A stretch of 64,000 nucleotides of DNA from the NCBI RefSeq assembly GCF_014851585.1, contig NZ_JACVAB010000001.1:186001-250000 (forward strand). The letters run 5' to 3'. Below the pieces are notes generated by a model. That model saw only the letters and a program-made list of their open reading frames with translations. It searched no databases and was not told where the DNA came from. A program made the translations under genes and the position numbers. The DNA is from Agrobacterium sp. AGB01. Its GTDB lineage: Bacteria > Pseudomonadota > Alphaproteobacteria > Rhizobiales > Rhizobiaceae. How positions within the stretch are numbered: the first letter of the stretch is position 1; the number at the start of each line of letters is the position of its first letter. Positions 1 through 64,000 of the stretch are shown in pieces.

Positions 1-719
1 TGCTGCTTGCCGGACATTTCCTCGGTTTCAAGTCTCCAGGCAATACATTCGCAGTTTTGATCCAGCTCGGTGCGATCCTGGCCATCCTGCTGGTTTATTT
101 CCAGAAACTGCTGTCGATTGCCATGGCTCTACCGACAAGTGCCAAGGCTCGCCGCTTTGTTCTGGCGGTCCTGCTGGCTTTTCTGCCAGCTGCCATCATC
201 GGTGCCTTTGCCCATGATTTCATCAAGCAAGTGCTATTTGAAACGCCGATGCTGATCTGTGTCGTGCTGATCATCGGCGGCGTTATCCTGCTGGCCGTTG
301 ATCGCATGACGCTGACGCCGAAATATACCGACGTCATGGACTACTCGCCGTCACTGGCCCTCAAGATCGGTTTCTTCCAGTGCCTGGCGATGATTCCCGG
401 AACGTCGCGTTCCGGTGCCACCATCGTTGGTTCGTTGTTGATGGGGACTGACAAACGCTCTGCAGCAGAATTTTCTTTCTTCCTGGCCATGCCGACCATG
501 CTCGGCGCCTTCACACTTGATCTCTACAAGAACCGCGACGCACTGAGCTTCGACGATGGTGCGCTTATCGCCGTTGGCTTTATTGCGGCCTTCGTGTCCG
601 GTCTTTTTGTGGTGCGTTCGCTGCTCGATTTCGTGTCGAAGCGCGGTTTCGCCGTCTTCGCTTGGTGGCGCATCCTGATCGGCATCATAGGTCTGATCGC
701 TCTTCTGACGCTTGGCTAA
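1..719 (+). CDS. uppP: Undecaprenyl-diphosphatase UppP (BacA), 3' part
   Basis: UppP dephosphorylates undecaprenyl pyrophosphate at the inner membrane, recycling the lipid carrier for peptidoglycan and other surface polymers. The reading frame is open from the window edge (first full codon at base 3), so the N-terminal quarter with the first conserved Glu-rich motif lies outside. What remains is about 238 residues of mostly hydrophobic segments. The family signature PGTSRSGAT is encoded around 396-422 and is followed by a typical GSLLMG run. The gene ends at TAA 717-719. No partner gene is visible on this side; the next gene is on the opposite strand behind a hairpin. Identification is by motif and is secure. 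Confidence 0.95.
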
Positions 720-786
720 ATTTTGAGAACAAAACCGGGCTGGATGTGAAGATCATGTCTGGCCCGCTGGACACCAGAAATTCAAA

Positions 787-819
787 AGCCTTTCCTGTTT
801 CATTAAAACGGGAAAGGCT
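787..819 (-). terminator. Hairpin between uppP and the small minus-strand gene
   Basis: A 14-bp stem (arms 787-800 and 806-819, one G-U pair) surrounds a 5-nt loop. Read on the minus strand it is followed by TTTTGAA, so it best fits an intrinsic terminator for the 881-1030 gene. It may also stop uppP transcripts. Confidence 0.7.
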
Positions 820-880
820 CAAAATGGCGTCAACGATGAAAATACCGCGCCGGTCGTCAAACCTAAAAATCAGATGCGAT

Positions 881-1030
881 TTAGTGGATTGCACCGGTTG
901 CGCAGGGATCCACACCGTAAGCCGGGGCGCATTCACTCTTTCCGGCGGCCACAGTACCCGGCGCCATGAAAGAACCTGCCAGAACTACCAATGCCGCACA
1001 CGCAAAAAACAGTGCGATAGACCTGCCCAT
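881..1030 (-). CDS. Small exported protein, 49 aa, unknown function
   Basis: This short gene starts at ATG 1030 with a GAAAGG ribosome site nine or so bases upstream and ends at TAA 881. The protein begins MGRSIALFFACAALVVLAGS, a clear signal-peptide or single membrane segment. A polar tail of about 20 residues follows, with two cysteines in the pattern C-x9-C (SECAPAYGVDPC). If the signal is cleaved near the VAA-G junction, the mature peptide is only about 20 residues and could form one disulfide. I do not recognise the family. Start, ribosome site, signal and a downstream terminator hairpin together argue that it is real. Function is unknown. Confidence 0.6.
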   Translation of the reverse strand: MGRSIALFFACAALVVLAGSFMAPGTVAAGKSECAPAYGVDPCATGAIH

Positions 1031-1220
1031 TATATATGCCTTTCAAATGATATTGCCCACATGACGGGTCGTCCATCTTGGGGATGCGAGGCTGGGGTAT
1101 ATGTGTCCCACCGCCCATTATCAATAGTACAGCTTGCTGAATGCTCGGTTAATGCAAAGTCTTATTCAGCGTTGCGCTTGTGCCACGCTTTCGTATCTGA
1201 CGATTGTTGGCCAAAACGAC

Positions 1221-1249
1221 AATCGCCCGGAAATAGTTCCCGGGCGATT
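1221..1249 (-). terminator. Terminator of the NDUFA9-like gene
   Basis: A perfect 10-bp GC-rich stem (1221-1230 with 1239/1240-1249) lies just beyond the stop codon of the minus-strand reductase gene. On the minus strand it is followed by GTCGTTTTGG. On the plus strand no gene ends here. Confidence 0.6.
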
Positions 1250-1279
1250 GTAGATGTTTTAAAATTTTGAACCCCGCCC

Positions 1280-2260
1280 TCAGGCGGCTTTTCCAGTTTT
1301 GGCGAACTGGCCGTGGGCGCGATAATGCACCATGTATGTCGGCAAAACGGACGAGACACGAACAGGGGTAATGCCCATGGCAGCAAGTGTCAGGCCATTC
1401 TTCTCCGCGCTTTCGGAAACGACATTGTCCTTCTTCAACAGTGTAACCTGATCAGCGGTAAGAGCCGGCTTGATCAGTGGAACCATCGAGGAAATCTTGC
1501 CGATCAGCGAAGCGATCGGGAATGGCAGCGATACGAACGGGCGCTCACGATAGGTGGCAGCCAGAACTGCCTCAAGACAGTCACGGAATGTCATGACTTC
1601 CTGACCGCCGAGTTCGTAGATTGCGCCAGGCTTCAAGGCGCCATCAACGGACTTTGCAACAGCTTCTGCAACATCTTCAACATAAACAGGCTGGAACTTC
1701 GTCTTGCCGCCGCCAATCAACGGCAGGAACGGCATGGTCTGCGCCATGCGGGCAAACTTGTTGAAGAATTCGTCTTCATTGCCGAATACGACGGAAGGAC
1801 GCAGGATAACCGCGTCTGGCAGAATGCTCTGTACGGCAGCTTCTGCACGACCCTTGGTGCGGGCATAGGACGATGCTGAGTTGGCATCGGCACCAATTGC
1901 CGAGATATGGGTCAGCTTGGCACCGGCGGCGCGGCTGGCTTCGGCAATTGCGCGAGCACCAAATTCCTGCACAGCGTCAAATGTGTTGCGGCCGTTTTCA
2001 AGCAGCAGGCCAACGCAGTTGACCACGTAATCGGCATCCTCGACAGCCTTGTCGATCGACTGGCGGTAACGAAGATTGGCCTGGGCGAAGGAAATCTGGC
2101 CAACATTGCCGAGTGGTTGCAAGAAGCCGGCAAGATCAGGACGGCGGACAGCAACGCGAATGCGGTAACCGCGCTTTGCCAGCGTCCGGACTACATGACG
2201 CCCGATAAAGCCCGAACCGCCGAATACGGTGACGAGAGGGGGAAGGTTTGCCAAGGTCAT
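1280..2260 (-). CDS. NAD-dependent epimerase-like protein, complex I NDUFA9 family
   Basis: A 326-residue atypical short-chain dehydrogenase/epimerase. The N-terminal Rossmann motif GGSGFIG (residues 14-20) supplies the G-x2-G-x2-G dinucleotide loop, and a Y-x3-K pair appears in SSYARTK near residue 131. Bacterial members resemble the mitochondrial accessory subunit NDUFA9 (39 kDa) of complex I and are commonly annotated as NADH-ubiquinone oxidoreductase subunit-like; their reaction in bacteria is not settled. The gene is monocistronic, with its own terminator downstream. An alternative reading is a generic NAD(P)H-binding sugar-nucleotide epimerase, which I think less likely given overall length and the PVYVEDVAEA segment. 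Confidence 0.85.
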   Translation of the reverse strand: MTLANLPPLVTVFGGSGFIGRHVVRTLAKRGYRIRVAVRRPDLAGFLQPLGNVGQISFAQANLRYRQSIDKAVEDADYVVNCVGLLLENGRNTFDAVQEFGARAIAEASRAAGAKLTHISAIGADANSASSYARTKGRAEAAVQSILPDAVILRPSVVFGNEDEFFNKFARMAQTMPFLPLIGGGKTKFQPVYVEDVAEAVAKSVDGALKPGAIYELGGQEVMTFRDCLEAVLAATYRERPFVSLPFPIASLIGKISSMVPLIKPALTADQVTLLKKDNVVSESAEKNGLTLAAMGITPVRVSSVLPTYMVHYRAHGQFAKTGKAA

Positions 2261-2390
2261 GACAGGCTCCTGCGAACGGAATTACTGAGGTTTTAATGGT
2301 CTCTTAGCTGAAAGCGGGCAGCAGGTGAAGAGAGAACAGCATCAAGGATTACCCTTTGATGAATGGTTCTCCATTCCCACTTGTTTTGCG

Positions 2391-2678
2391 TCAAATTCCC
2401 TCGACAACAACCAACTCTGCATCGGAAACTTCCTGACGAATTTTCAGGGCTTCCTGGTACTCAGGGGAGTTGAAACAATCGACGGCCGCCTGTCTCGAAG
2501 GGAATTCGATTACCACATTACGCTGGCGTGCTTTGCCTTCAAGTTCGCTAAACTCACCTCCGCGGGCCAGAAACACGGCGCCGAACCGCTCAAAGGCAGG
2601 TTTGGCGGTCGAAACATAGTCCTTGTAACGGTCGGTGTCGTGCACATCGATGCGGGCAATCCAGTAAGCCTTGGCCAT
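2391..2678 (-). CDS. DUF1330 family protein
   Basis: A 95-residue protein beginning MAKAYWIARIDVHD. It has the small ferredoxin-like alpha/beta fold expected of DUF1330: the segments RGGEF and VVIEFPS and a final hydrophobic strand LVVVEGI. I chose ATG 2678 because AAAGGAG lies seven to eight bases upstream; an earlier in-frame start has no such site. The gene begins 13 bp after the pyrF stop on the same strand, so the two are probably co-transcribed. The biochemical role of DUF1330 proteins is unknown. Nothing here ties it to pyrimidine synthesis except position. Confidence 0.85.
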   Translation of the reverse strand: MAKAYWIARIDVHDTDRYKDYVSTAKPAFERFGAVFLARGGEFSELEGKARQRNVVIEFPSRQAAVDCFNSPEYQEALKIRQEVSDAELVVVEGI

Positions 2679-2691
2679 CAGTTCAACTCCT

Positions 2692-3384
2692 TTAAAGTGC
2701 ACTCTGCATTTCAGCGAGAATAGCGCGTGCAGCGGCTTTCGGGTCAGCAGCTTTCACGATCGGGCGGGCAACCACAAGATGGCTCGAACCGGCGCGGATG
2801 GCATCAAGAGGTGTCATCACACGTTTCTGATCTCCGTGATCGGCACCGGCCGGGCGAATGCCCGGGGTAACGACGGCCATATCTGGTCCAAGAACCTCGC
2901 GAACGGCGCTTGATTCTTCGGCAGAGCACACAATACCGCCCATGCCAGCTTCGCGGGCCTGTCTGGCCCGCAGCAGAACAAGTGAGCGGGCGTCGCCGCT
3001 GTAGCCGGCTTCGATGAGGTCGTCATTGTCCATGGAGGTCAACACGGTAACGCCCAGCAGGCAGAGGTCGGAGCCCTGCGCAGCCTTGACGGCCGCTCGC
3101 ATTGCCTTGGGGTAGGCGTGAAGCGTCAGCATGGAAACGCCCATCTTGGCAATGTTCTCGACCCCTGATGCAACCGTGTTATCGATATCCAGCAACTTCA
3201 TATCGAGGAAAACCTTCTTGCCGCTCTGGACAAGATCACGGGCAAATTCAAGCCCGCCAGCAAAGGCCAGCTGATAACCTACCTTGTAGAACAGAACGTC
3301 ATCGCCAAGCTGGCTGACGATTGTTTCGGCTTCTTTTACTGTCGGAATATCAAGTCCGACGATCAGGCGATCGCGTGCGGTCAT
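2692..3384 (-). CDS. pyrF: Orotidine 5'-phosphate decarboxylase
   Basis: PyrF decarboxylates OMP to UMP, the last step of de novo pyrimidine synthesis. The 230-residue protein has the substrate Asp in IVGLDIPT, a Lys in FYKVGYQL, and the catalytic D-x-K-x2-D set in [10 protein letters not shown]. The phosphate-binding TPGIRP loop is near the C-terminus. I start it at [10 protein letters not shown] (3384). The frame stays open further upstream, but that extension has no family resemblance. It leads a short operon with the DUF1330 gene. The identification is firm. Confidence 0.96.
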
Positions 3385-3531
3385 CTCGGCTCCCCGTTCG
3401 TTGAAAGCATTCCGCGCAAAGACGCGCGGCGCTGCGTTGCACCGATGTGATGAAACGCAATATGCTTTGGTCGCGTCCAAGTCGCATGAGATGGGCTGTT
3501 CCGCAAGAAAAAACGGACCCCATATATTGTC

Positions 3532-3562
3532 AGAGCCTTTTCATGTTCACTGAAAAGGCTCT
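3532..3562 (-). terminator. 12-bp perfect hairpin after pmtA
   Basis: Arms 3532-3543 and 3551-3562 pair perfectly around a 7-nt loop, 18 bp past the pmtA stop. No T-run follows on either strand. It could end or protect the 3' end of the pmtA transcript rather than act as a classical terminator. Confidence 0.45.
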
Positions 3563-3579
3563 TGGCGAAGTCTGCTGGT

Positions 3580-4173
3580 TCAGCTGCGGGTGTAACACCA
3601 CAACTGTGCCGGCGGAATGTTGCGGACAATGAAGTCGAAATGCCGGATATGGTAGCGCGATGGCTGTGCAATGATCGGCGAAACCGGGCCGTAGGAAATC
3701 TGGATGACAGGACGGCCAACCGGAACGCGGTCCAGCAGCTGTTCCAGGAGGTTGGTGCGGGCCGACATCGGGAAGTTCAGCAGTGGCACCGCTGAAATGA
3801 TGCTGTCAAAAATCTGGTCTTTCTGGTCGCCAAGCGTCTTTTCCAGATCAAACGCGTCGCCATTGATAAAATTAACGCCGGGGTAATGACGCAGAAGCTG
3901 ATTATAGAAATCGGTCGAAAACTCGATTGCTGTCAGGTTTTCCGGTTTGATGCCACGGGCCAGAATGGCCTTGGTGATAACGCCGGTACCAGGACCAAGC
4001 TCGAGAACGGGAAGACCTGACTGCGGAGTGATGACGCTTGCCATCTTGCGTGCGGTGACGGAGGAGGTTGGAACGATTGCGCCAACTGCCTTTGGCTGGC
4101 TGACCATTCCCTTGAAGAAGCGAATTTCCTCTTCAAATTTTCTCCCGAAACGTTCCTTTAGGCTTAAACCCAT
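3580..4173 (-). CDS. pmtA: Phosphatidylethanolamine N-methyltransferase, rhizobial type
   Basis: This 197-residue SAM-dependent methyltransferase resembles the Sinorhizobium PmtA class, which methylates phosphatidylethanolamine stepwise toward phosphatidylcholine at the membrane surface. The SAM motif I is ELGPGTG (residues 58-64). The protein begins MGLSLKERFGRKFEEEIRFF, whose amphipathic start fits lipid-surface binding. I chose ATG 4173 for the GGAGAGGG site just upstream. The C-terminal segment IVRNIPPAQLW is typical of this family. A ribosomal RNA adenine dimethylase is an alternative from the fold, but the short length and N-terminus favour PmtA. The gene is monocistronic. Confidence 0.85.
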   Translation of the reverse strand: MGLSLKERFGRKFEEEIRFFKGMVSQPKAVGAIVPTSSVTARKMASVITPQSGLPVLELGPGTGVITKAILARGIKPENLTAIEFSTDFYNQLLRHYPGVNFINGDAFDLEKTLGDQKDQIFDSIISAVPLLNFPMSARTNLLEQLLDRVPVGRPVIQISYGPVSPIIAQPSRYHIRHFDFIVRNIPPAQLWCYTRS

Positions 4174-4405
4174 TTGTTCCCTCTCCGTTTGACGGCGACA
4201 GTCATTGTCTGCGGTTATGTTGCGCTCGTTTGCCGCAAAAACAAGGCAAAATGTCGCAATTGGGTTCTTTGCAGATATTTTCTTTCTGCAGCTTATCGTG
4301 CCGAAGAACGCCACGGTGTTTTGATAACGACAGGCGATAACCTGATGGCCTGACGCTCAAGGCTTCGATTGCAACATGTCAGGACGCTTTAAATCGCATT
4401 GAATG

Positions 4406-4439
4406 AAAAACGCCGAAGGGGTGACCCTCCGGCGTTTTT
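4406..4439 (-). terminator. Strong terminator after dnaN, usable in both directions
   Basis: A 15-bp stem made of A5-CGCCGAAGGG and its complement surrounds GTGA. The symmetry gives a T-run on both strands. It sits 33 bp past the dnaN stop and is most likely its terminator. Confidence 0.85.
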
Positions 4440-4471
4440 AACAGATATGACAATATGTTGAGCCGGCTGTG

Positions 4472-5590
4472 TTACACGCGCATCGGCATCAGGACGTAAA
4501 GAGCATCATCGGCGGCAGTGTCGCGCACCAGCGTCGGCGAACCCGCGTCGGCCAGCAGGAAAATAGCGTCGTCGCCTGACAGCTGCGAGGTGATATCGAG
4601 CAGGTACTTTGCGTTGAAGCCGATTTCCATCGAGTCGTTGTCGTAGTCGATCGCGACTTCTTCAGTCGCGCTGCCGGAATCCGGATTATTGACGGTAAGC
4701 GTCAGCTGACCACTGGTGATTGCCAGCTTCACCGCACGACCACGCTCGGAAGAAATGGTCGATACGCGGTCAACGGCCTGGGCAAAGCTCTGGCAGGCAA
4801 CGCGCATTTCCTTGTCGTTACCGGTCGGGATGACGCGCTGGTAATCCGGGAAAGTGCCGTCGATCAGCTTGGATGTCATGACAATCGAACCGATGGTCAG
4901 ACGGATCTTGGCGTCGGAAACTTCCACCGTCACGATCAGTTCAGGGTTGTCGACCAGCTTTTGCAACTCACCCACGGTCTTGCGTGGAATGATGATGCCC
5001 GGCATGCCTTCCGAGCCGGATGGTGCCTCGACATCGGCGCGTGCCAGACGGTGGCCATCTGTTGCGACAGCGCGCAGCTTGAGGTCGTTGTCGCTTTCAA
5101 TCGTGTGGAAGAAAATTCCGTTCAGGTAATAACGGGTTTCTTCCGTCGAGATGGCGAACTGGGTGCGATCGATCAGCATTTTCAGATCGCTCGCCTTCAG
5201 CTTGAATGTATGGCTGAACGTGCCAGCTGTCAGATCAGGAAAGTCTGTCTCCGGTAGGCACTGCAGCGAAAACTTCGAACGGCCGGAAGTAACCGTCATC
5301 GAGGACCCGTCCGGATTGGTTGCCAACAGAACCTCGGAACCGTCAGGCAGCTTGCGCACGATTTCGTACAGCAGGTGCGCTGGTACGGTTGTTGCGCCGG
5401 CCTGCTCGACCATGGCCGGTGTTGCTTCTGTTATCTCGAGGTCAAGGTCAGTTGCCTTCATGTCGAGGCTCGCACCGGAGGCGCGCAGCAATACGTTCGA
5501 CAGGATCGGAATCGTATTCCGGCGCTCCACCACCCTGTGGACGTGGTTTAGCGATTTCAGAAGGTTGGAACGCTCAAGAGTAATACGCAT
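4472..5590 (-). CDS. dnaN: DNA polymerase III beta sliding clamp
   Basis: DnaN forms the dimeric ring that tethers the replicative polymerase to DNA. The 372-residue protein starts MRITLERSNLLKSL at ATG 5590 and has the expected length for three clamp domains. Typical segments are RRNTIPILSNV (domain 1), a conserved ATDGHRLA in the middle, and the C-terminal LYVLMPMRV that forms part of the partner-binding pocket. The frame stays open far upstream, but that extension is not family-like. Unlike in many bacteria, dnaN is not next to dnaA, which lies about 21 kb away in this window. That is usual for Rhizobiales. Confidence 0.97.
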   Translation of the reverse strand: MRITLERSNLLKSLNHVHRVVERRNTIPILSNVLLRASGASLDMKATDLDLEITEATPAMVEQAGATTVPAHLLYEIVRKLPDGSEVLLATNPDGSSMTVTSGRSKFSLQCLPETDFPDLTAGTFSHTFKLKASDLKMLIDRTQFAISTEETRYYLNGIFFHTIESDNDLKLRAVATDGHRLARADVEAPSGSEGMPGIIIPRKTVGELQKLVDNPELIVTVEVSDAKIRLTIGSIVMTSKLIDGTFPDYQRVIPTGNDKEMRVACQSFAQAVDRVSTISSERGRAVKLAITSGQLTLTVNNPDSGSATEEVAIDYDNDSMEIGFNAKYLLDITSQLSGDDAIFLLADAGSPTLVRDTAADDALYVLMPMRV

Positions 5591-5846
5591 GGACACTACC
5601 GCTTTCGACCGCGCGAACCGGAAACCCGGATCGACAATTGTATGCATGTCTGGCTGAACCAGAAACTGTGGGACGGGCAAAATGGCAGAGATATACCGAA
5701 AAATGCAAGAGGCGAATGCGTACGGCGCGCTCCATTTTGGTGCTATACAACATGATCCACAGCCAAAAACACCTTGGTGCCCTTGTTCAGGCATCGTCTC
5801 TTTACCATAAAGGCAGGAAAGATGCGGATAATGATCGGAAATAAGA

Positions 5847-6773
5847 GTGACGGATAATGAAACGAGCGGCACGCCATCAGGTGGCGTGAAGGGATATCTG
5901 GTTGGTGGCGTGACAGTGCCGTCCCGCCCGCTGGATGTGGCGCTGTACCTTGTCGCCACTCCGATCGGCAATCTCGGTGATATCACTCTGCGGGCTCTCG
6001 AGACCCTGGCCTCGGTTGATGTACTGGCCTGCGAGGATACCCGCGTCACCCGCATCCTGCTGGACCGTTACGGCATTCGCAACCGGCCGTTTTCTTACCA
6101 TGAGCACAATGCCAATGAAGCGGGGCCAAAATTGCTGGCAGCGCTTGAAGCCGGAAAATCCGTTGCTCTAGTTTCCGATGCAGGCACACCGTTGGTATCC
6201 GACCCCGGTTATCGTCTTGGCCAGCAGGCGCTGGAGGCCGGTTACCGTGTGGTGCCCATTCCTGGCGCGTCAGCCCCGCTTACTGCACTTGTCGGTTCAG
6301 GCATGCCAAGCGACGCGTTTCTCTTCGCAGGGTTTCTGCCGGTCAAAGATAAGGGCAAGCGCGACCGCTTTTCGGAACTAGCCAAGACGCCGGCAACATT
6401 GATCTTTTTTGAATCGCCACATCGTATCGGTGCCACCATCAAGGTGGCGTCTGAAGTCCTTGGTGAGAACCGTCGTGCCGTGGTGTGTCGTGAACTGACC
6501 AAGACATTCGAGGAGTTTCGTCGCGGAACGCTAGGTGAATTGGCCGAGTGGTACAATGAGGACCGGGTGGTCAAGGGCGAGATCGTGCTGTTGATTGAGC
6601 CTCCGTCCTTTGACGAAGTGCCTGACATTGAGGATGTAGAGGATCTGTTGAAGGATCTGGCCTCCACCATGCCGACCGCAAAGGCTGCGGCCGAAGCGTC
6701 AAGGCTTACGGGCCTGCCCCGCAAGGAGCTTTATCAGCGACTGCTCGACATGAAGAATGCCAATGGCGGTTGA
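5847..6773 (+). CDS. rsmI: 16S rRNA 2'-O-methyltransferase RsmI
   Basis: RsmI methylates the ribose of C1402 in 16S rRNA using SAM. The 308-residue protein has the tetrapyrrole-methylase fold markers: VATPIGNLGDITLRA near residue 37, EDTRVT, SDAGTPLVSDPG and PIPGASA. The start shown is GTG 5847; an upstream 250-bp region separates it from divergent dnaN. The last 17 bp overlap the start of the yraN gene, so the two are translationally coupled. This rsmI-yraN pairing is conserved in many proteobacteria, where gshB often follows; here the ugp operon intervenes. Confidence 0.96.
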   Translation: MTDNETSGTPSGGVKGYLVGGVTVPSRPLDVALYLVATPIGNLGDITLRALETLASVDVLACEDTRVTRILLDRYGIRNRPFSYHEHNANEAGPKLLAALEAGKSVALVSDAGTPLVSDPGYRLGQQALEAGYRVVPIPGASAPLTALVGSGMPSDAFLFAGFLPVKDKGKRDRFSELAKTPATLIFFESPHRIGATIKVASEVLGENRRAVVCRELTKTFEEFRRGTLGELAEWYNEDRVVKGEIVLLIEPPSFDEVPDIEDVEDLLKDLASTMPTAKAAAEASRLTGLPRKELYQRLLDMKNANGG

Positions 6774-7131
6774 AGGCCGGCTAAAGAAACGAAAAAGGGC
6801 GCACCGGCGCGGCCATCTGGCGGAATATCTCGCCGCCCTTTACCTTGTCCTCAAGGGGTACCGCATTCTGGCGCTGCGTTATCGCACGCCGCTCGGTGAA
6901 ATCGATATAATCGCCCGCAAGGGTGAACTGGTGGCGATGGTTGAGGTCAAGGCGCGCAAGGCCGAAAAGACGGCTGTGGATGCGGTCAGTTTTGAATCGC
7001 AACGGCGTATCCGCGCGGCCGCCGATGTCTGGCTCGCCCGCATGCGCGGCACAGGCCAACTGTCGCTGCGGTTTGATATTGTCGCCATCCTGCCATGGTC
7101 ATGGCCCCGGCATTTCCGCGACGCTTTCTAA
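6757..7131 (+). CDS. YraN/UPF0102 family nuclease-fold protein
   Basis: A 124-residue UPF0102 protein. It carries the family core H-x2-G-x2-AE (RRGHLAEYLAA), then GEIDIIARKG and VEVKAR, which make the D-...-E-x-K pattern of restriction-endonuclease-like folds. The cellular role is unproven; a Holliday-junction-resolvase relationship has been suggested from fold alone. It overlaps the end of rsmI by 17 bp if the first ATG (6757) is used; the second ATG at 6763 is equally plausible. No terminator is obvious after it. Confidence 0.88.
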   Translation: MPMAVEGRLKKRKRAHRRGHLAEYLAALYLVLKGYRILALRYRTPLGEIDIIARKGELVAMVEVKARKAEKTAVDAVSFESQRRIRAAADVWLARMRGTGQLSLRFDIVAILPWSWPRHFRDAF

Positions 7132-7317
7132 GGCGTTTCAGCCATCGGGAAGGGTTAGCGTCGCGCCTATGGCAGGGGCGGGAGTGCTGAACTCAACTTC
7201 TGCTTTTTGTTCAGCGTGCATCAATTGCCAACGGTTCAGCAATATTTGCGTCTGCGGAGTGATTTATCGGCATAACGGCGTGCTCTAATAACGACGTGCA
7301 ATCAGCACCATGCACAA

Positions 7318-7346
7318 CTGTAACAAATCTGACATGTAACTGTTAA
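7318..7346 (+). promoter_or_regulatory. Three-unit PHO box upstream of ugpB
   Basis: Three 7-bp units in tandem with exact 4-bp spacers: CTGTAAC (7318-7324), CTGACAT (7329-7335), CTGTTAA (7340-7346). This is the 11-bp periodicity of PhoB binding sites (consensus CTGTCAT-N4-CTGTCAT). It lies 66 bp before the ugpB start codon. Confidence 0.85.
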
Positions 7347-7411
7347 AGTGGCGTCATGGAACGTCACTATTCGCATGCTCACCCCAATCAACTGGTGGAG
7401 AGGATCGAGTA

Positions 7412-8710
7412 ATGCTCAAAAAGTTTTCCATGGCCGCACTGGCCATCAGCGTTTCGGCAACGTCTTCCATGGCGGCAACCAACATCACTTGGTGGCACGG
7501 CATGGGTGGTCGTAACGGCGAAGTCATCAACGAGATTTCGCAGAAGTTCAACGCATCGCAGGCCGACTGTGCGCTGACCCCGGTTTCCAAGGGCACTTAT
7601 GAAGAAGCTCTCGCCAGCGGTATCGCAGCATTCCGTTCGGGCGAACAGCCAAACATCCTTCAGGTTTTTGACGCTGGCGCCGCCACCATCATCAACGCCA
7701 AGGGCGCAGTTATTCCTGCTGAAGACCTGATCAACAACGCCGGTTACAAGTTCGACCGCGAAGCCTTCATCCAGGGCGTACGTTATTTCTACGCGGATTC
7801 CGAAGGCAAGTTCGTCGGCATGCCGTTCAACTCTTCCGCTCCGATCATGTACATCAACACCGAAGCCTTCAAAAAGGCTGGCGTTGAAGTGCCAAAGACC
7901 TGGGAAGAATTCGAAACTGTTGCACCGAAGCTGAAAGAAGCCGGTTACACCGCGCTGACCGCCTCGCAGCTGACCTGGCAGTTCACCGAAAACTTCTTCT
8001 CGCGTCATAACCTGCAGTTCGCAACCAACAACAATGGTTACGACAGCGTTGTTGACACCAAGATGAACCTCACCGACCCGAACCTGATCAACATGTTCGA
8101 GAAGCTGAAGTCCTGGGCTGACAACGGTTACTACGCCTATTACGGCGCTGGCTGGGCCGACAACCAGAAGCCTTTCGAAGAGGGCAAGGTTGCTATGTGG
8201 ATCGGTTCTTCCGGTTCGTTCGGTGGTCTGCAGAAGACTGCAACCATGCCATTCTCGGCTGATTTCCTGCCTTACTGGAAGTCGGTTGAAGGCGCTGGCA
8301 CCAACACCTTCATCGGTGGTGCAGCCCTGTTTGCGATGGCTGGCAAGCCTGAAGCAGAAAACAAGTGCTCTGCTGACTTCTTCCAGTTCCTGACATCGCC
8401 GGAAATCCAGAAGTTCTACCATGAAGCAACCGGTTATGTTGCCATCACCAATGCTGCTTACGAGCTGACGAAGTCTGAAGGCTACTACGAAAAGCAGCCT
8501 GTTGCTGAAGTTGGCATCAAGCAGCTGATGCTCAAGGGTGGCGACTGGTCCAAGGGTTACCGTCTCGGTTTCTACCCACAGATCCGTTCGATCATGGAAC
8601 GCGAATACAACCGCATTTTCGCTGGCGAAACGACTGTGAAGCAGGCGTTTGAAACCATCGAAAAGGAAGGCAACGAGCTTCTCGCACGTTTCGCCAAGAC
8701 GGCTGGCTGA
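7412..8710 (+). CDS. ugpB: sn-Glycerol-3-phosphate ABC transporter, periplasmic binding protein
   Basis: UgpB captures sn-glycerol-3-phosphate or its phosphodiesters in the periplasm and delivers them to UgpAE. The 432-residue protein has a signal peptide (MLKKFSMAALAISVSATSSM, then AA) with cleavage near residue 22. The mature protein starts NITWWHGMGG, as is characteristic of UgpB; the tail contains the family-like QIRSIMEREYNRIF. A GGAGAGG ribosome site precedes ATG 7412. It heads ugpBAEC, and the PHO box upstream points to PhoB control under phosphate limitation. The substrate is inferred from family likeness plus the PHO box, which agree. Confidence 0.94.
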   Translation: MLKKFSMAALAISVSATSSMAATNITWWHGMGGRNGEVINEISQKFNASQADCALTPVSKGTYEEALASGIAAFRSGEQPNILQVFDAGAATIINAKGAVIPAEDLINNAGYKFDREAFIQGVRYFYADSEGKFVGMPFNSSAPIMYINTEAFKKAGVEVPKTWEEFETVAPKLKEAGYTALTASQLTWQFTENFFSRHNLQFATNNNGYDSVVDTKMNLTDPNLINMFEKLKSWADNGYYAYYGAGWADNQKPFEEGKVAMWIGSSGSFGGLQKTATMPFSADFLPYWKSVEGAGTNTFIGGAALFAMAGKPEAENKCSADFFQFLTSPEIQKFYHEATGYVAITNAAYELTKSEGYYEKQPVAEVGIKQLMLKGGDWSKGYRLGFYPQIRSIMEREYNRIFAGETTVKQAFETIEKEGNELLARFAKTAG

Positions 8711-8742
8711 TATCAGCTATCCCCGATAGTCGAATGTAAACT

Positions 8743-8773
8743 GGGCCTCCTTTCCCTTGTGGAAGGGAGGTCC
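8743..8773 (+). other. Intercistronic hairpin between ugpB and ugpA
   Basis: Thirteen paired bases (8743-8755 with 8761-8773, two G-U) close a 5-nt loop, 33 bp after the ugpB stop. No T-run follows, so full termination is unlikely. Such stem-loops after binding-protein genes commonly protect the upstream message and leave less for the permease genes. Confidence 0.6.
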
Positions 8774-8853
8774 ATTCAGCGATTACCCCTATTGCGCAAT
8801 TCTAGAGGTTGTCCGCCATGCGGTTTGCCGGAATTGCTTCAGGAGCAACGAGC

Positions 8854-9831
8854 GTGGCTTACACATCCTCTCAACCTCGCCGCATCCGGTTTCTTCCCGG
8901 ATTTATCACCAGGGCGAACAAGCCGGCTGTTTTGGCCGAACCGGCTGGCATGAAACGGGTGCAGTTTTCCTCGTCGTTTCTTCCCTATCTGTTTCTTGCG
9001 CCGCAGCTGGCGGTTATTTTTATCTTCTTCTACTGGCCGTCCGTGCAGGCGGTTCAGTCTTCATTCTATATTGAAGACCCGTTCGGTTTCGGTTCGACCT
9101 TTGTCGGTTTCGACAATTACACCGACGCCGTTTCCAGTTCGGAATACGGCAATATTGCCAAGTTTACCGTAATCTTCACGGCACTTGTCACACTGTTTTC
9201 GTTATCGCTGGGCCTTCTTCTGGCGATCAAGGCCGACAAGATCATCCGTGGCAGTTCCGCCTACAAGACCTTGCTGATCTCGGTTTACGCGATCGCACCG
9301 CCGGTGGCGGGCCTGATCGGCATGATGTTCTTTGACCAGCACATCGGTCCCTTTGTAAAACTTGCCTCTTGGTTTGGCTGGGACATGAAGGTCGGGTTGA
9401 ACTACTTCGATACGGCATTTGCGATGGTTACCGTCGCTGTGTGGAAGCAGATCCCCTACAACTTCATCTTCTTCCTGTCGGGCCTGCAGGGCGTACCCGT
9501 ATCTGTTCGTGAAGCAGCTGCCATCGATTGCCGTTCGGGTTTCCGCCGGTTCTGGACGGTTATCCTGCCATTGCTGACCCCAACCGCCTTCTTCCTTTTG
9601 ATCATCAACATCACCTATGCGCTGTTCGACACGTTCGCGATCATTGACGTGATGGTGAAGGACAAGGCTGCCAATAACCCCATTACCCTTGTCTACAAGG
9701 TCTTCATGGATGGTTTCCGTGGTAACGATATCGGTGGTTCGTCCGCCCAGTCCGTCATTTTGATGCTCGTGGTGTTTGCTCTCACAATCATCCAGTTCCG
9801 CTTCCTCGAGAAGCGCATTCACTACAGCTGA
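8854..9831 (+). CDS. ugpA: Glycerol-3-phosphate ABC transporter permease UgpA
   Basis: An inner-membrane permease subunit with six predicted helices. The cytoplasmic EAA loop is visible as EAAAIDCRSGFRRFWTVILP, which docks on the ATPase UgpC. The start is uncertain. GTG 8854 has an excellent AGGAG site eight bases upstream and gives 325 residues. ATG 8950 (MKRVQFSSSFLPYLFL) gives the usual UgpA length of 293 but has no visible ribosome site. I list the GTG start; the extra 32 residues are basic and lie before the first helix. It is part of ugpBAEC, 13 bp before ugpE. Confidence 0.9.
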   Translation: MAYTSSQPRRIRFLPGFITRANKPAVLAEPAGMKRVQFSSSFLPYLFLAPQLAVIFIFFYWPSVQAVQSSFYIEDPFGFGSTFVGFDNYTDAVSSSEYGNIAKFTVIFTALVTLFSLSLGLLLAIKADKIIRGSSAYKTLLISVYAIAPPVAGLIGMMFFDQHIGPFVKLASWFGWDMKVGLNYFDTAFAMVTVAVWKQIPYNFIFFLSGLQGVPVSVREAAAIDCRSGFRRFWTVILPLLTPTAFFLLIINITYALFDTFAIIDVMVKDKAANNPITLVYKVFMDGFRGNDIGGSSAQSVILMLVVFALTIIQFRFLEKRIHYS

Positions 9832-9844
9832 GCGGGGAACAGAC

Positions 9845-10687
9845 ATGTACAAGACAAAACCTCTCGACCATCTGGTGCTGATCCTCGGTTCGCTGTTTTT
9901 GATGCTACCGGTCGTGGTCGCCTTCATGACCTCCACCCATACGGCGGCAGAAATTCACAGCAATGGTATTACCATTCTGCCAGGTGACAACATGGTGGCC
10001 ACCTACCAGAAGGTATTGACCCAGAAGGGCGGTTTTACCGGCCAGATCACCGGCTTCAATATGGTCATCAATTCGCTGATCCTCGGTGTCGGTTTTGCTG
10101 TCGGCAAAATCGTGCTGTCGATGATGGCGGCCTACGCCATCGTCTACTTCCGTTTCCGTTTTGCCACTCTCGCATTTTGGATCATCTTCACGACGCTGCT
10201 TTTGCCGCTCGAAGTGCGCATCATGCCGTCCTATCAGGTGATGAGCCAGCTTGGTCTGCTAAATACCTATAGTGGTCTGATCGTGCCGTTGCTGGCCTCT
10301 GCCACGGGAACCTTCTACTTCCGACAGTTCTTCAAGTCGGTGCCGGACGAGTTGCTGGAAGCGGCACGCATTGACGGTGCCGGTCCCTTCAAGTTCTTCA
10401 TCGATGTTCTGGTGCCGCTGTCGCGCACCATGATGGCCGCCATCTTCATCATCATGTTCGTCTATGGTTGGAACCAGTATCTCTGGCCCATGCTGATGAC
10501 CACGGATGAGAGTTTCTTCACCTTGATGCGCGGCATCAAGTCCATTCTCCAGGTCTGGATTGGCTCCCAAATCCCCGATTACAACGAAGCTTTTGCGCTT
10601 GCGGTGCTCGCCATGCTGCCGCCGGTTCTCATCGTGGTGATTTTCCAGCGGTGGTTCATCAAGGGCCTCACCGAAAGCGATAAATAA
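9845..10687 (+). CDS. ugpE: Glycerol-3-phosphate ABC transporter permease UgpE
   Basis: The second permease subunit, 280 residues, matching the family length. It has an N-terminal helix (LVLILGSLFLMLPVVVAFM), further hydrophobic segments, and the EAA loop LLEAARIDGAGPFKFFIDVL. I chose ATG 9845 (MYKTKPLDHLVL) with GGGGA upstream; the frame is open earlier but overlaps ugpA. UgpA and UgpE form the channel for glycerol-3-phosphate. It is followed 12 bp later by ugpC. Confidence 0.94.
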   Translation: MYKTKPLDHLVLILGSLFLMLPVVVAFMTSTHTAAEIHSNGITILPGDNMVATYQKVLTQKGGFTGQITGFNMVINSLILGVGFAVGKIVLSMMAAYAIVYFRFRFATLAFWIIFTTLLLPLEVRIMPSYQVMSQLGLLNTYSGLIVPLLASATGTFYFRQFFKSVPDELLEAARIDGAGPFKFFIDVLVPLSRTMMAAIFIIMFVYGWNQYLWPMLMTTDESFFTLMRGIKSILQVWIGSQIPDYNEAFALAVLAMLPPVLIVVIFQRWFIKGLTESDK

Positions 10688-10699
10688 AGGATAGGTAAC

Positions 10700-11812
10700 A
10701 TGGCCGAGATCGAAATCAGTCAGGTCTGCAAGGATTACCATGGTGGCGTACGCGCCGTTCACGGGGTCGATATCTCCATCAATGACGGCGAATTCATCGT
10801 GCTCGTTGGCCCTTCCGGTTGCGGCAAGTCCACACTTTTGCGCATGGTCGCGGGTCTCGAAGAAATCTCCGAAGGCACGGTGAAAATCGGTGGGCGTGTG
10901 GTCAATAACGTTGACCCTGCTGACCGCGACATTGCCATGGTGTTCCAGAACTATGCGCTTTACCCGCATATGACTGTGTATGAGAACCTCGCTTACGGTC
11001 TGAAAAACCGCAAGACACCACAGGCTGAGATTGACGCACGCGTGCAGGAAGCGGCGCGCATGCTGGAACTGCAGCCCTATCTGGAACGCAAGCCGCGGGC
11101 TCTGTCCGGTGGTCAGCGTCAGCGCGTTGCCATGGGCCGCGCCATCGTGCGCAAACCGGCTGCCTTCCTGTTCGATGAACCTCTGTCCAACCTGGATGCC
11201 AAGCTGCGTGTTTCTATGCGCGGTGAAATCAAGCGTCTGCAAAAGCGTCTCGGCACAACATCGCTTTACGTCACCCATGACCAGCTGGAAGCCATGACAC
11301 TGGCCGATCGTCTGGTTGTACTGAACGGGGGCCGTATCGAGCAGATTGGCGCACCTTTGGATGTTTATCACACACCAGCCTCGACCTTTGTGGCAAGCTT
11401 CATCGGCTCGCCAGCCATGAACCTCGTTGCCGGTGAATTACATGGCGATCGTCTCGCCGTCGGCCCTGAAATCATGACACTGAAGAGCTTTGCGCCTGCA
11501 TCCGGTGCTGTCACGGTTGGCATGCGAGCCGAAGATTTCCGCATCGCAGGACCCGAGGAAAAGGGTCTGGCATTCCGCGTCGATTATGTGGAAGAACTGG
11601 GTTCGCAGCGCCTCGTTCATGGTTTTGTCGGCGATCAGGCAATGACGGCCGCTTTCCCGCCGGATCTGCCAGTACCGCTGGAGTTCTCGCTGACCATCGC
11701 GCCGGAGAAGCTGCACTTCTTCTCTGTTGAAACAGGCAAGCGGATTGAGCAGCAACATGCGCGTTTCAATTCGGAACAACAGGCCGCTGCTATCCCTTCA
11801 TTCGCGGGCTGA
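10700..11812 (+). CDS. ugpC: Glycerol-3-phosphate ABC transporter ATPase UgpC
   Basis: The MalK-class ATPase of the importer, 370 residues. Walker A is GPSGCGKST (about residues 37-45), the Q-loop is FQNYALYPH, the signature is [14 protein letters not shown], Walker B is [11 protein letters not shown], and the switch His is in [10 protein letters not shown]. The C-terminal regulatory (TOBE) region, from about residue 240, ends [12 protein letters not shown]. In E. coli this subunit also receives regulatory inputs linked to phosphate; whether that holds here is unknown. It is the last gene of the operon; no strong terminator follows before the cupin gene. Confidence 0.95.
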
Positions 11813-11919
11813 AATCTCTGCATGTGAGGCCAGATCGATAAAATTGAACGAACTGGATGAACGGTATCGTTATTTGTTTGCGCTAAACCCCAATCGACAA
11901 AACTGGTTGGGGAAAGCGT

Positions 11920-12432
11920 ATGTCGATCAAGATCATGTTGGCAAGTTCGTTGGCTATGGCAATTCGTAGCGTGCCGCTTATTCCCTTGACGTCTCGTCGC
12001 GGCAATCTGGACGCCGTCGTTGCCGCTTCAAGCCATGGCATGGACATGAAAGACGCACCAATCAATCCGGACTGGATTTTGTCCGGAACGCCGCATGCCC
12101 GTGCAGCGGACCATTCCAGAAGTCGTGATCGCGCCTCCAGCACTGCAATGTGGGACTGCACAGCCGGTGAATTTCGCTGGTTTTTCGGTTGGGACGAGAC
12201 CGTTTATATCCTGGAAGGTGAAGTGCATGTCACGGCTGAAAACGGTGTGGTGAGTGTGTTGCGCAGCGGTGACGTTGCCTATTTCCGCGCCGGAACATGG
12301 GCGACATGGCGCGTTGACAACTACGTGCGCAAAGTGGCTTTCATGCGCCGTCCATTTCCGACAATGCTGGCTCTGGCCTATCGTGTCTGGAACAAGATTT
12401 TCTCGGCTCGCTCCTACAGCCTTGCCAGATAG
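11920..12432 (+). CDS. Cupin-domain protein (DUF861 type)
   Basis: A 170-residue protein whose core FRWFFGWDETVYILEGEV and GDVAYFRAGTWATWRV match the (R)-ureidoglycine-type/DUF861 cupin_3 barrel. The substrate is unknown. The start is uncertain: ATG 11920 has a GGGGAAAG run before it, while ATG 11956 (MAIRSVPLIPL) would give a protein without the N-terminal hydrophobic stretch. It lies 107 bp after ugpC on the same strand, so readthrough from the ugp promoter is possible. No functional link to glycerol-3-phosphate is visible. The C-terminus (LALAYRVWNKIFSARSYS) is basic and amphipathic. Confidence 0.75.
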   Translation: MSIKIMLASSLAMAIRSVPLIPLTSRRGNLDAVVAASSHGMDMKDAPINPDWILSGTPHARAADHSRSRDRASSTAMWDCTAGEFRWFFGWDETVYILEGEVHVTAENGVVSVLRSGDVAYFRAGTWATWRVDNYVRKVAFMRRPFPTMLALAYRVWNKIFSARSYSLAR

Positions 12433-12528
12433 AGCATCAATAAAACTCATAGATGCCGCATGGTGCAGCAGTTGCCTTTAAAGCCCCTCTATCCTAAATC
12501 TGTCGGGCTTTGAGAAAAGGGACTGCGC

Positions 12529-13485
12529 ATGGCAAAAATCAAGAACGTTGCGATCCAGATGGATCATGTAGCCGGCATCAATATTGCCGGGGATTCGACC
12601 TTTGCCATGAGCCTTGAAGCGCAGGCCAGAGGCTACCGGCTGTTTCACTACACCCCGGACCGTCTCAGCATGCGTGACGGCAAGATTTACGCCAGTGTCG
12701 AACAGATGGAACTGCGCGACATCAATGGCGATCACTATTCCCTGTCAGAACCGGAGCGCGTTGATCTGTCGACGATGGATGTCATTCATCTGCGCCAGGA
12801 TCCGCCCTTCGACATGGCCTATATTACCTCCACGCACTTGCTGGAGCGCATTCACCCCAAGACATTGGTCGTCAACGATCCGGCCTGGGTACGCAACTCG
12901 CCTGAGAAGATCTTCGTTACCGAATTTGCAGACCTGATGCCGGCAACGCTGATCACCAAGGACGTGACCGAGATTGCCCGCTTCCGTCAGGAAATGGGCG
13001 ATATTATTCTGAAGCCGCTCTACGGCAATGGTGGCGCTGGCGTATTCCATTCGACCCGTGACGACCGCAACTTCTCGTCGCTTCTGGAAATGTTCGGGCA
13101 GATGTTCCGCGAGCCCTATATCGCCCAGCAGTACCTGCCTGACGTCCGCAAGGGCGACAAGCGTATCCTGCTGGTGGATGGTGAGCCGGTTGGTGCCATT
13201 AATCGTGTGCCAGCTGAAAATGATGCCCGCTCCAACATGCATGCGGGTGGTCGCCCCGAGCCGACAGAACTGACGGCGCGTGAAAAGGAAATCTGCGAGC
13301 GGATTGGTCCTGCACTGCGTGAGCGCGGTTTCCTGTTCGTCGGTATCGATGTGATCGGTGACTACATGACCGAGATCAACGTGACGTCGCCGACCGGCAT
13401 TCGCGAAGTGAAAAAGTTCGGTGGTGCCGACGTGGCAAGCCTGTTGTGGGACGCCATTGAGCGCAAGCGCGAAGCGCAGGGCTGA
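12529..13485 (+). CDS. gshB: Glutathione synthetase
   Basis: GshB joins gamma-glutamylcysteine and glycine using ATP, completing glutathione. The 318-residue protein has the expected N-terminal domain ([20 protein letters not shown]) followed by an ATP-grasp domain: [31 protein letters not shown], a [20 protein letters not shown] metal/ATP loop and PTGIRE. Start ATG 12529 follows AAAGGGAC. It is monocistronic in this window. The identification is firm. Confidence 0.96.
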
Positions 13486-13555
13486 TTGGCCCTGCCTGCC
13501 CGGATGTGAAGGATTTGCCATTTCTTTGCATCCATTACAACTCCAACACACCATA

Positions 13556-13575
13556 TACGTGGAATTGTTCACGTA
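13556..13575. promoter_or_regulatory. Inverted repeat upstream of comM
   Basis: TACGTG and CACGTA, perfect 6-bp arms separated by 8 bp, lie 155 bp before the comM start. The shape fits a dimeric regulator site. No regulator is identified. Confidence 0.3.
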
Positions 13576-13729
13576 ACGTTCTTGTTTTGCGACGTCTCTT
13601 GTGTCAGGCTATTTGAGGCGGTCGGACAACGGGCAGATCATGTCTGGTCATGGCCGCCATAATCAGGTCTTCCGCCGGTCTCTAGCCATGAGGCGCCGGA
13701 CCAGCGGATGCGGTTTACGGGAGCAGGCC

Positions 13730-15262
13730 ATGGTGGCTCGGGTCAATACGGTTGCATTTCAGGGCATCGAAGGTGTGCCCGTTGAAGTTCAGGTCATGGT
13801 TGCGCCGGGCCGCGTCGGCATACAGATCGTCGGACTGCCGGATAAAGCCGTTGCGGAAAGCCGTGAACGCGTCCAGGCCGCCTTGCATGCGTCCGGTCTT
13901 GCACTTCCCCCAAAGAAGGTCACCGTCAATCTTGCCCCGGCAGATTTGCCAAAAGAGGGCAGTCATTTCGATTTGCCTATTGCGCTTGCCCTCATGGCGG
14001 CGCTCGGGGCCATACCTGCTGAAGCGCTGGCCGGTTACGTTGTTTTGGGAGAACTGAACCTTGATGGAACGATTGGTGCGGTAGCCGGCGCACTGCCTGC
14101 TGCTATCGGTGCCAATGCCATGGGTAGAGGCCTGATCTGCCCGGCGGACAGCGGCCCGGAAGCCGCATGGGCCGGTGCGGATATTGATATTCTGGCACCG
14201 CGCAGCCTGATTGCCCTCGCCAATCACTTTCGCGGTACGCAGCTTTTGTCGCGCCCGCAACCCGCTATCCGTGCGACACCTGCCAACATGCCAGACCTTG
14301 CCGACATAAAGGGGCAGGAGAGCGCCAAACGGGCGCTCGAAGTTGTTGCCGCCGGCGGTCATAACATGCTGATGGTTGGACCTCCGGGATCAGGTAAGTC
14401 GATGCTGGCTTCCCGACTGCCGTCTATCTTGCCGCCCCTGTCGGCAGCAGAATTGCTGGAGGTGTCGATGGTGCATTCCATTGCAGGCCAGCTTTCTGGC
14501 GGCAAACTGTCCGATAGCAGGCCGTTCCGCACGCCGCATCACTCTGCCACCATGGCAGCCCTTGTCGGTGGCGGTTTGCGTGCCAAGCCGGGTGAGGCAT
14601 CGCTGGCCCATAATGGCGTATTGTTTTTGGATGAGTTCCCGGAGTTTTCACCGCAGGTGCTGGATGCTTTGCGCCAGCCGTTGGAAACCGGCGAATGTAT
14701 CATTGCGCGCGCCAATCATCGGGTGAGCTATCCGGCGCAAATTCAGCTTGTTGCAGCGATGAACCCCTGCAAATGCGGGATGGCAGGCGAACCGGGCTTT
14801 ACCTGTGCCAGAGGACCACGCTGCGTTTCCGATTATCAGGCCCGGATTTCCGGTCCACTAATGGACCGTATCGATATCCGCGTCGATGTTCCCGCTGTTT
14901 CGGCGGCGGACCTCATCCGTCCGATGGCGGCTGAAAGCAGCGTCGATGTTGCAAGGCGTGTAGCGCGTGCCCGTGAACGTCAGCAGGAACGGTATGCCAG
15001 TGCCGGTTTTGCCGAGATCAGGACCAATGCCCGTTGCTCCACCGCCCTTATTGAACGTTTTGCGGAACCAGACGCGCCCGGTTTGCAGCTTCTGCGTGAT
15101 GCCGCAGAGCGCCTGAAATTCTCAGCGCGCGGTTATCACCGTATTCTCAAGGTGGCGCGGACACTTGCTGACCTTGAGGGGCACGACATCGTCAGCCGCA
15201 TCCATCTGGCTGAAGCCATTTCCTATCGTATTGCCGGAGAAAGGCTCACCGCTGCGGCGTGA
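13730..15262 (+). CDS. comM: YifB/ComM family AAA+ ATPase (Mg-chelatase-like)
   Basis: A 510-residue protein. It has an N-terminal ChlI-like domain (VGLPDKAVAESRERV and KEGSHFDLPIALALM), a central AAA+ domain with Walker A GPPGSGKS, Walker B GVLFLDEFPEF and the HHSATMAALVGGG motif, and a C-terminal Mg-chelatase domain. In naturally competent species ComM is a branch-migration helicase for integrating incoming DNA; the role in non-competent bacteria is less clear. I start it at MVARVNTVAFQGI (13730); upstream sequence in frame is not conserved-looking. A terminator follows at once. Confidence 0.9.
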   Translation: MVARVNTVAFQGIEGVPVEVQVMVAPGRVGIQIVGLPDKAVAESRERVQAALHASGLALPPKKVTVNLAPADLPKEGSHFDLPIALALMAALGAIPAEALAGYVVLGELNLDGTIGAVAGALPAAIGANAMGRGLICPADSGPEAAWAGADIDILAPRSLIALANHFRGTQLLSRPQPAIRATPANMPDLADIKGQESAKRALEVVAAGGHNMLMVGPPGSGKSMLASRLPSILPPLSAAELLEVSMVHSIAGQLSGGKLSDSRPFRTPHHSATMAALVGGGLRAKPGEASLAHNGVLFLDEFPEFSPQVLDALRQPLETGECIIARANHRVSYPAQIQLVAAMNPCKCGMAGEPGFTCARGPRCVSDYQARISGPLMDRIDIRVDVPAVSAADLIRPMAAESSVDVARRVARARERQQERYASAGFAEIRTNARCSTALIERFAEPDAPGLQLLRDAAERLKFSARGYHRILKVARTLADLEGHDIVSRIHLAEAISYRIAGERLTAAA

Positions 15263-15286
15263 GGCTTAAAACTTGGGTATAGAATT

Positions 15287-15319
15287 GGCCCGCAGTGCGC
15301 GACAGCATGCGGGCCTTTT
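15287..15319 (+). terminator. Terminator of comM
   Basis: GGCCCGCA (15287-15294) pairs with TGCGGGCC (15308-15315), followed by TTTTT. It lies 25 bp past the comM stop and just before the convergent cysK stop. Confidence 0.85.
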
Positions 15320-15323
15320 TGTG

Positions 15324-16292
15324 TTAGAGGCCGAGACCTTCAAACAATGCTGTCGAAAGATAACGTTCCGCAAAGGACGGAATGATCACGACGATGTTCT
15401 TGCCAGCGTTTTCTTCGCGGCTGCCAACCTTAATGGCAGCTGCAAGCGCAGCACCGGAGGAAATGCCAACCGGCACACCTTCAAGGCGCGCAACGAGACG
15501 TGCCGTTTCAAACGCCTCGTCATTGGTGACGGTGATGATTTCGTCATAGATCGCGGTATCGAGTACAGCGGGAGCGAAACCTGCGCCAATGCCCTGGATT
15601 TTGTGCGGGCCGGGGTTGCCACCGGACAGAACGGGGCTGTCAGCAGGCTCAACCGCAACGACTTTGAATCCCGGCTTGCGTGCCTTCAATACTTGGCCAA
15701 CACCGGTAATGGTGCCGCCGGTACCAATGCCGGAAACGAGAATGTCCGCAGAACCGTTGGTGTCGTTCCAGATTTCCTCGGCCGTCGTTTTGCGGTGGAT
15801 TTCCGGGTTCGCTGGGTTTTCGAACTGTTGCGGAATAACGGCGTCAGGCAGTGTTTCTGCCAGTTCCTGCGCCTTGGCAATGGCGCCCTTCATACCCTTC
15901 GGGCCTTCGGTCAGTACAAGTTCGGCACCCAGCAGCACCAGCATCTTGCGACGCTCGACCGACATGGTCTCCGGCATCGTCAGAATAAGCTTGTAACCCT
16001 TGGAAGCGGCAGCAAAGGCAAGTGCGATACCGGTATTGCCGGAGGTCGGCTCGACAAGCGTCGTCTTGCCAGGGGTGATCTTGCCCTGTGCTTCAAGGCT
16101 TTCGATCAGCGCTACGCCAATACGGTCCTTGACCGACGAGATCGGGTTGAAGAATTCGAGCTTTGCCAGAAGGTTGGCCTTGACGCCTTTTTCCTTGGCC
16201 AGCTTGTCGAGGCGTACGAGCGGCGTATCACCAATCGTCTCGGTGATCGAGGAATAGATACGTCCGCGTCCGGGCTTTCGGGCTTCTGACAT
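15324..16292 (-). CDS. cysK: Cysteine synthase A (O-acetylserine sulfhydrylase)
   Basis: CysK makes L-cysteine from O-acetylserine and sulfide. The 322-residue PLP enzyme has the Schiff-base lysine in SSVKDRIG, the substrate loop [11 protein letters not shown], and the phosphate-cup GTGGTITG. The start at ATG 16292 ([10 protein letters not shown]) is supported by AAAGGAG seven bases upstream. The C-terminal region has the serine-containing [10 protein letters not shown] segment typical of CysK. It is monocistronic. Cysteine synthase B or cystathionine beta-synthase are alternatives, but length and motifs favour CysK. Confidence 0.94.
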
Positions 16293-16436
16293 GATAGTCT
16301 CCTTTAATATGCAACCGGCAGAAATTACCGCGCAGAATAGGAGCAATCACGGTTTCAGGCTAGCGAACGTTTGTTCTTATGCGAGCCGTTACTTGGAAAA
16401 TTCTCGTGGAATCTCCATTTTAGTCGAACAAATATT

Positions 16437-17054
16437 TCAACTGGCGCGGGTGGCAATCATTGCCGCTGTTCCCGCCAGAATACCGGCGGCTGTGCGGTTG
16501 AGAATTTGCAATGCGCGGGGTTTCTTCAGCAGGGTGCGCGCCTTGGTGGCAAGCAGGATGTAGGGCAGAAGCACTGCCAACAAAACCACGAATGTCATGG
16601 CAACCAGCGTCAGATATTCCGAGATACCGATAACACGAATATCAATTAACGTTGGAACAAGCGCTACGTAAAACAGCATGGTTTTGGGGTTGCCGAGCGT
16701 GATCAGAAGACCTGACATGAAGGACATGCCGATGCTAGTGGATTTACGCGCTTTCAGGTCGGTCGACAAAAGCCCCGCCGTCCAAAGCTTCCATGCAATA
16801 TAGATGAGGTAGGCAGCGCCCGCGAATTTCAACACCAGAAACGCTTCATGGAAGGTTTGCGCGACAAAGGCCAGTCCAAGAATAACGGCTGTCAGATAGA
16901 CCATGTCTCCCAGAACAAGCCCAAGCCCCATGAAGAAGGTTTCACGAAACCCGGACCCCAAGGCACGCGCGACAATGGCCGTCATGCCGGGCCCTGGAAT
17001 GGCAGCGGCAATGAACAGGGCTGTGGCATAAGCAAGCAGGGTGCCGATTGTCAT
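16437..17054 (-). CDS. LysE/RhtB family exporter
   Basis: A 205-residue integral membrane protein of the LysE/RhtB amino-acid export family, with about six hydrophobic helices. The hallmarks are the N-terminal IPGPGMTAIVARALGSG and the mid-protein segment GLLITLGNPKTMLFY. Export substrates in this family are amino acids or homoserine lactones; which one here cannot be read from sequence. I start it at MTIGTLLAYATAL (17054), which places the first helix at the N-terminus. It stands alone between cysK and dut on the same strand. Confidence 0.88.
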   Translation of the reverse strand: MTIGTLLAYATALFIAAAIPGPGMTAIVARALGSGFRETFFMGLGLVLGDMVYLTAVILGLAFVAQTFHEAFLVLKFAGAAYLIYIAWKLWTAGLLSTDLKARKSTSIGMSFMSGLLITLGNPKTMLFYVALVPTLIDIRVIGISEYLTLVAMTFVVLLAVLLPYILLATKARTLLKKPRALQILNRTAAGILAGTAAMIATRAS

Positions 17055-17167
17055 GGAAGGCTCCGAAATCACATTCTGCTGTGCGGTGTATCCAACTGCC
17101 ATGAACTTTTCAACCATGACAATTCGGGCGATGCAGACGCGCGCAAACCGATGCGTTTTAAGACCCC

Positions 17168-17641
17168 TCAGGCAGTCCCAGTTGAACCGAAGCCGCCCGC
17201 TCCACGGCTGGTCTCGGAGGTCTCACTGACCTCGATCACGACAACCTGCGTCACAGGTGCAATCACCATCTGGGCGATGCGCATGCCGCGTTCGATGGCG
17301 AAGTCTTCCTGCCCGAGATTGGCGAGAATGACTTTGACTTCACCGCGATAATCGCTGTCCACAGTGCCTGGTGAATTGAGGCAGGTGATACCGTTCTTGA
17401 TGGCAAGACCGGAACGAGGGCGAATTTGCGCTTCAAAGCCAACGGGCACTTCGAAGATGAAACCTGTCGGCACAAGCATGCGCTGACCGGACTTCAGGAT
17501 AACCGGGGCATCGGCATCCACGGCAGCGCGCAGGTCCATGCCAGCAGCACCGGTGGTTTCGTAAGACGGCAGTTCCAACCCCTCGCCATTGGCAAGACGG
17601 ATGAGTTTAAGCTGCGGAGATGAGGACATATCATAAGGCAT
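17168..17641 (-). CDS. dut: Deoxyuridine triphosphatase
   Basis: Dut hydrolyses dUTP to dUMP and pyrophosphate, keeping uracil out of DNA and feeding thymidylate synthesis. All five trimeric dUTPase motifs are present in 157 residues: [36 protein letters not shown] and the C-terminal P-loop-like [10 protein letters not shown]. Two starts are possible, ATG 17641 or ATG 17629 ([10 protein letters not shown]); neither has a strong ribosome site. It diverges from prfC. In this family dut often follows coaBC; here the two are split by prfC. Confidence 0.95.
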
Positions 17642-17731
17642 GGTGCCATTTGCTTTGCCATGGTGGCGCAGGTCAATTGCATATCGCGGCTTGAAACTGT
17701 AAAGACGGCGCCAATCAACAGGAATTTCTCA

Positions 17732-19315
17732 ATGGCTGAAACACTCGCCGAGGCGGTATCCCGCCGTCGCACATTCGCGATTATTGCGCACCCGGATGCC
17801 GGTAAGACGACGCTGACCGAAAAACTGCTGCTGTTCGGCGGAGCGATCCAGCTGGCCGGTGAAGTGAAGGCGAAGAAGGACCGTATCCAGACCCGTTCGG
17901 ACTGGATGAAGATCGAGCGCGAGCGCGGCATCTCGGTCGTCACCTCGGTCATGACCTTTGAATATAACGACCGTGTGTTCAATATTCTCGATACACCGGG
18001 CCACGAAGACTTTGCGGACGATACCTATCGCACGCTGACGGCAGTAGATGCCGCGATCATGGTCATCGATGCCGCCAAGGGTATCGAGCCGCGGACGCTG
18101 AAGCTGTTTGAAGTCTGCCGTATGCGCGACATCCCGATCATCACCTTCATCAACAAGATGGACCGTGAAAGCCGCGACCCATTTGAAATTCTAGATGAGG
18201 TGGAAGAAAAACTGGCGCTAGACACCGCGCCGGTAACCTGGCCAGTTGGCCGCGCCAAGACATTCTCCGGTGCGTATAATCTGGCCAACAACACGTTCCG
18301 TGGTGTCGATACGCAGGTTGAATCTTTGCCGGTTGATGGCCCAAGAGCAGTTGCAGACCGTCTGCCAGAAAATGAGCGTGAAGCGTTTATCGAAGAAACG
18401 GAATTGGCGAGAGAAGCTTGCCGCCCGTTTGATCGTCAGGCTTTTCTCGAAGGCCACATGACCCCCGTGTTCTTTGGTTCGGCACTGCGCAACTTTGGCG
18501 TCCGTGATCTCATCAATGCGCTGGGCGATTTTGCGCCACCACCGCGTGACCAGGTGGCAGATACTCGCACCGTTCATGCGGCGGAAGACAAGATGACGGC
18601 TTTCGTGTTCAAGATTCAGGCCAATATGGACCCGAACCACCGCGACCGTATCGCGTTTGCCCGCATCTGCTCCGGCAAGCTGGAGCGTGGCATGAAGGCG
18701 CGGCTTGCCCGTACCGGAAAGCAGATGGGTCTCACGGCGCCGCAGTTCTTCTTTGCCTCGCAGCGCCAGTTGGCTGATACCGCCTTTGCCGGTGACGTGG
18801 TGGGCATTCCCAACCACGGCACGCTTCGTATCGGCGATACGCTGACCGAGGGTGAAAACCTTGTGTTCCAAGGCGTGCCAAACTTCTCGCCAGAAATTCT
18901 GCGTCGCGTGCGACTGGAAGATGCGATGAAGGCCAAGAAGCTGAAAGAAGCACTGCAGCAGATGGCGGAAGAGGGTGTTGTGCAGTTGTTCTCGCCAGAG
19001 GACGGCTCCCCTGCGATTGTCGGTGTTGTCGGTGCGCTGCAGCTTGACGTGTTGAAAGAGCGTCTGATGGGCGAATATGGCCTGCCCGTGTCATTCGAAA
19101 TGTCGCGCTTTTCGGTCTGCCGCTGGATTTCCTCGGACCAGCCTGCGGAAATGGACAAGTTCCTCAACATCAAGCGTGGCGACATCGCCCGCGATCTGGA
19201 TGGCGATCCGGTATTCCTGGCACAGGATGCATTTTCGCTGCGCTACGAATCTGAGCGTTATCCGGCCATCAAGATGGTGGCCATCAAGGAATATCACGCT
19301 GCCAAGGCGGCGTGA
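17732..19315 (+). CDS. prfC: Peptide chain release factor 3
   Basis: RF3 is the GTPase that recycles release factors 1 and 2 from the ribosome. The 527-residue protein has G1 AHPDAGKTT, the switch region RGISVVTSV, G3 DTPGHEDF and G4 NKMD, then the RF3-specific central and C-terminal domains (KRGDIARDLDGDPVFLAQ). I start at MAETLAEAVSRRRTFA (17732), which puts G1 at the family position. Monocistronic, with a terminator downstream. Confidence 0.96.
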   Translation: MAETLAEAVSRRRTFAIIAHPDAGKTTLTEKLLLFGGAIQLAGEVKAKKDRIQTRSDWMKIERERGISVVTSVMTFEYNDRVFNILDTPGHEDFADDTYRTLTAVDAAIMVIDAAKGIEPRTLKLFEVCRMRDIPIITFINKMDRESRDPFEILDEVEEKLALDTAPVTWPVGRAKTFSGAYNLANNTFRGVDTQVESLPVDGPRAVADRLPENEREAFIEETELAREACRPFDRQAFLEGHMTPVFFGSALRNFGVRDLINALGDFAPPPRDQVADTRTVHAAEDKMTAFVFKIQANMDPNHRDRIAFARICSGKLERGMKARLARTGKQMGLTAPQFFFASQRQLADTAFAGDVVGIPNHGTLRIGDTLTEGENLVFQGVPNFSPEILRRVRLEDAMKAKKLKEALQQMAEEGVVQLFSPEDGSPAIVGVVGALQLDVLKERLMGEYGLPVSFEMSRFSVCRWISSDQPAEMDKFLNIKRGDIARDLDGDPVFLAQDAFSLRYESERYPAIKMVAIKEYHAAKAA

Positions 19316-19351
19316 TAGCCGATCAATAGCATCCCCGGGATAAATGCCGAG

Positions 19352-19388
19352 AGCGCCGTGTGTCAAAGATGCACGGCGCTTTCATGCT
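19352..19388 (+). terminator. Terminator of prfC
   Basis: AGCGCCGTG (19352-19360) pairs with CACGGCGCT (19372-19380), followed by TTCATGCTTTT. It lies 36 bp past the prfC stop. Confidence 0.7.
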
Positions 19389-19480
19389 TTTGAGGGATGT
19401 TTTGCACGTTGCGAAAATCGATTCCGATTTTTGTGGCGATGCGGTAGGGTCGGTTGAAACATCAATCGGTTACTTCGCGC

Positions 19481-20686
19481 ATGACACTTTCAGGCAAACA
19501 CATTCTTCTGGTCATTTCTGGCGGGATCGCGGCTTACAAGAGCCTTGATCTTATTCGTCGCCTGAAAGAGCGTGGCGCAAAGGTAACGCCCGTGATGACA
19601 GAAGGTGCGCAGGAATTTGTCACGCCGCTGGCGGTTGGTGCACTGTCGGCCACGCACGTCTTTACCGAGCTTTTTTCCCGGCAGGATGAGCAGGATGTCG
19701 GCCATATCCGGCTGGCGCGCGATTGCGATCTTGTTCTGGTTGCCCCAGCCACCGCAAATCTGATGGCCAAGATGGCACATGGTCTGGCCGATGATCTGGC
19801 TTCGACCGTGCTGTTGGCCACCGACAAGCCAATCTTGATTGCCCCTGCCATGAACCCGAAAATGTGGTCGGCCAGTGCAACACAGCGCAACATCGCTGCA
19901 CTGAAAAACGACGGTATTCATTTCATTGGCCCGATGGCGGGTGAAATGGCGGAAAAAGGCGAGGCGGGGCTAGGCAGGATGGCTGAACCTTTGCAGATTG
20001 CCGAGGCTGTTGAGGCATACCTGGATGATGCGCCCAAACCGCTTGCCGGCAAAACAGCGATTGTCACCTCAGGTCCGACCCATGAACCGATTGATCCCGT
20101 ACGTTACATCGCCAACCGCTCGTCTGGACGGCAGGGCCACGCCATAGCCGCTGCCCTTGCACGGCTGGGCGCTAAGGTGACGCTTGTTTCCGGTCCGGTT
20201 ATTATTCCAGACCCGACTGGCGTGACGACCGTGCATGTTGAGCGGGCCGAAGAAATGCGAGATGCGGTGATTGGGCGTCTGCCTGCCGACATTGCCGTCT
20301 TTGTGGCAGCGGTTGCGGACTGGCGGGTGGCCACTGCATCCGATCAGAAGATCAAGAAGCAGCCGGGTGATGCACCACCACCACTCATGCTGACAGAGAA
20401 CCCCGATATCCTGAAAACTGTCGGCCACCATGAAAAACGTCCGACTTTGGTCATCGGTTTTGCGGCGGAAACACAGGACGTGGAAAATAATGGCCGCGCC
20501 AAGCTGGACCGCAAGGGCGCCGACATGATCATCGCCAATGACGTATCCCCGGAAACCGGTGTGATGGGCGGTTTGCGCAATCAGGTAAAGCTGATTTCGA
20601 AAGATGGCGTCGAGGCTTGGCCGGATATGGGCAAGGATGAAGTTGCCGACCGTCTCGCAGCAGTCATTGCGGAGAAACTGGCATGA
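19481..20686 (+). CDS. coaBC: Bifunctional phosphopantothenoylcysteine decarboxylase/synthetase
   Basis: CoaBC makes 4'-phosphopantetheine for coenzyme A: the C-terminal CoaB half joins 4'-phosphopantothenate to cysteine and the N-terminal CoaC flavoprotein decarboxylates the product. In 401 residues the CoaC half shows ILLVISGGIAAYKSLDLIRR, the GHIRLAR histidine and PAMNPKMW. The CoaB half shows TSGPTHEPIDPVRYIANRSS and the DQKIKK lysine segment. Start ATG 19481 (MTLSGKHIL). Its stop overlaps the next start by four bases (ATGA), so the two genes are coupled. Confidence 0.96.
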   Translation: MTLSGKHILLVISGGIAAYKSLDLIRRLKERGAKVTPVMTEGAQEFVTPLAVGALSATHVFTELFSRQDEQDVGHIRLARDCDLVLVAPATANLMAKMAHGLADDLASTVLLATDKPILIAPAMNPKMWSASATQRNIAALKNDGIHFIGPMAGEMAEKGEAGLGRMAEPLQIAEAVEAYLDDAPKPLAGKTAIVTSGPTHEPIDPVRYIANRSSGRQGHAIAAALARLGAKVTLVSGPVIIPDPTGVTTVHVERAEEMRDAVIGRLPADIAVFVAAVADWRVATASDQKIKKQPGDAPPPLMLTENPDILKTVGHHEKRPTLVIGFAAETQDVENNGRAKLDRKGADMIIANDVSPETGVMGGLRNQVKLISKDGVEAWPDMGKDEVADRLAAVIAEKLA

Positions 20687-21042
20687 GCATTTTTGACCGC
20701 AATGGTTTTGATGATCTGCTGGCGAAATGGCCGGGTGTAACCTTTGTCGACCAGTGGGATTCTCACGTCGCCAAAGTCGGGGGCAAGGTTTTTGCTGTTC
20801 TCGGAAACAGCGACAACTGGCGTCTGGTCGTGAAGTGCTCCGAGGAAAGTTTTGAAATTCTGACTTCACTCGAAGGCATAGGGCAGGCGCCCTACTTCGC
20901 CAAACGCAAATGGATATCCATCGCAGACCATTCCCCGCTGGAGCGCGAGGAATTGGAGCATTATGTGCGCCGCTCCTATGACGTGGTAGCATCTGGGCTA
21001 ACCAAGAAGCTGCGCACGGAGCTTGGGATCGCTATCAGCTGA
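20683..21042 (+). CDS. MmcQ/YjbR family protein
   Basis: A 119-residue protein of the MmcQ/YjbR type, a small fold with a 'double-wing' DNA-binding-like topology. Recognisable pieces are KVGGKVFAVLG near residue 32, the W-R-L strand and YFAKRKWISI, followed by a helical C-terminus with HYVRRSYDVV. The function is unknown. It is translationally coupled to coaBC by an ATGA overlap, and its 3' end overlaps the convergent ubiB end by eight bases. Confidence 0.85.
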   Translation: MSIFDRNGFDDLLAKWPGVTFVDQWDSHVAKVGGKVFAVLGNSDNWRLVVKCSEESFEILTSLEGIGQAPYFAKRKWISIADHSPLEREELEHYVRRSYDVVASGLTKKLRTELGIAIS

Positions 21043-22609
21043 TCCGTATTGCGATGTAAACTAGCACCAAAGCAATGATCCAAAGCGCGATACGGCCCCA
21101 TCGGGTGTGACGCGCTTCTGCCTTGCCGATGGCTTCTGCGGTCTGCGGATCGAAACGCACGCCGTTTTCGCTCATATAGACCAGTTCGCCATGCAGTTTT
21201 TCGGTCTTGGCGGCAATTTCCGGAATGGCCTCGGCCAGCTTTACAGCCGCCTTCATGCCGTCCTTCAAGTCAGTGACGATGCGCTTGGGACCGAGATTGT
21301 CGCGTATCCAGCTGCCAACCACCGGATCGGCAGCCTTCCACATGTTAAAGCGTGGGTTGAGAATGCGCGAAACGCCTTCCACCACCACCATCGTTTTTTG
21401 CAGCATCACCAACTCAGGCCGGGTTTCCATGTCGAAAAGCTCGGTAACCTCAAACAGCAGCGTCAGCAACTTGCCCATTGAAATGGTTTCGGCTGGTTGA
21501 CCGTGGATCGGCTCGCCAATAGCGCGGATGGCCTGCGCAAAGCTCGCAATATCATGATGGCCGGGCACATAACCCGCCTCAAAATGCACCTCGGCGACGC
21601 GCATGTAATCGCGGGTAATGAAGCCATAGAGAATTTCGGCGAGGAATCGGCGTTCCTTTTTCCCCAAACGGCCGGCAATGCCCATGTCGACGGCAACGAT
21701 CATGCCCTTGGCATCGACAAACAGATTGCCGGGATGCATATCGGCGTGGAAAAAGCCATCACGCAGGGTGTGGCGCAGGAATGACTGGATCAGCGTATCG
21801 GCCAGCTTGTCGAGATCGTGGCCCGCCACTTTCAGCGCCTCCACGTCAGACATCTTGATGCCGTCGATCCACTCCATGGTCACGACATCACGGCCGGTCC
21901 GTTCCCAGTCCACGTCAGGCACGCGGAAACCGGGGTCGTTTTTGGTGTTTTCGGCAATCTCTGAAAGGGCTGCAGCCTCAAGGCGCAGGTCCATCTCGAT
22001 CTTGGTCGTCTGCTCCAGCGCGCGAGTGACTTCAACCGGACGCAGGCGCCGGGCAGAACGAACGAAACGCTGCTGCAGGTCGGCAATCAGATACATTGCT
22101 TCCAGATCGTTCTGGAAGCGCTGTCGCACACCGGGGCGGATGACCTTGACGGCAACCTTGCGCGGTCCCTGTGGCGTATCCACGATGGCCGGATGCACCT
22201 GCGCAATTGAAGCGGCGGCGATCGGATCGCCAAACTCGCGGTAAAGCTCGGTCACCGGACGGCCGAGCGATCCCTCGATATTGGCCTTTGCCGCGCTGAT
22301 CGGGAAAAATGCCATACGGTCCTGAAGACCAGCCAGGTCATCGGCAAATTCGGCACCCACCACATCAGGGCGGGTCGCCAGAAACTGGCCCATCTTGACA
22401 TAGGACGGCCCGAGCCGTTCCACCGCACGCGCCAGCCTGTCGCTACGCTCGCGACTTTTGGCACGGTTGCGCGCAAAGGGTTTCAGCAGCGCTTTGGCAA
22501 ATTTTGCCGATGCGGGCAGATCATCGGACGGCAGTGCCAGAAACACGCCCTCACGCACGAGAACCCAGCCGACCCGTGCCAGCCGGAAATATGCACCCGG
22601 TAAGCTCAT
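21035..22609 (-). CDS. ubiB: UbiB family protein of ubiquinone synthesis
   Basis: UbiB is an atypical protein-kinase-like ATPase needed for ubiquinone production, thought to help handle lipophilic intermediates. The 524-residue protein has the family KxGQ motif in SYVKMGQFLATRPDVV, the alanine-rich nucleotide loop PIAAASIAQVH, and the lysine strand RKVAVKVIRPG. The catalytic loop is DGFFHADMHPGN and the metal-binding VAVDMG. A C-terminal membrane segment (IALWIIALVLVYIAIRI) is as expected. It starts at ATG 22609 and lies 36 bp after ubiE, so ubiE-ubiB form one operon. Confidence 0.95.
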   Translation of the reverse strand: MSLPGAYFRLARVGWVLVREGVFLALPSDDLPASAKFAKALLKPFARNRAKSRERSDRLARAVERLGPSYVKMGQFLATRPDVVGAEFADDLAGLQDRMAFFPISAAKANIEGSLGRPVTELYREFGDPIAAASIAQVHPAIVDTPQGPRKVAVKVIRPGVRQRFQNDLEAMYLIADLQQRFVRSARRLRPVEVTRALEQTTKIEMDLRLEAAALSEIAENTKNDPGFRVPDVDWERTGRDVVTMEWIDGIKMSDVEALKVAGHDLDKLADTLIQSFLRHTLRDGFFHADMHPGNLFVDAKGMIVAVDMGIAGRLGKKERRFLAEILYGFITRDYMRVAEVHFEAGYVPGHHDIASFAQAIRAIGEPIHGQPAETISMGKLLTLLFEVTELFDMETRPELVMLQKTMVVVEGVSRILNPRFNMWKAADPVVGSWIRDNLGPKRIVTDLKDGMKAAVKLAEAIPEIAAKTEKLHGELVYMSENGVRFDPQTAEAIGKAEARHTRWGRIALWIIALVLVYIAIRIS

Positions 22610-22645
22610 GCAAATGCTCTGTTCTGACGGTAGAAAGTCATTGGA

Positions 22646-23422
22646 TTACAGTTTCCAGCCGGAATGCAGTGCAGCGATGCCGCCGGTATAATTTGTGTAG
22701 CTGACGCGCGAGAAACCGGCGGTGCGGATCATCGTCGCGAAATCTTCCTGCTTTGGGAACTTGCGGATGGATTCGACCAGATACTGATAGGGCTCGGCAT
22801 CACCGGTAATCATCTTGCCGAACTGCGGAATGGCATTGAACGACCACAGATCATAGACCCGGTCGAGCAGCGGCATTTCCACTTCGGAAAATTCCAACAC
22901 CAGCAGACGGCCGCCACGTTTCAGAACGCGGTGGGCCTCTTTCAGGGCGAAATCGATACGCGGTACGTTACGAATGCCAAATGCAATCGTGTATGCATCA
23001 AAGCTGTTGCTTTCCAGTGGCAGCTCTTCGGCATTGGCCTCAACAAACGTCAAATTTTCGGAAAGACCTTTCTTGGCAGCCCGTTCCTGACCGACACCCA
23101 GCATGGAGCCATTAATGTCGAGAACCGTGGCATGCGCCAGCCGGTTCGACGCCTCGACGATACGAAACGCAACGTCGCCCGTGCCGCCCGCAACATCCAG
23201 CACCTTGTAGGTCGGATCCTTGCGCGGATTGAGCGAGGATACCATCGCATCTTTCCATAGGCGGTGCAGACCGGCAGACATCACATCATTCATGATGTCA
23301 TATTTCTTGGCGACCTTATGGAAGACCTCGTTGACCATGCCCTGCTTCTGGCCTTCTTCGACCTTGTGAAAGCCGTAAGACGTTTCCATGCCGCCATCTG
23401 CGGTGGTGCGGGCCTCGGTCAT
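22646..23422 (-). CDS. ubiE: Ubiquinone/menaquinone C-methyltransferase
   Basis: UbiE carries out a SAM-dependent C-methylation in ubiquinone synthesis. The 258-residue protein has the signature start of the mature domain [23 protein letters not shown] motif [11 protein letters not shown], and the family motif [16 protein letters not shown] start at [11 protein letters not shown] (23422); the longer open frame runs back into the divergent mutM promoter region. It leads the ubiE-ubiB pair. The divergent mutM begins 143 bp away. Confidence 0.96.
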
Positions 23423-23565
23423 TGTCTGTCTCCATTCTTTATTGCGCGGCGGACCATAGCGGAAACGCTTTCGCGACGCTATCTGTGGCGGTATCAAATG
23501 GCCGCGATATGTGCAGGTGGTCTATAGAGCATAAAGTCGCATCGATAAACAACTGGATGAATGCC

Positions 23566-24474
23566 ATGCCCGAATTGCCAGAGGTAGAAACAGTCAGGCG
23601 CGGTCTGGCGCCCACCATGGAAGGCGCGCTGATTGATGCGGTGGAATTGCGTCGGGCTGATCTTCGGTTTCCGTTCTCGGAAGGTTTTGGCTCTGATCTC
23701 GCCGGTCGCAAGATTCTGTCGCTTGGCCGCCGCGCCAAATATCTGCTGATTGATCTGGAGGAAGACCGCACGGTCGTTGCCCATCTTGGTATGTCCGGAT
23801 CGTTCCGTATCGAGGCGGGGGGCGTTAGCAGTGGCAAGGGTGAACCTGAGACGCCGGGTGAGTTCCATCACCCACGTTCAAAGGATGAAAAGCACGATCA
23901 TGTGATCTTTCATTTACAAACGGAAAGTGGGCCGCAGCGCGTGATCTATAATGACCCGCGCCGGTTTGGTTTCATGCATCTGATCAATCGGCGCCATATC
24001 GATCGCTATCCGGCTTTTGAAAGCCTGGGCCCGGAACCCACAGGTAACAGCTTGAGTGCCGATTATCTCGCCAGTCGTTTTGCTGGCCGCAAGCAGCCTT
24101 TGAAGACAGTGTTGCTTGACCAGAAGATCATCGCAGGTCTCGGCAATATCTACGTCTGTGAGGCCCTGTGGCGGTCGGGCCTGTCGCCGGAGCGGGCAGC
24201 CGGTACGCTGGTGACCACAGCGGGTGAGGCGGGTGACCGACTGGTTCTGCTGACCCAGAAAATTCGTGACGTGATTGCCGATGCCATCGCCGCAGGAGGA
24301 TCGTCACTGAAAGACCATATCCAGACGGATGGTACGCTCGGTTATTTCCAGCACTCATTTTCCGTCTACGACCGGGAAGGGCACGCTTGCCGCTCACCCG
24401 GTTGTACGGGTACGGTTACACGGATCACGCAGGCAGGTCGCTCTTCTTTCTATTGCGCGGTTTGCCAGACCTGA
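23566..24474 (+). CDS. mutM: Formamidopyrimidine-DNA glycosylase
   Basis: MutM (Fpg) removes 8-oxoguanine and ring-opened purines. The start at ATG 23566 is fixed by the N-terminal [14 protein letters not shown], since the proline exposed after methionine removal is the catalytic nucleophile and the next Glu is essential. The lysine in the LGRRAKYLL strand and the [15 protein letters not shown] segment fit the helix-two-turn-helix. The C-terminal zinc finger is present with cysteines in HACRSPGC and CAVC. Length 302 residues. An insertion after residue 80 ([12 protein letters not shown]) is common in alphaproteobacterial members. Confidence 0.96.
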
Positions 24475-24497
24475 CACGAGCCCTAGGGAGAACGGCC

Positions 24498-25271
24498 ATG
24501 GATTATGAAACGTTGCTGGTGGAAAAGCGCGATGAGGTTGGTGTCATCACCCTCAATCGTCCCAAGGCTCTGAACGCGCTGAACTCGACGGTCATGAAAG
24601 AGATGCGCCACATTATGCAGTCGTTCACGACAGATGATTCCATCGGCGCCATAGTCATCACCGGATCGGAAAAGGCATTTGCAGCTGGTGCCGACATCAA
24701 GGAAATGCAGACGCTCGATTTTGTCGACGCTTATCTGGGCGACTTTATCGGTGGCTGGGACGATGTTGCGGCCACCCGCAAGCCGGTCATTGCCGCCGTA
24801 TCCGGTTTCGCACTGGGTGGTGGTTGCGAGCTTGCCATGATCTGCGATTTCATCATCGCATCGGATACGGCAAAGTTTGGCCAGCCCGAAATTACACTGG
24901 GCATTATACCCGGCATGGGTGGCTCGCAGCGGTTAACCCGCGCCGTAGGCAAGGCCAAGGCAATGGATCTCATTTTGACAGGTCGTATGATGGACGCTGT
25001 GGAGGCTGAGCGTGCTGGCCTTGTTTCCCGCATTGTCGCGCCAGAGAAGCTGCTGGACGAGGCTGTGGAAGCCGCCACACGTATAGCCTCCCTGTCGCGT
25101 GCCTCCGTTCTTATGGCCAAGGAAAGCGTTAACCGCGCCTTTGAACTGCCGCTTGCAGAAGGTCTGCGGTTTGAGCGGCGTATGTTCCACTCGCTCTTTG
25201 CAACACAGGACCAGAAGGAAGGTATGGCTGCATTCGTGGAGAAGCGGAAACCGGCGTTTCGCAATCGCTGA
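24498..25271 (+). CDS. Enoyl-CoA hydratase/isomerase family protein
   Basis: A 257-residue crotonase, probably an enoyl-CoA hydratase of fatty-acid or amino-acid breakdown. The oxyanion-hole segment [12 protein letters not shown] and the two glutamates of the hydratase active site, in GGGCELAM and [10 protein letters not shown], are present, which favours true hydratase activity. Start ATG 24498 follows GGGAGAACGGCC. It lies 23 bp after mutM, so the two may share a transcript. This order before rpsT and dnaA is frequent in Rhizobiales. Confidence 0.93.
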
Positions 25272-25319
25272 TATTTCGCGCAATGGAGTCGGAATCTCTG
25301 GTTTCGTTGAAAATGCGCG

Positions 25320-25348
25320 TTGACGGGCGCGCGCATTCGAGCTATATG
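25320..25348 (+). promoter_or_regulatory. Likely rpsT promoter
   Basis: TTGACG (25320-25325), a 17-bp spacer and TATATG (25343-25348) match the alphaproteobacterial housekeeping promoter well. Two GANTC sites lie just upstream (25286-25290 and 25292-25296). The leader to rpsT would be about 120 nt. Confidence 0.65.
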
Positions 25349-25475
25349 CCCGCCCACGGTAAAGGATAGCCCGTCAGGCTTGTCCAAATAACTCCCGCAA
25401 TTCTGGAACGTGAGGTCTTTGAAAGGCTCTGTCCTGTGGTTGTGGAAATTAAATCGAATTCGAAGAGAGGCATAC

Positions 25476-25742
25476 ATGGCCAATACAACTTCGGCGAAAA
25501 AGGCGACCCGCAAGATCGCTCGCCGCACTGCAGTCAACAAGGCTCGTCGTTCGCGCGTTCGTGGCTTCATCCGTAAGGTTGAAGAAGCGATTGCAACTGG
25601 CGATCTCGCTGTTGCAACCGAAGCTCTGAAGGCCGCTCAGCCGGAAATCCAGCGCGCAGCCACCAAGGGTGTTCTTCACGGCAACACCGCATCCCGCAAG
25701 GTGTCCCGTTTGGCACAGCGCGTTAAGGCTCTCGCAGCCTAA
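25476..25742 (+). CDS. rpsT: 30S ribosomal protein S20
   Basis: S20 binds 16S rRNA early in small-subunit assembly. The 88-residue protein begins [20 protein letters not shown] and is rich in Lys, Arg and Ala, as expected for a helical bundle. GAGAGG lies seven bases before ATG 25476. It has its own promoter and a terminator 29 bp after the stop. A ribosomal protein directly upstream of dnaA is characteristic of this order. Confidence 0.97.
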
Positions 25743-25768
25743 TATAATCCTTTTGGAATATAATTTTA

Positions 25769-25797
25769 AAAGCCTGGTCTTCGGACCGGGCTTTTTG
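25769..25797 (+). terminator. Terminator of rpsT
   Basis: AGCCTGGTC (25771-25779) and GACCGGGCT (25784-25792) close a TTCG tetraloop, followed by a run of five T. A textbook intrinsic terminator. Confidence 0.92.
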
Positions 25798-26214
25798 TGC
25801 TTGTAACCGTTTATTAACGTCTCGGCATTTAACATGACAATCCCAAGTCAAGCTGATGACACAAAAAATCCTTTAAAATCAAATGCTTGCGAGAGGTCTT
25901 TATCAAGTAGCCTATCTTTCTCTGCGAAAGGTGGCAGAGGTTTCGAGTCAAGTTTTTTTTTAATTTTTTTATTTGTATAGCCTCGCGAAAGCCTAGAAAT
26001 TTGAATCTCATTGATTCATAAGCGATTCTCCAAAATAGGCCCGGCGTGATGCAAAATGGTTAGTCAGAGTCAATGGCTGATCTTCGGCTTTGCAGAAAAA
26101 TGACCATTGATCTCAACCTACGATCCTGCCTAAATGCACCTCGTCAGGGGGCACGGATTACAATCCATCAACTGTTTCGAGTATTGAATTCGAAGGTTCG
26201 ATAGTTCCTTGCGG

Positions 26215-26239
26215 CGGGATGTTTTTCATCCCGTTTTTT
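26215..26239 (+). terminator. Intrinsic terminator inside the dnaA leader
   Basis: CGGGATG (26215-26221) and CATCCCG (26227-26233) pair perfectly around TTTTT, followed by six T. No protein gene ends before it. It must end either a small RNA or a prematurely stopped dnaA transcript. Confidence 0.75.
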
Positions 26240-26342
26240 CAGATATCGACACGATGCAAACTGCAACTGTGATGGTTGTAGAGCGGAATTTCTTTGTCTT
26301 GAAAAAAGTGATCTGAAGTTGAAACGAAAGGAGCACCGACAA

Positions 26343-26414
26343 GTGCATCGCAGGCCTCTCCATGATGAAGAGGGAAATGGGACAACCGGCTCGCGAGCAA
26401 TAAACGAACTTTGA
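26343..26414 (+). CDS. Possible dnaA leader peptide (23 codons)
   Basis: A GTG at 26343 preceded by a consensus AAAGGAG (26327-26333, 9-nt spacer) opens a frame encoding MHRRPLHDEEGNGTTGSRAI plus NEL, and stops at TGA 26412-26414, 100 bp before dnaA. No similarity is recognised. The strong ribosome site is the only support. Confidence 0.2.
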   Translation: MHRRPLHDEEGNGTTGSRAINEL

Positions 26415-26514
26415 GCGATTCTTAACGAGGGGGTAGCTCAAGGCAATAACGAGAAGGTTTTCCCTGGCGGGGTATTTTCGTCAGGCTATGATTGGCAATT
26501 TGAAAGGCGGCAAT

Positions 26515-28083
26515 ATGCAAATGAATTTGGTGATGGGTGCGGCGGTAAACGGGGACCGCGCATCGCAGGCATGTGATGACGTTTGCTCTGAACCGGTAGG
26601 GGACAAATCGAAGATGACTCAAGATGCACTGTTTGAACGCTTCAGTGCACGCTTGAAGGCGCAGGTTGGTCCTGAAGTTTACGCAAGCTGGTTTGCGCGG
26701 CTTAAACTTCATTCGGTTTCCAAGAGTGTCGTTCGTTTCACAGTTCCAACGACGTTTTTGAAGTCCTGGATCAACAACCGTTATATTGATCTGATCACCA
26801 GCCTTGTGCAGAGTGAGGATCCTGAGGTTCTGAAGGTCGAGATTCTCGTCCGTTCGGCAACCCGTACAAATGTTCGCGTTCCGCAGACTGCTGAACGCGC
26901 CGAACCGGCAACAGAGACCATGGCACCGGTCGCTGCCCGCAGCAAAACTGCAGCAGCCCAGCCTATTGGTATGTCTGTACCAGCAGCCGCAAGCCAGGCT
27001 CAGCCTGCACGCCAGACATCGGGTGGACCGCTGTTCGGTTCGCCGCTCGACAGCCGTTTTACCTTTGATACCTTCGTTGAAGGTTCTTCCAACCGTGTTG
27101 CGCTGGCGGCGGCCAAGACGATTGCTGAAGCTGGTGCAGGTGCTGTGCGCTTCAACCCGCTGTTTATCCATGCAGGTGTTGGTTTGGGCAAAACCCACCT
27201 TCTTCAGGCCATTGCCAATGCTGCAATCGACAGCCCGCGCAATTCGCGCGTGGTCTACCTGACAGCTGAATATTTCATGTGGCGTTTCGCGACCGCGATC
27301 CGCGACAACGATGCCCTGACCCTCAAGGATACACTGCGTAACATCGACCTTCTGGTCATCGATGACATGCAGTTCCTGCAGGGCAAGATGATCCAACACG
27401 AGTTCTGCCATCTGCTGAATATGTTGCTTGATAGTGCAAAGCAGGTTGTTGTGGCCGCTGACCGTGCTCCATGGGAGTTGGAATCGCTCGATCCGCGTGT
27501 TCGTTCGCGTCTTCAGGGCGGTATGGCCGTCGAAATCGAAGGCCCCGACTACGACATGCGTTATGAAATGCTGAACCGTCGTCTCGGCACTGCCAGACAG
27601 GATGATCCGGCTCTGGAAATTCCCGAGGAAATTCTCACCCATGTTGCGCGCAGCGTAACGGCAAGTGGTCGTGAACTGGAAGGTGCTTTCAACCAGCTCA
27701 TTTTCCGTCGTTCATTCGAGCCATTATTGTCGGTTGAACGCGTCGACGAGCTTCTGTCGCATCTGGTAGGGGCCGGGGAAGCAAAGCGGGTTCGTATCGA
27801 AGACATCCAGCGTATTGTGGCCCGTCATTATAACGTGTCTCGACAGGAGCTTGTCTCGAACCGTCGCACACGCGTTATCGTCAAACCACGTCAGGTCGCC
27901 ATGTACCTGTCAAAAATGCTGACCCCGCGTTCCTTTCCGGAAATCGGACGTCGTTTTGGTGGCCGCGATCACACCACGGTTCTGCATGCCGTGCGCAAGA
28001 TCGAGGAACTGATTGGCGCAGATACCAAGCTCGGCCATGAGGTTGAACTTCTCAAGCGTTTGATCAACGAGAATAACGCCTGA
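26515..28083 (+). CDS. dnaA: Chromosomal replication initiator DnaA
   Basis: DnaA binds and opens the origin in its ATP form. Domain I ([20 protein letters not shown]) is followed by a flexible Ala/Pro/Gln-rich domain II. The AAA+ domain has Walker A GVGLGKTH and Walker [10 protein letters not shown]. The C-terminal helix-turn-helix carries the signature [19 protein letters not shown] 26515 is chosen for the GAAAGGCGG just upstream, giving 522 residues. ATG 26614 ([10 protein letters not shown]) would give a protein closer to other families' N-terminus, so the start is uncertain by 33 residues. It has its own terminator. Confidence 0.96.
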
Positions 28084-28110
28084 TTTTTTCCAGTCTATGT
28101 TTTCGAGAGA

Positions 28111-28134
28111 AGCGGTCTTCGGGCCGCTTTTTTT
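28111..28134 (+). terminator. Terminator of dnaA
   Basis: AGCGGTC and GGCCGCT (one G-U pair) close a TTCG loop, followed by seven T. It lies 27 bp past the dnaA stop. Confidence 0.92.
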
Positions 28135-28150
28135 CTGATGAAAGGATGGG

Positions 28151-28552
28151 TTACGGCCCCTCATTTTGTGAGTGCTGCTCACAGTTCGGTGTACAGGACA
28201 ACACCGTCCGTTCAGTTTGACGGAACACGCGCACCGTGTTGCCTTCGTCAATCGACACCAGAATGCGTTCATCGACAATGGCGTTGCCGTCGGCATCCAG
28301 AAGCACAAGATTGGTTGTTCCATAGCTACGGCCAGTCAGCACAATTGTATGAGCGTCTGAAACCGTCGCGTCCGCCACCTTGGCGTTTCCGACAATCACT
28401 TTGCTGACGGGACGATCAAGCCGCAGAACCCGCGCATGGTTCATGGACACCCGCAACATGTCGTCGTCAGACGTGGCAATGCCAGCCATTGGCAACAGGA
28501 TTGCCGTGGCAGCAATTGCGATTTTTGCCAGCGAACGGAGTGCCATTGCCAT
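28151..28552 (-). CDS. Exported stand-alone pilus/secretin N-domain protein
   Basis: A 133-residue protein with a signal peptide (LAKIAIAATAILLPMAGIA). The domain that follows resembles the N-terminal domain of CpaC-type secretins: the pattern RVLRLDRPVSKVIVGNAKVA then TGRSYGTTNLVLLDADG parallels CpaC residues around 65-125 (PQDAHDILVADPSMADA, GKSVGQTNIFIFGAHG). There is no secretin domain. The tail has a C-x3-C pair (CTPNC). ATG 28552 has AAGGC six bases upstream. It lies on the opposite strand to the Flp cluster and probably serves the same periplasmic machine; this is inference from fold and neighbourhood. Confidence 0.8.
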   Translation of the reverse strand: MAMALRSLAKIAIAATAILLPMAGIATSDDDMLRVSMNHARVLRLDRPVSKVIVGNAKVADATVSDAHTIVLTGRSYGTTNLVLLDADGNAIVDERILVSIDEGNTVRVFRQTERTVLSCTPNCEQHSQNEGP

Positions 28553-28974
28553 CAAATGCCTTTTTTACGCCGGAACATTATTTCCTATTCGAGAGATAAT
28601 GCTCAGGTTTGGTTAATGAAGCGTTAAGGCAAAAGTCGGTTTAACCATTTCAATATGGGTCACATTAAACAATGCTGTCGGCATTCTGGACGCCCGCGTT
28701 TCATTCTGGTGCGCGGGTGAATCTCGAAATGAAGCATATCCGAGGTTGATTGCCAGTACGAATACTTATGAAATTGTGTAATTTTCAGAATAGAGTCGGT
28801 TTTTCAACGTATTGAGTAAGTTATTTACCATCCCGAAATTAGAAATGCGTTCACACTTTGTTAAGGCGTTTTCTTAAGGGGATGGCAATCGCTTCTGTGT
28901 AGGTTTTGTCCAACCGAACAACGGAAACAGTTGTCGGTGTGCTGAACAACAAACAACAGACCAGGAGAGTTTCC
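28553..28974. other. Divergent control region between the N-domain gene and flp
   Basis: About 420 bp without a gene. It holds a perfect TTAA-N7-TTAA site (28613-28627), a TTAACCAT half-site (28641-28648), a TTAA-N9-TTAA pair (28861-28877) and two GANTC sites (28719-28723, 28793-28797). It is AT-rich. No conventional promoter was identified with confidence. Confidence 0.6.
28613..28627. promoter_or_regulatory. CtrA-type binding site
   Basis: TTAATGAAGCGTTAA is an exact TTAA-N7-TTAA, the CtrA full-site consensus of alphaproteobacteria. It lies 61 bp from the N-domain gene start on the minus strand and 348 bp from flp. Confidence 0.6.
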
Positions 28975-29157
28975 ATGACCAAGATTTTCGCACGTTTCGT
29001 CAAGGACGAATCCGGCGCAACCGCTATCGAATACGGCCTGATTGCAGCGCTGATTTCCGTCGCGCTCATCACCGGTGCCACTGCGCTGGGCAACAAGCTG
29101 AACACTCAGTTCAACAATTTGTCCACATACCTGACAGTTGGCGCGAAGGCTCCATAA
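28975..29157 (+). CDS. Flp/Fap-type pilin
   Basis: The major subunit of a type IVb Flp pilus. The 60-residue precursor begins MTKIFARFVKDESG and is cut after that glycine by the CpaA peptidase. The mature protein then starts ATAIEYGLIAALISVALI, with the Glu at +5 and Tyr at +6 diagnostic of Flp pilins. One long hydrophobic helix forms the fibre core. CAGGAGAG precedes ATG 28975. A terminator right after it means flp can be made in excess over the assembly genes, which begin at 29274. Confidence 0.95.
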   Translation: MTKIFARFVKDESGATAIEYGLIAALISVALITGATALGNKLNTQFNNLSTYLTVGAKAP

Positions 29158-29180
29158 TTCAATATATGTGTTGAACGACG

Positions 29181-29213
29181 CTGCCCCGTCTATTCGGGGC
29201 AGTACTGTTTTAT
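29181..29213 (+). terminator. Terminator after flp
   Basis: CTGCCCCG (29181-29188) pairs with CGGGGCAG (29195-29202), followed by TACTGTTTTATT. Likely partial, allowing some readthrough into cpaA. Confidence 0.75.
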
Positions 29214-29273
29214 TCACATTGTTCAGATGAACTTTTGAACTCGCGTATCCAAAGACATAAAGGAGAGATAATC

Positions 29274-29786
29274 ATGGTTATTGCTGCGATTTTTCTGATC
29301 CTGCCTTTATGCCTCACGCTTGCGGCATTCACTGATCTTTTTACTATGACCATACCTAATAGGGTTTCGTTGATCCTGTTCGGTGCATTCCTTGTGGTAG
29401 CGCCCTTTACGGGCATGGCATGGTCGGCAATCGGCATGAGCCTGCTGGCTGGATTCGCCGTTTTTACAATCTGTTTCTGCCTGTTTGCCATGAATGTCAT
29501 GGGCGGTGGTGACGCAAAACTCCTGACGGCTGCTGCAGTTTGGTTTGGTTTTGACCAGTCTCTGTTTTTATTCCTTGCGGCAGTGGGTTATGCAGGCGGC
29601 ATCCTGACTCTGCTCATCCTACTGATGCGCTCACAGGCGGTAAGCCTGCTCGCGACCGGTTTACCTATTCCGCATTCCCTTATGACGGCGAAGAAAGTGC
29701 CTTATGGCATCGCTATTGGCGCAGCAGGTTTGATAACATACGCCGAAGCGCCTATCGTCAAAGCGGCGATTGCCAGCCTTTCTTAA
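29274..29786 (+). CDS. cpaA: Prepilin peptidase CpaA (A24 family)
   Basis: An integral-membrane aspartyl protease that removes the Flp leader. The 170-residue protein has several hydrophobic helices. The first catalytic Asp is in AAFTDLFTMTIPN, and the second in the GxGD-like MGGGDAKLLTAAAVWFG. It lacks the N-methylation domain of larger PilD enzymes, as is normal for the Flp class. Start ATG 29274 is preceded by GGAGAG. It lies 116 bp downstream of flp. Confidence 0.92.
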   Translation: MVIAAIFLILPLCLTLAAFTDLFTMTIPNRVSLILFGAFLVVAPFTGMAWSAIGMSLLAGFAVFTICFCLFAMNVMGGGDAKLLTAAAVWFGFDQSLFLFLAAVGYAGGILTLLILLMRSQAVSLLATGLPIPHSLMTAKKVPYGIAIGAAGLITYAEAPIVKAAIASLS

Positions 29787-29840
29787 GATTATCAGTCAGT
29801 AAATAGACCGCTTACAACAATATTTTCCGGAAATCTCTTG

Positions 29841-29872
29841 TTAACCACGAATGTAAGTGGTGCGTTAACCAT
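29841..29872. promoter_or_regulatory. Paired CtrA-like half-sites before cpaB
   Basis: TTAACCAC (29841-29848) and TTAACCAT (29865-29872) lie 57-88 bp before cpaB. TTAACCAT is a known CtrA half-site form. Weaker than a full TTAA-N7-TTAA site. Confidence 0.35.
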
Positions 29873-29928
29873 AATTACACGAATTGCGGGTCATCCTAAA
29901 AGGCGAATTCAAAGCCTCAGGATTGGTC

Positions 29929-30741
29929 ATGAAACCCGCACGCATCGTCATTCTGTCCGTCGCAGTCATTGCTGCCGGTCTCGCCGGGATGATTGCAATG
30001 AACCTTGCCAGCACTCCACAGGTCGTGGAGAAGGCGGAAGCAATCATACAGAAAGAGCCAACGGTCAACGTGCTCGTTTCGTCGGTCAACCTGCCGGTTG
30101 GCAGCCGATTAAATCCTGATTCAGTCCGTTGGGTGCCCTGGCCGCAAGGCAGCGTCGTTGAAGGATATGTCACGCAGGACAATCGCCCGGAAGCTCTGAC
30201 AGAGTTGACGGGTGCTATCGTGCGTTTGCCGATGTTTGAAGGCGAACCTGTCCGCCCGGAAAAAGTTGTCGATTCCAGCAGTCGCATCATGTCGGCTCTG
30301 CTGCCTTCCGGAAAGCGCGCTGTCGCAACCGAAATATCCGTTGCCACCGGCGCCGGCGGCTTTGTCCTGCCTAACGACCGGGTGGATGTCATCATGGTTC
30401 GCAAGGGCGATGAAGGCTCTTTCCAGACGGAAAATGTTCTCAACAACGTGCGGGTTCTGGCAATCGACCAGCAAATCCGTGAGGGCGAAGATGGTGTGTC
30501 ATCCGTTGTCGGTGCAACCGCGACGCTGGAACTGACACCGGATCAGGCCCGCATCATTACTGTTGCGCAGCAGATGGCTGATCGGCTGACCCTGTCGCTG
30601 CGTTCCGTATCAGACGCCCAGGAAAGTGACACTGTTTCCGCGGATTACCTGCTGAGCGGCGGCACTGGCCAACCTGAAATTCAGGTCATTAAATCCGGCT
30701 CGATCGTCAAGAACGGCCAACAGCAAGGTGCATCACAATGA
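29929..30741 (+). CDS. cpaB: Flp pilus assembly protein CpaB (RcpC)
   Basis: A 270-residue periplasmic protein anchored by an N-terminal helix (IVILSVAVIAAGLAGMIAM). A SAF-like domain follows, with the motif VLVSSVNLPVGSRLNPDSVRW near residue 45 typical of CpaB/RcpC. The second half has the family strand ALLPSGKRAVATEISV. It probably works with the secretin in the periplasm. ATG 29929 was chosen over upstream in-frame starts because it places the helix at the N-terminus. It overlaps cpaC by four bases, so translation is coupled. Confidence 0.92.
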   Translation: MKPARIVILSVAVIAAGLAGMIAMNLASTPQVVEKAEAIIQKEPTVNVLVSSVNLPVGSRLNPDSVRWVPWPQGSVVEGYVTQDNRPEALTELTGAIVRLPMFEGEPVRPEKVVDSSSRIMSALLPSGKRAVATEISVATGAGGFVLPNDRVDVIMVRKGDEGSFQTENVLNNVRVLAIDQQIREGEDGVSSVVGATATLELTPDQARIITVAQQMADRLTLSLRSVSDAQESDTVSADYLLSGGTGQPEIQVIKSGSIVKNGQQQGASQ

Positions 30742-32333
30742 GCGGGAGAGGTAACGTGAGAAACATTAAACGGACACTCCGTTCCTCCGTCACGGCAAGC
30801 CTGGCATTCTGCCTGGCTTTTTCCGGTATTCCGGGTGACTTTACACCTCGCGGCTTCCAGCAAGCTGAAGCGCAAGCCGCGTCTGAAAGCATCATTCGTA
30901 TTACCGAAAGTGGCAAGGGCACACGTAAGCGTCTGAAACTTGGCCTGAACAAGGCGCTGGTTGTCGACCTGCCACAGGATGCGCATGATATTCTCGTTGC
31001 AGATCCAAGCATGGCAGACGCTGTCACACGCACATCCCGGCGCATCTACCTGTTTGGCAAATCTGTCGGCCAGACAAACATCTTCATTTTCGGTGCCCAT
31101 GGTGAGGAAATCGTCAGCCTCGATCTCGAGGTCGAGCGTGACATCAATGGTCTTGAAGCGAATCTGCGTCGCTTCATTACCGATTCTGATATCAAGGTTG
31201 AGATCGTTTCGGACAACATTGTTCTAACCGGCACAGTGCGGACACCACAGGATTCAGCACGTGCGGTTCAACTCGCTGAAGCCTTCCTCAAAGGCGGTGA
31301 AGCTACCACCCGCAACGTAACATTGACAGGCGGCGATAATGGTGGCGACGCGGCAATTTTCGCCGAACAGCGCCAGACATCACAGATCGTTAACATGCTG
31401 ACGATTGAGGGCGAAGATCAGGTCACGCTGAAGGTCACGGTTGCTGAGGTCAGCAGGCAGGTGCTGAAGCAACTTGGTTTCAGTGGTTCTATTGGCAGCA
31501 CGAGCAGTGGCAATGGCTTCTCATTTGCAAACCCGGCCAATCTCGGTGGTGCGGTCAATCCATCCTCCGGTTTGATCACCGGCTCGATCGGATCCGGCTC
31601 CATGCGTTTTTCCTCCTACATCAATGCCATGGAGCAGGCTGGAGTCATGCGGACATTGGCAGAACCGAGCCTAACCGCTATTTCGGGAGAACAGGCAAAG
31701 TTCTATGTTGGCGGTGAATTCCGCATGCAGGGTACTCAGGAAATTTCCACTGAGGAAAATGGAGTAACCGGCGCTGAACGTCCAGTTCTGACCCGCCAGA
31801 CAAACACGGTTGATTACGGCATCGAACTGAACTTCCGCCCGGTTGTTCTGTCGCCTGGTCGTATCAGCCTCAAGATTGAGACCAACGTTTCCGAACCGAC
31901 CTATGAAGGTAGCGTCGTCACCGGCAGCACTATGCGCAGCACGCCAGGCGCGACCTATATGTCCATTCGCAAACGTGAGGCGTCAACCACTGTAGAGCTA
32001 CCGTCAGGTGGTTCGATTGTGATTGCCGGTCTGGTGCAGGATAACATTCGCCAGGCCATGTCCGGTCTTCCGGGCATCTCCAAGGTGCCAATTTTCGGCA
32101 CGCTTTTCCGCAGCAAGGACTTCATCCGCAACGAAACGGAACTGGTCATCATTGCCACGCCGTATCTCGTTCGCCCGGTGGCGCGTAATCAGATTGCTCG
32201 CCCGGATGATAACTTTAACCCGGAAAACGATGCCGCCATGTATTTCATGAACCGCGTCAACAAGGTGTACGGCCGCAAGGAGAAGGCTCCTGCCGCACCG
32301 TACCAGGGCACTGTTGGGTTTATCTACAAATGA
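30738..32333 (+). CDS. cpaC: Flp pilus secretin CpaC (RcpA)
   Basis: The outer-membrane secretin through which the pilus exits. It is 531 residues: an N-terminal signal region ending near QAEAQAA, a pilus N-domain (residues about 50-135), a BON-like segment (DIKVEIVSDNIVLTGTVRTP), and the C-terminal secretin domain. The conserved secretin signature is VELPSGGSIVIAGLVQDN followed by GLPGISKVPIFGTLFRSK. The ATG overlaps the cpaB stop and a GGGAG lies just inside. The N-domain is duplicated in the separate gene at 28151-28552. Confidence 0.95.
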   Translation: MSGRGNVRNIKRTLRSSVTASLAFCLAFSGIPGDFTPRGFQQAEAQAASESIIRITESGKGTRKRLKLGLNKALVVDLPQDAHDILVADPSMADAVTRTSRRIYLFGKSVGQTNIFIFGAHGEEIVSLDLEVERDINGLEANLRRFITDSDIKVEIVSDNIVLTGTVRTPQDSARAVQLAEAFLKGGEATTRNVTLTGGDNGGDAAIFAEQRQTSQIVNMLTIEGEDQVTLKVTVAEVSRQVLKQLGFSGSIGSTSSGNGFSFANPANLGGAVNPSSGLITGSIGSGSMRFSSYINAMEQAGVMRTLAEPSLTAISGEQAKFYVGGEFRMQGTQEISTEENGVTGAERPVLTRQTNTVDYGIELNFRPVVLSPGRISLKIETNVSEPTYEGSVVTGSTMRSTPGATYMSIRKREASTTVELPSGGSIVIAGLVQDNIRQAMSGLPGISKVPIFGTLFRSKDFIRNETELVIIATPYLVRPVARNQIARPDDNFNPENDAAMYFMNRVNKVYGRKEKAPAAPYQGTVGFIYK

Positions 32334-33082
32334 CGATGGAGCTTCAGATGAAACCGTATGCCGCTGCTCCCGGCACGAGGGGGGCCACCATGCTGGCAAC
32401 ACAGACAACCGTTTACGCTTCTCCGCTTCGCAGGGTATCCCTTGCGCTTGCCGTGACTGCGATGGCCAGCTTGCTGCAGGCCTGTGGCACGCGGGATGGC
32501 ATGAACACTGGCGCTATCCCGGACGATTACCGCACACGCCACCCAATTACACTGAATGAAGCAGAACACACGATCGATATTCCGGTCTCTTCAGGGGACA
32601 GCCGTTTGACCACGCCGGCGGCCGATAATATCAGGGGGTTCGTTTCTAGCTACAAGGGAACGTCGACCGGTATCGTGCAGATACAGTTGCCATCTGGCTC
32701 GCCCAATTCAGCAGCCGCGTCACGCATGGGCAAGCAGATCCGCACGATCTTGACGGGCTCGGGTGTCCCTGCCGGCAAGATCGTTGAAACAGTGTACGCT
32801 GCTGGCCCACAGGGTGATGCTGCGCCAATCCGTCTCAGCTATGTCGCGGTGACGGCCATGACAGGGCAGTGCGGCGAGTGGCCGGAAGATCTAACCAGTA
32901 ACACGTCCAAAAATCGCAACTGGCATAATTTCGGTTGCGCGACACAAAATAACCTCGCGGCCCAGATCGCCAATCCGATGGACCTTGTAGCCCCCCGTGG
33001 CATGACGCCAATTGATGCTGAACGCCGGTCTGTTGTCATTGATGGGTACCGCAACGGAGATAATACCGCCTCCGCTGACTAA
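32330..33082 (+). CDS. cpaD: Flp pilus assembly lipoprotein CpaD
   Basis: A 250-residue CpaD-family lipoprotein expected to help place or stabilise the secretin. The lipobox is LLQAC with the cysteine near residue 52, after a helix LALAVTAMASL; the long N-terminus before it suggests translation may really begin at an internal start such as MLATQTTVYA or MKPYAAAPG. The family motif NFGCATQNNLAAQIANPMDL is present near the C-terminus. It overlaps cpaC by four bases. Confidence 0.9.
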   Translation: MTMELQMKPYAAAPGTRGATMLATQTTVYASPLRRVSLALAVTAMASLLQACGTRDGMNTGAIPDDYRTRHPITLNEAEHTIDIPVSSGDSRLTTPAADNIRGFVSSYKGTSTGIVQIQLPSGSPNSAAASRMGKQIRTILTGSGVPAGKIVETVYAAGPQGDAAPIRLSYVAVTAMTGQCGEWPEDLTSNTSKNRNWHNFGCATQNNLAAQIANPMDLVAPRGMTPIDAERRSVVIDGYRNGDNTASAD

Positions 33083-33117
33083 TGCAGGCCGGTACTCCAT
33101 TTCCTGACAGGTGAAAC

Positions 33118-34407
33118 ATGAGCGCGATAGAATACGAGATCAAAGGCAGTGGTGACGACGAAGTGAACTTCGACGACCTGCACAAGCCTTCCGACATGGA
33201 TAATCTGCGGCCCTTGCCGCGGATTTCCATTCATAGCTTTTGCGAAAGCGAAGTTATGCTGCGCGTCATGGAGCGTCTGGGCAGTGACCGGCGTATGGGT
33301 AAAGTCAGCCTGCGTATTACCAATGGTGATATTGCAGCCGCTGCAGGCATGTTTTCATCGTCACCGACACCCAACCTGATCATTCTCGAAACGAAATGTG
33401 ATCCGTCAAGGCTGATGGATGAGTTGTCCCCGCTGGCCGAAGTCTGTGATCCCTCCACGCGTGTCGTCATTGTTGGTCATTACAATGACATCTCACTCTA
33501 CCGGGACCTTATCCGCAACGGCATTTCCGAATATCTCGTTGCTCCGGTCAAGATGTCGGATCTCCTCTCGTCTATTTCGGCCATCTTTGTCGATCCAGAG
33601 GCTGAACCTTTGGGACGCAATATCGCCTTCATCGGAGCGAAGGGTGGGGTTGGATCGTCGACCATTGCGCATAACTGCGCCTTTGGCATCTCAAACCTGT
33701 TTTCGACAGAAACCATTCTTGCTGATTTTGACCTTCCATTCGGGACTGCCAATATCGACTTCGATCAGGATCCTGCGCAAGGCATTGCCGAAGCCGTGTT
33801 TTCGCCGGAACGTTTGGATGAGATGTTTCTCGACCGCCTTTTGACGAAATGTTCCGAACATCTTTCGCTGCTGGCAGCGCCGTCAATGCTTGATCGTGCC
33901 TATGATTTTGATCGCGCTGCATTCCAGCCGGTGATGGAACTGCTGCAGCGAACCGCGCCTGTCGCGGTACTGGATATTCCACATGGTTGGTGTGAGTGGA
34001 CACGCAGCGTTCTAGCAGAGGCAGACGAGGTGGTGATCACCGCCGTTCCTGACCTTGCCAACCTGCGCAACACCAAGAACATGCTGGATTCCCTGAAAAA
34101 AATGCGCCCGAACGACAAGCCGCCACATCTGGTCCTCAACCAGGTCGGCATGGCGAAACGCCCGGAGATTGCGCCCGCCGATTTCTTCGAGCCGCTGGAA
34201 ATCTCTCCGATTGCCATCATTCCATTTGATGTCCAGTTGTTTGGCAATGCGGCCAATAGCGGTCGTATGATCAGCGAGATTGATGCGAAATCACCTGTTG
34301 CGGAGACATTTTCGCAGATTGCCCACCTCGTGACCGGGCGTGCGAGCGCCAAGAAGGCCAAGAAACCGGGGCTGGGTAAGATTATGGAATTGCTGAAGCG
34401 GAAATAA
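33118..34407 (+). CDS. cpaE: CpaE, MinD/ParA-like pilus localisation ATPase
   Basis: A 429-residue two-domain protein. The N-terminal third resembles a receiver domain without an obvious phosphorylation site. The second part is a MinD/ParA-type ATPase with deviant Walker A in FIGAKGGVGSSTIAHN and a Walker A' region LADFDLPFGTANID. In Caulobacter CpaE positions the pilus secretin at the cell pole; the same is inferred here. AGGTGAA precedes ATG 33118. It is followed 30 bp later by cpaF. Confidence 0.92.
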   Translation: MSAIEYEIKGSGDDEVNFDDLHKPSDMDNLRPLPRISIHSFCESEVMLRVMERLGSDRRMGKVSLRITNGDIAAAAGMFSSSPTPNLIILETKCDPSRLMDELSPLAEVCDPSTRVVIVGHYNDISLYRDLIRNGISEYLVAPVKMSDLLSSISAIFVDPEAEPLGRNIAFIGAKGGVGSSTIAHNCAFGISNLFSTETILADFDLPFGTANIDFDQDPAQGIAEAVFSPERLDEMFLDRLLTKCSEHLSLLAAPSMLDRAYDFDRAAFQPVMELLQRTAPVAVLDIPHGWCEWTRSVLAEADEVVITAVPDLANLRNTKNMLDSLKKMRPNDKPPHLVLNQVGMAKRPEIAPADFFEPLEISPIAIIPFDVQLFGNAANSGRMISEIDAKSPVAETFSQIAHLVTGRASAKKAKKPGLGKIMELLKRK

Positions 34408-34437
34408 ACCGCTGCTCGATGAAACTGGAAAACTGGC

Positions 34438-35922
34438 ATGTTTGGAAAACGCGGAAACGAAGACGCTGGAAGGGGTATTGGCATCGGGCAGGTGAGTGCG
34501 CCTGCGCCAATTCTTGCGCCTGTCATGCCGAAACCCGAAAAAATCGAAACGCTCGAGCCGGTAATCTCCCGTCAGCAGGTTCCGACGCCACCACTCCAGG
34601 CGAATTCTCAACCGCCTCAGCGCAAAAAAATGGCGCGCACCGAAGAGTACTATAAGACCAAAGGGCAGGTGTTCTCCGCCCTTATCGACACGATCGATCT
34701 TTCGCAGCTTTCCAAGCTGGATAATGAAAGCGCCCGCGACGAAATTCGCGATATCGTCAACGATATCATCACTATCAAAAATTTCGCCATGTCGATTTCC
34801 GAGCAGGAAGAACTGCTTGAGGATATCTGCAACGACGTTCTTGGTTATGGTCCACTGGAGCCCCTTCTGGCACGTGATGATATCGCCGATATCATGGTCA
34901 ACGGTTCCGGTCAGACATTTATCGAAGTGGATGGTAAAACCATTGAATCGGAAGTGCGCTTCCGCGATAACACGCAGCTTCTCTCCATTTGCCAGCGTAT
35001 CGTGAGCCAGGTTGGCCGTCGTGTCGATGAAGCAAGCCCGATATGCGATGCCCGTCTGCCTGACGGTTCGCGTGTCAACGTTATTGCTCCGCCTCTGGCG
35101 ATTGATGGACCCGCGCTCACCATCCGTAAGTTCAAGAAGGACAAGCTGACGCTTGACCAACTGGTGCGGTTTGGTGCGATCACCCCAGAAGGTGCCGCAG
35201 TTTTGCAGATCATCGGTCGGGTGCGCTGTAACGTGGTTATATCAGGTGGTACGGGTTCGGGTAAAACGACACTGCTCAACTGCCTGACCAGCTACATCGA
35301 CAAACATGAGCGGGTGATCACTTGCGAGGATACCGCGGAACTGCAATTGCAGCAGCCACATGTGGTGCGATTGGAAACCCGTCCGCCAAATATTGAAGGC
35401 GAAGGCGAGATCACCATGCGTGATCTGGTCAAGAACTGCCTTCGTATGCGTCCAGAACGTATCATCGTCGGCGAAGTGCGCGGTCCAGAGGTTTTCGACC
35501 TGTTGCAGGCCATGAACACCGGCCATGACGGTTCCATGGGAACGATCCACTCCAACTCACCGCGTGAGTGCCTCAGCCGCATGGAATCGATGATTGCGAT
35601 GGGCGGGTTTACTTTGCCTGCGAAAACGGTGCGTGAAATCATCGCTGGCTCCGTTGATATTGTCATTCAGGCAACCCGCCTCCGGGATGGTTCGCGCCGT
35701 ATCACCCACATCACCGAAGTGATCGGCATGGAAGGCGATGTGATCATCACCCAGGATCTCGTGCGGTACGAGATCGAAGGCGAAGATGCGCAAGGTAGGC
35801 TGATTGGTCGCCATGTCTCGACCGGCATCGGCAAGCCGCATTTCTGGGACCGTGCGCGCTACTATAACGAGGAACGCCGTTTGGCGGCGGCCCTTGATGA
35901 GATGGAAAAGAAATCGCAATAG
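34438..35922 (+). CDS. cpaF: CpaF/TadA pilus assembly ATPase
   Basis: The secretion ATPase that powers Flp pilus extension and probably retraction. Of 494 residues, the first 70 are low-complexity and Pro-rich. The core then has Walker [13 protein letters not shown], the Asp box [12 protein letters not shown], Walker [15 protein letters not shown] and the His box [12 protein letters not shown], all intact. Starts at ATG 34438. Its hexamer would dock on the TadB/TadC platform encoded next. Confidence 0.95.
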
Positions 35923-35936
35923 GATTTGAGCGATAA

Positions 35937-36950
35937 ATGGCTGGAAATGGGCTAACGATATTTATGCTTGTTGCGCTGGTCGGCATCTCTGCCGCCGCCC
36001 TTGCCTATGCGTTTCTTTTCCAGCGCATCGAGGTTGAAAACAAGACCGCAACCCGTGTTAACCGCGTCAAATCGGCTGAAACGGACCGCGTTAAAATAAA
36101 GGCTGCCCGTGATAGGGTTCAGGAACTGAGCAAACGGAGAAAATCCGTTCAGGACAACCTGAAGGACCTCGAAAAGCGACAGCAGGAAAAAACCAAAAAG
36201 AACCGTGATGTCACCCTGAAGGGCAAGATCACGCAGGCCGGCTTAACCATTACCATTGGCAAATTTTACATGCTGAGCGCTGTGCTCGGTTTGGTTATCT
36301 TTTTGCTTACTCTTATCTCGGGCTTGCCGTTTTTGATCGTTCTGGCCATTTCTTTCGTCGGCGGCCTAGGGTTGCCGCGCTGGATATTGGGTTTTCTTGT
36401 CGGACGCCGGCAACGCAAGTTTCTGGATGAATTTCCAAACTCGCTTGATGTGATGTGCCGATCCATCAAATCCGGTCTGCCGCTGAATGACGCTGTTCGT
36501 TTGATTGCTGCCGATGGACAGGAACCGGTGAAAACCGAGTTCCAGCGCATTCTTGATGCGCAGCAAGTTGGGCTGAGTATTCCCGAAGCGGCGACCCGCA
36601 TGACGCTGACCATGCCACTTTCGGAAGTGAACTTTTTTGCCACGGTCATCACCATTCAGGCGCAGGCCGGTGGTAACCTTTCAGAGGCGCTGTCCAACCT
36701 TGCAAAGGTGCTGCGTGAGCGTAAAAAAATGAAAGCTAAGGTCAGTGCGTTGTCGATGGAAGCAAAAGCCTCCGCTGTCATCATTGGCGCTTTGCCGTTC
36801 ATTGTGGCCTTTCTCGTCTACATGACCTCGCCCGACTACATCATGCACTTGTTTACCGATCCTCGAGGTCACATCATCCTCGGTGTGTCTGGTGTTTGGA
36901 TGTCAATTGGCATCCTTGTGATGCGCAACATGATCAATTTCGATATTTGA
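35937..36950 (+). CDS. tadB: Pilus platform protein TadB
   Basis: A 337-residue inner-membrane platform protein. It starts with a helix (IFMLVALVGISAAALAYAFL), then a charged, coiled-coil-like stretch around residues 40-85 (KRRKSVQDNLKDLEKRQQEK). Two more helices and the T2SSF domain follow: LDVMCRSIKSGLPLNDAVRL and the mid-domain AQAGGNLSEALSNLA. Two further helices end the protein. With TadC it forms the cytoplasmic-membrane ring that CpaF drives. It begins 14 bp after cpaF. Confidence 0.93.
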   Translation: MAGNGLTIFMLVALVGISAAALAYAFLFQRIEVENKTATRVNRVKSAETDRVKIKAARDRVQELSKRRKSVQDNLKDLEKRQQEKTKKNRDVTLKGKITQAGLTITIGKFYMLSAVLGLVIFLLTLISGLPFLIVLAISFVGGLGLPRWILGFLVGRRQRKFLDEFPNSLDVMCRSIKSGLPLNDAVRLIAADGQEPVKTEFQRILDAQQVGLSIPEAATRMTLTMPLSEVNFFATVITIQAQAGGNLSEALSNLAKVLRERKKMKAKVSALSMEAKASAVIIGALPFIVAFLVYMTSPDYIMHLFTDPRGHIILGVSGVWMSIGILVMRNMINFDI

Positions 36951-36962
36951 GGGTGGCAGCGC

Positions 36963-37946
36963 ATGTCTGAGGAACTCGCAAAAAGCCTGACCAATCCGAC
37001 GATGATCATCGCGCTGCTTGTTGCGCTGGCCGTATTTGCAACTTTCTACACGCTTGTCATTCCCTATTTTGAAAAGGGTGATCTCAACAAGCGCATGAAG
37101 GCTGTGTCCACGGAACGCGATCAGATTCGCAGCCGTGAACGTGAGCGCATGCAAGCGGAGCTAAGCAACAAGGGCTCACTACGCACCTCCAACAACAAGT
37201 CAGCGCGCAAGATCGTGGAACGCTTCAACCTTCGCGAAGCCCTTGTTGATGAAAACACCATGAACAAGCTGCGGGCGGCAGGTTATCGCTCACAGAATGC
37301 GCTCAACACGTTCCTTGCTGCCCGTTTTATTCTGCCATTCGTATTTCTGGTCCTTGCTATCCTCTGGGTTTTTGGACTTGGGAACCTGGCAGAAAAAGCG
37401 ATGCCGATACGTATTCTGGTGGTGATCGTTGTGGCGTATATCGGTTTCTATGCGCCAAACATCTACATCTCCAACCAAATGAAAAAGCGTCAGCATTCCA
37501 TCAAACGTGCTTGGCCAGACGCACTCGATCTGATGTTGATCTGCGTTGAATCTGGTATTTCGATGGAAGCAGCCATGCGGCGTGTGGCGGAAGAAATGGC
37601 AGACCAGTCACCGGAACTTGCGGAAGAAATGGTGCTGACAACGGCTGAATTGTCGTTTCTTCAGGATCGACGCACGGCGCTTGAAAACCTTGGCATCCGT
37701 ACACAGCTCGATATCGTCAAGAGCGTTACGCAAGCCCTAATTCAGGCAGAACGCTATGGTACGCCGCTGGCGCAGGCACTGCGTGTCTTGGCACAGGAAG
37801 GTCGAGACGAGCGTATGAACGAGGCAGAAAAAAAGGCTGCCGCCTTGCCGCCAAAGCTCACCGTGCCGATGATCTTGTTTTTTCTGCCAGTGCTTATCGC
37901 GGTTATTCTCGGGCCTGCAGGCATTCAGGTCGCCGATCGCTTCTAA
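36963..37946 (+). CDS. tadC: Pilus platform protein TadC
   Basis: The partner of TadB, 327 residues, with the same architecture: an N-terminal helix (IIALLVALAVFATFYTLV), a charged linker, two helices, then a T2SSF domain with LDLMLICVESGISMEAAMRR and two terminal helices. It lies 12 bp after tadB and ends the visible cluster. No tadD, tadE, tadF or tadG follows, so the minor pilins and TPR protein must be elsewhere. The nine-gene set from flp to tadC parallels the ctpA-I order described in Agrobacterium. Confidence 0.93.
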   Translation: MSEELAKSLTNPTMIIALLVALAVFATFYTLVIPYFEKGDLNKRMKAVSTERDQIRSRERERMQAELSNKGSLRTSNNKSARKIVERFNLREALVDENTMNKLRAAGYRSQNALNTFLAARFILPFVFLVLAILWVFGLGNLAEKAMPIRILVVIVVAYIGFYAPNIYISNQMKKRQHSIKRAWPDALDLMLICVESGISMEAAMRRVAEEMADQSPELAEEMVLTTAELSFLQDRRTALENLGIRTQLDIVKSVTQALIQAERYGTPLAQALRVLAQEGRDERMNEAEKKAAALPPKLTVPMILFFLPVLIAVILGPAGIQVADRF

Positions 37947-38135
37947 TTGGTTTTACCGATCAAGCACTGCAATTCAATTGCGTGAGAGTGGCGGTTGGTT
38001 CGCGTGTTCTATAGTGCGCTATAGTATTTTTCCATTGTTATTGTTTGATTTTTTGCGTCGTCTTATACAGCTGTCGGCGCCTTCCAGCCATTTTCCAACA
38101 TCTTATAAACAGAACAAAGTCGCTCAACCTCGGCC

Positions 38136-38189
38136 TTGACAGATTGCCAATGCGGCATAATGCTAAGATGTCAGACCAATTAATAGGTC
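38136..38189 (+). promoter_or_regulatory. Promoter and palindromic operator of the GntR-led unit
   Basis: TTGACA at 38136-38141 is a perfect -35 box, with CATAAT at 38156-38161 as the best but tightly spaced -10. Just downstream, 38174-38189 (GACCAATTAATAGGTC) is a 16-bp palindrome with 14 matching positions. It sits 15 bp before the regulator's GTG start, where an autorepressor site is expected. Confidence 0.55.
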
Positions 38190-38204
38190 GTCGGGGAAGA
38201 AAGA

Positions 38205-38924
38205 GTGAAGCTGAAACAGGAGAGGCCGCCAATCGCGCCACTGCCACCGATCGATCGTGTGGCACAGGTTACCAGCGCATTGTCGGACTATATCGATAGA
38301 GCCAGCCTCAAAACGGGTGACCGTTTACCTGCCGAACGCGAGCTGATGGCAGCTCTCGCGGTTGGTCGCTCAACGATCCGCGAAATGATACGGCATTTTC
38401 AAGCGCTCGGCGTGATGGAAACTCGCAAAGGCAGCGGCACCTATCTGTTAAAGCCCGTCACCACCGCGACGATTCATATGCCGCTATCCCTTGAGACGGT
38501 AAATCTGCGCGACATCCTGCTGCAGACGCTCGAAGTGCGGCGCGGCATGGAGGTCGAGGCCAGCATGGTAGCAGCCCGCCGTCGTACCGCTGAAGATGTC
38601 GCCAACATCGAACAAAAACTCGATGAAATGGAGCGGGTACATATAGAAAAAGGCACCTCCGGTCGCCAGGATCTCGAGTTTCATCTGGCCATCTATGATG
38701 CCACCCACAACCCGCTTTTCCGCCAGTTGCTGGAACAGATGCGGGAGGCTTTCGAGCAGTTTTGGGATCAGCCATTTAATCGCCCGGACTTTGCAAGGCG
38801 CTCATTCCCATTCCATCGCACGCTATTTAACGCCATCGCTGCCCAGGATACGGAGGCGGCACGGCGCGAAACACTCAAGATTCTCGACATCGTCGAGGAA
38901 GATATCAAGGAAATGTCCAAATGA
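38205..38924 (+). CDS. GntR-family regulator, FadR subgroup (FCD domain)
   Basis: A 239-residue transcription factor. The N-terminal winged helix-turn-helix has the GntR pattern LKTGDRLPAERELMAALAVG then STIREMIRHFQALG. The C-terminal FCD domain has the D-x3-H metal/ligand motif in DLEFHLAIYDATHNPLF and a second His in FPFHRTLFNAI. Start is GTG 38205 behind GGGGAAGAAAG. It overlaps the next gene by four bases (ATGA), so regulator and enzyme are translated together. It probably responds to the substrate of the linked importer; the ligand is unknown. Confidence 0.9.
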   Translation: MKLKQERPPIAPLPPIDRVAQVTSALSDYIDRASLKTGDRLPAERELMAALAVGRSTIREMIRHFQALGVMETRKGSGTYLLKPVTTATIHMPLSLETVNLRDILLQTLEVRRGMEVEASMVAARRRTAEDVANIEQKLDEMERVHIEKGTSGRQDLEFHLAIYDATHNPLFRQLLEQMREAFEQFWDQPFNRPDFARRSFPFHRTLFNAIAAQDTEAARRETLKILDIVEEDIKEMSK

Positions 38925-40087
38925 ATGACGTAACCGGCACGTTCGATCTTGCATCACAGATCGTGGCCCATGACGAAACAAATGCTTTTGAAGCCGTTGT
39001 GCCGCCGATCGTGCAGACGTCGCTGTTCACCTTCTCCAGCTATGACGAGATGGTCTCGACCTATCGCGGCGAAAAATCCCGTCCGGTCTATACCCGAGGT
39101 CTGAACCCGACGGTCCGGGCATTTGAGGAAATGCTGGCCAAGCTGGAAGGTGCGGAAGACGCCATCGGGTTTGCCAGCGGCATGTCGGCCATTTCATCGA
39201 CGGTCCTGTCATTTGTAGAGCCAGGCGACCGCATTGTTGCTGTGCGTCACGTCTACCCGGACGCATTCCGTCTGTTTGGCACGTTGCTGAAGCGCATGAA
39301 GGTTGAGGTCACCTATGTGGATGGCCGCGACGAAGAGGCTGTTGCCAAGGCTCTCCCCGGTGCAAAGCTGTTCTACATGGAAAGCCCGACAAGCTGGGTC
39401 ATGGAAGCACATGATGTTGGCGCACTGGCAGCAATCGCCCGCAAACACGGCATCATCAGCGTCATCGACAACAGCTGGGCCAGCCCGATCTTCCAGCAGC
39501 CATTGAAGTTGGGTGTCGATATCGTCTTGCATTCGGCCTCCAAATATCTGGGTGGTCACAGCGACGTGGTTGCCGGTGTTGTTGCCGGTTCGAAGGAGCT
39601 GATTGGCCGCATTCGTGGCGAAGCATACCCGTATCTCGGCGGCAAGCTGTCGCCATTTGATGCCTGGTTGTTGATCCGCGGTATGCGCACGCTGCCAATT
39701 CGTATGAAGGCGCATGAGCAATCCGCTTTGGCGATTGCCCGCAAGCTTCAGGAACTCGATGTTGTGGAAACCGTCTGCCATCCGGCATTGGCCAATCGCC
39801 TGCCTACCGGTCTTAACGGCACGTCGGGCCTCTTTTCATTCATTTTCCGGGAAGGCGTGAATGTGCGCGCTTTTGCGGATCAGCTTAAATTTTTCAAGCT
39901 CGGCGTCAGCTGGGGCGGTCACGAAAGCCTGATCGTTCCCGGTGAGGTGGTGCTGGAACAAAAAGCACAGCCAAATTCGGCTCAGACCTTCGGCATCAGC
40001 GCCCGTTCCGTGCGTCTGCATGTCGGTCTTGAGGGAACGGATGCGCTTTGGGGAGATCTGGAAGCGGCCATCGCTGCCGCTACCTGA
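38921..40087 (+). CDS. PLP-dependent Cys/Met-metabolism enzyme (gamma-family), substrate unknown
   Basis: A 388-residue fold-type I PLP enzyme of the cystathionine gamma/beta-lyase, methionine gamma-lyase and sulfhydrylase family. The expected pieces are YTRGLNPTVRAFEEMLAKLE, the PLP-stacking segment FASGMSAISSTVL, the Asp in VIDNSWASPIFQQP and the Schiff-base lysine in SASKYLGGHSDVVAG. Which reaction it catalyses cannot be read from this. It is coupled to the GntR gene and followed 45 bp later by a sugar-type ABC importer, so it probably acts on the imported compound. It is distinct from metZ at 62455-63639, which belongs to the same superfamily. Confidence 0.88.
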   Translation: MNDVTGTFDLASQIVAHDETNAFEAVVPPIVQTSLFTFSSYDEMVSTYRGEKSRPVYTRGLNPTVRAFEEMLAKLEGAEDAIGFASGMSAISSTVLSFVEPGDRIVAVRHVYPDAFRLFGTLLKRMKVEVTYVDGRDEEAVAKALPGAKLFYMESPTSWVMEAHDVGALAAIARKHGIISVIDNSWASPIFQQPLKLGVDIVLHSASKYLGGHSDVVAGVVAGSKELIGRIRGEAYPYLGGKLSPFDAWLLIRGMRTLPIRMKAHEQSALAIARKLQELDVVETVCHPALANRLPTGLNGTSGLFSFIFREGVNVRAFADQLKFFKLGVSWGGHESLIVPGEVVLEQKAQPNSAQTFGISARSVRLHVGLEGTDALWGDLEAAIAAAT

Positions 40088-40132
40088 TGGAGTAACGACA
40101 ACCAACGAAACCCAACAATAGGGGGAACTGGA

Positions 40133-41395
40133 ATGATGAAGAAGCTGCTGACCGCTGCGGTTTTTGCCTCGATGATGGCAGGCACGGCACTTGCGGACAC
40201 GACATTGAAGCTGGTGGAGGTTATTACCAGCCCAGAACGTACCGAAACCTTGAAGTCTATCGTTGCCAAGTTTGAGGCAGCGAACCCGGGCACTAAGGTT
40301 GAGATCATTTCGCTTCCTTGGGGGGAGGCATTCCAGAAATTCGCGACCATGGTATCGGCCGGTGAAGTCCCTGACGTCATCGAAATGCCGGATACATGGC
40401 TATCGCTTTATGCCAACAATGGCATGCTCGAAAGTCTCGAGCCATATCTCGCAAAGTGGGAGCATACAGACGGTCTGACATCCCGTGCGCTTGAACTTGG
40501 CCGCGACGTGAAAGACACGGCCTACATGTTGCCATACGGCTTCTATCTGCGCGCCATGTTCTACAACAAGAAGCTTCTGTCCGAAGCGGGCGTGACCGAG
40601 CCGCCAAAGACCATGGACGAGTTCACAGAGGCCTCGAAAAAGATCTCAGCTCTGCCCGGTAAATACGGTTATTGCCTTCGTGGTGGTCCCGGTGGCCTGA
40701 ACGGCTGGATCATGTTCGGCGCCTCCATGGCTGGCTCCAACAAGTTCTTCAATGAAGACGGCACCTCGACCATGAACAGCGAAGGCTGGGTGAAGGGTCT
40801 GACTTGGCTGATCGATCTCTACAAGAACGGTTATGCACCGAAGGACAGCGTCAATTGGGGCTTCAACGAAATCGTTGCCGGCTTCTATACCGGCACTTGC
40901 GCCTTTCTTGACCAGGATCCTGATGCCCTCATCGCGATCGCTGAGCGCATGAAGTCGGAAGACTACGGTATCATGACCATGCCGAAGGGTCCTGATGGCA
41001 AGACCTTCCCGACAATCGGTTTTGCCGGTTGGTCGATGATGGCCTCGTCCAAGGACAAGGATCTTTCCTGGAAGCTGATTGAGACGCTCGAAGGCCCAGA
41101 AGGCAACATTGAGTGGAACAAGAAGACAGGCGCTCTTCCGGTTCACAAGTCGGCTGAAAAAGATCCGTTCTACGCAAGCGAGCAGTTCAAGGGCTGGTTT
41201 GCTGAGCTGGAAGACAAGGACGCTGTTCCGACAACCATGCCGACCTATCTTGAAGAATTTGCGTTCTTCAAGGATTCGCTGGTTATCAAGACGTCGCAAG
41301 AAGCCTTGCTGGGTGACATCACCCCGGAAGATTTGGCCAACCAGTGGGCAGACTACCTGACGAAGGCGCAGCAGAAGCACCTCGCCAAGAAGTAA
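40133..41395 (+). CDS. CUT1-type ABC transporter, solute-binding protein
   Basis: A 420-residue periplasmic protein of the extracellular sugar-binding (family 1) class. The signal peptide is MMKKLLTAAVFASMMAGTAL, cleaved near ALA-DTT. The mature start TLKLVEVITSPERTETLKSI and internal segments such as GEVPDVIEMPDTW fit the CUT1 group. The substrate is unknown: neighbours suggest a sugar-amino-acid or thio compound rather than a plain sugar, but that is inference. AGGGGGAA precedes the start; ATG 40136 is equally possible. First of four transporter genes. Confidence 0.9.
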   Translation: MMKKLLTAAVFASMMAGTALADTTLKLVEVITSPERTETLKSIVAKFEAANPGTKVEIISLPWGEAFQKFATMVSAGEVPDVIEMPDTWLSLYANNGMLESLEPYLAKWEHTDGLTSRALELGRDVKDTAYMLPYGFYLRAMFYNKKLLSEAGVTEPPKTMDEFTEASKKISALPGKYGYCLRGGPGGLNGWIMFGASMAGSNKFFNEDGTSTMNSEGWVKGLTWLIDLYKNGYAPKDSVNWGFNEIVAGFYTGTCAFLDQDPDALIAIAERMKSEDYGIMTMPKGPDGKTFPTIGFAGWSMMASSKDKDLSWKLIETLEGPEGNIEWNKKTGALPVHKSAEKDPFYASEQFKGWFAELEDKDAVPTTMPTYLEEFAFFKDSLVIKTSQEALLGDITPEDLANQWADYLTKAQQKHLAKK

Positions 41396-41521
41396 TACAA
41401 AGTGCGGTGTGGGACTTCATGTCCTGCACCGCAATTCGCTGGCCAGATTGCTCTGCGTCAGCCCAAGAAAATAGCGGCAGTGCAGCGCGCCTGCCAAAAG
41501 GCCAGAACAGGATTGCCTTCC

Positions 41522-42457
41522 ATGAATAACACTGCCCTTCCGCACACGCGGCGCCAGGACAGACGACCGTTTTTGCAGCGGCTGGCGCATAAGAGTGAGC
41601 CCTGGCTCTACAGCGCGCCATCGCTCATCCTGATTGCCGCCGTCATGCTGGTACCGCTGGCACTCGGCTTGTCCTATGCGTTTCGGGATGTGCAGCTTCT
41701 CAACCCGTTTTCCGGTGGGTTTATCGGCATTGAACACTTCAAAACGCTGTCACAGGATCAGGCCTTTTACCGAGCGTTGAAAAACACGCTGTGGTGGACT
41801 GGCGCCTCGGTGTTTCTGCAGTTCTTGTTCGGCCTTATTCTGGCGTTGCTCTTGGACAAACCCTTTTATGGCCGTGGTCTTGTACAGGCGTTGGTGTTTT
41901 TGCCTTGGGCGGTGCCGACATTTCTGGCCGGCCTCAACTGGGCATGGCTGTTCAATCCTTTGATTGGTCCGCTGCCGCACTGGCTATATGCTCTCGGCAT
42001 CCTGGATGCGCCAAACAACATCCTTTCCGACCCTCAGCTGGCAATGTGGGGACCGATCGTCGCCAATATCTGGTGGGGCATTCCGTTTTTTGCCATCACA
42101 CTTCTTGCCGCCTTGCAGGCTATCCCGCGTGATATTTATGAAGCCGCCGAAATTGATGGCGCAGGTCCCGTACAGCGCTTCATGTCAATTACCCTGCCGT
42201 TTCTGGCACCGACCATTGCCATCACCGTGTTGCTCAGAACCGTGTGGATTTCCAACTTCGCAGATCTCATCATCGTCATGACCAATGGTGGCCCGGCAGA
42301 CCGCACGCAGATCGTTGCCAGCTATATTTTCACGCAAGCCTTCAAGCGGCTGGATTTTGGTTACGCCTCGGCGATCGCGCTGGTGTTGTTAGTACTGCTC
42401 TTGGCCTATTCAATGCTGATTATCCTGTTGCGCCAATCACTGCTGAAGAAGGATTGA
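41522..42457 (+). CDS. CUT1-type ABC transporter permease (MalF-like)
   Basis: A 311-residue inner-membrane subunit with about six helices after a basic N-terminus. The EAA loop is EAAEIDGAGPVQRFMSITLP. I chose ATG 41522 (MNNTALPHTRR); the frame is open 120 bp upstream but that part looks non-coding. A gap of 126 bp separates it from the binding-protein gene, the only large gap in the transporter operon. It pairs with the next permease. Confidence 0.92.
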   Translation: MNNTALPHTRRQDRRPFLQRLAHKSEPWLYSAPSLILIAAVMLVPLALGLSYAFRDVQLLNPFSGGFIGIEHFKTLSQDQAFYRALKNTLWWTGASVFLQFLFGLILALLLDKPFYGRGLVQALVFLPWAVPTFLAGLNWAWLFNPLIGPLPHWLYALGILDAPNNILSDPQLAMWGPIVANIWWGIPFFAITLLAALQAIPRDIYEAAEIDGAGPVQRFMSITLPFLAPTIAITVLLRTVWISNFADLIIVMTNGGPADRTQIVASYIFTQAFKRLDFGYASAIALVLLVLLLAYSMLIILLRQSLLKKD

Positions 42458-42461
42458 TCCC

Positions 42462-43295
42462 ATGAGAGCCAGTAAAGTTATCTCCATCGGCGCTCATCGT
42501 ATTGCGATCCTGCTGTATGTAATTGTTGCGCTTTTCCCATTATTCTGGTTGCTGAAAGTGTCGGTAACGCCAAACGATCTGCTCTACAGCGAAGGCGTGC
42601 GCATGTGGCCATCGCGCATGACATTCGACCATTTCAGCTTTGTTATCGCCCACAGCGCTTTTCCAGTTTTCTTCAAAAACAGTCTGATCGTCGCCGGCTC
42701 CACCGCCATTGTCGTGACAATCCTGGCATCGCTGTCCGGTTACGCTTTGTCGCGTTTCGACTTCAAGGCGAAATACTGGATTGTCGGCCTGATGTTGCTG
42801 ACGCAGATGTTTCCGCTGGTCATGCTGGTAGCGCCAATCTTCAAGATGTTGTCGCCACTTGGTTTGACCAATAGTTTGACCGGACTTGTCGTGGTCTACA
42901 CCGCCTTCAACGTGCCGTTTGCAACCTTCCTGATGCAGTCCTTTTTTGATGGAATTCCTAAGGATCTGGAAGAGGCGGCAATGATTGATGGCGCCAGCCG
43001 TTTTGTTGCTTTCCGGCAGATCATTCTGCCCCTGACGCTTCCCGGCGTGGCGGCAACCCTCGGCTTCGTCTTTACCGCAGCGTGGAGTGAACTTCTGTTC
43101 GCCCTGATGCTGATCTCCGGCAATGACGCAGCGACATTCCCGGTCGGCCTTCTGACCTTCGTTTCAAAATTCTCGGTGGACTTCGGACAGATGATGGCAG
43201 CGGGCGTTCTTGCGCTTATTCCTGCCTGCGTCTTCTTCCTGCTGATCCAGCGTTACCTTGTTCAAGGCCTCACCGCCGGTGCGGTGAAAGGCTAG
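42462..43295 (+). CDS. CUT1-type ABC transporter permease (MalG-like)
   Basis: A 277-residue permease with six helices and the EAA loop LEEAAMIDGASRFVAFRQII. It starts four bases after the previous stop, with AAGGA in the end of that gene, so translation is coupled. The C-terminal IQRYLVQGLTAGAVKG is the classic MalG-type ending. Together with the 41522 permease and the 43306 ATPase it forms a complete importer. Confidence 0.93.
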   Translation: MRASKVISIGAHRIAILLYVIVALFPLFWLLKVSVTPNDLLYSEGVRMWPSRMTFDHFSFVIAHSAFPVFFKNSLIVAGSTAIVVTILASLSGYALSRFDFKAKYWIVGLMLLTQMFPLVMLVAPIFKMLSPLGLTNSLTGLVVVYTAFNVPFATFLMQSFFDGIPKDLEEAAMIDGASRFVAFRQIILPLTLPGVAATLGFVFTAAWSELLFALMLISGNDAATFPVGLLTFVSKFSVDFGQMMAAGVLALIPACVFFLLIQRYLVQGLTAGAVKG

Positions 43296-43305
43296 GAGCT
43301 TTATT

Positions 43306-44385
43306 ATGGCATCTATCGATATTCAAAATGTTCGCAAGACCTATGGCAATTATCCGGTGCTGCATGGGGTCGATCTGGAAATTCAGGACGGGGAATTTAT
43401 CGTTCTGGTCGGTCCGTCCGGCTGCGGCAAGTCCACCCTGCTGCGCATGATTGCCGGCCTGGAAGACATTTCGTCCGGCGATATCCGCATTGAGGGAAAC
43501 CGGGTCAACGATGTTGCACCGAAGAACCGCGACATCGCCATGGTGTTCCAGTCCTATGCGCTTTATCCACATATGTCGGTTGCCGACAATATGAGCTACA
43601 GCCTGCGCCTCCGCAAAACTGCCAAGGAAAAGATTGCCTCTGCCGTAAGCGGTGCGGCGTCCAAGCTTGGTCTTGAACCTTTCCTGGAACGACGTCCGAA
43701 AGCCCTTTCCGGTGGCCAGCGTCAGCGCGTTGCCATGGGACGTGCCATTGTGCGGCAGCCCAAGGCATTTCTGTTTGACGAACCACTTTCCAACCTTGAT
43801 GCCCGTCTGCGTGAGCAGATGCGCGCTGAAATCAAGAAAATGCACGCCGACCTGAAAGCCACATCGATCTATGTGACCCACGATCAGATCGAAGCGATGA
43901 CACTTGCTGATCGTATCGTTGCCATGAATGGCGGTGTTGTGCAGCAGGTTGGTACGCCGCTTGAACTTTACGATACCCCCGCCAATCTGTTTGTTGCCGG
44001 CTTTATCGGCTCTCCGGGCATGAACTTCCTGACCGGAACATATGTCGCCAAGGATGGCACCCATGGTGTGCGCCTTGCCGATGACATGGTGATGAAACTG
44101 GCAAAGCCGGTGAAGCTGGAAGAGGGGACATCCGTGACCCTTGGCATTCGGCCGGAACACGTCACAATAGTCGAGACCGGCGGCATTGAAGCCAATGTGG
44201 ATCTGATCGAGCCAACTGGCTTTGGCATCATCATCCATCTGTCGCTGCACGGCCTGCCGTTCAAGGTCTTTACGCTGGATCGTGCTGCCCTGTCGGCTGG
44301 TCCAAAAGTCCGGGTCGATTTCCCGAGCCAGCATCTGCATGTATTCGACAAGGATGGTGTTCGCGCCATCAGCCTCGGCGCTTGA
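43306..44385 (+). CDS. CUT1-type ABC transporter ATPase (UgpC/MalK family)
   Basis: A 359-residue ATPase. Walker A is GPSGCGKST, the Q-loop is FQSYALYPH, the signature is [14 protein letters not shown], Walker B is [11 protein letters not shown], and the switch His is in YVTHDQIEAMTLAD. The C-terminal TOBE domain ends QHLHVFDKDG. It closely resembles UgpC at 10700-11812 in the nucleotide-binding half, which is normal among CUT1 ATPases. It ends the operon and is followed by a two-way terminator. Confidence 0.94.
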   Translation: MASIDIQNVRKTYGNYPVLHGVDLEIQDGEFIVLVGPSGCGKSTLLRMIAGLEDISSGDIRIEGNRVNDVAPKNRDIAMVFQSYALYPHMSVADNMSYSLRLRKTAKEKIASAVSGAASKLGLEPFLERRPKALSGGQRQRVAMGRAIVRQPKAFLFDEPLSNLDARLREQMRAEIKKMHADLKATSIYVTHDQIEAMTLADRIVAMNGGVVQQVGTPLELYDTPANLFVAGFIGSPGMNFLTGTYVAKDGTHGVRLADDMVMKLAKPVKLEEGTSVTLGIRPEHVTIVETGGIEANVDLIEPTGFGIIIHLSLHGLPFKVFTLDRAALSAGPKVRVDFPSQHLHVFDKDGVRAISLGA

Positions 44386-44391
44386 AAGAAA

Positions 44392-44425
44392 AAGGGCTCC
44401 CCGTTCATTGATCGGGAAGCCCTTG
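44392..44425. terminator. Two-way terminator between the ABC operon and rhaK
   Basis: A 12-position stem (AAGGGCT then CCCG, one mismatch) with a 9-nt loop. It lies between two convergent stops, 7 bp after one and 26 bp before the other. An A-run precedes it and TTGATCTT follows on the plus strand; on the minus strand the stem is followed by TTTTTCTTTC. Confidence 0.7.
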
Positions 44426-44450
44426 ATCTTAGCGATTGATGGATTTCTTA

Positions 44451-45842
44451 TCAGCCGGTAACACGCTCCATTGCCGCATGCCAGCGGCGTTTGTAATCAC
44501 CAACCTCCAGCCTTCCTGCAACAATTTCGCGACCGTCTTGTGTGGTTGGTGATGGTCCCGTTAGCAGGGCTGCGCCAGCGCTGGTGCCCGTGGAGCCACC
44601 AATCGCAATCACATCCGTATTGGCGAAACTGGAAAGCGCCTTCAGGTAAAGGGTATTTTTCGCAAATGGTCCTTCCACAAGGATCGGCCCCTTGCGACCA
44701 ATCAGGCTCAAGCTGACGTCCGTCATCAAGGCCAGGTAAAGCGCTGCCGCTGCATGGCGTTCTGCGTTGGTCGCACCGTCATCGGCAATCCAGCGTGCCT
44801 GATGGCCCGGAAACGGGCCGGAACCTTTCACCACACTTGGCAACAACATCATGCCACGTGCCAGAATCGCAGGTATAGACGCCTCGATGTCCGAGGTTGC
44901 GGCGGTACCGAATTGCTGCGTCAGCATTTCATATTCACGTCCGCCCATGAACCGGGATGACGGAACGGGGCGGGCATAGGCATCGACATTGGTCAGCGTA
45001 TCGCGTGTTGGATCGAGTTGATCGAGCGCGCCGCCAATTGCAAAATTCACGACCCATGTGCCGGTGGAAACGACAGAGAAATTACCCTGCCTTTTCAAAA
45101 GATGCGGCAGCAGCGACGCGTTGGAATCGTGAATGCCACAATAAGCCGGTACGTCTGCCGAAAGGCCAAGGTCCGAGGCAATCTCCGGTTTGATAGGTCC
45201 CAGAACATCAAAAGCCGAACGGACCGGCGCCATCAGCGGGCGAATGTCCAGCGTATCAACAAGGGATGAAAATGCGTTGGCACCCGGGTTCCACAGGTCC
45301 GTGTGGCAACCGAGCGACGTCACTTCATTGGCCAAAACGCCGGTCAGGCGCGCCGCCCAATATTGTGGATAGGTGACGATATTGTGAACCGCTGCAAACT
45401 CTTCGGGAAAAGCAGTCTTCTGATAGTGAATCTGTGCGCCAAGATTAAGCCCGACCGACTGCCACGGAGAACCGGTTTCAGCAAAGGCAGGACGCAGGCG
45501 CGCATAGTCCTTTCGGATGTCGACGGGATATTCATGCTCGTAATCAAGAACTGGCATCGCCAGATCACCCTTGCCGTCCAGCAACGCAGCCGAAGCACCA
45601 TGGGTAGTAATCGATATGGCATCGAAGCCAGGTTTAATGGCGAATGTCTTGAGGCTTGTGAGGATGAATTGCCAAAGAGCATCAATGTCGTAATGCGGAT
45701 AAGGTCCGCTTTTGATGACGGTATTGGGCCGGCGTTCAACCGCAATTTCGGCACCACTCGCCGTATCAAGGACGACCACTTTGGCGTTGGTCTTGCCGAT
45801 ATCGATAACGGCGACGCGATGGAATGAAGAAGCATTGGTCAT
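44451..45842 (-). CDS. rhaK: Rhamnulokinase-type FGGY kinase RhaK
   Basis: A 463-residue FGGY-family carbohydrate kinase. The N-terminal phosphate loop is [16 protein letters not shown] and a catalytic Asp is in [22 protein letters not shown] is the second phosphate region. In Rhizobium leguminosarum, RhaK is needed both for phosphorylating the rhamnose pathway intermediate and for uptake by the RhaSTPQ importer; the same role is inferred. Its start overlaps the rhaM stop by four bases. Last gene of the leftward rhaRSTPQ-M-K operon. Confidence 0.9.
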
Positions 45843-46162
45843 TTCAGATGAAACACCGTCACAAGATCGGTCGCGATAGGTGAATTATCAGGATTGCTTT
45901 CCATGATATCGGCCATATGAGCCCACCACTTCTTCATCACAGGATGATCGGGCAGCGCCGCCATGCCGTGATTTTTTAGGCGGGTCAGCACACCAAACAA
46001 GATATTGGTCTCGTGATCGAGATGGATGGAATAGTCACTCACGCCCGCCTCCTGAAGAAGTGTTACCAGTTCGGGCCAAATCTCGTCATGGCGTTTTTTG
46101 TATTCCGCTTCCATTCCGGGAAACAGCTTCATCTTGAAAGCGTGTTTTTCAAGCTCTGACAT
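45839..46162 (-). CDS. rhaM: L-rhamnose mutarotase
   Basis: A 107-residue protein (called RhaU in rhizobia) that interconverts the alpha and beta forms of L-rhamnose. It has the family [20 protein letters not shown] start with the active-site His in KRHDEIW, and the C-terminal [17 protein letters not shown]. It lies three bases after rhaQ and overlaps rhaK by four. Dimeric ferredoxin-like fold expected. Confidence 0.95.
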
Positions 46163-46165
46163 TGG

Positions 46166-47173
46166 TTACCTCATGGTCCGAATGCGGCGAACGATGATCG
46201 GAAGGGCGATGGTGCTGATCAAAAGCAAACCGACGAAGATCGACATGACGATGCCAGGTACGTTCAAAAGCCCAAGCCCGAATGTCACAAGCCCCATCAC
46301 GAAGGCTGCGATAACGACGCCGCCGATCGTGCCGGAGCCGCCGAGAATGGAAACACCGCCAAGCACCACCATTGTGACCACTTCCAGTTCCCAGCCTTGC
46401 GCAATCGAAGGACGGGTGGAGCCGAGGCGGGATGTCAGACATACGGCAGCAATACCGCTCATCAATCCAGTCAACAGAAACAGGATGAATTTCACGCGCT
46501 CGACCGGGATGCCGGAAAAGCGTGCGGCGAAAGGGTTCGTGCCGATGACGAAAACCTGGCGACCGAAATTCGTGGCGTGCAGAAGGATGGCGAAAATGAC
46601 AGCCATCACGATGAACAAAACAAATTCGAAGGAAATCACCCAGAACACGTAACCCTGTCCGAAATAGGCGAAATCTGCCGGGTATTTACCATAGGCCTGG
46701 TCACCCAGCACCATGTAGGAAATACCACGAAACAGGCTCATCGTGCCGATGGTGACAACGATCGAAGGCAGTTTCAGTCCGGCCACCAGAAAGCCGTTGA
46801 ATGCGCCACAGAGAAGGCCCGTGCCAATGCCAATGGCAACAAGGCCCGGCGTGCCGACGCCCATTTGTACTGCATAACCCATGGCGGTGGAGGCGAGTGC
46901 AATGATGGCGGCAACCGAAAGATCGATCTCACCTGCAATGATCAATAACGCCATCGCAAAGGCAATCATCGCCTTTTCGGTGAAGTTGAAGGTGGCGTCC
47001 GACAGGTTCCAGGCATCAAGGAAATAGGGCGATGCAAAGGAGTTGGCGATAAAGATGAGGATCGCCACACCCAGCAGCAGTACTTCCCAGCTGGCCATGA
47101 TGCGTTTGAAAGGTGTGCCGAGCTTGTCCGGGATAACGCGGGCAGGTGTGTTTTCTGTTTGTGAGACACTCAT
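46166..47173 (-). CDS. rhaQ: Rhamnose ABC transporter permease RhaQ
   Basis: A 335-residue permease of the CUT2 (ribose-type) class with 8-10 helices. It has the family motif LGGVSILGGSGTIGGVVIAA, and RLPSIVVTIGTMSLFRG-like sequence in the middle (KLPSIVVTIGTMSLFRG). It pairs with RhaP and overlaps its stop by four bases (ATGA). The name follows the rhaRSTPQUK order known in R. leguminosarum; P and Q cannot be told apart by sequence alone. Confidence 0.88.
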   Translation of the reverse strand: MSVSQTENTPARVIPDKLGTPFKRIMASWEVLLLGVAILIFIANSFASPYFLDAWNLSDATFNFTEKAMIAFAMALLIIAGEIDLSVAAIIALASTAMGYAVQMGVGTPGLVAIGIGTGLLCGAFNGFLVAGLKLPSIVVTIGTMSLFRGISYMVLGDQAYGKYPADFAYFGQGYVFWVISFEFVLFIVMAVIFAILLHATNFGRQVFVIGTNPFAARFSGIPVERVKFILFLLTGLMSGIAAVCLTSRLGSTRPSIAQGWELEVVTMVVLGGVSILGGSGTIGGVVIAAFVMGLVTFGLGLLNVPGIVMSIFVGLLLISTIALPIIVRRIRTMR

Positions 47174-48171
47174 GCCGCAGCCTCCTTAGCTGTATCTTGT
47201 GCGGCCTGATCCCGCAGGATGATGCGGCCCTTCTTGGCTTCAGCGCGGGCATTGAAAACGACCGCAAGGACGATAACGATGCCGGAAATTGCCATTTGCG
47301 CGAAAGGAGAAATGCCAATCACCGGTAGGGCATTTTTGATGACGCCAAGAAACAAAGCACCAAGGACCGCGCCGGCGACCGACCCGATACCTCCGGCAAT
47401 CGAAATGCCGCCAATCACGTTCGCAGCGACGCTATCGAGTTCAAAACCGGCGGCTATATCGACATAAGCGACGGCATAACGCGAAACCCAGAGATAACCG
47501 GCGAGGCCAGCCAGCGCGCCGGATAACACGAAGGCAAGGAACCGCGTCCGACCGACATCGATACCGGCGTAGATTGCAGCGTTGGGGTTGCCGCCTGACG
47601 CATAGGCGGAGCGGCCAAATGAGGTGCGTGTCAGAACCAGCCATGCACCGGCGATAATAAACACCGCAATCCAGGACAGGACCGGAACACCAAGGATCGG
47701 CAGGCGCGGAATATTGAGGAAACTCGGCGACATCTGGTGTGCATTGACCCAGCCACCACCCGACAGCACAAAGGCCATGCCGCGATAAATGGTGAGTGTA
47801 CCCAGTGTCACAACGATCGGTGGAATGCGCAGCGCCCAGACGAGAAAGCCGTTGATACCGCCAAGACACGCGCCAATACCAACAGCCATGGCAATGAGCA
47901 GCGGCAATGGCACACCGGGAAAGGCTGCATTGGTCATCGCCACGGCCATGCCGGTAAATGCAAGATTTGCGGCGACGGACAGATCGATTGATTTCGTCAG
48001 GATCACGCCCATCTGGCCAAGCGCCAGAATGATGAGAATGGACGTGTCGTTGAAGATATTGACGAGATTGGCCGGTTTTTCAAAACCGGGAGCGCGCATC
48101 GAAAAGCCAATGATCATCAGGATGATGATCCCGGCCAGCAAGATTTCGCGGTTTTTAAGAAGTCGCTGCAT
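47170..48171 (-). CDS. rhaP: Rhamnose ABC transporter permease RhaP
   Basis: A 333-residue CUT2 permease. Recognisable pieces are RIPPIVVTLGTLTIYRGMAF and GGISIAGGIGSVAGAVLGAL, typical of RbsC-like subunits. I start at MQRLLKNREILLAGI (48171), which puts the first helix at the N-terminus and has AGGAAAT upstream; earlier in-frame starts overlap rhaT. It forms the membrane channel with RhaQ. Confidence 0.88.
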   Translation of the reverse strand: MQRLLKNREILLAGIIILMIIGFSMRAPGFEKPANLVNIFNDTSILIILALGQMGVILTKSIDLSVAANLAFTGMAVAMTNAAFPGVPLPLLIAMAVGIGACLGGINGFLVWALRIPPIVVTLGTLTIYRGMAFVLSGGGWVNAHQMSPSFLNIPRLPILGVPVLSWIAVFIIAGAWLVLTRTSFGRSAYASGGNPNAAIYAGIDVGRTRFLAFVLSGALAGLAGYLWVSRYAVAYVDIAAGFELDSVAANVIGGISIAGGIGSVAGAVLGALFLGVIKNALPVIGISPFAQMAISGIVIVLAVVFNARAEAKKGRIILRDQAAQDTAKEAAA

Positions 48172-48181
48172 CGTCAATTTC

Positions 48182-49732
48182 CTAGATATTGCCAGTTGCG
48201 GCGCGCACCAGCGCTTCCGGCGAAAATTCGGCACGTTCGAACATGCCGGCCATCAGACCTTCACGCATCACCAGCGCGCGGTCGGACATGCCGAGAATTT
48301 CCGGCAGTTCCGATGAGATCATGATGATCGACAGTCCCTCGGCGGCCAGTTCGCTGATGAAGCCGTGCACGGCAGCTTTGGAACCGATATCGATACCCTT
48401 GGTTGGCTCATCGAGAATGATCACCTTGGGCTGTGTTGCCAGCCATTTGCCAATAACAACCTTCTGCTGGTTGCCGCCGGACAGCGTGCCAACCGGAACT
48501 GAAAGCGCCGCGGCACGCAGATCAAGTCGCGTGGCATATTTGCGCGCCAGCGCGAACTCGTTGGCAGCTGCCAGAAAACCCTTGCGGGACGTGCGCGCCA
48601 AAGAAGGTAGCGACATGTTCTGATAAATAGGCATGTCGAGCGCCAGACCGTGGCGCCCACGTTCCTCTGGAACATAAACGATGCCAGCACCAATCGCGTC
48701 GCCGGGGGAGTGGATCTGGATATCCTGGCCGTTGAGCGACAAGGTGCCGGACGCCGGTCTGGTGATACCAAACAGCGATTGGCAGAGTTCAGAACGTCCT
48801 GCACCGATCAAGCCGTAAAGGCCAAGAATTTCACCCTTGCGCAGATCGAAGGAAATGTCGCGAAACTCCGTCGCGTGGCAGTAATTTTTGACCGACAGCA
48901 CAGTGGCGCCAATATTGACGGCCTGTTTCGGGAACGCATCCTTGACGTCACGACCTACCATCAGGCGGACGATGTTTTCCTGCGGTGTGTCGGCAAGCTG
49001 GCCAGCGCCTACCATTTTACCGTCGCGGAACACCGCGTAATTTTCCGCAATTTCATACACTTCATCAAACTTGTGGCTGATGAACAGGATGGCCTTGCCT
49101 TGCCTTTTCAGGTTTTCAACGATGCGAAACAGATCGTCAATTTCCTTGCGGGACAGTGCGGCGGTCGGCTCATCCATGATAACGATGCGTGCTTCGACCG
49201 ACAGCGCACGGGCAATCGCCACCAGATGGCGCTGGGCAATGGACAGGTCTTTCAACCGGATCGAAGGGTCGATGGTGCTCTCAAGCTTTTCGAGCAAAAC
49301 CCGCGCACGGTTGTTGATGGTTTTCCAGTCGATCAGACGGAAGCGGCCTTTCGGTGCGTGCCCGAGAAATATGTTTTCGCCAACGGAAAGTTCGTCAAAC
49401 AGCACGGTTTCCTGATGAATGGCTGTGACGCCCATATCGATGGCATCCTGCGCACTTTGAAACTGCACGGGCTGACCGTCGAGCAGGATTTCCCCTTCAT
49501 TGGGGCGGTAAATGCCGGTCAGAATTTTCACCAGCGTCGATTTTCCAGCGCCGTTCTCACCGATCAAGGCGGTGACCTTTCCGGGATAAAGTGCGATATT
49601 GACGCCATCCAGCGCTTTCACGCCAGGAAATATCTGGCTGATGCCGCGCATCTCCAGAATGGGCGATTGGCTGGCGGAAGCCAACATGTCTGGTGCAGTG
49701 GGTTCAGCCATTTTTTCAATTGCCATGGTCAT
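48182..49732 (-). CDS. rhaT: Rhamnose ABC transporter ATPase RhaT
   Basis: A 516-residue double-ATPase of the CUT2 class. The first cassette has Walker [10 protein letters not shown] and Walker [13 protein letters not shown]. The second has the usual degenerate Walker [10 protein letters not shown], the signature LSGGNQQKV and Walker [13 protein letters not shown]. Three starts are possible (GTG 49738, ATG 49732, ATG 49726), none with a good ribosome site. This fits low translation of the ATPase relative to RhaS. A 180-bp gap with a hairpin separates it from rhaS. Confidence 0.92.
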
Positions 49733-49881
49733 TGTCACGAATCCGGGTGCTCATGATTGAGCAGAAAGCGCACCTCACACCCGACGTCACTCTTCAGGCT
49801 GGATCCGAGGATCCAACTGCGTTGACGAAGTCGATCCATCTCAGATGGCGATGACGTTGAGTATGCAGTTGCGGTCTAAGG

Positions 49882-49905
49882 TCCCGACGGCTTTCGCCGC
49901 CGGGA
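49882..49905 (-). other. Hairpin between rhaS and rhaT
   Basis: A 10-position stem (TCCCGACGGC with GCCGCCGGGA, one A-C mismatch) closes a TTTC loop, 14 bp after the rhaS stop. No T-run follows. It is placed to protect rhaS mRNA or limit readthrough into rhaT. Confidence 0.6.
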
Positions 49906-49918
49906 TAGCTGTCGCAGA

Positions 49919-50941
49919 TTAGAAAATCTTCGAGAACTCATCGATGTTTGAAGAGTTGTAGATGAACGGTTCCGACATTGCGGCTTCGCTATTTTCGCCA
50001 ACCTTGATCTTGCCCATGCGGCCGGCTTCGATTTCCGAGCCCGGCTTGCCGTCTGCGTCACCCTTGACGAGGTGATAGGCAATCTGTGTTGCGGAGTAAC
50101 CAAGGTCGATCGGGTTCCAGATTGCAAATTCCTTGGTGGCGCCAGACTTGATCGCGCCGGCCATTTCGGACGGAAGGCCAAGGCCGGTCACGTAAACCTG
50201 GCCGATCTTGCCTGCATCCTTGACGGCCTGCGAGGCTGCGAGAACGCCAACGGTGGTTGGTGCCACGATAACCTTCACATTTGGCTGCGAGGTCAACAGG
50301 CCCTGTGCTTCACGGTAGCTCTTGTCGGCAAGGTCATCGCCATAAACCGTTGTGACGAGGTTGAGGCCTGGGAAGTCACCCAGCTGCTTTTTCATTTCCT
50401 CGATCCAGATATTCTGGTTCGTGGATGTGGTGGTAGCGGACAGAATGGCGAAGTCGCCCTTGCCACCTTCAAGGTGGGCTGCTGCCAGCTGCAGGCACAT
50501 CTTGCCAATCAGCGCGTTGGAAGACGGGTTCAACTGAAGAATACGGCCTTCCGGTGCGACACCGCTGTCCCAAGAGATAACCTTGATGCCGCGCTGCGCA
50601 GCTTTCTTCAGGGCTGGAACGACAGCGTCCGGGTCGTTTGCGGAGATTGCGATAGCGTCAACGCCCTGTGCGATCAGTGAATTGATCACTTCGATCTGGC
50701 CTTCTGCCGTGGTCGAGGTTGGACCGGTATAGATGATTTCAACGCCGCCAAGTTCCTTGGCCGCTTCCTGCGCACCCTTGTTGGCAGCTTCAAAGAAGCC
50801 GTTGCCGAGCGATTTAACAACGAGCGCGATCTTCATGTCGGCAGCCTGTGCCGTCGTGCTCAAACCGGCTCCGATGCCGGCGACGCCCATGGCGACACCC
50901 AGCATCAAAGCGCGGGACAATGTTCTACGTGTAAGTTTCAT
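49919..50941 (-). CDS. rhaS: Rhamnose-binding periplasmic protein RhaS
   Basis: A 340-residue ribose-type solute-binding protein that delivers L-rhamnose to RhaTPQ. It has a long signal with a twin-arginine-like start (KLTRRTLSRALMLGVAMG) and cleavage near AQA-ADMK; whether it uses Tat or Sec is open. Ligand-binding landmarks of family 2 proteins are present: IISWDSGVAPEGR and VTGLGLPSEMAG. AGGAGGAAAAGG-like sequence precedes ATG 50941. First transporter gene after rhaR. Confidence 0.92.
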   Translation of the reverse strand: MKLTRRTLSRALMLGVAMGVAGIGAGLSTTAQAADMKIALVVKSLGNGFFEAANKGAQEAAKELGGVEIIYTGPTSTTAEGQIEVINSLIAQGVDAIAISANDPDAVVPALKKAAQRGIKVISWDSGVAPEGRILQLNPSSNALIGKMCLQLAAAHLEGGKGDFAILSATTTSTNQNIWIEEMKKQLGDFPGLNLVTTVYGDDLADKSYREAQGLLTSQPNVKVIVAPTTVGVLAASQAVKDAGKIGQVYVTGLGLPSEMAGAIKSGATKEFAIWNPIDLGYSATQIAYHLVKGDADGKPGSEIEAGRMGKIKVGENSEAAMSEPFIYNSSNIDEFSKIF

Positions 50942-50987
50942 GCCTTTTCCTCCCAGTTGAAAACTTGAACCCTCCCGTCAGTGCTCC

Positions 50988-51818
50988 TCAAGCAACCGAC
51001 GTGGAACCTCTTTTATCGGGCGGCACATCGGCCACCGCGCTCGCCGATGCACCGGCGACAATCAATTTTATGCCCGCATCTTCCACCATGCGTGCCGCGT
51101 CGTCGGGCACGCCTTCGTCGGTAATGATGGTGGAGACATTTTCCAGCGGACAGAGAATGAGACTGGAGCGTTTGCGGAACTTGCTGGAATCGATCATCAC
51201 GATCAATTCTTCCGCCTGCCGCATCAGCTTCTGTTCACTCTGAATAACCAGCGCGTCCGATTCCATGATGCCGAGTGCGCCAACACCCTGTGCACCGATG
51301 AAGATACGGCGTGCGTAAAAATTGCGGATTGCATCATTGTCAAACGGCGAAAGGATCAGGCTCTGGTCGCGGTAGATCGCGCCGCCGGGAACGCTGACAT
51401 TGCACTTGGAATGTTTGACGAGATGTTCAGCGATCGCAAATGAATTGGTCATGACCTGCAGACGACGCGCCGACATGTAATGCACCATCTGGAACGTCGT
51501 TGTACCGCCATTGATGATGATTGCATCGCCATCGTCGCACAAATCGACAGCTTTGCGCGCAATTGCGCGTTTTTTATCGATGTTGACTGATTCGGAAACG
51601 CGGAACGGTCGCGCCGCCAGATTTCCCAACTGTGGCGGGTGCACCGCTTCGGCGCCACCGCGCACCCGGCGCAACTTACCCTGCACATGAAGGGACGCAA
51701 TGTCCCTGCGGATGGTTGCTTCGGAAGCATCCGTCAGTTCGGCAATATCCTGCACCGTCACCACAGGCTTCTCCTGTATGGCGCTCAAGATAATGCGATG
51801 GCGTTCGCTTTCGTGCAT
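50988..51818 (-). CDS. rhaR: DeoR-family regulator of rhamnose genes RhaR
   Basis: A 276-residue DeoR-family regulator. The helix-turn-helix is VQDIAELTDASEATIRRDIA, and the C-terminal sugar-phosphate sensor fold has GDAIIINGGTTTFQMVHYM. The start at ATG 51818 is fixed by AGGAGG eight bases upstream. In R. leguminosarum RhaR represses the rha genes; the same is inferred because a symmetric set of repeats lies between rhaR and rhaD. It leads the leftward operon and is followed 46 bp later by rhaS. Confidence 0.9.
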   Translation of the reverse strand: MHESERHRIILSAIQEKPVVTVQDIAELTDASEATIRRDIASLHVQGKLRRVRGGAEAVHPPQLGNLAARPFRVSESVNIDKKRAIARKAVDLCDDGDAIIINGGTTTFQMVHYMSARRLQVMTNSFAIAEHLVKHSKCNVSVPGGAIYRDQSLILSPFDNDAIRNFYARRIFIGAQGVGALGIMESDALVIQSEQKLMRQAEELIVMIDSSKFRKRSSLILCPLENVSTIITDEGVPDDAARMVEDAGIKLIVAGASASAVADVPPDKRGSTSVA

Positions 51819-51838
51819 TGGGGTCCTCCTGATTGGCA

Positions 51839-51956
51839 ATTATTCGCAAACTCTTTACGTTGTCAATCAAGATCGATCAAATTAATCAATGGTGCGTCGC
51901 ACAATGAAAAATTGTGATCGTTTTTGATTGACATTGCGGTTTTGATTGCGCGATAT
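51839..51956. promoter_or_regulatory. Divergent rhaR / rhaD promoters with shared inverted repeat
   Basis: Plus strand: TTGACA (51928-51933), 17 bp, CGATAT (51951-51956) toward rhaD. Minus strand: TTGACA (51866-51861), 16 bp, AATAAT (51844-51839) toward rhaR. Both -35 boxes are embedded in the arms of a perfect 9-bp inverted repeat, GTCAATCAA (51862-51870) and TTGATTGAC (51924-51932). Further ATCAA/TTGAT half-sites lie at 51876, 51885 and 51942. Confidence 0.7.
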
Positions 51957-52015
51957 CTGCACCAACGGGAGGCGGACCGTGTTTGGTTCGCGAACGAAAC
52001 ACTAGGGAGGAAGAC

Positions 52016-54112
52016 ATGACGGGCCAAACCCGCCTTCTCGAAAATCGCTGGGATGATGCTTACGCCGCAAAACTCGATGAGCCCGGCAAGCTTCTGTACC
52101 GCTCCAACCTGTTGGGCGGTGACAAGCGTATTACCAATTATGGCGGCGGCAATACGTCCGCCAAGGTGCTGGAAACCGATCCGCTGACCGGCGAAAAAGT
52201 CCGTGTCATGTGGGTGAAGGGATCTGGCGGTGACGTCGGTACCATTAAGCTCGATGGTTTTGCGACCCTTTACATGGACAAACTTGAAGCGTTGAAGGGT
52301 ATCTACAAGGGTGTGGAAGACGAGGACCGCATGGTCGGCTTCCTGCCGCACTGCACGTTCAACCTCAATCCGCGTGCCGCCTCCATCGACACGCCTTTGC
52401 ATGGCTTTGTGCCGTTCGATCATGTCGATCACATGCATCCCGACGCCATCATTGCCATTGCCGCAGCGAAGAACTCCAAAGAACTGACACAACAGATTTT
52501 TGGTGCTGACATTGGCTGGCTTCCATGGCGCCGCCCGGGCTTCCAGCTTGGTCTCGACCTTGAAGCTTTCGTCAAGGCAAACCCGAATGCAAAGGGCGTT
52601 GTGCTGGAAAGCCACGGCCTGTTCACGTGGGATAACGATGCCAAGACGTGCTATGAGCTGACTCTGGCCATCATCAACAAGGCCATTGAATGGTTTGCTG
52701 CTCAGACAGAAGGCAAGACAATCTTTGGTGGGGCCGTTGCAAAAAGCCTGGCCGTTGAAGAACGCCGCGCCATTGCCGCCCGTCTGATGCCGGAAATCCG
52801 TGGCCGTATCGGTCGTGATGAGCGCAAGCTGGGTCATTTCGATGATCGAGACGCTGTTCTCGAATTCGTCAATTCGCAAAGCCTCAAGCCACTCGGCGCC
52901 TTGGGCACGTCCTGCCCGGATCACTTCCTGCGCACCAAAATCCGCCCGCTCATTCTGGATCTCGATACGTCAAATCCTGACGTCGATGGTCTTCTGGCCG
53001 GTCTGGACAAGGCACTGGAAGACTACCGCGCCGATTACACGCGTTATTACGAGACCTGCAAACACGACAATTCACCCAAAATGCGTGATCCAAACCCGGT
53101 CATTTTCCTGATTCCAGGCGTCGGCATGTTTTCGTTTGCCAAGGATAAGGCAACGGCACGTATCGCCGGTGAATTCTACGTCAACGCCATCAATGTGATG
53201 CGCGGCGCCTCCACGGTTTCCGAATATCAAGGACTACCGGAGCAGGAAGCGTTCGATATCGAATACTGGCTGCTAGAAGAGGCGAAACTTCAGCGCATGC
53301 CAAAACCAAAGAGCCTTGCAGGCAAGGTGGCCTTCGTTACCGGCGGTGCGGGTGGTATCGGCCGTGCCACCGCAGAGCGTCTGGCAGGTGAAGGCGCATG
53401 CGTTGTGCTGGCGGATATTGATGAGACAGCTCTTGCCAGTGCAAAAGGTGATTTTGAAAAGCGCTTTGGCGCAGATACCGTGCGTAGTGTCAAACTTGAC
53501 GTGACCAAGGAAGACGGCGTGATTGCGTCGTTTATCGAAGCAAGCGTTGAATTTGGTGGTGTCGATATTCTGGTGTCCAATGCCGGTATTGCCTCATCCG
53601 CACCGGTTGAAGAAACCACGCTTGCCATGTGGAGCAAGAATATCGACATTCTGGCGACCGGTTATTTCCTCGTGTCGCGGGAAGCGTTCAAACTGTTCCG
53701 TCGACAGAATATCGGTGGCAACATCGTATTCGTCGCCTCCAAGAACGGTCTTGCCTCGTCACCGAATGCTTCCGCTTATTGCACGGCCAAGGCCGCTGAA
53801 ATCCATCTGGCCCGTTGCCTTGCACTTGAGGGTGCAGATGCTGGCATCCGCGTTAACACGGTAAACCCGGATGCGGTTCTGCGCGGTTCAAAAATCTGGA
53901 ATGGCGAATGGCGTGAACAGCGTGCGGCGTCCTCCAAGATCGAGGTCACGGATCTGGAAGAACATTACCGCAAGCGCTCGATGCTTAAGCTGAATGTGTT
54001 CCCGGAAGATATTGCGGAAGCAATTTACTTCCTGGCTTCGGATGCTTCGGCAAAATCGACCGGCAATATCATCAATGTTGATGCGGGCAATGCACAAAGC
54101 TTCACCCGCTAG
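52016..54112 (+). CDS. rhaD: Bifunctional rhamnulose-1-phosphate aldolase / lactaldehyde dehydrogenase RhaD
   Basis: A 698-residue fusion. The N-terminal class II aldolase domain (residues about 20-400) should split L-rhamnulose-1-phosphate into dihydroxyacetone phosphate and L-lactaldehyde; it has NYGGGNTSAKV and the metal-His segment FDHVDHMHPDAI. The C-terminal short-chain dehydrogenase (from about residue 430) has the Rossmann start AFVTGGAGGIGRATAERL, the Y-x3-K pair in AYCTAKA and the ending INVDAGN; it should oxidise or reduce the lactaldehyde. GGGAGGAAG precedes ATG 52016. Divergent from rhaR. Confidence 0.94.
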   Translation: MTGQTRLLENRWDDAYAAKLDEPGKLLYRSNLLGGDKRITNYGGGNTSAKVLETDPLTGEKVRVMWVKGSGGDVGTIKLDGFATLYMDKLEALKGIYKGVEDEDRMVGFLPHCTFNLNPRAASIDTPLHGFVPFDHVDHMHPDAIIAIAAAKNSKELTQQIFGADIGWLPWRRPGFQLGLDLEAFVKANPNAKGVVLESHGLFTWDNDAKTCYELTLAIINKAIEWFAAQTEGKTIFGGAVAKSLAVEERRAIAARLMPEIRGRIGRDERKLGHFDDRDAVLEFVNSQSLKPLGALGTSCPDHFLRTKIRPLILDLDTSNPDVDGLLAGLDKALEDYRADYTRYYETCKHDNSPKMRDPNPVIFLIPGVGMFSFAKDKATARIAGEFYVNAINVMRGASTVSEYQGLPEQEAFDIEYWLLEEAKLQRMPKPKSLAGKVAFVTGGAGGIGRATAERLAGEGACVVLADIDETALASAKGDFEKRFGADTVRSVKLDVTKEDGVIASFIEASVEFGGVDILVSNAGIASSAPVEETTLAMWSKNIDILATGYFLVSREAFKLFRRQNIGGNIVFVASKNGLASSPNASAYCTAKAAEIHLARCLALEGADAGIRVNTVNPDAVLRGSKIWNGEWREQRAASSKIEVTDLEEHYRKRSMLKLNVFPEDIAEAIYFLASDASAKSTGNIINVDAGNAQSFTR

Positions 54113-54159
54113 TACAAAACGCTTTCACCCTCGGTCCCTAAAGGCCTGGGGTGATGTCG

Positions 54160-54318
54160 CTACTTTCGCAGGATAACCCAGATGGCATGGATAATGCCGG
54201 GTACATATCCACATAGCGTGAGAAGAATATTCAGCCAAAAATGCAAGCCAATGCCGACCTGCAAGAACACGCCGACCGGCGGCAGGATAATGGCGAGAAG
54301 AATGCGAATAACGTCCAC
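54160..54318 (-). CDS. YqaE/Pmp3 family membrane micro-protein
   Basis: A 52-residue hydrophobic protein read on the minus strand: MDVIRILLAIILPPVGVFLQ, then VGIGLHFWLNILLTLCGYVP and GIIHAIWVIL. The two helices joined by a loop and the PP-x-GV-x2 motif are diagnostic of the YqaE/Pmp3/Esi3 family, small stress-related membrane proteins. The likely start is GTG at 54318; no in-frame ATG fits. It lies between rhaD and rhaI on the opposite strand, so it is not part of rhamnose metabolism by transcription. Confidence 0.88.
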   Translation of the reverse strand: MDVIRILLAIILPPVGVFLQVGIGLHFWLNILLTLCGYVPGIIHAIWVILRK

Positions 54319-54400
54319 GATTAAACCTTTGGTTTTTTAAATATCCGGACTGTTGAAACGCGATTGACGGCTATTGGTTCAATAGGCCGGGGAGGAAAAG

Positions 54401-55693
54401 ATGACAGATACGAAAATTGCTGCTGATGTGATCGAGGCGGAAAATGCCAAACACGCTGCGGCATTGAAGGACGATTATGCAGCCCTTGGTGCCCAGCTGG
54501 CACGCCGTGGTGTTGATATCGAAAACGTCACGAAAAAGGTGTCGGAGTTTTTTGTCGCCGTCCCTTCCTGGGGTGTTGGCACCGGCGGCACCCGTTTTGC
54601 CCGTTTTCCGGGACAGGGTGAACCACGCGGCATTTTCGACAAGTTGGATGATTGCTCGGTGATCAATGAACTGACCCGTGCTACGCCGAATGTCTCGCTG
54701 CATATTCCGTGGGACAAGCAAGACCCAAAGCGCCTCAAAGCCCACGCTGATGCATTGGGTCTTGGTTTCGACGCCATGAACTCCAATACTTTCTCGGATG
54801 CGCCGGATCAGGCCCATTCCTACAAATACGGCTCGCTCAGCCACACCGATGCGGCAACCCGCCAGCAGGCCGTCGATCACAACATCGAATGTATCGAAAT
54901 CGGCAACGCACTAGGCTCCAAGGCCCTGACAGTGTGGGTTGGTGATGGCTCGAATTTCCCCGGTCAGAGCAATTTCACCAAGAGTTTCGAGCGTTATCTC
55001 AGCGGTATGGCGGATATCTACAAGGCGCTGCCGGATGACTGGCGCATCTTCTCCGAACACAAGATGTATGAGCCTGCCTTCTATTCCACCGTTGTGCAGG
55101 ACTGGGGTACCAACTATCTCATCGCCAACACACTCGGCGAAAAAGCCTATTGCCTTGTGGACCTTGGTCACCATGCGCCCAACACCAATATTGAAATGAT
55201 TGTCGCCCGTCTTATCCAGTTCGGTAAACTCGGCGGCTTCCATTTCAACGACAGCAAATACGGTGACGACGATCTTGATGCGGGCTCCATTGAGCCGTAC
55301 CGTCTGTTCCTGGTGTTCAATGAATTGGTGGATGCAGACTATCGCGGCGTGAAGGGTTTCCACCCCGCTCACATGATCGACCAGTCGCACAACGTCACGG
55401 ACCCCATTGAAAGCCTGATTTCCAGCGCCAACGAAATTCGTCGCGCCTATGCACAGGCATTGCTGGTCGACCGCAAGGCACTGGAAGGGTATCAGCAGGA
55501 CAATGATGCGCTGATGGCATCTGATGCATTGAAGCGTGCTTATCGCACGGATGTCGAGCCGATCCTGGCGGAAGCCCGCCGCCGTGCCGGTGGTGCGATT
55601 GATCCGGTTTCGACCTATCGCGCCAGTGGTTACCGCGCAAAAATTGCCGCTGAGCGGCCGGCCTCCAAGGCCGGAAGCGGTGGCATTATCTAA
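54401..55693 (+). CDS. rhaI: L-rhamnose isomerase RhaI
   Basis: A 430-residue TIM-barrel sugar isomerase converting L-rhamnose to L-rhamnulose. It resembles the Rhizobium/Pseudomonas-type L-rhamnose isomerase rather than E. coli RhaA. Likely metal and substrate residues lie in FSEHKMYEPAFYSTV, VDLGHHAPNTNIEMI and GFHFNDSKYGDDDLDAGSI. GGGGAGGAAAAG precedes ATG 54401. It is separated from rhaD by 288 bp holding the opposite-strand micro-protein gene, so it may use its own promoter or long readthrough. Confidence 0.93.
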   Translation: MTDTKIAADVIEAENAKHAAALKDDYAALGAQLARRGVDIENVTKKVSEFFVAVPSWGVGTGGTRFARFPGQGEPRGIFDKLDDCSVINELTRATPNVSLHIPWDKQDPKRLKAHADALGLGFDAMNSNTFSDAPDQAHSYKYGSLSHTDAATRQQAVDHNIECIEIGNALGSKALTVWVGDGSNFPGQSNFTKSFERYLSGMADIYKALPDDWRIFSEHKMYEPAFYSTVVQDWGTNYLIANTLGEKAYCLVDLGHHAPNTNIEMIVARLIQFGKLGGFHFNDSKYGDDDLDAGSIEPYRLFLVFNELVDADYRGVKGFHPAHMIDQSHNVTDPIESLISSANEIRRAYAQALLVDRKALEGYQQDNDALMASDALKRAYRTDVEPILAEARRRAGGAIDPVSTYRASGYRAKIAAERPASKAGSGGII

Positions 55694-55714
55694 ATATAAC
55701 AGACTATGAATTGA

Positions 55715-55745
55715 CCCAAGGCAGTCTCTAACGGATTGCCTTGGG
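55715..55745. terminator. Hairpin between rhaI and the DeoR gene
   Basis: CCCAAGGCA (55715-55723) pairs perfectly with TGCCTTGGG (55737-55745), between two convergent stop codons. No T-run follows on either strand, so termination would be weak or Rho-assisted. Confidence 0.5.
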
Positions 55746-55759
55746 CCTATCAGCGCTCG

Positions 55760-56530
55760 TTATGTCGCCATTTCATCAGCGCGGATTACCCGGCATCCAC
55801 GATGCTCCAGGCCAGTGAGCGTGGCTTTTTCGGCTTTGGCCGTGGCGATAATCCCATCGATATTCTTGAGTTCGGTGATCTCGAAGGCGGAGACTGCGCC
55901 AATCTTCTCGGATGAGGCGAGGATATAGGCGGCGCCAGATATCGAGATAATGAACCGTTTGACCTCCGCCTCCTCGCTGTCGCCCGTCGTGATGCCCTGA
56001 TCCGGGTGCAGGCCGGTGGCGCCAATAAAACAGATGTCGGGGCGATAACGCGATAACCATGCCAGAGTGGCCGCGCCGACTGTCACCACGGAATGTCGGA
56101 AAAGCCGGCCACCGACAATCTCTACTGTGATGTTGTGATGGTTCATCAGTTCCAGCGCAACATTCAGGCTGTGCGTGATGACTGTCGCCCGCAAATCCGG
56201 TGCAAGGTTTCGGGCAATGTGCAGGGCGGTGGTGCCGCCATCCAGAAATACCAGTTGGCCCGGCTCGATCATCCTTGCCGCATGTCTGCCAATTTCTGCC
56301 TTCTCATCATCGGCAATCGTCACACGATTTGCAAATGGCGCGACCGCTGGAGAAAGCGGCACCGCGCCGCCATGCACGCGTTTTAATTGCCCATCTTTTG
56401 CAAGTTCGCGCAGATCTCTGCGGATCGTGTCCTCGGACACGCCCATCGCTTTGCTTGCATCTGTTGCAACCACGCTACCTGTCTGCGCCAGCAGACGCAG
56501 CAAATGGGCTTTTCGTTCTTGTACCAACAT
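55760..56530 (-). CDS. DeoR-family regulator, divergent from NudK-like gene
   Basis: A 256-residue DeoR/GlpR-type regulator. It starts MLVQERKAHLLRLLAQTGSV, with the helix-turn-helix VSEDTIRRDLRELAKDGQLKR and the sensor-domain motif LVFLDGGTTALHIARNL followed by ITHSLNVALELM. Its ligand is probably a sugar phosphate; which one is unknown. It is the second DeoR regulator in the window and clearly not RhaR. It faces the Nudix gene across 65 bp containing three tandem repeats, so regulation of that gene and of itself is the best guess. Confidence 0.88.
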   Translation of the reverse strand: MLVQERKAHLLRLLAQTGSVVATDASKAMGVSEDTIRRDLRELAKDGQLKRVHGGAVPLSPAVAPFANRVTIADDEKAEIGRHAARMIEPGQLVFLDGGTTALHIARNLAPDLRATVITHSLNVALELMNHHNITVEIVGGRLFRHSVVTVGAATLAWLSRYRPDICFIGATGLHPDQGITTGDSEEAEVKRFIISISGAAYILASSEKIGAVSAFEITELKNIDGIIATAKAEKATLTGLEHRGCRVIRADEMAT

Positions 56531-56549
56531 TCAATTCAATCCTTGACTC

Positions 56550-56579
56550 TGCACGAGTTTGCACGAAAATACACGAATT
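56550..56579. promoter_or_regulatory. Three tandem 10-bp repeats, likely DeoR-type operator
   Basis: TGCACGAGTT, TGCACGAAAA and TACACGAATT follow one another without gaps. Read on the minus strand each contains TTCGTG or TCGTGCA, recalling the repeated TTTCGTT-like sites of DeoR-family regulators. TTGACT at 56543-56548 just before them could be a -35 box for the Nudix gene. The 10-bp period puts all copies on one DNA face. Confidence 0.65.
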
Positions 56580-56595
56580 GCAAAGAGGTAACGTT

Positions 56596-57189
56596 ATGAG
56601 TGACAGTATTTTTCGGCCGATATCAGAGCGCGTTCTGGCCAGTGATTGGGGGCGATTGACCAAATATGAATATCAACTTCGGCTGAGGGACGGCAGTTGG
56701 CAACGCCAGCAACGGGAAGCCTATGACCGCGGCAATGGTGCAACCTGCCTGTTGTACAATCCGGCAACGGGTTCTGTTTTGCTGACCCGCCAGTTTCGCC
56801 TGCCTGTTTTCCTGAATGGCGGTTTGGAGGCGCTGATCGAGGCGCCCGCTGGCCTGCTTGAGGGAGCCGAACCGGCCGTGCGAATGCGCGAAGAATTGAT
56901 CGAGGAGACCGGCTATGATGTATCGGCGCTCACCCACCTTTTTGATGTCTATATGAGCCCTGGCTCGGTCACAGAATATCTGGCGTTTTTTATCGGCGAA
57001 TATTCAGAAAAGCAGAAGGTCAATGATGGTGGCGGGTGCGCAGACGAGGGCGAAGACATCGATGTTATGCAAGTGAGCTTGTCGAACGCCATGACGATGA
57101 TTTCCAGCGGTGAAATCCGCGATGCCAAGACAATCATTCTGTTGCAGCATCTGGCGATCCGTCTTCTGCAGGAAGAGCGTGCCGCCTGA
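56596..57189 (+). CDS. NudK-like Nudix hydrolase (GDP-mannose pyrophosphatase type)
   Basis: A 197-residue Nudix hydrolase strongly reminiscent of E. coli NudK. It has YDRGNGATCLLYNP, QFRLPVFLNGG, the Nudix box starting GLLEGAEPAVRMREELI and ending EETGYDV, LFDVYMSPGSVTE and the distinctive EDIDVMQVSLSNAM and SGEIRDAKTI. As in NudK the Nudix box is one residue shorter than the canonical spacing. NudK prefers GDP-mannose; an ADP-ribose-type substrate cannot be excluded. AGAGGTAA precedes ATG 56596. Control by the divergent DeoR regulator is inferred. Confidence 0.85.
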   Translation: MSDSIFRPISERVLASDWGRLTKYEYQLRLRDGSWQRQQREAYDRGNGATCLLYNPATGSVLLTRQFRLPVFLNGGLEALIEAPAGLLEGAEPAVRMREELIEETGYDVSALTHLFDVYMSPGSVTEYLAFFIGEYSEKQKVNDGGGCADEGEDIDVMQVSLSNAMTMISSGEIRDAKTIILLQHLAIRLLQEERAA

Positions 57190-57234
57190 GGAAGGGTTGG
57201 CTTCGCCGCTTAAATGCGGGAAACGTAGACAACA

Positions 57235-57258
57235 AAAAGGCCGCATTAGCGGCCTTTT
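57235..57258. terminator. Two-way terminator between the Nudix gene and gcrA
   Basis: A perfect 10-bp stem AAAAGGCCGC / GCGGCCTTTT with ATTA loop, giving T-runs on both strands. It serves gcrA (stop at 57278) and the Nudix gene (stop at 57189). Confidence 0.88.
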
Positions 57259-57277
57259 CGGTGACTTGTATGTTTGA

Positions 57278-57799
57278 TCAGGCCCGACGACGTTCGCTGA
57301 CAGGCTGGTAAGCCATCTTTGCGTGGAACTTGCAGTAAGGCGAGGAATCCTGGGAGTCGCAACCACAGAAATGGAAGTCTTCCGCCATTGGATCGCCAAC
57401 TGGCCACTTGCAGGTGCGTTCGGTCAATTCCGTCAGGCTAAGGCGACGCGAAATTGGAACAACAACGTTGCTGGCTGGTGCAAACTCGAGAACTTCACCG
57501 CTTTCGACTTCAATCTCTTCCTTGATGAGATTGGCGCCGGAAGCGCGGGTTACCGTGCGGGTAACAACGCGCGAAGCGTAGTTCGGAGCGCGCGGAGCAG
57601 ATGTCGTGCGCTTGGTTTGGGTGCGGGCGGAGGTTGCTGTGCCGCCAGCCTTTGCGCGGCCCGGCAGGCTAAGGCGGTGAACCTTGCCAATAACAGCGTT
57701 ACGACTTACACCGCCGAGCTGAGTGGCAATCTGGCTCGCACTCAGTCCTTCGGACCACAGTTTCTTGAGTTTTTCGACGCGTTCGTCTGTCCAGTTCAT
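57278..57799 (-). CDS. gcrA: Cell-cycle regulator GcrA
   Basis: GcrA is an alphaproteobacterial transcription factor that works with RNA polymerase sigma-70 at promoters carrying CcrM-methylated GANTC sites. The 173-residue protein begins with the family motif MNWTDERVEKLKKLWSEGLS and ASQIATQLGGVSRNAVIGKV, a helix-turn-helix. A basic Ala/Thr-rich linker follows. The C-terminus has the conserved ERTCKWPVGDP and a Cys/His cluster in FHFCGCDSQDSSPYCKFH. I start at ATG 57799, where the conserved N-terminus begins. Its upstream region contains five GANTC sites, suggesting methylation-dependent control of gcrA itself. Confidence 0.95.
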   Translation of the reverse strand: MNWTDERVEKLKKLWSEGLSASQIATQLGGVSRNAVIGKVHRLSLPGRAKAGGTATSARTQTKRTTSAPRAPNYASRVVTRTVTRASGANLIKEEIEVESGEVLEFAPASNVVVPISRRLSLTELTERTCKWPVGDPMAEDFHFCGCDSQDSSPYCKFHAKMAYQPVSERRRA

Positions 57800-57942
57800 G
57801 CCGCTCTCCGCTGTTCGCGTGTTGTAGGCAGAATCCGTCACCCTTGCCGCGGCAAGCCGCGAACACGCCCTAACAGGTATTTTGTGGTGACTAGTTCCGC
57901 CGCTTGCAGTCTAGTAATTGCCTATTAACCTAGTGTGAGGCT

Positions 57943-57979
57943 GACTCCGTGACAAGAGTCGAGGGAATCATCGCGAATC
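57943..57979. promoter_or_regulatory. Cluster of four GANTC (CcrM) sites upstream of gcrA
   Basis: GACTC (57943-57947), GAGTC (57956-57960), GAATC (57965-57969) and GAATC (57975-57979) lie within 37 bp. A random 37-bp stretch would hold well under one. GANTC is the CcrM methylation target read by GcrA. Confidence 0.75.
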
Positions 57980-58136
57980 GATTTTCCGGTTTTCCCCAAC
58001 TTGCTGCGAAAATGCGGCAGTCCTGAAGTGTCGCCAAAAGAATTATCTGCGGTTGAAGGGGATCTAAAAATACCGGAAAGTACCGGAAAACGCTGACTTT
58101 TGTTGACAGCGCAGGGTGAAGTGATGATAGTGCCGG

Positions 58137-58159
58137 TGCCGCCGCAAGGCGGCATTTTT
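58137..58159 (+). terminator. Intrinsic terminator upstream of argD
   Basis: TGCCGCC (58137-58143) and GGCGGCA (58148-58154) close a GCAA tetraloop, followed by TTTTT. It is oriented plus, yet no protein gene lies upstream on that strand. It ends a small RNA or attenuates an argD leader. Confidence 0.75.
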
Positions 58160-58239
58160 GATTTTCAGGCGTTGGATAACCTGCCGCGCCGCTTGACAAA
58201 CGATTTTAAGCGCAAGATGCGCGAAGGAGTGATACTGCC

Positions 58240-59439
58240 ATGGCCGAAGCCGCGCCATTGTTCGATACTTTTTCCAGAGCCCCGCTTCGGTTCGAGCGAG
58301 GCGAGGGCGTATGGCTCATTACGGAGAGTGGCGAGCGATATCTCGATTTCGCGGCGGGCGTTGCAGTAAACTCGCTTGGCCATGCACATCCTCATCTGGT
58401 GGAAGCCATAAAGGCGCAGGCAGAAAAGGTCTGGCACCTTTCCAATCTGTATGAAATTCCCGGCCAGGAAAAGCTTGCCAAGCGCCTGACCGATGCCACC
58501 TTCGCCGACAAGGCATTCTTCACCAACTCTGGTGCTGAAGCGCTGGAATGCGCCATCAAAACGGCGCGCCGTTACCACTATTCCAAGGGTCATCCGGAAA
58601 AATTCCGTATCGTGACTTTTGAAGGCGCGTTCCATGGCCGCACACTGGCCACTATCGCAGCCGGTGGACAGGCAAAATATCTCGAAGGTTTTGGCCCGAA
58701 GGTCGAAGGTTTCGATCAGGTGCCGTTTGGCGATCTCGAAGCCTTGAAGGCATTGATCACCTCGGAAACTGCAGCTCTGCTGATCGAGCCAGTGCAGGGT
58801 GAAGGCGGTATTCGTATCGTTCCGCCAGAATTCATGCGCACGCTGCGTGATCTATGTGATGAGCATGGCCTGTTGCTGATCCTTGATGAAGTCCAGACCG
58901 GCGTTGGTCGTACGGGCAAGCTTTTCGGTTATGAGTGGACCGGCGTCACGCCCGATATCATGGCGGTCGCCAAGGGTATCGGCGGCGGCTTCCCGCTCGG
59001 CGCCTGCCTTGCAACGGCAGAGGCTGCTTCCGGCATGACTGCTGGTACACATGGCACGACCTATGGCGGCAATCCGCTTGCCATGGCTGTCGGCAATGCC
59101 GTGCTGGACATCGTCCTGGCAGATGGGTTCCTGGATCATGTCCGCGACATCACGCTGATATTCCGCCAGGGGCTGGCATCCTTGCAGGACCGTTTCCCAG
59201 ATGTCATCGAAGAAATTCGCGGCGAAGGGCTTCTTCTCGGCATCAAGCCGAAAATGCCGTCCTCGGAACTCTTGCAGGCCATGCGCACGGAACATGTTCT
59301 GGGCGTGCCGGCTGGCGACAACGTCATCCGTCTTCTTCCGCCACTGGTCGTGACGGCAGAAGAGGCAAGAGAAGGGCTGCGCCGTATCGAAAACGCAGCA
59401 ATCGCACTTTCGGCATCACTTAAGGCAAAAAGCGCCTGA
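58240..59439 (+). CDS. argD: Acetylornithine aminotransferase
   Basis: ArgD transaminates N-acetylglutamate semialdehyde in arginine synthesis; many also act on succinyl-diaminopimelate in lysine synthesis. The 399-residue class III PLP aminotransferase has [18 protein letters not shown], the phosphate-binding [13 protein letters not shown], the ring-contacting [14 protein letters not shown] and the Schiff-base lysine in [21 protein letters not shown] lies about ten bases before ATG 58240. It is followed 52 bp later by argF on the same strand, and a shared transcript is likely. Confidence 0.95.
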
Positions 59440-59491
59440 ATGGGTAAGAAGCAGGCGGCCCGGGGCAGCTTGCGGAAATAGGGTAAAAAGA

Positions 59492-60409
59492 ATGGCATCT
59501 CCAAAGCATTTTCTGGATCTTTCGGCTGTTTCAAGCGGCGATCTGCGCTCAATTCTCGATGACGCACGAGCACGCAAAGGTGCAACGAAAGCCGGTACGG
59601 CTGACAAGCCGCTGGACGGTAAAATGCTGGCGATGATTTTCGAAAAGCCGTCAACACGCACCCGCGTATCGTTTGATGTCGGCATGCGCCAGCTCGGCGG
59701 CGAAACCCTGTTCCTGTCCGGCACGGAAATGCAGCTCGGCCGCGCTGAAACCATTGGCGATACCGCCAAGGTTCTGTCGCGTTACGTTGATGCCATCATG
59801 ATCCGTACCACAGATCATAACCGTCTGCTGGAGCTGGCCGAGCACGCAACCGTGCCTGTCATCAACGGCCTGACAGACGACACCCACCCTTGCCAGATCA
59901 TGGCGGATATCCTGACGTTCGAAGAACATCGTGGTCCGGTCAAAGGCAAAACCATCGCCTGGACCGGCGATGGCAACAACGTTCTGCATTCGCTGGTCGA
60001 AGGTTCGGCCCGTTTTGGTTACCGCATGAACATGGCGGTGCCGATGGGCTCCGAGCCGCATGACAAGTTCCTGAACTGGGCGCGCAACAATGGTGGCGAC
60101 ATCATGCTGTGCCATGACGCAGAGCGTGCTGTTGCAGATGCCGATTGTGTGGTGACCGATACTTGGGTGTCGATGAACCAGGAACACAAAGCACGCGGTC
60201 ACAACATCTTCCAACCTTACCAGGTCAATGGCGCGTTGATGCAAAAGGCCAACAAGGAAGCGCTGTTCATGCACTGCCTGCCGGCCCACCGTGGTGAAGA
60301 AGTGACTGATGAGGTTATCGACGGACCGCAGTCCGTGGTGTTTGACGAGGCGGAAAACCGCCTGCATGCCCAGAAGTCCATCATTGCATGGTGCATGGGT
60401 CTTGTCTGA
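59492..60409 (+). CDS. argF: Ornithine carbamoyltransferase
   Basis: ArgF joins ornithine and carbamoyl phosphate to citrulline. The 305-residue protein has the carbamoyl-phosphate loop PSTRTRVSF, the HPCQIMAD motif, the ornithine-site segment VSMNQE and the conserved [12 protein letters not shown]. Starts at ATG 59492. It forms the argDF pair. A terminator lies 63 bp past the stop. Confidence 0.96.
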
Positions 60410-60804
60410 TCACAAGGCCTGAAAGGGTCTTGATCTTTTACTGCTGACTTCCCATCTGGGTGTCTTCGAAGCGCGCAAGCTTGGCCATCTCGGCAGGGCT
60501 TGCGCGTTTTACTGCATGGTTTCTCAAACTCAGTATGGTTTTGTGGCAAAACATGCAGCTTTGAAAAGGTTCAACAGCGTTCTCAATGCGGCTTTGTTAA
60601 AAAGCACGGCTCTGTCGTGACCTTTCCAGATGCAGCATTTTCACTCCGAAAATGCAAAAAACAACCAATTGAGCGTTTCACCGGCCGGTTTTGGCGGGAA
60701 ACGTGTATGCCACGGGTGGTTTCACTTTGCGTGCCCCTGTGCAAAAACACAATGACGTCACGCGTGTCCTGTAAGTGGAGCGGGTGCTGCAAGGAGTATA
60801 TGGT
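60410..60804 (+). other. argF-hslO intergenic region, about 395 bp
   Basis: Apart from the argF terminator, the region holds an 8-bp perfect hairpin (60635-60642 with 60648-60655) followed by an A-run, which is not a terminator in either direction. I could not identify the hslO promoter with confidence; a heat-shock (RpoH) type promoter was looked for without a clear match. No gene was found. Confidence 0.5.
60472..60510 (+). terminator. Terminator of argF
   Basis: CGCGCAAGC (60472-60480) pairs perfectly with GCTTGCGCG (60498-60506), followed by TTTT. It has a long 17-nt loop. Confidence 0.75.
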
Positions 60805-61809
60805 ATGGCAGATGTAACCGTGGAATTGGACGATCTGAAATTTGCGGGTGACGATAACGTGCTGCCGTTTCAGATTGAAGGACTGGACGTGCGCGGCCGT
60901 GCTGTGCAGGTTGGCCCTCTGCTGAACACCATTCTGCAGCGTCATGATTACCCGCCAGTTGTTGCGCGCCTGTTGGCCGAAGCAACGGTGCTGACCGCGC
61001 TGATTGGTACGTCGTTGAAATTTTCCGGCAAGTTGACCCTGCAGACCAAGGGCGACGGTCCGGTTGATCTGCTGGTTGCAGATTTCACCGCCCCTGAAAG
61101 CATGCGCGCCTATGCCCGCTTCGATCAGGAACGGCTGGATGCTGCCCTTGCCGAAGGAAAAACCAGCCCGGCGGAACTGCTGGGCACGGGTATTCTTGCC
61201 TTTACCATCGATCAGGGCATGGGCATGCAACCCTACCAGGGTATTGTGCCGATGGACGGATCGTCATTGGAAGAAATTGCTGGCACCTATTTCCGTCAGT
61301 CGGAACAATTGCCAACCCGCATCCGTCTGGGCGTTGCCGAGTTCTTCGATCGTGATGAAGACGGCAAGCCGCGGCACGGCTGGCGCGCTGGCGGCGTGCT
61401 GGCGCAGTTTCTGCCACAGGCGCCGGAACGTCTGCGCCAAAAGGATCTGCACGGTGGAGATGGCGATGAAGGCGACTTCGAAACCGATCATGATGACGCA
61501 TGGACGGAAGCGGCAACACTTCTGGAAACTGTCGATACGGACGAATTGACCGATCCGCAGGTGCCTGTTGAGCGCCTGTTGTTCCGGCTGTTCCATGAAC
61601 GTGGTGTACGGATCTACGATCCACAGCCGGTGTTTGACCGTTGCAATTGCTCGCGCGACAAGATCAAGGGCGTATTGTCCGGCTTTACCGCAGAGGAAAT
61701 CCGCGACAGTGAAGAAAACGGCATGGTTTCGGTGACTTGCGAGTTCTGCTCGACGACCTACCGCTATGAAACCAGCGAGTTCGACGTTCTCTCGGCTGCC
61801 AAGAACTGA
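60805..61809 (+). CDS. hslO: Redox-activated chaperone Hsp33
   Basis: Hsp33 is a cytoplasmic holdase switched on when oxidants strip zinc from its C-terminal cysteines. The 334-residue protein has the four ligands in FDRCNCSRDK and CEFCSTTY (C-x-C and C-x2-C). Compared with E. coli Hsp33 it has an acidic insertion around residues 215-240 (GGDGDEGDFETDHDDA). ATG 60805 is chosen because GGAG lies eight bases upstream; an ATG ten codons earlier lacks a site. Monocistronic. Confidence 0.94.
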   Translation: MADVTVELDDLKFAGDDNVLPFQIEGLDVRGRAVQVGPLLNTILQRHDYPPVVARLLAEATVLTALIGTSLKFSGKLTLQTKGDGPVDLLVADFTAPESMRAYARFDQERLDAALAEGKTSPAELLGTGILAFTIDQGMGMQPYQGIVPMDGSSLEEIAGTYFRQSEQLPTRIRLGVAEFFDRDEDGKPRHGWRAGGVLAQFLPQAPERLRQKDLHGGDGDEGDFETDHDDAWTEAATLLETVDTDELTDPQVPVERLLFRLFHERGVRIYDPQPVFDRCNCSRDKIKGVLSGFTAEEIRDSEENGMVSVTCEFCSTTYRYETSEFDVLSAAKN

Positions 61810-61846
61810 TCGGGCAAATAGCTGACAAGCACCAGACTATCAAAGG

Positions 61847-61876
61847 CGGGCGTGACGAAAGTTGCGCCCGTTTTTA
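61847..61876 (+). terminator. Terminator of hslO
   Basis: CGGGCG (61847-61852) pairs with CGCCCG (61865-61870), followed by TTTTTATTT. It abuts the convergent apaG stop. Confidence 0.75.
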
Positions 61877-61877
61877 T

Positions 61878-62270
61878 TTAGTTGAGGACGCGGGTCAGGC
61901 CGGGCGTATCCAGCGAGAAAGCTGGAATGGCGACATCGAAAACTTCGCCGTCATCGGTTTCCATCTGGTAGTGGCCGAACATCATGCCTGAGGGCGTATC
62001 GAGTGGGCAACCCGAGGAATACTCATAGGTTTCACCGGGTTGCAGGTGTGGAACTTCGCCAACCACCCCGGGGCCGGAAACTTCGTCGACCTGACCGTTC
62101 TGGTCGGTGATGTGCCAATAACGGTGGGTCAGGCGCACGGCTGCGTGGGAATTATTGGCAATGACAATCTTGTAGCCCCAGACGTAGCGGCTATCGTCCG
62201 GATCTGACTGTTCTTCAAGATAATAAGGGTCGACAGCAACTTCGATCCCGTTTGTCGTTGCACGATACAT
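61878..62270 (-). CDS. apaG: ApaG/Co2+-Mg2+ efflux-associated protein
   Basis: A 130-residue ApaG protein, an immunoglobulin-like beta-sandwich. Family landmarks are [20 protein letters not shown], the glycine-rich [19 protein letters not shown] and [19 protein letters not shown] role linked to Co2+ resistance or diadenosine tetraphosphate turnover has been reported for other bacteria; the molecular function is not settled. The promoter upstream on the minus strand is TTGACG (62327-62322), 17 bp, TGTAGA (62304-62299). Confidence 0.93.
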
Positions 62271-62298
62271 ACGCGCTACCTTTAATGATCTGCTTTAT

Positions 62299-62327
62299 TC
62301 TACACTATAACATCCGGTATTCGTCAA
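62299..62327 (-). promoter_or_regulatory. Likely apaG promoter
   Basis: On the minus strand TTGACG, a 17-bp spacer and TGTAGA precede apaG by about 30 bp. A reasonable housekeeping-type promoter. Confidence 0.5.
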
Positions 62328-62411
62328 GAATTGACATAAAACAGGCGTTACCGAACGCTGACAATGTCGGATAGTAGATTAAATGCTGAAATAGAAGGTA
62401 AATTTAGGGCG

Positions 62412-62445
62412 AAGTAAAAGCCATGCTTCACGGAAAGCACGGCTT
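62412..62445 (-). terminator. Terminator of metZ
   Basis: Arms AAGCC-A-TGCTT and AAGCA-C-GGCTT pair with one mismatch. On the minus strand TTTTAC follows. It lies ten bp past the metZ stop. Confidence 0.7.
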
Positions 62446-62454
62446 AGTTTGGTG

Positions 62455-63639
62455 TCAGGCCGAGACCTTGGACAGTGCCTGGGCGAAGTCATCAACCAGA
62501 TCGTCAGTGTCTTCAATACCGCAGGACAGACGCAACGTACCGCTGGCAATGCCCATTTCGGCACGGGCTTCATCCGTCAGGTTCTTGTGGGTGGTGGTTC
62601 CCGGGTGGGTGATCAGGCTCTTGGCATCGCCGAGATTGTTGGAAATCTTCACGATATCAAGGGCGTTCTGCAGGGCGAAAGCTGCTTCTTTGCCACCCTT
62701 CAGCTCGAAGGCCACCATGGTCGAACCGCCCGTCATCTGGCGGGCAATGATATCTGCCTGCGGGTGATCCTTGCGGCCCGGGTAGATAACCTTTGCAACC
62801 TGCTTCTGTTCAGCAAGGAAGTCGGCAATGCGGGTAGCATTGGCGGTCTGCTGCTTGACGCGCAGTGCCAATGTTTCCAGTCCCTTCATCATCGTCCAGG
62901 CATTGAACGGCGACAGGGCAGGGCCGGTATGACGGTAATATTCCTGAAACTCTTCTTCGATCCACTTCTTGTCGGAAAGCACGACACCGCCAAGGCAGCG
63001 GCCCTGACCATCAATGTGCTTGGTCGCGGAGTAGACGACAATATGTGCGCCCAATTCAAGCGGCTTCTGGAAAAGCGGCGTGGCGAAAACGTTGTCAACA
63101 ACCACCTTTGCGCCAATCTGGTTGGCCAGCTTGGCAACACCGGCAATATCAACCACTTCCAGTGTCGGGTTGGTCGGGCTTTCCAGGAAGAAAAGACGGG
63201 TGTTGGGGCGGATGGCGCCTTCCCAGTTGGCAAGGTCACGACCGTCGATCAGTGTGCATTCGATGCCGTATTTTGGAGCCAGCGTCTCGACAACCCAGCG
63301 GCAGGAGCCGAACAGGGCGCGGGCGGCAACGATGTGGTCGCCAGCCTTCAACTGGCACAGTATGGCAGAGGCAACAGCAGCCATGCCCGATGCGGTGGCG
63401 CGTGCTTCTTCGGCGCCTTCCAGCAGGCACATGCGCTTTTCGAACATGTCATTGGTGGGGCTGGCGTAACGGGCGTAAATAAAGCCTTCCGTCTCACCCT
63501 TGAAGCGAGCCTCGGCGGCTTCTGAATTTTCGTAGACAAAACCCTGTGTCAGGTAGAGTGCTTCTGATGTTTCGCCGAACTGCGAACGCAGGCTTCCGCC
63601 GTGAACGAGTTTCGTTGCCGGGCGCCAGTTATTGCTCAT
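62455..63639 (-). CDS. metZ: O-succinylhomoserine sulfhydrylase
   Basis: MetZ makes homocysteine directly from O-succinylhomoserine and sulfide in methionine synthesis. The 394-residue PLP enzyme begins MSNNWRPATKLVHGGSLRSQ and has ASGMAAVASAIL, the Asp in VVVDNVFATPLFQKP and the Schiff-base lysine in VYSATKHIDGQGRCLGG. The rhizobial MetZ rather than a cystathionine synthase is favoured by the N-terminus and by the SAM-II riboswitch just upstream, a known metZ/metA control element. ATG 63645 is an alternative start. Divergent from the dCTP deaminase gene. Confidence 0.92.
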   Translation of the reverse strand: MSNNWRPATKLVHGGSLRSQFGETSEALYLTQGFVYENSEAAEARFKGETEGFIYARYASPTNDMFEKRMCLLEGAEEARATASGMAAVASAILCQLKAGDHIVAARALFGSCRWVVETLAPKYGIECTLIDGRDLANWEGAIRPNTRLFFLESPTNPTLEVVDIAGVAKLANQIGAKVVVDNVFATPLFQKPLELGAHIVVYSATKHIDGQGRCLGGVVLSDKKWIEEEFQEYYRHTGPALSPFNAWTMMKGLETLALRVKQQTANATRIADFLAEQKQVAKVIYPGRKDHPQADIIARQMTGGSTMVAFELKGGKEAAFALQNALDIVKISNNLGDAKSLITHPGTTTHKNLTDEARAEMGIASGTLRLSCGIEDTDDLVDDFAQALSKVSA

Positions 63640-63656
63640 GTCCATCACCTTCAAAC

Positions 63657-63701
63657 AAAAAAACCGGCCGCAAAAGCAGACCGGTTTCGAACACCCGGTC
63701 T
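63657..63701 (-). promoter_or_regulatory. Terminator/antiterminator pair below the metZ riboswitch
   Basis: Two mutually exclusive hairpins on the minus strand. The first is AGACCGG (63701-63695) with CCGGTCT (63684-63678). The second is AAACCGG (63687-63681) with CCGGTTT (from 63667), which is followed by seven T (63663-63657). They share the ACCGG segment. The second is an intrinsic terminator ending about 18 bp before the metZ start. Confidence 0.65.
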
Positions 63702-63753
63702 TTTTAGCCACTTATTTAACGTGGCTGCAAGCCGACCGGCCAAATCACCACGG
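63702..63753 (-). ncRNA. SAM-II riboswitch controlling metZ
   Basis: The minus strand reads GTGGTGATTTGGCCG, then GCTTGCAGCCACGTTAAA, then GTGGCTAAAAA. These are the conserved blocks of the SAM-II aptamer: the P1 stem GTGGT.../...GCCAC, the A-rich loop TTAAA, and the 3' GTGGCTAAA that pairs back to form the pseudoknot. SAM binding lowers expression of methionine genes in related bacteria. A promoter TTGACG (63791-63786), 17 bp, TATGCC (63768-63763) precedes it. Confidence 0.88.
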
Positions 63754-63762
63754 GATAAAATT

Positions 63763-63791
63763 GGCATACGCCCGTTAACGGCTTGCGTCAA
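63763..63791 (-). promoter_or_regulatory. Likely metZ promoter
   Basis: TTGACG, a 17-bp spacer and TATGCC on the minus strand, placing the transcript start just upstream of the SAM-II aptamer. Confidence 0.45.
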
Positions 63792-63838
63792 TGCTGGTGT
63801 TTTGGTTTTGTCGGTTGGAAAAGCAACAGGTGAGTATC

Positions 63839-64000
63839 ATGAAAAGAACGACCGGTATTTTAACGGATGGAGCCATCCGCGGCCTGTTCGAAAGCGGCAA
63901 TTTGAAAAGCGAAGCAGCACTGGATTCCGATCAGGTTCAGCCTGCCAGCCTTGATCTGCGTCTTGGCGCCATCGCGTATCGTGTGCGTGCCAGCTTCATG
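63839..64000 (+). CDS. dcd: 2'-Deoxycytidine 5'-triphosphate deaminase, 5' part
   Basis: The first 54 codons run to the window edge without a stop. The protein begins MKRTTGILTDGAIRGLFESG, then LDSDQVQPASLDLRLGAIAY and RVRASFM. The segment QVQPASLDLRLG is the conserved dCTP deaminase motif. The N-terminus matches the longer, roughly two-domain form found in Rhizobiales, but this cannot be verified here. The enzyme would convert dCTP to dUTP, which Dut (17168-17641) then hydrolyses. AGGTGAG lies just before ATG 63839. Confidence 0.85.
   Translation, partial: MKRTTGILTDGAIRGLFESGNLKSEAALDSDQVQPASLDLRLGAIAYRVRASFM

Follow-up and report, generated by a model that had tools for sequence, protein, structure and literature searches.

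A fixed-spacing GANTC array at the predicted gcrA promoter of Agrobacterium sp. AGB01, conserved in its close relatives

In Alphaproteobacteria, GcrA and CcrM couple gene expression with chromosome replication. The closest described counterpart of the locus analyzed here is the orthologous gcrA promoter of A. tumefaciens (PG), which carries six GANTC sites in the 250 bp before gcrA and is repressed by methylation: it is less active with CcrM than without, its activity is lower also in E. coli with active versus inactive CcrM, and gcrA mRNA falls when CcrM is over-expressed (Martin et al. 2024, PMC11514494). The same authors proposed that gcrA is activated on hemimethylation after passage of the replication fork, and deferred the impact of methylation on the cell-cycle control of GcrA levels to future work; the accessible text of that study gives no site spacing, no placement relative to -35 and -10, and no cross-species conservation. 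Brilli et al. (2010, PMC2877005) had listed GANTC ahead of cell-cycle genes, took the view that control cannot be deduced from the number of sites, and placed CtrA and GcrA under the control of CcrM in one cluster. The ctrA P1 and other GANTC promoters of Caulobacter share with the present locus a GANTC in the -35/-10 region, a state linked to hemimethylation and a CtrA half-site near the start, but ctrA P1 has one GANTC (PMC4287350), where the gcrA promoter studied here has four of them in a comb, one in the spacer and another directly against the -35 element. Caulobacter promoters with GANTC between -35 and -10 switch on at 40–60 min of the cell cycle (PMC4287350), unlike A. tumefaciens gcrA, where the measured effect of methylation is repression, so that promoters could differ in the sign of the effect. 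The S. meliloti gcrA promoter is likewise divergent from argD and has a CtrA motif over its start; GANTC at gcrA is not discussed in the available text of the study that mapped this start (PMC3616915). In the open-licence literature, which covers few subscription journals and no supplementary files, we found no description of a fixed spacing, a placement relative to -35 or an order-wide unit. The regulatory principle is therefore known from the orthologous A. tumefaciens promoter, and the fixed layout described below is apparently undescribed.

The window, that is, the whole 64-kb stretch of DNA that was analyzed, encodes GcrA and ArgD divergently, and the region between the two genes holds five GANTC sites. 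Positions relative to the start refer to the predicted gcrA transcription start near 57920.

57278–57799, minus strand: gcrA, 173 aa, cell-cycle sigma70 cofactor (Pfam PF07750 GcrA, E 7.9e-59)
58240–59439, plus strand: argD, divergent neighbour of gcrA (Pfam Aminotran_3, E 1.2e-120)
57975–57979, no strand: GANTC site 1, about -59 to -55, the sole YGAKTCK match among the array sites of the window
57965–57969, no strand: GANTC site 2, about -49 to -45
57956–57960, no strand: GANTC site 3, abutting the -35 element, about -40 to -36
57943–57947, no strand: GANTC site 4, in the promoter spacer, about -27 to -23
57831–57835, no strand: GANTC site 5, in the gcrA 5' untranslated region, about +86, with the ATG 32 bp on

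The GcrA protein scores 152 bits against the NCBIfam GcrA equivalog model, under its cut-off of 280. The genome also has a CcrM gene, recognized by a RAMA domain over its cut-off (G000:C11:746310), which scores 629 bits against the NCBIfam CcrM model, below the curated cut-off of 830. To the right of argD lies argF, on the plus strand like argD. The window GcrA is about 80% like the GcrA of Neorhizobium and Rhizobium and only about 72% like that of Agrobacterium, in contrast to the neighbouring ArgD, which is closest to Agrobacterium-type loci (87–89%). Genomes assigned to the same genus as the window (for example G012, locus L084) share 89% identity over 3 kb with A. tumefaciens B6 (L070) and A. 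pusense (L078), and the window thus probably falls in the GTDB genus that includes A. tumefaciens. In the control set, the archaeon Sulfolobus acidocaldarius gave a PF07750 match over the cut-off, as did Caulobacter, which is unexpected for an alphaproteobacterial cell-cycle regulator.

Both the positions of the sites, which start at 57831, 57943, 57956, 57965 and 57975, and the identity of the gene bear out the original prediction of five GANTC before gcrA, four of them within 37 bp (57943–57979). The density is exceptional in its surroundings: the 64-kb window as a whole contains 68 GANTC against a mean of 275 in dinucleotide shuffles, and in a genome sample of 975,044 bases (17% of 5.62 Mb, window included; 1,039 GANTC) four sites within 37 bp, or even within 60 bp, occur once, at gcrA. 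When the sites of a 770-kb stretch of contig C11 were placed uniformly, a four-in-37 cluster appeared anywhere in 10 of 2,000 placements, a null that leaves out the bias of GANTC to intergenic DNA and is therefore somewhat generous to the finding. Conservation in relatives is the stronger evidence against chance. Elsewhere in the same genome, another stretch of five GANTC spans 149 bp (1041–1189 of locus L305, G000:C11:141041).

The window has one other dense GANTC cluster, five sites in 127 bp (25945–26067), located in the gap that separates rpsT from dnaA. There, a spacing of 10-11-43 is kept in all 20 loci with a readable dnaA start, the window's own among them (25 loci were compared, five being unreadable), 19 by the strict rule and one with an extra site inside. 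Just before dnaA there is also a sub-threshold match to the Rhizobiales small RNA Atu_C3 (26140–26299; 24.5 bits against a gathering score of 100, E 0.0087).

To assess conservation at gcrA, 143 sequences were collected, with the GcrA start readable in 136. Among them are 107 close relatives, comprising the window, L001, L002 and L004–L107, L084–L107 having been identified through DNA similarity with the window. All 107 have the four sites in a window-like arrangement as well as a GANTC 32–42 bp ahead of the ATG, the counterpart of site 5; successive starts are 10, 9 and 13 bp apart in 104 and off by one base in three (L033, L038, L096). An extra site 30–60 bp upstream of the array is present in 63 of 104, at exactly 39 bp in 57, and the window is without it. 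At L068 and L070, both from A. tumefaciens, six sites fall within 250 bp, matching the count of Martin et al., at -222, -183, -173, -164, -151 and -39, to be compared with -180, -170, -161, -148 and -36 in the window; five of the six thus have window counterparts at matching positions, and the sixth, 39 bp further upstream, is the one that the window lacks. S. meliloti (L001) has the same four-site array as the window.

A subset independent of any choice by DNA consists of 80 loci taken by protein similarity, the best 80 of 555, which makes it lean to near relatives; the named genera include Rhizobium, Neorhizobium, Agrobacterium, Allorhizobium, Ensifer, Sinorhizobium and Ciceribacter. Within these best 80 of 555, all 80 have exactly one pair of GANTC 13 bp apart (sites 3 and 4) and 78 have the exact four-site spacing. 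They reduce to 66 distinct blocks, in which site 2 is aligned in 66 and site 1 in 64. Information content at sites 1 and 2 is 1.8–2.0 bits in the GA and TC columns, with only T or A as the middle base, against 0.16, 0.16, 0.75, 0.28, 0.04, 0.34, 0.1, 1.02 and 1.28 bits in the nine gap columns, seven of which fall at 0.04–0.75. A block of merely conserved DNA does not account for this pattern, as the information content between the sites is low compared with the GANTC columns; the contrast between near-maximal GANTC columns and drifting gaps indicates that selection acts on both the methylation motif and its spacing.

Read along the gcrA strand, the array has the form GATTC-N5-GATTC-N4-GACTC-TTGTCA-CG-GAGTC-N10-TAGGTT, so that the sites surround a candidate promoter with the following elements.

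57950–57955, minus strand: -35 element TTGTCA, with TTG.CA invariant in 114 distinct blocks
57927–57932, minus strand: TAGGTT, best candidate for the -10 element, nearly invariant and at a fixed distance in the 114 blocks
57917–57923, minus strand: predicted gcrA transcription start, about 57920, placed from the -10 position and in agreement with the S. meliloti start (PMC3616915)
57914–57928, minus strand: CtrA-like box TTAA-N7-TTAC, overlapping the predicted start and mostly conserved in the 114 distinct blocks
57989–58005, minus strand: conserved block AGCAAGTTGGGGAAAAC, about 33 bp before the -35 element, containing a DnaA W-box
57993–57998, plus strand: W-box TCCCCA within that block

The 114 blocks come from sequences picked for having four sites, and their invariant GA and TC columns are so by construction. 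The spacer between TTG.CA and TAGGTT is 17 bp, and from this arrangement we infer that TTGTCA-17-TAGGTT is the gcrA promoter, of the sigma70 type. The candidate -10 is weak (3/6 versus TATAAT) and the region reads TATWGTAG in many loci of other families, which makes the exact -10 uncertain. Relative to the predicted start, the sites begin at about -59, -49, -40 and -27, with the fifth at about +86, and GANTC sites therefore lie within the predicted core promoter, as in promoters controlled by CcrM methylation. In the published S. meliloti map (PMC3616915), two CtrA motifs overlap the gcrA start, a strong one on the opposite strand and a weaker one, TAA-N7-TTACT, on the same strand. In L001, the first base of the weaker motif is also the last base of the proposed -10 (TAGGTTAACATTCAATTACT), an overlap that lends support to the promoter placement. 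The predicted CtrA box over the start is what the sequence of a CtrA-controlled promoter would be expected to contain. Further upstream, GGGGAAAA stands ahead of the promoter unit in all 80 relatives (best 80 of 555) and in 34 of 63 loci of other families, against none in 40 shuffled sets. TCCCCA is a W-box weakly bound by DnaA in Caulobacter (PMC4285127), where DnaA activates gcrA (PMC2877005, PMC4287350), and DnaA may act at the gcrA promoter of the window as well.

This architecture does not appear to reflect a general class of promoters with TTG-N5-GANTC. In the 975 kb of genome sequence, TTG-Nn-GANTC occurs 42 times for n=5 within a range of 24–58 for n=0–15, with no peak at n=5, and a looser version of the full promoter unit has two matches, one of which is gcrA, so that the unit looks gene-specific; the 13-bp GANTC pair is found at gcrA alone.

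The array is reduced with phylogenetic distance. Of 199 genomes sampled across the GTDB family, 127 have a DNA match to the promoter of the window, and 50 of these 127 were read, three being unreadable. In the pooled family set of 154 loci, many of them picked by DNA similarity and with a few genomes counted twice, the 13-bp pair is present in 153, the exact 10-9-13 spacing in 138 and TTG-N5-GANTC in all 154; the other 16 comprise ten loci with three sites (spaced 18 or 19, then 13), five that are off by one base and one without site 3. Of the 72 family genomes without a DNA match, 33 were read and 31 had a readable start. The four-site array is found in none of these 31 and the 13-bp pair in 13, and TTG-N5-GANTC is present in 20 and absent in 11, which indicates that the four-site comb is a feature of part of the family. 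Site 2 is absent from the array both in the ten deviating family loci and in the more distant family loci that keep the 13-bp pair. For the other families of the order, 69 loci were read from the top of the ranking of 146 genomes with GcrA, one rank being passed over; four of them belong to the family and two have no readable start, leaving 63. The 13-bp pair occurs in 28 of the 63, under 13 family tags as counted by hand (shuffle mean 0.4), and in all 28 the left site is followed by TTG (26 GACTCTTG, one GAGTCTTG, one GAATCTTG). TTG-N5-GANTC is present in 46 and absent in 17 of the 63; shuffled sequences gave it in 1.45 loci on average and in 4 at most. In the class sample (29 loci taken from the top 30 of 179 GcrA-bearing genomes; 27 readable, of which L123 is in the same order), the pair was seen in one of 27 loci and TTG-N5-GANTC in three of the 26 other than L123, and the unit is thus rare outside the order. 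The conservation of the sites on which the original prediction depended is therefore found in close relatives, spacing included, and the full array is absent in distant family members. The observation is real, the array being strongly conserved in close relatives and, in a reduced form, more widely.

The suggestion that methylation might also affect the divergent argD finds no support here, since argD has a conserved promoter of its own, the -35 element of which starts 124 bp beyond the nearest GANTC.

58103–58131, plus strand: TTGACA-17-GATAGT, the promoter of argD, lying apart from the GANTC array

A promoter of this form is present in 77 of 80 relatives (best 80 of 555), and methylation control of argD is accordingly set aside. 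Directly after it comes a hairpin with a T-run resembling an intrinsic terminator (promoter and hairpin together at 58103–58156), and a promoter followed by a perfect hairpin and T-run is present in 76 of 80 relatives (best 80 of 555); it may act as an attenuator, stabilize the 5' end or give rise to a very short RNA. The idea of a small RNA or leader in the stretch from the array to argD was also rejected: no Rfam family matches the intergenic region at its gathering score, the one match, an irrelevant one, lying far below its own. In the S. meliloti locus, a hypothetical protein is annotated at 2567–2815 of L001. Elsewhere in the window, a SAM_alpha riboswitch is found at 63683–63761 on the minus strand (80.3 bits).

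We lean, with some reserve, towards the reading that the gcrA promoter is a sigma70-type promoter with a fixed comb of CcrM sites in and upstream of its -35 element, at which full methylation weakens polymerase binding and passage of the fork brings relief. What the present analysis establishes is where the sites lie and how far they are conserved, how the promoter is built as judged from its sequence, and that the same genome has CcrM and GcrA genes. If methylation has the same sign here as in A. tumefaciens and acts directly on the polymerase, full methylation at the sites touching the -35 element and spacer would weaken binding of RNA polymerase and gcrA would be low on the fully methylated chromosome; passage of the fork would leave the sites hemimethylated, the promoter more active, and a burst of GcrA would follow. 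CtrA bound over the start site would presumably repress the promoter, and DnaA would possibly act from the conserved upstream W-box block. To our knowledge, E. coli has neither GcrA nor the regulators of Alphaproteobacteria. That methylation nonetheless affects the A. tumefaciens promoter there (PMC11514494) argues that the methyl groups are sensed by the polymerase or by some other widely conserved factor, and the position of site 3 against the -35 element and of site 4 in the spacer offers a reason. The same observation counts against an alternative, to which we assign a distinctly smaller chance, in which GcrA forms a feedback loop by binding the methylated promoter of its own gene, which it represses or activates. 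GcrA is an activator that binds methylated GANTC (PMC7987155) and is associated with sigma70 (PMC6813329), its ChIP-seq peaks in B. abortus are enriched 4.4- and 4.7-fold for GANTC (PMC6813329), and the spacer site is placed much like the GANTC of Caulobacter ctrA P1 (-28/-29) and podJ P2 (-24) (PMC4287350). Yet YGAKTCK, the extended form of GANTC linked with activation by GcrA in Caulobacter, is found among the 66 distinct relatives in 31 at site 1, in six at site 2 and in none at sites 3 and 4, so that the core sites near -35 and -10 do not have the form expected of a Caulobacter-type GcrA promoter, although in B. subvibrioides (Brevundimonas) GcrA showed no preference for an extended motif (PMC7987155). 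The open-licence literature yielded no report of GcrA on its own promoter. The original prediction of methylation-dependent feedback on gcrA thus stands as to methylation control, on the A. tumefaciens evidence (PMC11514494), and loses ground as to feedback through GcrA, given the effect in E. coli and the absence of YGAKTCK from the core sites. GcrA may still act at its own promoter alongside an effect on the polymerase.

It is unlikely, in our estimate, that the GANTC sites are kept for another reader, such as CtrA, DnaA, MucR, NtrX or some other protein, with methylation being incidental. The block is rich in other conserved sequence (AGCAAGTTGGGGAAAAC, TAGGTTAA, CTAGAC), sites 1 and 2 have T or A alone at their middle position, and NtrX binds the S. 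meliloti gcrA promoter (PMC9223101), but the four sites are exact while most of the intervening bases drift, and methylation alters promoter activity in both A. tumefaciens and E. coli (PMC11514494). For NtrX, the motif tested in S. meliloti, CAAACCTTG, is located there immediately ahead of the argD promoter, whereas the intergenic region of the window does not contain it, and an explanation through this motif was rejected. Chance clustering of GANTC in intergenic DNA, conserved by shared descent alone, is disfavoured, and we regard it as very improbable: although intergenic GANTC are tolerated or favoured in Alphaproteobacteria (PMC3973325) and the full array is missing from more distant family members, the sequence between the sites drifts, the cluster is the sole four-in-60-bp cluster in 975 kb, and 28 of the 63 other-family loci also have the 13-bp pair (shuffle mean 0.4).

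Taking methylation-sensitive binding of the polymerase as the preferred reading, a broader and tentative proposal would be a gate at the gcrA promoters of many Hyphomicrobiales families, with a GANTC in the spacer and often a second at the -35 element, where the polymerase reads methylation without a dedicated reader. The Rhizobium–Agrobacterium–Sinorhizobium group would have added two more sites at 9- and 10-bp steps, making a multi-site timer of fork passage, and the array at dnaA would suggest that the same clock drives both regulators. As the methylation sites are fixed relative to the -35 element, exact point mutations may separate reading by the polymerase from reading by GcrA, and the same fixed layout lets one ask whether the passage of the replication fork sets the timing of gcrA.
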